From the NCBI GenBank assembly GCA_030696435.1, contig JAUYSF010000228.1, positions 1 through 11,024 of the forward strand: a stretch of DNA of 11,024 nucleotides. Reading direction: 5' to 3'. Position 1 is the first letter of the stretch. Each line of letters opens with the position of its first letter. This DNA is from Desulfoprunum sp. (GTDB taxonomy: Bacteria > Desulfobacterota > Desulfobulbia > Desulfobulbales > Desulfocapsaceae). Shown here piece after piece: positions 1 to 11,024 of the stretch. Made by a program: the position numbers and the translations under genes. The notes beneath the pieces were generated by a model that saw nothing but the letters and a program-made list of their open reading frames with translations, was not told the DNA's origin and ran no database searches.

Positions 1-287
1 CGATGCATGTAGTGGTGGGCACCAGTCTCTTCCAAATTCTCTTCACCTGTGTCAATGTCACCATCATGCAGGCTACCCAGAATCATACCGTCGATTTCGT
101 CCTGGCCCTGCTCCTCTTGATCGGTTCTTCCCTTGGTGCCCAGATAGGAGTAAAGGTCGGCAAAAAACTGGGCGGCGAGCAGCTGAAAATCCTGCTTGCC
201 TCACTCGTCCTCATCGTCATGTTCAAGATGCTCTACGATCTACTGGTCCGGCCGGACATTCTGCTGGCCTATATGGGAGGACACTGA
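1..287 (+). CDS. TSUP (TauE/SafE) family membrane transporter, C-terminal part
   Basis: Partial gene: the reading frame is open from the first base of the window, so the start lies upstream, and it ends in TGA at 285-287. The visible 95 or so residues are very hydrophobic, with three likely membrane helices (about residues 4-24, 29-48 and 61-82 counted from the Met at base 3). The second helix contains GSSLGAQIGVKVG, the small-residue pattern seen in the C-terminal half of TSUP transporters. That family moves sulfite, sulfonates or other small organic or inorganic anions across the inner membrane; the substrate cannot be told here. The next gene starts one base after the stop, so the two are almost certainly co-transcribed. 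The family call rests on the C-terminal half only. Confidence 0.8.
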   Translation, partial: MHVVVGTSLFQILFTCVNVTIMQATQNHTVDFVLALLLLIGSSLGAQIGVKVGKKLGGEQLKILLASLVLIVMFKMLYDLLVRPDILLAYMGGH

Positions 288-288
288 A

Positions 289-1059
289 ATGAAGATTCAT
301 CGCTTACACACCCTTTTGCTCTCATTGTTTCTGGGAGTCCTCGTTCTCCCCTGTCTGGCTCTGGCCGACGGGACCGGCGGTCTTGCCACCACACCGGAAC
401 ATATCCTGATGGGCGCCCAGTATGATGGCCTCAACCTGAAGGTGAATGGCACTGTGCCCGCCGGCAGCGACGTCATTCTGCGTTTCACCGGCGCAGCAGA
501 GGAGCTGCACCTGCGGGAAAAGGGCAAGGTTTTCGGCCTGCTGTGGATGAACGTCGGCAAAGTCAGCTTGAAAAATGTACCCAAGGCCTGTCTCATCGAC
601 TCTTCCCGCCCGCTTGACGAACTCGGCACAGTTGCAGTGCCCTTCCGCCTGGAAGGCCTGCGCGATGCCATCGAGATTGGCGAAGAAGCCGGCACTGGCA
701 CTGTCGATATAGCCCACGAACTGCTGCTCTTAAAAAAAGACCAAGGCCTCTACAACGAAACAGCCAAGGGCGTGACCCTGGGTGCTGATCAGGGACCAAG
801 CCGGACCTTTTCAGCCGAGCTGCCGATTCCATCAGCCCTCGCCCCCGGTGACTACCAGGTCGAGGCTGTCGCCATCAAGGATGGCGCGGTGGTCGGCAGA
901 TACGCCACTGCCGTGAAGGCCGAGTTGACCGGTTTTCCTCGCTGGCTCAGCAAACTGGCCTTTGAAAGAAGTCTGCTGTACGGCGTACTGGCCACCCTCA
1001 TTGCCATTTTCAGCGGCCTGGCAATCGGTCTGGTATTTCAGAGCAAGGGGGCCCACTAA
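289..1059 (+). CDS. TIGR02186-like exported protein with C-terminal membrane anchor
   Basis: A 256-aa protein. The ATG at 289 is chosen because GGGAGG (275-280) lies 8 nt upstream and because it gives a clear signal peptide: a basic start, a hydrophobic run of about residues 8-25, and a cleavage-like ALA-D at 24-27. A frame-extended start at 196 would lie inside the transporter gene and destroy the signal. One transmembrane helix (about 228-250) is near the C-terminus, so the bulk of the protein should face the periplasm. The segment VFGLLWMNVGKVSLKNVP (81-98) followed by SSRPL matches my memory of the TIGR02186/Alph_Pro_TM family (GLW.N....VP....S.RPL), whose members are often next to TSUP transporters. 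The function is unknown; a periplasmic partner of the transporter is inferred from the 1-nt spacing. Confidence 0.75.
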   Translation: MKIHRLHTLLLSLFLGVLVLPCLALADGTGGLATTPEHILMGAQYDGLNLKVNGTVPAGSDVILRFTGAAEELHLREKGKVFGLLWMNVGKVSLKNVPKACLIDSSRPLDELGTVAVPFRLEGLRDAIEIGEEAGTGTVDIAHELLLLKKDQGLYNETAKGVTLGADQGPSRTFSAELPIPSALAPGDYQVEAVAIKDGAVVGRYATAVKAELTGFPRWLSKLAFERSLLYGVLATLIAIFSGLAIGLVFQSKGAH

Positions 1060-1071
1060 GCGGGTGTCTCT

Positions 1072-3639
1072 ATGTATCGACTGTTGAAAAACCTGCTCAC
1101 CTTCCGGCGTCCCGCCAGGCATGTGCTGCCCTTTTCGGTGCTCTTTAAAAAATTTCAGAGCATCCTGGAGAGAAATAACCAGATCCTGGAGGTCATTGCC
1201 GATATGGGTGACAAACTGGGGGGCGAGTATGTTTTCGACCGGCACTATATTGAGGAGGCAACGGAGAAGCTTGAAGACCTGGTCTTCAAGCTCATTTCCG
1301 ATCTCAGCATCCTCAACCAGCATAAAAACACCGAGTTGTTTCTGGCCTGCGAACACATTCGCCAGGAAGTCCAGAAGGAACTTTCCGGCAAGCATGTCCT
1401 CAATACGGGCAAGTTTGTCATACCGCTCAGTGAACTCGGCCATGAATTGAAAGAGCAGGCTGGTTATAAAATGGCCAATCTCGGCGATATATTTAATCGC
1501 CTAGCCTTATCGACACCTGATGGTTTTGTCATAACATCCCGCACTTTCCTCGAATTCATGCAGCACAACGACCTGCTGGCCAAAGCGGAACTGGCCATGG
1601 GATATTGGCAGACTCAGGATCTTGCCGCCCTGAAGACCCTTGCCGACGAGATGCAGAAGCGAATTTTTGCGGCCTCTTTGCCGCGTAGTCTGACTTCCCA
1701 AATATTCGACGAATTTGATCGCCTGGCCGAGCGAATGCAGCGGCGTGATATTACGGTAGCCTTGCGGAGCAGCGCCTCGGGCGAAGATGGCGCCAGCAGC
1801 TTTGCCGGCCAGTACGAAACCGCGCTCAATGTCTCGCGCAGCCAGCTTCTCGACGGCTATCGCCGGGTAGTTGCCAGCGCCTACACCTTCAAGGCCTGGC
1901 AGTATCGTCTCGATCGAGGCTATCATGAACATGAAACAACCATGGCGGTTGGCTGTCAGATTATGGCTGAAGGTCGGGTCAGCGGCGTCCTGCATACCTA
2001 CGCCCCGCACCTGGCCGAAGGGGTGATGATCGCCAACGCGGTATGGGGCCTCTGTTCTCCCGTAGTGCGGGGCGAGAAGTCGACCGACACCATTGTCCTC
2101 GATCGCACCCCGCCGTACACCCTGCGTTCTCTCTCCGTGGTCGATAAAGCCCAGCGTCTGGTACTCGCCTCGGGCGGTGGCACGAAATGGGAAGACACCC
2201 CGGCAGAATTGCACGATGCCCCAAGCCTGACACCGGAGCAGATGCATATCCTTGCCAAGGCGGCAATGAGCATCGAGCGCTATTACAAACGCCCTCTGGA
2301 AATAGAATGGACCTTTGACCTGCAGGACCGCTTGCAGGTTCTGCAGGCCCGCCCCCTGCGTTACTGGAGCGCTCCCTCCCCCTCGGAAGAACAAATAGGC
2401 GAGGCCACCCGGAACGCTGAGATTGTTTTTGCCGGTAAAGGCTTTGTCGCCCAGTGCGGTGTAGCCATAGGCGAGATTTTTCTGGTCCAAAACGATGCGG
2501 ACCTGGAGGCCTTCCCCCATGGCGCGATTATGCTGGCCCGCCACACCTCACCACGCTATGCCTGCATTATGCCCAAGGCCCGGGGGATTATCACCGATGT
2601 CGGTTCTCCGACCGGCCACATGTCGACGCTGGCCCGCGAATACCGGGTACCGACCATCGTCAATACCGAAGTGGCGACCAGCCTGCTGCGCACCGGTGAC
2701 GAAATCACCCTGGATGCCACCCAGAATACGGTGTATCGTGGCCATATCACCGCCCTCGATCGTTTTGAGCTGATCGAGGAGGAGGTCTTTGAAGATTCCT
2801 ACGAATACCGACTGCTGCGCCGGGTACTGAAACATATCAGTCCGCTGAATCTGCTCAATCCCCAAAGTGACGACTTTGTCGCGGCCTCCTGTCAAACCTG
2901 CCACGACATCACCCGTTACATTCACGAAAAAGCGGTTGAACAGCTCATTCATCTCAGCGAAAAGCAGGAAGCGCAGTATCTCTCGGCACCAAAGCGCCTG
3001 ATGGCCGATATCCCGCTCGGTCTTCTGGTTATTGATGCGGGCGGTGGCACGAATTGTTCACCGGATGCCCGCACTCTCACCCCGGATCAGATTATTTCCC
3101 TGCCGCTGCGTGAACTCCTTGAAGGCATGATTGGATTGGGAATGTGGTGCACCGAGCCTGTTTCTGTTGATTTGGGGAGTTTCATGGCCAGCCTGACCCG
3201 CACTTTTTCCTCCTCCATGTCCAGCCCCAGAGAGGTCGGCCGGAACCTGGCCGTGGTCCTGCCCGATTACCTGAACATCAACCTGCGCCTCGGCTACCAC
3301 TTTACGATAATTGATGCCTATATCTCGGCAGAAATGAACGACAACTACATCTATTTCCGCTTTCTCGGCGGGGTGACCGAATTAATCCGCCGCTCCCGGC
3401 GGGCAACCTTCATTGCCAGGGTATTGGCGCATTTTGATTTTCGAGTGGAAATACATGGAGATCTTGTGGTAGGCAGACTGAAGAAACTTTCTTTGCCCCG
3501 TATGTCCGAGAGGATGTGCATGCTTGGTGGGCTGGTCGGCTACACCCGCCAACTTGATGCCCGTATGCACTCGGACAAGGATGTGGCCAGCCATGCAGAG
3601 ATATTTATCAACGCCATGAACAGCGTTATCGGAGGGTAA
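1072..3639 (+). CDS. PEP-synthase-like protein A: ATP-grasp + phosphohistidine domain + unknown C-terminal domain
   Basis: An 855-aa protein starting 12 nt after the previous stop, with only a weak ribosome site. Order of regions: a helical, charged N-terminal region (about 20-110, including NNQILEVIADMG); an ATP-grasp of the PEP synthase/PPDK type (about 115-430) with GYK at 131-133, RSSASGED at 232-239, SFAGQ at 243-247, E412 and QARPL at 425-429; and a swivelling domain (about 450-560) with TGH, putative phospho-His516, in SPTGHMSTLARE. The residues expected to bind ATP (Lys133, Arg232, Glu412, Gln425, Arg427) are all present, so ATP use is likely. The PEP/pyruvate TIM barrel of true PEP synthase is absent. 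Residues 575-855 form a different domain, shared with proteins B and C, with conserved CQTCHDI..Y.HE (607-619), DAGGGT (655-660), DYLNINLRLGYHF (732-744) and YFRFLGG (761-767). It therefore should not be called ppsA. The phosphate acceptor is unknown. Confidence 0.85.
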   Translation: MYRLLKNLLTFRRPARHVLPFSVLFKKFQSILERNNQILEVIADMGDKLGGEYVFDRHYIEEATEKLEDLVFKLISDLSILNQHKNTELFLACEHIRQEVQKELSGKHVLNTGKFVIPLSELGHELKEQAGYKMANLGDIFNRLALSTPDGFVITSRTFLEFMQHNDLLAKAELAMGYWQTQDLAALKTLADEMQKRIFAASLPRSLTSQIFDEFDRLAERMQRRDITVALRSSASGEDGASSFAGQYETALNVSRSQLLDGYRRVVASAYTFKAWQYRLDRGYHEHETTMAVGCQIMAEGRVSGVLHTYAPHLAEGVMIANAVWGLCSPVVRGEKSTDTIVLDRTPPYTLRSLSVVDKAQRLVLASGGGTKWEDTPAELHDAPSLTPEQMHILAKAAMSIERYYKRPLEIEWTFDLQDRLQVLQARPLRYWSAPSPSEEQIGEATRNAEIVFAGKGFVAQCGVAIGEIFLVQNDADLEAFPHGAIMLARHTSPRYACIMPKARGIITDVGSPTGHMSTLAREYRVPTIVNTEVATSLLRTGDEITLDATQNTVYRGHITALDRFELIEEEVFEDSYEYRLLRRVLKHISPLNLLNPQSDDFVAASCQTCHDITRYIHEKAVEQLIHLSEKQEAQYLSAPKRLMADIPLGLLVIDAGGGTNCSPDARTLTPDQIISLPLRELLEGMIGLGMWCTEPVSVDLGSFMASLTRTFSSSMSSPREVGRNLAVVLPDYLNINLRLGYHFTIIDAYISAEMNDNYIYFRFLGGVTELIRRSRRATFIARVLAHFDFRVEIHGDLVVGRLKKLSLPRMSERMCMLGGLVGYTRQLDARMHSDKDVASHAEIFINAMNSVIGG

Positions 3640-3640
3640 G

Positions 3641-4048
3641 ATGACAACAGAAACACGCTCGGCAGGGCCCCGGCCCCGCATCCTCATTCTCGACGATGAA
3701 CCAATTGTCTGCAAACGGCTGAAACCGACCTTTCAGAAGATGGGCTACGAGGTCGAAACCTTCACCGACAGCGCTTCCGCCCTGGCCAGGCTGCGAGAGA
3801 CAACCTTCAACATCGTCATCACCGACCTGAAGATGGAGGGGGCCGATGGCATGCAGGTGCTGATGGGCGCCAAGGAATCATCGGCCGATACCCATGTCAT
3901 TGTCATCACCGGTTTTGCAACGCTTGATACCGCCAAGGAATCGTACCGCAAAGGTGCCTTCGATTTCGTCGCCAAACCCTTTAAGCTCGGCGACATCGTC
4001 GATTGCGTGAAGCGGATTGAGGAAAAACAGCGGGGAAGCGGGCTGTGA
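3641..4048 (+). CDS. stand-alone CheY-like response regulator (receiver domain only)
   Basis: A 135-aa single-domain receiver. The ATG at 3641 follows GGAGG (3631-3635), which lies inside the last codons of gene A; one base separates that stop from this start, so translation is probably coupled. The receiver core is complete: acidic pair D18-D19 in ILILDDE, phospho-acceptor D62 in ITDLKM, T90 in VITGFAT, and K112 in VAKPF. The sequence resembles receivers of NtrC-type regulators, but there is no AAA+ or DNA-binding output domain; the protein ends after about 10 residues beyond the last receiver helix. Output must be through protein contact, most plausibly with the PEP-synthase-like proteins on either side (inferred from position). 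No histidine kinase is visible in the window. Confidence 0.93.
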   Translation: MTTETRSAGPRPRILILDDEPIVCKRLKPTFQKMGYEVETFTDSASALARLRETTFNIVITDLKMEGADGMQVLMGAKESSADTHVIVITGFATLDTAKESYRKGAFDFVAKPFKLGDIVDCVKRIEEKQRGSGL

Positions 4049-4095
4049 TCCGGCTGCACACCCATCAATTCAGTCGATAACCCCGCGGAGCGAGC

Positions 4096-6789
4096 ATGTG
4101 GTGGCAACGACTCATCGGCCGGAAGCATCCTCAGCGGAGAGATATCGCCGAAATCAATATCTGGCGCCTGCAGTCTCTTTTCAACAATTTTAGACGGATA
4201 CTGTTCTTAAACAATGCCGTGTTGGAAGATATGGCCCGGATGGAACAGGCCCTGGGCGGCGAATATATCTTCGACAAGGCCTTCATGGAGACAGCGGTTC
4301 GCACCCTCTCCTCGCGGGTGCACCATGTCGCCTACAACCTCAATGCCCTGACCGGTAACGGCTACATCCCCCTTTACGACCGTTATCAGGATATCCGGAT
4401 CATCCTCGACGATATCCTCGCGGGCAGTATCCGCTCCCTCACCGGCGCCCCGGTTCTGCCCCTGCAAGCCGTTGGCTGGGAACTCGAACCCCTGGTCGGC
4501 ATCAATCTGGTCTGCCTGGCCGAATTACGGCATCATCCGGGCTGCCGGGTGGCCGACGGATTCATCATCACCACCGAGGGTGTCCAGTCCTTGATCAGGC
4601 CGATCCTCCCTGTCGGCGAGGCAGAACGGGCCGATGCCTCTGCAACCGAGATACGGGCCGGCATCGAGGAACAGCTCAAGATGTTGCTCGGCGACCGGCA
4701 GACTATGCGCTTTTCGGTAGCGATCACCAGGATTGAGGGTGAGGCTGAACTGATTAACGAACTCGGCAGATTCGCCCTGGTGCCGGACCCGGATGGATCT
4801 GCAGTGAAGATTATCCCGGAATCTTCGTTCTGTGGAGAAGACTCCGAGTCTGCAACGGAATCCCTGCTGAAGATCATCTCAGCTTCGCCATCTCCCGTTG
4901 ATTCTCCCGTAAGTCCCTATGTACTCTGCCTGGAACAGATTATCCGCACCGTCTGTGCCAACTTGGAACAGGGCGGGAAAGAACCGGTCGGCCAACTCTC
5001 GGTCTTTGTCAGAAGTTGTCCGCCGGCCATCATCTCCGGAATCATACATACCCGAGCGGCGTCCTCCGGTTCCCTGGAAGGTCTACGCATTACCGCCAAC
5101 CTGCCCGACGCCAATGATGCCGGTGATACCTTCCTGCTGCGCCGGACCTATCCCTTCGACCTTATCCAATCGACCATCACGCCGCGCCCTGCCGGATATC
5201 GTTTCCCCGACGGCCGACTGGCAACGGGTGAAGCAGCGGCAATCAGTGGTTTCATGCGGGGCTCAGCCCTTATCGACAGCAAGATGCTGAAGAGGTTGGC
5301 CGAAACAGCAATGACCCTGGAACGGATGATGGGGTCGCCCGTGGCCGTGCACTGGGAGTGTCGCGAGGAGGCCACCTGTTGTATCACCGGCCTTACGCCC
5401 ATGCCGGTCATCCTTGCAGAAATTTCCGATGATGACCTGGCTCGTGAGCAGGAGGAGGCCGAGATCCTCTGCCGAACCGGTCAGATGGTGCAATCGGGTA
5501 TTGCTGCAGGCAGGGTTGTCCATGTGACAGATGAGATGCGACCCGCAGATTTTCCCGCCGGTGCAGTGGCGGTGGCCAGAACCGCCTCGCCGCAATTGAC
5601 TCCTGTTCTGCAGCGGGCAGCCGCCATAATCACCGAATACGGCACAACAACGGGCCACCTGGCCACCGTAGCCAGGGAACTGCGACTGCCGGCAATCTTC
5701 GGCCTGCCCGACGCGCTCACCTTGCTGCCGCAAGGCTCTGAGGTAACGGTGGATGCCAGCGAGACGACCATCTATCGGGGTATTCTCGAAATGTTGCTGC
5801 GACACGGTGCCAGAGAAATGGATCTGACCCCAGCCGATCCGGAATACAGAACCTTGCGGCGTTTGTTGCGCTTTATCATGCCGCTCAACCTGATCGACCC
5901 GGAAGCACCGAATTTTTCACCCCATGGCTGCCGGACCTTCCATGATATCATTCACTTCTGCCATGAAAAAGCAGTTGACGAACTGGCCCATTTTCAGGAG
6001 CGGCGGCCAGGGCTGGGTGCCATCCGCACCCGGCGCATGAACCTTGGCGTGCCAATGGATATTCGGGTCCTCGATATTGGCGGCGGGATGACAAAGAGTA
6101 CCACCATCGAACCCGGTCCCGGCGAGGTGCGATCCGCGCCCCTTGCGGTCTTTCTCGAAGGTCTGCTCGATCCCAAAGCCTGGGCCACGGAGCTCCCAAC
6201 GTTGGCATTCAGAGATATTATTTCCAGCGTGCCCCGCAGCATGGGCATGCTCTCCGCCCCTCTCGACAGTCTCGGGGAAAACCTGGCCATTGTCAGTCAT
6301 GATTACATGAATATCAGCCTGCGACTTGGCTACCATTTCAGCGTCATCGATGCCCATCTAGGTGTTGATGACAGTCGCGACTACGTCTATTTCCGTTTTG
6401 CTGGCGGCCTCGCCGACCCTGAACGCCGCGGACGGCGCGCACAATTCATCAGCAAGGTTCTTGATGCCATGGAATTCAAGGTATCAGTGAAGGGTGACCT
6501 GGTCATCGGCAGACTCAAATTGGTCGACACCGCCGCACTCCAGGCAGCGATTGGGATTCTCGGGGCACTGACCGCCTTTTCCCGGCAGCGGGATACCGGC
6601 CTGTACAGTGATGCCGATACTAGAGCCCTGTTTACGATCTTTGCAGATACTTTTCTCACAGATTATACCGGGACAACCTCGCCTGCCATTGATCGGCACA
6701 CTCCAAACCTTGGCCAGACAGGAAATTCCGGCCAAGCTGGAGCGCCCGACAACGCCTACTCTGCCACCATAATCGGTGCCGAAAAATGA
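4096..6789 (+). CDS. PEP-synthase-like protein B: degenerate ATP-grasp, intact phosphohistidine domain, unknown C-terminal domain
   Basis: An 897-aa paralogue of A. GGAG (4087-4090) precedes the ATG at 4096. The N-terminal helical region keeps the A-like segment LGGEYIFD (53-60). In the ATP-grasp part the expected ligands are missing: the GxK lysine is Asn137 (VGIN), the RSS arginine aligns with Thr211, the EIEW glutamate is His419 (VAVHW), and QARP reads GLTP (432-435). SFAGQ is absent. By contrast the swivelling domain is well preserved, with TTTGHLATVARE (517-528) and putative phospho-His521. The shared C-terminal domain is also intact: CRTFHDI..F.HEKAV (612-627), DIGGGM (660-665), DYMNISLRLGYHF (736-748), YFRFAGG (765-771). 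A polar tail of about 40 residues follows. B probably does not hydrolyse ATP itself; it may accept phosphate from A or C or act as a regulatory subunit. Hand alignment only. Confidence 0.82.
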   Translation: MWWQRLIGRKHPQRRDIAEINIWRLQSLFNNFRRILFLNNAVLEDMARMEQALGGEYIFDKAFMETAVRTLSSRVHHVAYNLNALTGNGYIPLYDRYQDIRIILDDILAGSIRSLTGAPVLPLQAVGWELEPLVGINLVCLAELRHHPGCRVADGFIITTEGVQSLIRPILPVGEAERADASATEIRAGIEEQLKMLLGDRQTMRFSVAITRIEGEAELINELGRFALVPDPDGSAVKIIPESSFCGEDSESATESLLKIISASPSPVDSPVSPYVLCLEQIIRTVCANLEQGGKEPVGQLSVFVRSCPPAIISGIIHTRAASSGSLEGLRITANLPDANDAGDTFLLRRTYPFDLIQSTITPRPAGYRFPDGRLATGEAAAISGFMRGSALIDSKMLKRLAETAMTLERMMGSPVAVHWECREEATCCITGLTPMPVILAEISDDDLAREQEEAEILCRTGQMVQSGIAAGRVVHVTDEMRPADFPAGAVAVARTASPQLTPVLQRAAAIITEYGTTTGHLATVARELRLPAIFGLPDALTLLPQGSEVTVDASETTIYRGILEMLLRHGAREMDLTPADPEYRTLRRLLRFIMPLNLIDPEAPNFSPHGCRTFHDIIHFCHEKAVDELAHFQERRPGLGAIRTRRMNLGVPMDIRVLDIGGGMTKSTTIEPGPGEVRSAPLAVFLEGLLDPKAWATELPTLAFRDIISSVPRSMGMLSAPLDSLGENLAIVSHDYMNISLRLGYHFSVIDAHLGVDDSRDYVYFRFAGGLADPERRGRRAQFISKVLDAMEFKVSVKGDLVIGRLKLVDTAALQAAIGILGALTAFSRQRDTGLYSDADTRALFTIFADTFLTDYTGTTSPAIDRHTPNLGQTGNSGQAGAPDNAYSATIIGAEK

Positions 6790-9590
6790 ATATCCTCAGT
6801 CGCCTGATCGATTCGTTTAGTGCTCGCAGCCAGATTCGCGAGCACGAGGCCCTGGAAGAATTAAAGGCTCGTTACCATGCCTTTCGGATATTTCTCGAAA
6901 ATAACGGTCGGGCACTGGAACTGCTGGTCAGTATCGACGGACTGCTCAATCGCGGCGAAGAAACGGCTATTCGGACTGCAACGGAAGAACTGTTGAGCGT
7001 CACCGCCGAACTGGTCGATGGCCTGAACCTGCTCTCCGGCGATGCCCATGCCGGACTCTATGCGCTGCATGGCCAACTGGCAGCGGATGTCGTGCAACAT
7101 CTCGATATCCTCTCGGACAATCCAGGCCAGCAGGCCTACTGCATAGCCCTGGATGACCTGGGGCCGGGGGCCCATCTCCTGGCTGGAACCAAGGCTGCCA
7201 ATCTGGCCCGTCTGCGACGGATGGCCCTGCCGGTTCCGAACGGATTCGTCTGCACGACCATGGCCTGCAAACACTTTATCGGCGAAGGGCAATTGGCAGC
7301 CGGAATTCGCCGGATTTTGCGAGAATACGAATATCAGCACCAGGATGTTAACCAGGCGGCAGTGCACATCGAGGAGTTGATCCTGGCAACACCCTTGCCG
7401 CCCGATATTGCCCTGGCCCTGGAAGAGGCCTATCGGCACCTTGCAATGAGCGAGAAACAAACCGGCGCCACCAACGGGCCTCTGATGGCTATTTCGGTAC
7501 GCAGCAGTGGCGTGTCGGAAGACGGGGCCGATCATTCCTTCGCCGGTCAGTTCACCTCCATACTCAATGTAATCGGCCTCCAGTCCCTGTTCGATGCCTA
7601 TCGGGTTGTAGTGGCCAGCGGCTTCAGCCCCCGCGCCATCTCCTACCGGCTCAATGCCGGCCTGACACCTGTTGATTTTGACTTTGCGGTATTGTGTCAG
7701 GTCATGGCCAAGGCCGATTGCGCCGGTGTCCTGTTCACCCGCGATCCCTCGCAACCAGAGAACGGCCGTATGCTGATCAGCGCCGTACCCGGCCTGGGAA
7801 CGATGGCAGTGGAGGGTTCTGCGGCGGTGGATCTGTATCGCCCCCGGCGTGCCGAGCGTGTCGATGATGCATCTCCGGAGTGTCTGCCCGGCCTCTTTGA
7901 AGGCAAGCAAAACATCAGCCAGGCCCGAGCTGCGGAACTACTGGACGGTGCCGAGATTTCCCGAAAAACTCTGCGCGAAGTACCATCCCCCGAAGGCGGT
8001 CTACAGCAGGAACAGCTTCCGGCGGCAGAGGCGGATCTGCCCCTGCTGTCGGTTGAGATCTTGGAGCAATTGATGTGCTTTGGTGAGATGATCGAGAACC
8101 TGGAAGGCGTCGGCCAGGATGTGGAATGGGCCTACGCTAGAGAGAGTGGTGTGGCTATTCTGCAAGCGCGCCCCTTGCGTTTAGCCGCCGGCAAGGGCCG
8201 CCGGCTGCGGCTGCCGGCAGCCGCAGAGCCGTTGGTATCCGGAGCCTGTGCCGCAGCCGGCAGGGCAGTCGGCAGGGTGCATATTATACATTCAACAGCG
8301 GACCTGCAGCAGTTCTCCAAGCCCCGGGCCGGTGCACTAAGCTCCGCTCCGTGCATCCTGGTGCTGCCGCAGAGTATCGTCGATGCCGCCCCTCTGCTCA
8401 AGAATTGCGCCGGGGTTGTTATCGAAGTCGGCAATCCCACCGATCATCTATCCTGTATCGCCCGAGAATATGGCGTGCCGATGATTACCGGAGCCCAGGC
8501 CGCCTTGTCGCGCCTGCATGACGGCCAATGGGTCATCATCGACGCCGACCAGGGGATGGTCGTCGATGCCCCCAAATCGATCAGAGCCGCCGTTGCCCAG
8601 GCCCACTCGGAACAGGTGCAAAGAAAGGCGCAATCCCAGACAGATCACTCTCCGCCCACGTCACTGCGACACACCGTCATTCCGCCGGAGCGGCAGGCCT
8701 TGCGACAGATGATTGTGCCGCTCAACCTGACCGATGCCTACGGTCCGTCATTTTCCCGGATGGACTGCCGGTCGATCCACGATATCATCCGCTATACCCA
8801 TGAAATGGCGGTACTCTCCATGTTTGACGCCGGCGATACGATCATGGAAGACGCCGGCGATCTGCTGCGGCCACTCGATATCGGTGTGCCCTTCTCATTT
8901 CTGGTGATAGACGTCGGCGGTGGCACACGCCGGGTAGAGAAGACCTCATTTCGCAAGAAACTGAGCCTGCAAAATCCCCTTAGCAGAGAAGATGTCCTCT
9001 CCATTCCACTGGCCGCCCTCTGTGACGGACTGACTACGCCGGGGCTGAACTGGCATTCCGGTCCGGACATTGATGCCCTGCCCGGCATCTTTTCCCGGTC
9101 ACTGCTGGACACCCGGACAACCCGCCCGGCCGGATCATTCAACTACGCCCTGGCAGCCCGTGATTACCTCAACCTCAACGCCCGAGTCGAGTTCCACTTT
9201 GCCATGCTCGATGCCGTGTGCGGCAGAGACTCTCATGCCAACTATATCCGTTTCCGGTTCAAGGGTGGCGGTGCCGGGTCCGAACGTGGTCACCGGCGGG
9301 CAATATTTCTCAAACATGTCCTGGAAGGCAATGGATTTTACACAACGGTGGCAGGCGATCTGGTTACCGCTTCGCTGACAGGTGCCGGCAAAGAGGTCAT
9401 CTCGGAACGGCTGGTGATGCTTGGCCGACTGCTTGGTTTCAGCAGGTTTCTCGACGGGGTGATGACTACCGACGAGACTCCTGTGCAGTTGGCCCAGGCC
9501 TTTCTCGCGGGCCGCTTTGACACCCGGGTTACCAGAGAATCTACAGAAGAACAGGAAATGCAGGAGACGATCAATCGTTTTCAGGCATGA
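6786..9590 (+). CDS. PEP-synthase-like protein C: ATP-grasp + phosphohistidine domain + unknown C-terminal domain
   Basis: A 934-aa paralogue of A and B. Its ATG overlaps the stop of B in ATGA (6786-6789), so translation is likely coupled. The ATP-grasp is the most canonical of the three: GTKAANLARL (134-143), RSSGVSEDG (239-247), SFAGQ (251-255), Glu447 in DVEW, and QARPL (460-464), all consistent with ATP binding. The swivelling domain has NPTDHLSCIAREYGVP (550-565) with putative phospho-His554; the residue before the histidine is Asp, where A and B have Gly. The shared C-terminal domain follows from about 635: CRSIHDIIRYTHEMAV (661-676), DVGGGT (709-714), DYLNLNARVEFHF (793-805), RFRFKGG (822-828). 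There is no TIM barrel. The N-terminal helical region is more diverged and lacks the LGGEY segment. The 3' end overlaps the convergent phosphatase gene by 10 nt. The reaction and acceptor are unknown. Confidence 0.85.
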   Translation: MNILSRLIDSFSARSQIREHEALEELKARYHAFRIFLENNGRALELLVSIDGLLNRGEETAIRTATEELLSVTAELVDGLNLLSGDAHAGLYALHGQLAADVVQHLDILSDNPGQQAYCIALDDLGPGAHLLAGTKAANLARLRRMALPVPNGFVCTTMACKHFIGEGQLAAGIRRILREYEYQHQDVNQAAVHIEELILATPLPPDIALALEEAYRHLAMSEKQTGATNGPLMAISVRSSGVSEDGADHSFAGQFTSILNVIGLQSLFDAYRVVVASGFSPRAISYRLNAGLTPVDFDFAVLCQVMAKADCAGVLFTRDPSQPENGRMLISAVPGLGTMAVEGSAAVDLYRPRRAERVDDASPECLPGLFEGKQNISQARAAELLDGAEISRKTLREVPSPEGGLQQEQLPAAEADLPLLSVEILEQLMCFGEMIENLEGVGQDVEWAYARESGVAILQARPLRLAAGKGRRLRLPAAAEPLVSGACAAAGRAVGRVHIIHSTADLQQFSKPRAGALSSAPCILVLPQSIVDAAPLLKNCAGVVIEVGNPTDHLSCIAREYGVPMITGAQAALSRLHDGQWVIIDADQGMVVDAPKSIRAAVAQAHSEQVQRKAQSQTDHSPPTSLRHTVIPPERQALRQMIVPLNLTDAYGPSFSRMDCRSIHDIIRYTHEMAVLSMFDAGDTIMEDAGDLLRPLDIGVPFSFLVIDVGGGTRRVEKTSFRKKLSLQNPLSREDVLSIPLAALCDGLTTPGLNWHSGPDIDALPGIFSRSLLDTRTTRPAGSFNYALAARDYLNLNARVEFHFAMLDAVCGRDSHANYIRFRFKGGGAGSERGHRRAIFLKHVLEGNGFYTTVAGDLVTASLTGAGKEVISERLVMLGRLLGFSRFLDGVMTTDETPVQLAQAFLAGRFDTRVTRESTEEQEMQETINRFQA
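6820..6845 (+). repeat. inverted repeat (8-bp arms) near the start of gene C
   Basis: GTGCTCGC (6820-6827) and GCGAGCAC (6838-6845) are perfect reverse complements around a 10-nt loop. In the transcript this is a GC-rich stem beginning 34 nt after the A of the gene C start codon, within codons 12-20. No T-run follows, so it is not an intrinsic terminator. It might slow early elongation or mark an RNA cleavage or protection site, or it may be chance in GC-rich coding DNA. Confidence 0.5.
8205..8226. repeat. 22-bp perfect palindrome inside gene C
   Basis: The half-site CTGCGGCTGCC (8205-8215) is followed directly by its exact reverse complement (8216-8226), with no spacer. It encodes part of the Pro/Ala-rich stretch LPAAAEP at residues 476-482, the likely linker between the ATP-grasp and histidine domains, where protein sequence constraint is low. 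No function can be assigned from sequence alone. Confidence 0.7.
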
Positions 9591-10273
9591 TAAAACTGTA
9601 TTGCCGGCAACTCCACGGCCGTGAGGACATTGCCGTAGACTGCCCCGGTGTCAATGCCGATACGGTCGGCCATAACCAGCGGGGCCTCGAAAGGCAGGTG
9701 CCCGAAGACCACAGTATAGCCGGTGTCGGCGATGCTTTCCAGGCCGAGTCGCCTGCTGGCCAGAAGACCTGCTTCGATGGATCGCTGGGCCTGAAGGGCA
9801 TCAGGGCGGGCTTTCGCCAGAGCGAGCTTCTCTTCGTCGATATCGGCATGGGTGAAGAGATAGCCGCCGGCGACATAGGAAAACTCCAAGGCATGAAGAA
9901 ATTCCCGGTGCTCAGGCGGGAGACAGGCAAGATCCCGAAGCTGGCGTGTTGAGGCGCCATAACTTGTCAGCGTAGCCTCCACCCCCATGGTGCGCAACAT
10001 AGGGAGGATTTCCACATCGCCTGTTTCGGCATATTCCAACAACGCCTGTTCATGATTTCCCATGAGAAAAACCACATGGTTATATGTTGCCTTGATTTCC
10101 AGCAGGGTATCCAGCACCTTCCTGGAATCCGGGCCCCGATTGATATAGTCTCCCATAAAAACGAGCGTATCAGTACTTTTATCGATAGGGATGCGATCTA
10201 GAAGAGTGATAAGCTTGTCATGACAACCGTGAATATCGCCGATAGCAAAGATCTTTTGTTCTGATAAAGTCAT
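9581..10273 (-). CDS. PPP-family serine/threonine protein phosphatase (metallophosphoesterase)
   Basis: A 230-aa protein with the full set of PPP-type metal-site motifs: GDIHG (12-16), GDYINRGPDS (41-50), GNHE (72-75), His142 in FTHAD, and GH (191-192) followed by DTG (208-210). Members of this family use two metal ions to remove phosphate from proteins (PrpA/PrpB-like) or from small molecules; the substrate here is open. The second motif has Asn45 where GDxxDRG is more usual, a variation also tolerated in relatives. The ATG at 10271-10273 is preceded on the minus strand by AAGAAGG (10289-10283) with 9-nt spacing. The gene runs convergently to the PEP-synthase-like cluster and its last 10 nt overlap gene C, so there is no room for a terminator between them. 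Confidence 0.88.
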   Translation of the reverse strand: MTLSEQKIFAIGDIHGCHDKLITLLDRIPIDKSTDTLVFMGDYINRGPDSRKVLDTLLEIKATYNHVVFLMGNHEQALLEYAETGDVEILPMLRTMGVEATLTSYGASTRQLRDLACLPPEHREFLHALEFSYVAGGYLFTHADIDEEKLALAKARPDALQAQRSIEAGLLASRRLGLESIADTGYTVVFGHLPFEAPLVMADRIGIDTGAVYGNVLTAVELPAIQFYHA

Positions 10274-10282
10274 ACCTTTTCG

Positions 10283-10298
10283 CCTTCTTCACAGAAGG
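10283..10298 (-). promoter_or_regulatory. hairpin holding the phosphatase ribosome binding site
   Basis: On the minus strand the sequence reads CCTTCT-GTGA-AGAAGG: a perfect 6-bp stem capped by a GTGA loop, which fits the stable GNRA tetraloop class. The 3' arm AGAAGG (10288-10283) is the only good Shine-Dalgarno match for the phosphatase ATG, 9 nt downstream. If the hairpin forms, it would hide the ribosome site and lower or condition translation. The sequence and pairing are seen directly; the regulatory role is inferred. Confidence 0.4.
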
Positions 10299-10351
10299 AT
10301 GTGAGTTGTTCGAAGAATTGCATTGTTCTTGCCGAGTCGACCGGTTTTTAC

Positions 10352-10379
10352 AAAGAGCAAAAGAAGGAAAAACCCCTCT
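10352..10379 (-). terminator. weak intrinsic terminator candidate after the 79-aa gene
   Basis: On the minus strand AGAGGG (10379-10374), loop GTTTTT, and CCTTCT (10367-10362) can form a 6-bp stem with one G-U pair, followed by TTTGCTCTTT. It sits 17 nt downstream of the stop of the 79-aa gene. The stem is short and the T-run is interrupted, so it may only partly separate the small gene from the phosphatase downstream. Confidence 0.3.
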
Positions 10380-10396
10380 AACCAAGAAGTATAGCG

Positions 10397-10636
10397 TCAT
10401 TTCTTTACATGGCCGTGCGAAACCCAATAGAATGCCATAATAGAAACACCCATCTCCAACAGCATTGGCCAATGCCTCGCAAGATCAAATGTTATTTCAT
10501 CGGATACGCCATTTCCTTTATAGATTAACATCAGTGCGCCCACGAAGACGAATAATGCGACCCACCCTTCCCATGAAATGGGTATCCATAACGTGCGGCT
10601 CATCTTTAAAAACCAATACTTTTTGTCTTTTTTCAT
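10397..10636 (-). CDS. small two-helix inner-membrane protein, function unknown
   Basis: A 79-aa protein with a basic start (MKKDKKYW), then WIPISWEGW (17-25), a first membrane helix at about 24-40, a short polar loop (41-53), a second helix at about 57-72, and a basic end (HGHVKK). The WIPISWEGW stretch just before the first helix resembles small unassigned membrane proteins of proteobacteria, but I cannot name a family. The ATG at 10636 has no clear Shine-Dalgarno sequence; a Met at residue 12 is an alternative start and would keep both helices. The gene is AT-richer than the cluster to its left. It lies between yciB and the phosphatase on the same strand, but with a 210-nt gap upstream and a possible terminator downstream, so it may be its own unit. 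Confidence 0.65.
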   Translation of the reverse strand: MKKDKKYWFLKMSRTLWIPISWEGWVALFVFVGALMLIYKGNGVSDEITFDLARHWPMLLEMGVSIMAFYWVSHGHVKK

Positions 10637-10668
10637 AATGCTGGAATTTTAATTTCCTGACGTATGCG

Positions 10669-10682
10669 TTGAGGTAAATCAA
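10669..10682 (-). promoter_or_regulatory. FNR/CRP-like palindrome upstream of the small membrane gene
   Basis: The minus strand reads TTGATTTACCTCAA, which matches the FNR consensus TTGAT-N4-ATCAA at 9 of 10 defined positions. It ends 32 nt before the ATG of the 79-aa gene. If the promoter at 10690-10718 is real, the site would lie at about the transcription start, which would favour repression. This is a single short match in one gap; chance is possible. Confidence 0.3.
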
Positions 10683-10689
10683 CTTGACA

Positions 10690-10718
10690 TTAATACAGTG
10701 GTCCCGGGACTTGCCCAA
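10690..10718 (-). promoter_or_regulatory. possible sigma70-type promoter for the small membrane gene
   Basis: On the minus strand TTGGGC (10718-10713), a 17-nt spacer, and TATTAA (10695-10690) form a weak -35/-10 pair facing the 79-aa gene. The spacer holds the perfect palindrome GTCCCGGGAC (10710-10701), which could be an operator. Both hexamers are imperfect, so this is tentative. Confidence 0.25.
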
Positions 10719-10846
10719 GCGTACAGAGGTGGCGTCACAGTCGAGAGTGAACCGAGCCAAGGAAGCGTCTTCAGGGTCTTTTTGCCGGTGTCTGCCAAAG
10801 ATGTTCCCCGTCGGCAGGCCAAGGCCGATATGCCCCCGGAGTGTCA

Positions 10847-11024
10847 CTATTCCTTACTGCTGGGCTCTACCATATAGCGTGAGAGATAGAAGGATTGAAG
10901 CACGATGAACAGCACGGTGAGTCCGAGCATGCCAAAGAGCTTGAAGTTTACCCAAGCGTCACGGCTAAAGTGGCTCATGACGTAGAGGTTCGCCCCTCCC
11001 AAGCTCAGAAAAAAGATTACCCAG
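10847..11024 (-). CDS. yciB: septation protein A (YciB/IspZ), C-terminal part
   Basis: Partial gene running off the right edge of the window. The minus-strand frame from 11023 to the TAG at 10849-10847 encodes 58 residues, including [20 protein letters not shown] and a hydrophobic helix ([15 protein letters not shown]) followed by SRYM and a short polar tail. The W-V-N-F-K-L-F-G segment followed by a last membrane helix is typical of the C-terminus of YciB/IspZ, an inner-membrane protein of about 180-200 residues linked to septation and envelope synthesis. Two helices are visible, the first only in part ([15 protein letters not shown]). The call is from memory of the family and is quite specific. 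Confidence 0.85.

Follow-up and report, generated by a model that had tools for sequence, protein, structure and literature searches.

Three tandem genes encode full-length paralogues, here called A, B and C, which represent a variant of the PEP-synthase superfamily that is real, widespread and apparently undescribed. The variant carries a domain of no recognised family at its C-terminus and is linked with the transport of anions in sulfate reducers. We propose that these proteins may constitute an ATP-driven His-phosphotransfer module controlling a TauE-family anion transporter, an explanation to which, taken as a whole, we assign an even chance. It was derived from the domain assignments, the conservation of residues by clade, the pattern of drift in B, the counts of partner genes, the link with dsrA, and the gene order and genetics of the Desulfovibrio nitrate cluster.

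Gene organisation and domain architecture

The analysed window is a whole contig (C403, 11,024 bases) of a 3.8-Mb genome, and its genes lie on the forward strand unless otherwise indicated. It begins with a TauE/SafE-family permease gene of which only the 3' end lies inside the contig (3..287; PF01925, E 1.9e-11), and which is the upstream neighbour in relatives too, followed by the gene of a TIGR02186/Alph_Pro_TM membrane protein (286..1059; PF09608, E 4.2e-41). Translation of the open reading frames returned the three proteins listed in the first-pass annotation, A with 855 aa (1072..3639), B with 897 aa (4096..6789) and C with 934 aa (6786..9590). A receiver-only response regulator of 135 aa with Asp62 as acceptor (3641..4048; PF00072, E 6e-26) is encoded between A and B, and a PPP-family metallophosphatase gene of the ApaH/PrpE/PphA-like type (9581..10273, reverse strand; PF00149, E 1.1e-17, and NCBIfam) is convergent to C. 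Since the stop of A at 3639 is followed by the receiver start at 3641 and the start of C overlaps the end of B by 4 bases, the genes look like a single transcription unit.

The three proteins could be aligned end to end, B and C being 31% and 32% identical to A, and consist of N-terminal helices, an ATP-grasp region, a swivelling phospho-His domain and a C-terminal domain (CTD). The N-terminal helical domain (A residues 1-110, window 1072-1401; helices at 21-105 in the model) is conserved and common to A, B and C, and gave no Pfam match. The PPDK_N family matched A (1453..2382, E 6e-69) and C (7179..8180, E 1.9e-62), both with intact catalytic residues in the alignment, while B returned no PPDK_N match at E<=1. 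The PEP-utilising mobile domain PF00391 was found in A, B and C with E-values of 2.7e-19, 1.8e-18 and 3.4e-15, at residues 481-551 of 855 (2512..2724, with His516 at 2617-2619), 486-556 of 897 and 522-590 of 934, respectively. The first-pass annotation had assigned an ATP-grasp-like region and a swivelling His domain to each protein; this holds for the His domain in all three and for the ATP-grasp of A and C, whereas B retains only an ATP-grasp remnant with its catalytic residues lost.

The CTD, of about 280 aa, is common to A (residues 575-855; 2794..3636), B (5842..6660) and C (8670..9518), the last two being 39% and 35% identical to the A domain in the alignment. Residues 575-855 of A gave no Pfam or NCBIfam match beyond the swivel domain, and sequence searches of the PDB returned no match for the CTD. 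None of the three proteins matched PEP-utilizers_C (PF02896) at E<=1; at E<=0.01 this family occurred at one place in the genome, a separate canonical PpsA on contig C388. Profile comparison of the CTD with PEP-utilising barrels by hhalign returned probabilities of 0.2-0.5%, against 99.7% for a barrel-to-barrel positive control, the barrel alignments being small (7 and 5 sequences). An AlphaFold model of the CTD built from 86 sequences (pLDDT 86.1, pTM 0.77) showed helices, four strands, a helix, two strands and a helix (E164-168, E172-179, E182-189, E198-204, H, E230-234, E237-243, H), predicting a confident alpha+beta fold that is not a (beta/alpha)8 barrel, and fold searches gave no significant structural match. 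These results agree with the earlier proposal that A, B and C have no TIM barrel and share instead the same unrecognised domain, whose occurrence in 46 of 58 relatives and in 107 of 297 genomes is far above chance; the fold check made for a diverged TIM barrel did not reveal one. Twelve positions were invariant in the 86 CTDs (F41, H50, P117, G124, H182, G205, G206, R216, F229, D236, G258 and D268 in model numbering; +561 for A), a pattern that would suit an active or binding site. A search covering part of the literature returned no published description of the CTD, and we do not claim its absence from print.

Like PEP synthase (PpsA) and PPDK, A and C (not B) possess PPDK_N with its catalytic residues, and all three proteins possess the swivel His; they differ in having no PEP/pyruvate TIM barrel and in carrying the extra N-terminal helices and the unrecognised CTD. 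Their NCBIfam scores are all below the cut-offs of NF005057 (598; A 283.4, C 227, B 89.8) and TIGR01418 (739.75; A 274.1, C 211.8, B 84.1), as well as that of the rifampin phosphotransferase (RPH) profile NF041857 (999; A 161.8, B 47.2, C 157.8). RPH likewise combines an ATP-grasp and a swivel His with a second domain that is not a barrel (PMC4844700), but its swivel domain is C-terminal, whereas A, B and C have the His domain in the middle and the new domain at the C-terminus. Finally, PTS Enzyme I differs in that A, B and C gave no PEP-utilisers_N or PEP barrel match and have an ATP-grasp instead.

Conservation of the ATP-grasp and His domains

A total of 163 CTD proteins were aligned, 11 with identical ends were dropped and the remaining 152 were sorted by a quick tree into C (n=27), B (n=31) and A (n=90), the A class being the remainder and thus defined by exclusion; 4 unplaced sequences are outside these counts. 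Seven ATP-grasp positions were inspected, whose roles we take to be those assigned in PEP synthase and PPDK work. Lys22 and Arg117 are reported as matching residues of RPH (PMC4844700). All seven residues were kept in 27/27 C proteins, and the A rows with a letter at these positions showed one departure (Gly for R427). Only 7 of the 31 B proteins retained the full set, the catalytic residues being lost in the other 24/31 orthologues. The swivel His was kept throughout (A 90/90, B 31/31, C 27/27), and the Arg-Glu following it was present in 31/31 B rows.

In the tree the 7 intact B proteins form one clade and the 24 degenerate ones another (support 95). Mean pairwise identity among the degenerate proteins was 32.8% in the ATP-grasp, 58.7% in the swivel domain and 53.9% in the CTD: the ATP-grasp has drifted, and the swivel domain and the CTD have not. 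Because its ATP-grasp is degenerate and its His retained, B is likely a His carrier phosphorylated in trans. Its residues would fit a His chain of the HpeHI type with no working ATP-grasp of its own, and the two-component dikinases HpeHI, CreHI and phenylphosphate synthase, in which an ATP-grasp on another chain loads the His protein (PMC12167813), offer a parallel for the loading proposed here. They differ from B in the substrate part and the partners, and B retains a degenerate ATP-grasp rather than none. The multi-subunit ATP-driven phosphotransfer machine of the first-pass annotation thus gains support as regards phosphotransfer between subunits; a stable machine is putative, and an A-type gene is often present where B and C are missing.

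The gene directly upstream of B encodes a histidine kinase in 6/7 intact-B loci versus 0/24 of the others; since intact and degenerate B proteins are two clades, this difference amounts to little more than one evolutionary event.

Partner genes and distribution among sulfate reducers

The genomic loci of the best 80 of 201 relatives, many of them cut by contig ends, contained 123 CTD reading frames, 119 of which were 777-1121 aa long. Three CTD genes were present in 19 of these 80 loci, and the three-gene set, whose recurrence had been suggested as a check, therefore does occur elsewhere. The rule in these loci was the order USP-TauE-TIGR02186-A-receiver, followed by either B-C-phosphatase or USP genes. 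Where there was room for a neighbour, the TIGR02186 gene was directly upstream of A in 74/82 cases and a receiver gene downstream of A in 86/89 (76 by reading frame and 10 more by tblastn, with 3 lacking it). The acceptor residues D18, D19, D62 and K112 were conserved in 77/77 receiver rows and T90 in 76/77, and the convergent PPP phosphatase was found beside C in 20/26 loci. Among the window reading frames, no histidine kinase gene was found between the receiver and B.

Some single loci showed further arrangements. The A gene of one relative (G018, L035:5469-7957) is split into two reading frames, B and C being open. DSP-type phosphatase genes are found next to or close to further CTD copies (L160:4177-7712, L155:4992-8855 and L162:2852-10054), so CTD proteins are accompanied by two unrelated phosphatase families, the PPP-type beside C and the DSP-type. 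A PTS Enzyme I gene occurs upstream of a CTD gene in Desulfobulbus elongatus (L155:2265-7817), with an AIR-synthase-like frame between them, and a receiver-AAA-Lon protease fusion is encoded just past the phosphatase gene of another cluster (L028:13553-15583).

The relationship with sulfate reduction was evaluated in 297 genomes sampled evenly across the phylum, in which dsrA was counted above its cut-off. The CTD was present in 107 genomes and dsrA in 143; 102 had both, 5 the CTD only, 41 dsrA only and 149 neither, and the 5 genomes with the CTD only are all <=80% complete. The association gave a Fisher p of 1e-38, a value inflated by shared ancestry, and each of the 38 CTD-bearing families (38/38) includes a genome with both the CTD and dsrA. 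We assign the module to dissimilatory sulfate reducers; within the phylum it is nearly confined to dsrA genomes. As some 41 dsrA genomes are without the CTD, sulfate or sulfite can be reduced in its absence; the domain is associated with the dsr pathway and not required by it.

The nitrate cluster and a proposed control of anion transport

Two further CTD loci resemble a published gene cluster. A locus of Desulfovibrio sp. DV (L160) has the order TauE, hypothetical protein, PtxB-type binding protein, PAS histidine kinase, receiver, CTD protein (822 aa) and DSP phosphatase. A second locus (L204), from the genus of Nitratidesulfovibrio liaohensis, also the genus of D. vulgaris, has TauE, hypothetical protein, kinase, receiver (119 aa), CTD protein and DSP phosphatase, and no PtxB match was detected in it. 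The first order, and the second except for PtxB, is that of the Desulfovibrio nitrate cluster (DVU0251-DVU0245, Dde_0597-0605; DVU0247 of 360 bp; PMC4001038). By gene order, a CTD paralogue thus appears to sit in the nitrate cluster as DVU0246, which is given as 2235 bp (PMC4001038), shorter than the 822-876 aa frames of the two loci.

According to the same study, insertions in DVU0251, DVU0250, DVU0247 and DVU0246 made D. vulgaris insensitive to 100 mM nitrate and not to nitrite, pooled data for DVU0250 being in conflict with the isolated mutant (PMC4001038). Insertions in the TauE, receiver and dikinase-like genes all led to nitrate resistance, and the phosphatase mutant DVU0245 was not resistant (PMC4001038). 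Korte et al. suggested a leaky thiosulfate transporter (PMC4001038), and PMC9723548 takes up this view, naming a putative thiosulfate transporter that has affinity for nitrate. The nitrate cluster shares with our window the TauE, receiver and dikinase-like genes, and the orthologous-looking clusters of the two loci carry the CTD; it differs in that PtxB, the PAS histidine kinase and the DSP phosphatase replace TIGR02186, B, C and the PPP phosphatase. In the tree, the CTDs of nitrate-like clusters form a separate clade, the window cluster being a different subtype.

The context of transporter, receiver and phosphatase, which the first-pass annotation did not mention, together with the genetics of the apparent paralogue (PMC4001038), favours transport control over a stand-alone enzyme that acts on a new small-molecule acceptor. 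Under this explanation the CTD would be a new output domain, either acceptor or regulatory, on the PEP-synthase ATP-grasp and swivelling-His module. A and C would each use ATP to phosphorylate their own His, and one or the other would load the His of B in trans. The phosphoryl group might then be used via the CTD and the co-encoded receiver to gate or energise the TauE-family transporter encoded with them, whose substrate would be a sulfur oxyanion (sulfate, sulfite or thiosulfate), and the neighbouring phosphatase may reset the module. Against this explanation, the CTD has no recognised fold from which to argue function, and the genetics come from a paralogous cluster. The shorter published length of DVU0246, the lack of resistance in the DVU0245 mutant, the conflicting DVU0250 data and the dsrA genomes that lack the CTD also count against it. 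A bolder version, which we rate as rather unlikely, sees an anion phosphotransfer system of sulfate reducers, in which the His carriers loaded by ATP (A and C, with B in trans) would gate or drive the TauE transporter through the CTD fold and the receiver, as a functional counterpart of the sugar PTS that is assembled from parts of PEP synthase and specialised for sulfur oxyanions.

It is somewhat unlikely that the proteins are instead small-molecule dikinases, whose CTD would bind a metabolite and receive the phosphoryl group, like the rifampin-binding domain of RPH or the aromatic-binding part of HpeH. Relatives known to have lost the TIM barrel are such enzymes (PMC4844700, PMC12167813), and many invariant polar residues of the CTD (H611, H743, R777, D797 and D829 in A numbering) fit a ligand or active site. 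However, the recurrent partners are receiver, transporter, histidine kinases and phosphatases, not metabolic enzymes, and the TauE, receiver and dikinase-like mutants of the nitrate cluster are reported with one common phenotype (PMC4001038). A direct His-to-Asp relay, in which the phosphoryl group would pass from the swivel His of A to the receiver encoded next to it, A being a new kind of ATP-driven histidine kinase with the CTD as sensor only, is unlikely to a slightly greater degree. The frequent receiver-only gene downstream of A, its intact acceptor residues and the missing kinase gene between receiver and B in the window would suit such a relay, but histidine kinases are often near, including those adjacent to intact B, and those directly beside the receiver in nitrate-like clusters may control it. 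Very improbable is a strongly diverged PEP/pyruvate TIM barrel making the proteins unusual PEP synthases: the CTD does follow the swivel domain, as the barrel does, with a faint local hhalign overlap (CRT...VIDxGGG with RTE...TLDxGGD, 0.5% probability), but the profile comparison, a model not made of eight beta-alpha units, the lack of PF02896, the missed PEP-synthase equivalog cut-offs and the genome's own PpsA stand against it.

Before they gain any energy, sulfate reducers have to take up sulfate and invest ATP in it, and to our knowledge the gating of sulfate uptake in these organisms is poorly known. In the CTD family, a His-phosphotransfer module that consumes ATP and carries an unrecognised domain is connected with a transporter, a receiver and phosphatases. 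Control of a TauE-family transporter by this module would also offer a molecular account of the nitrate resistance that sulfate reducers show on loss of the nitrate cluster, which is relevant to souring control.
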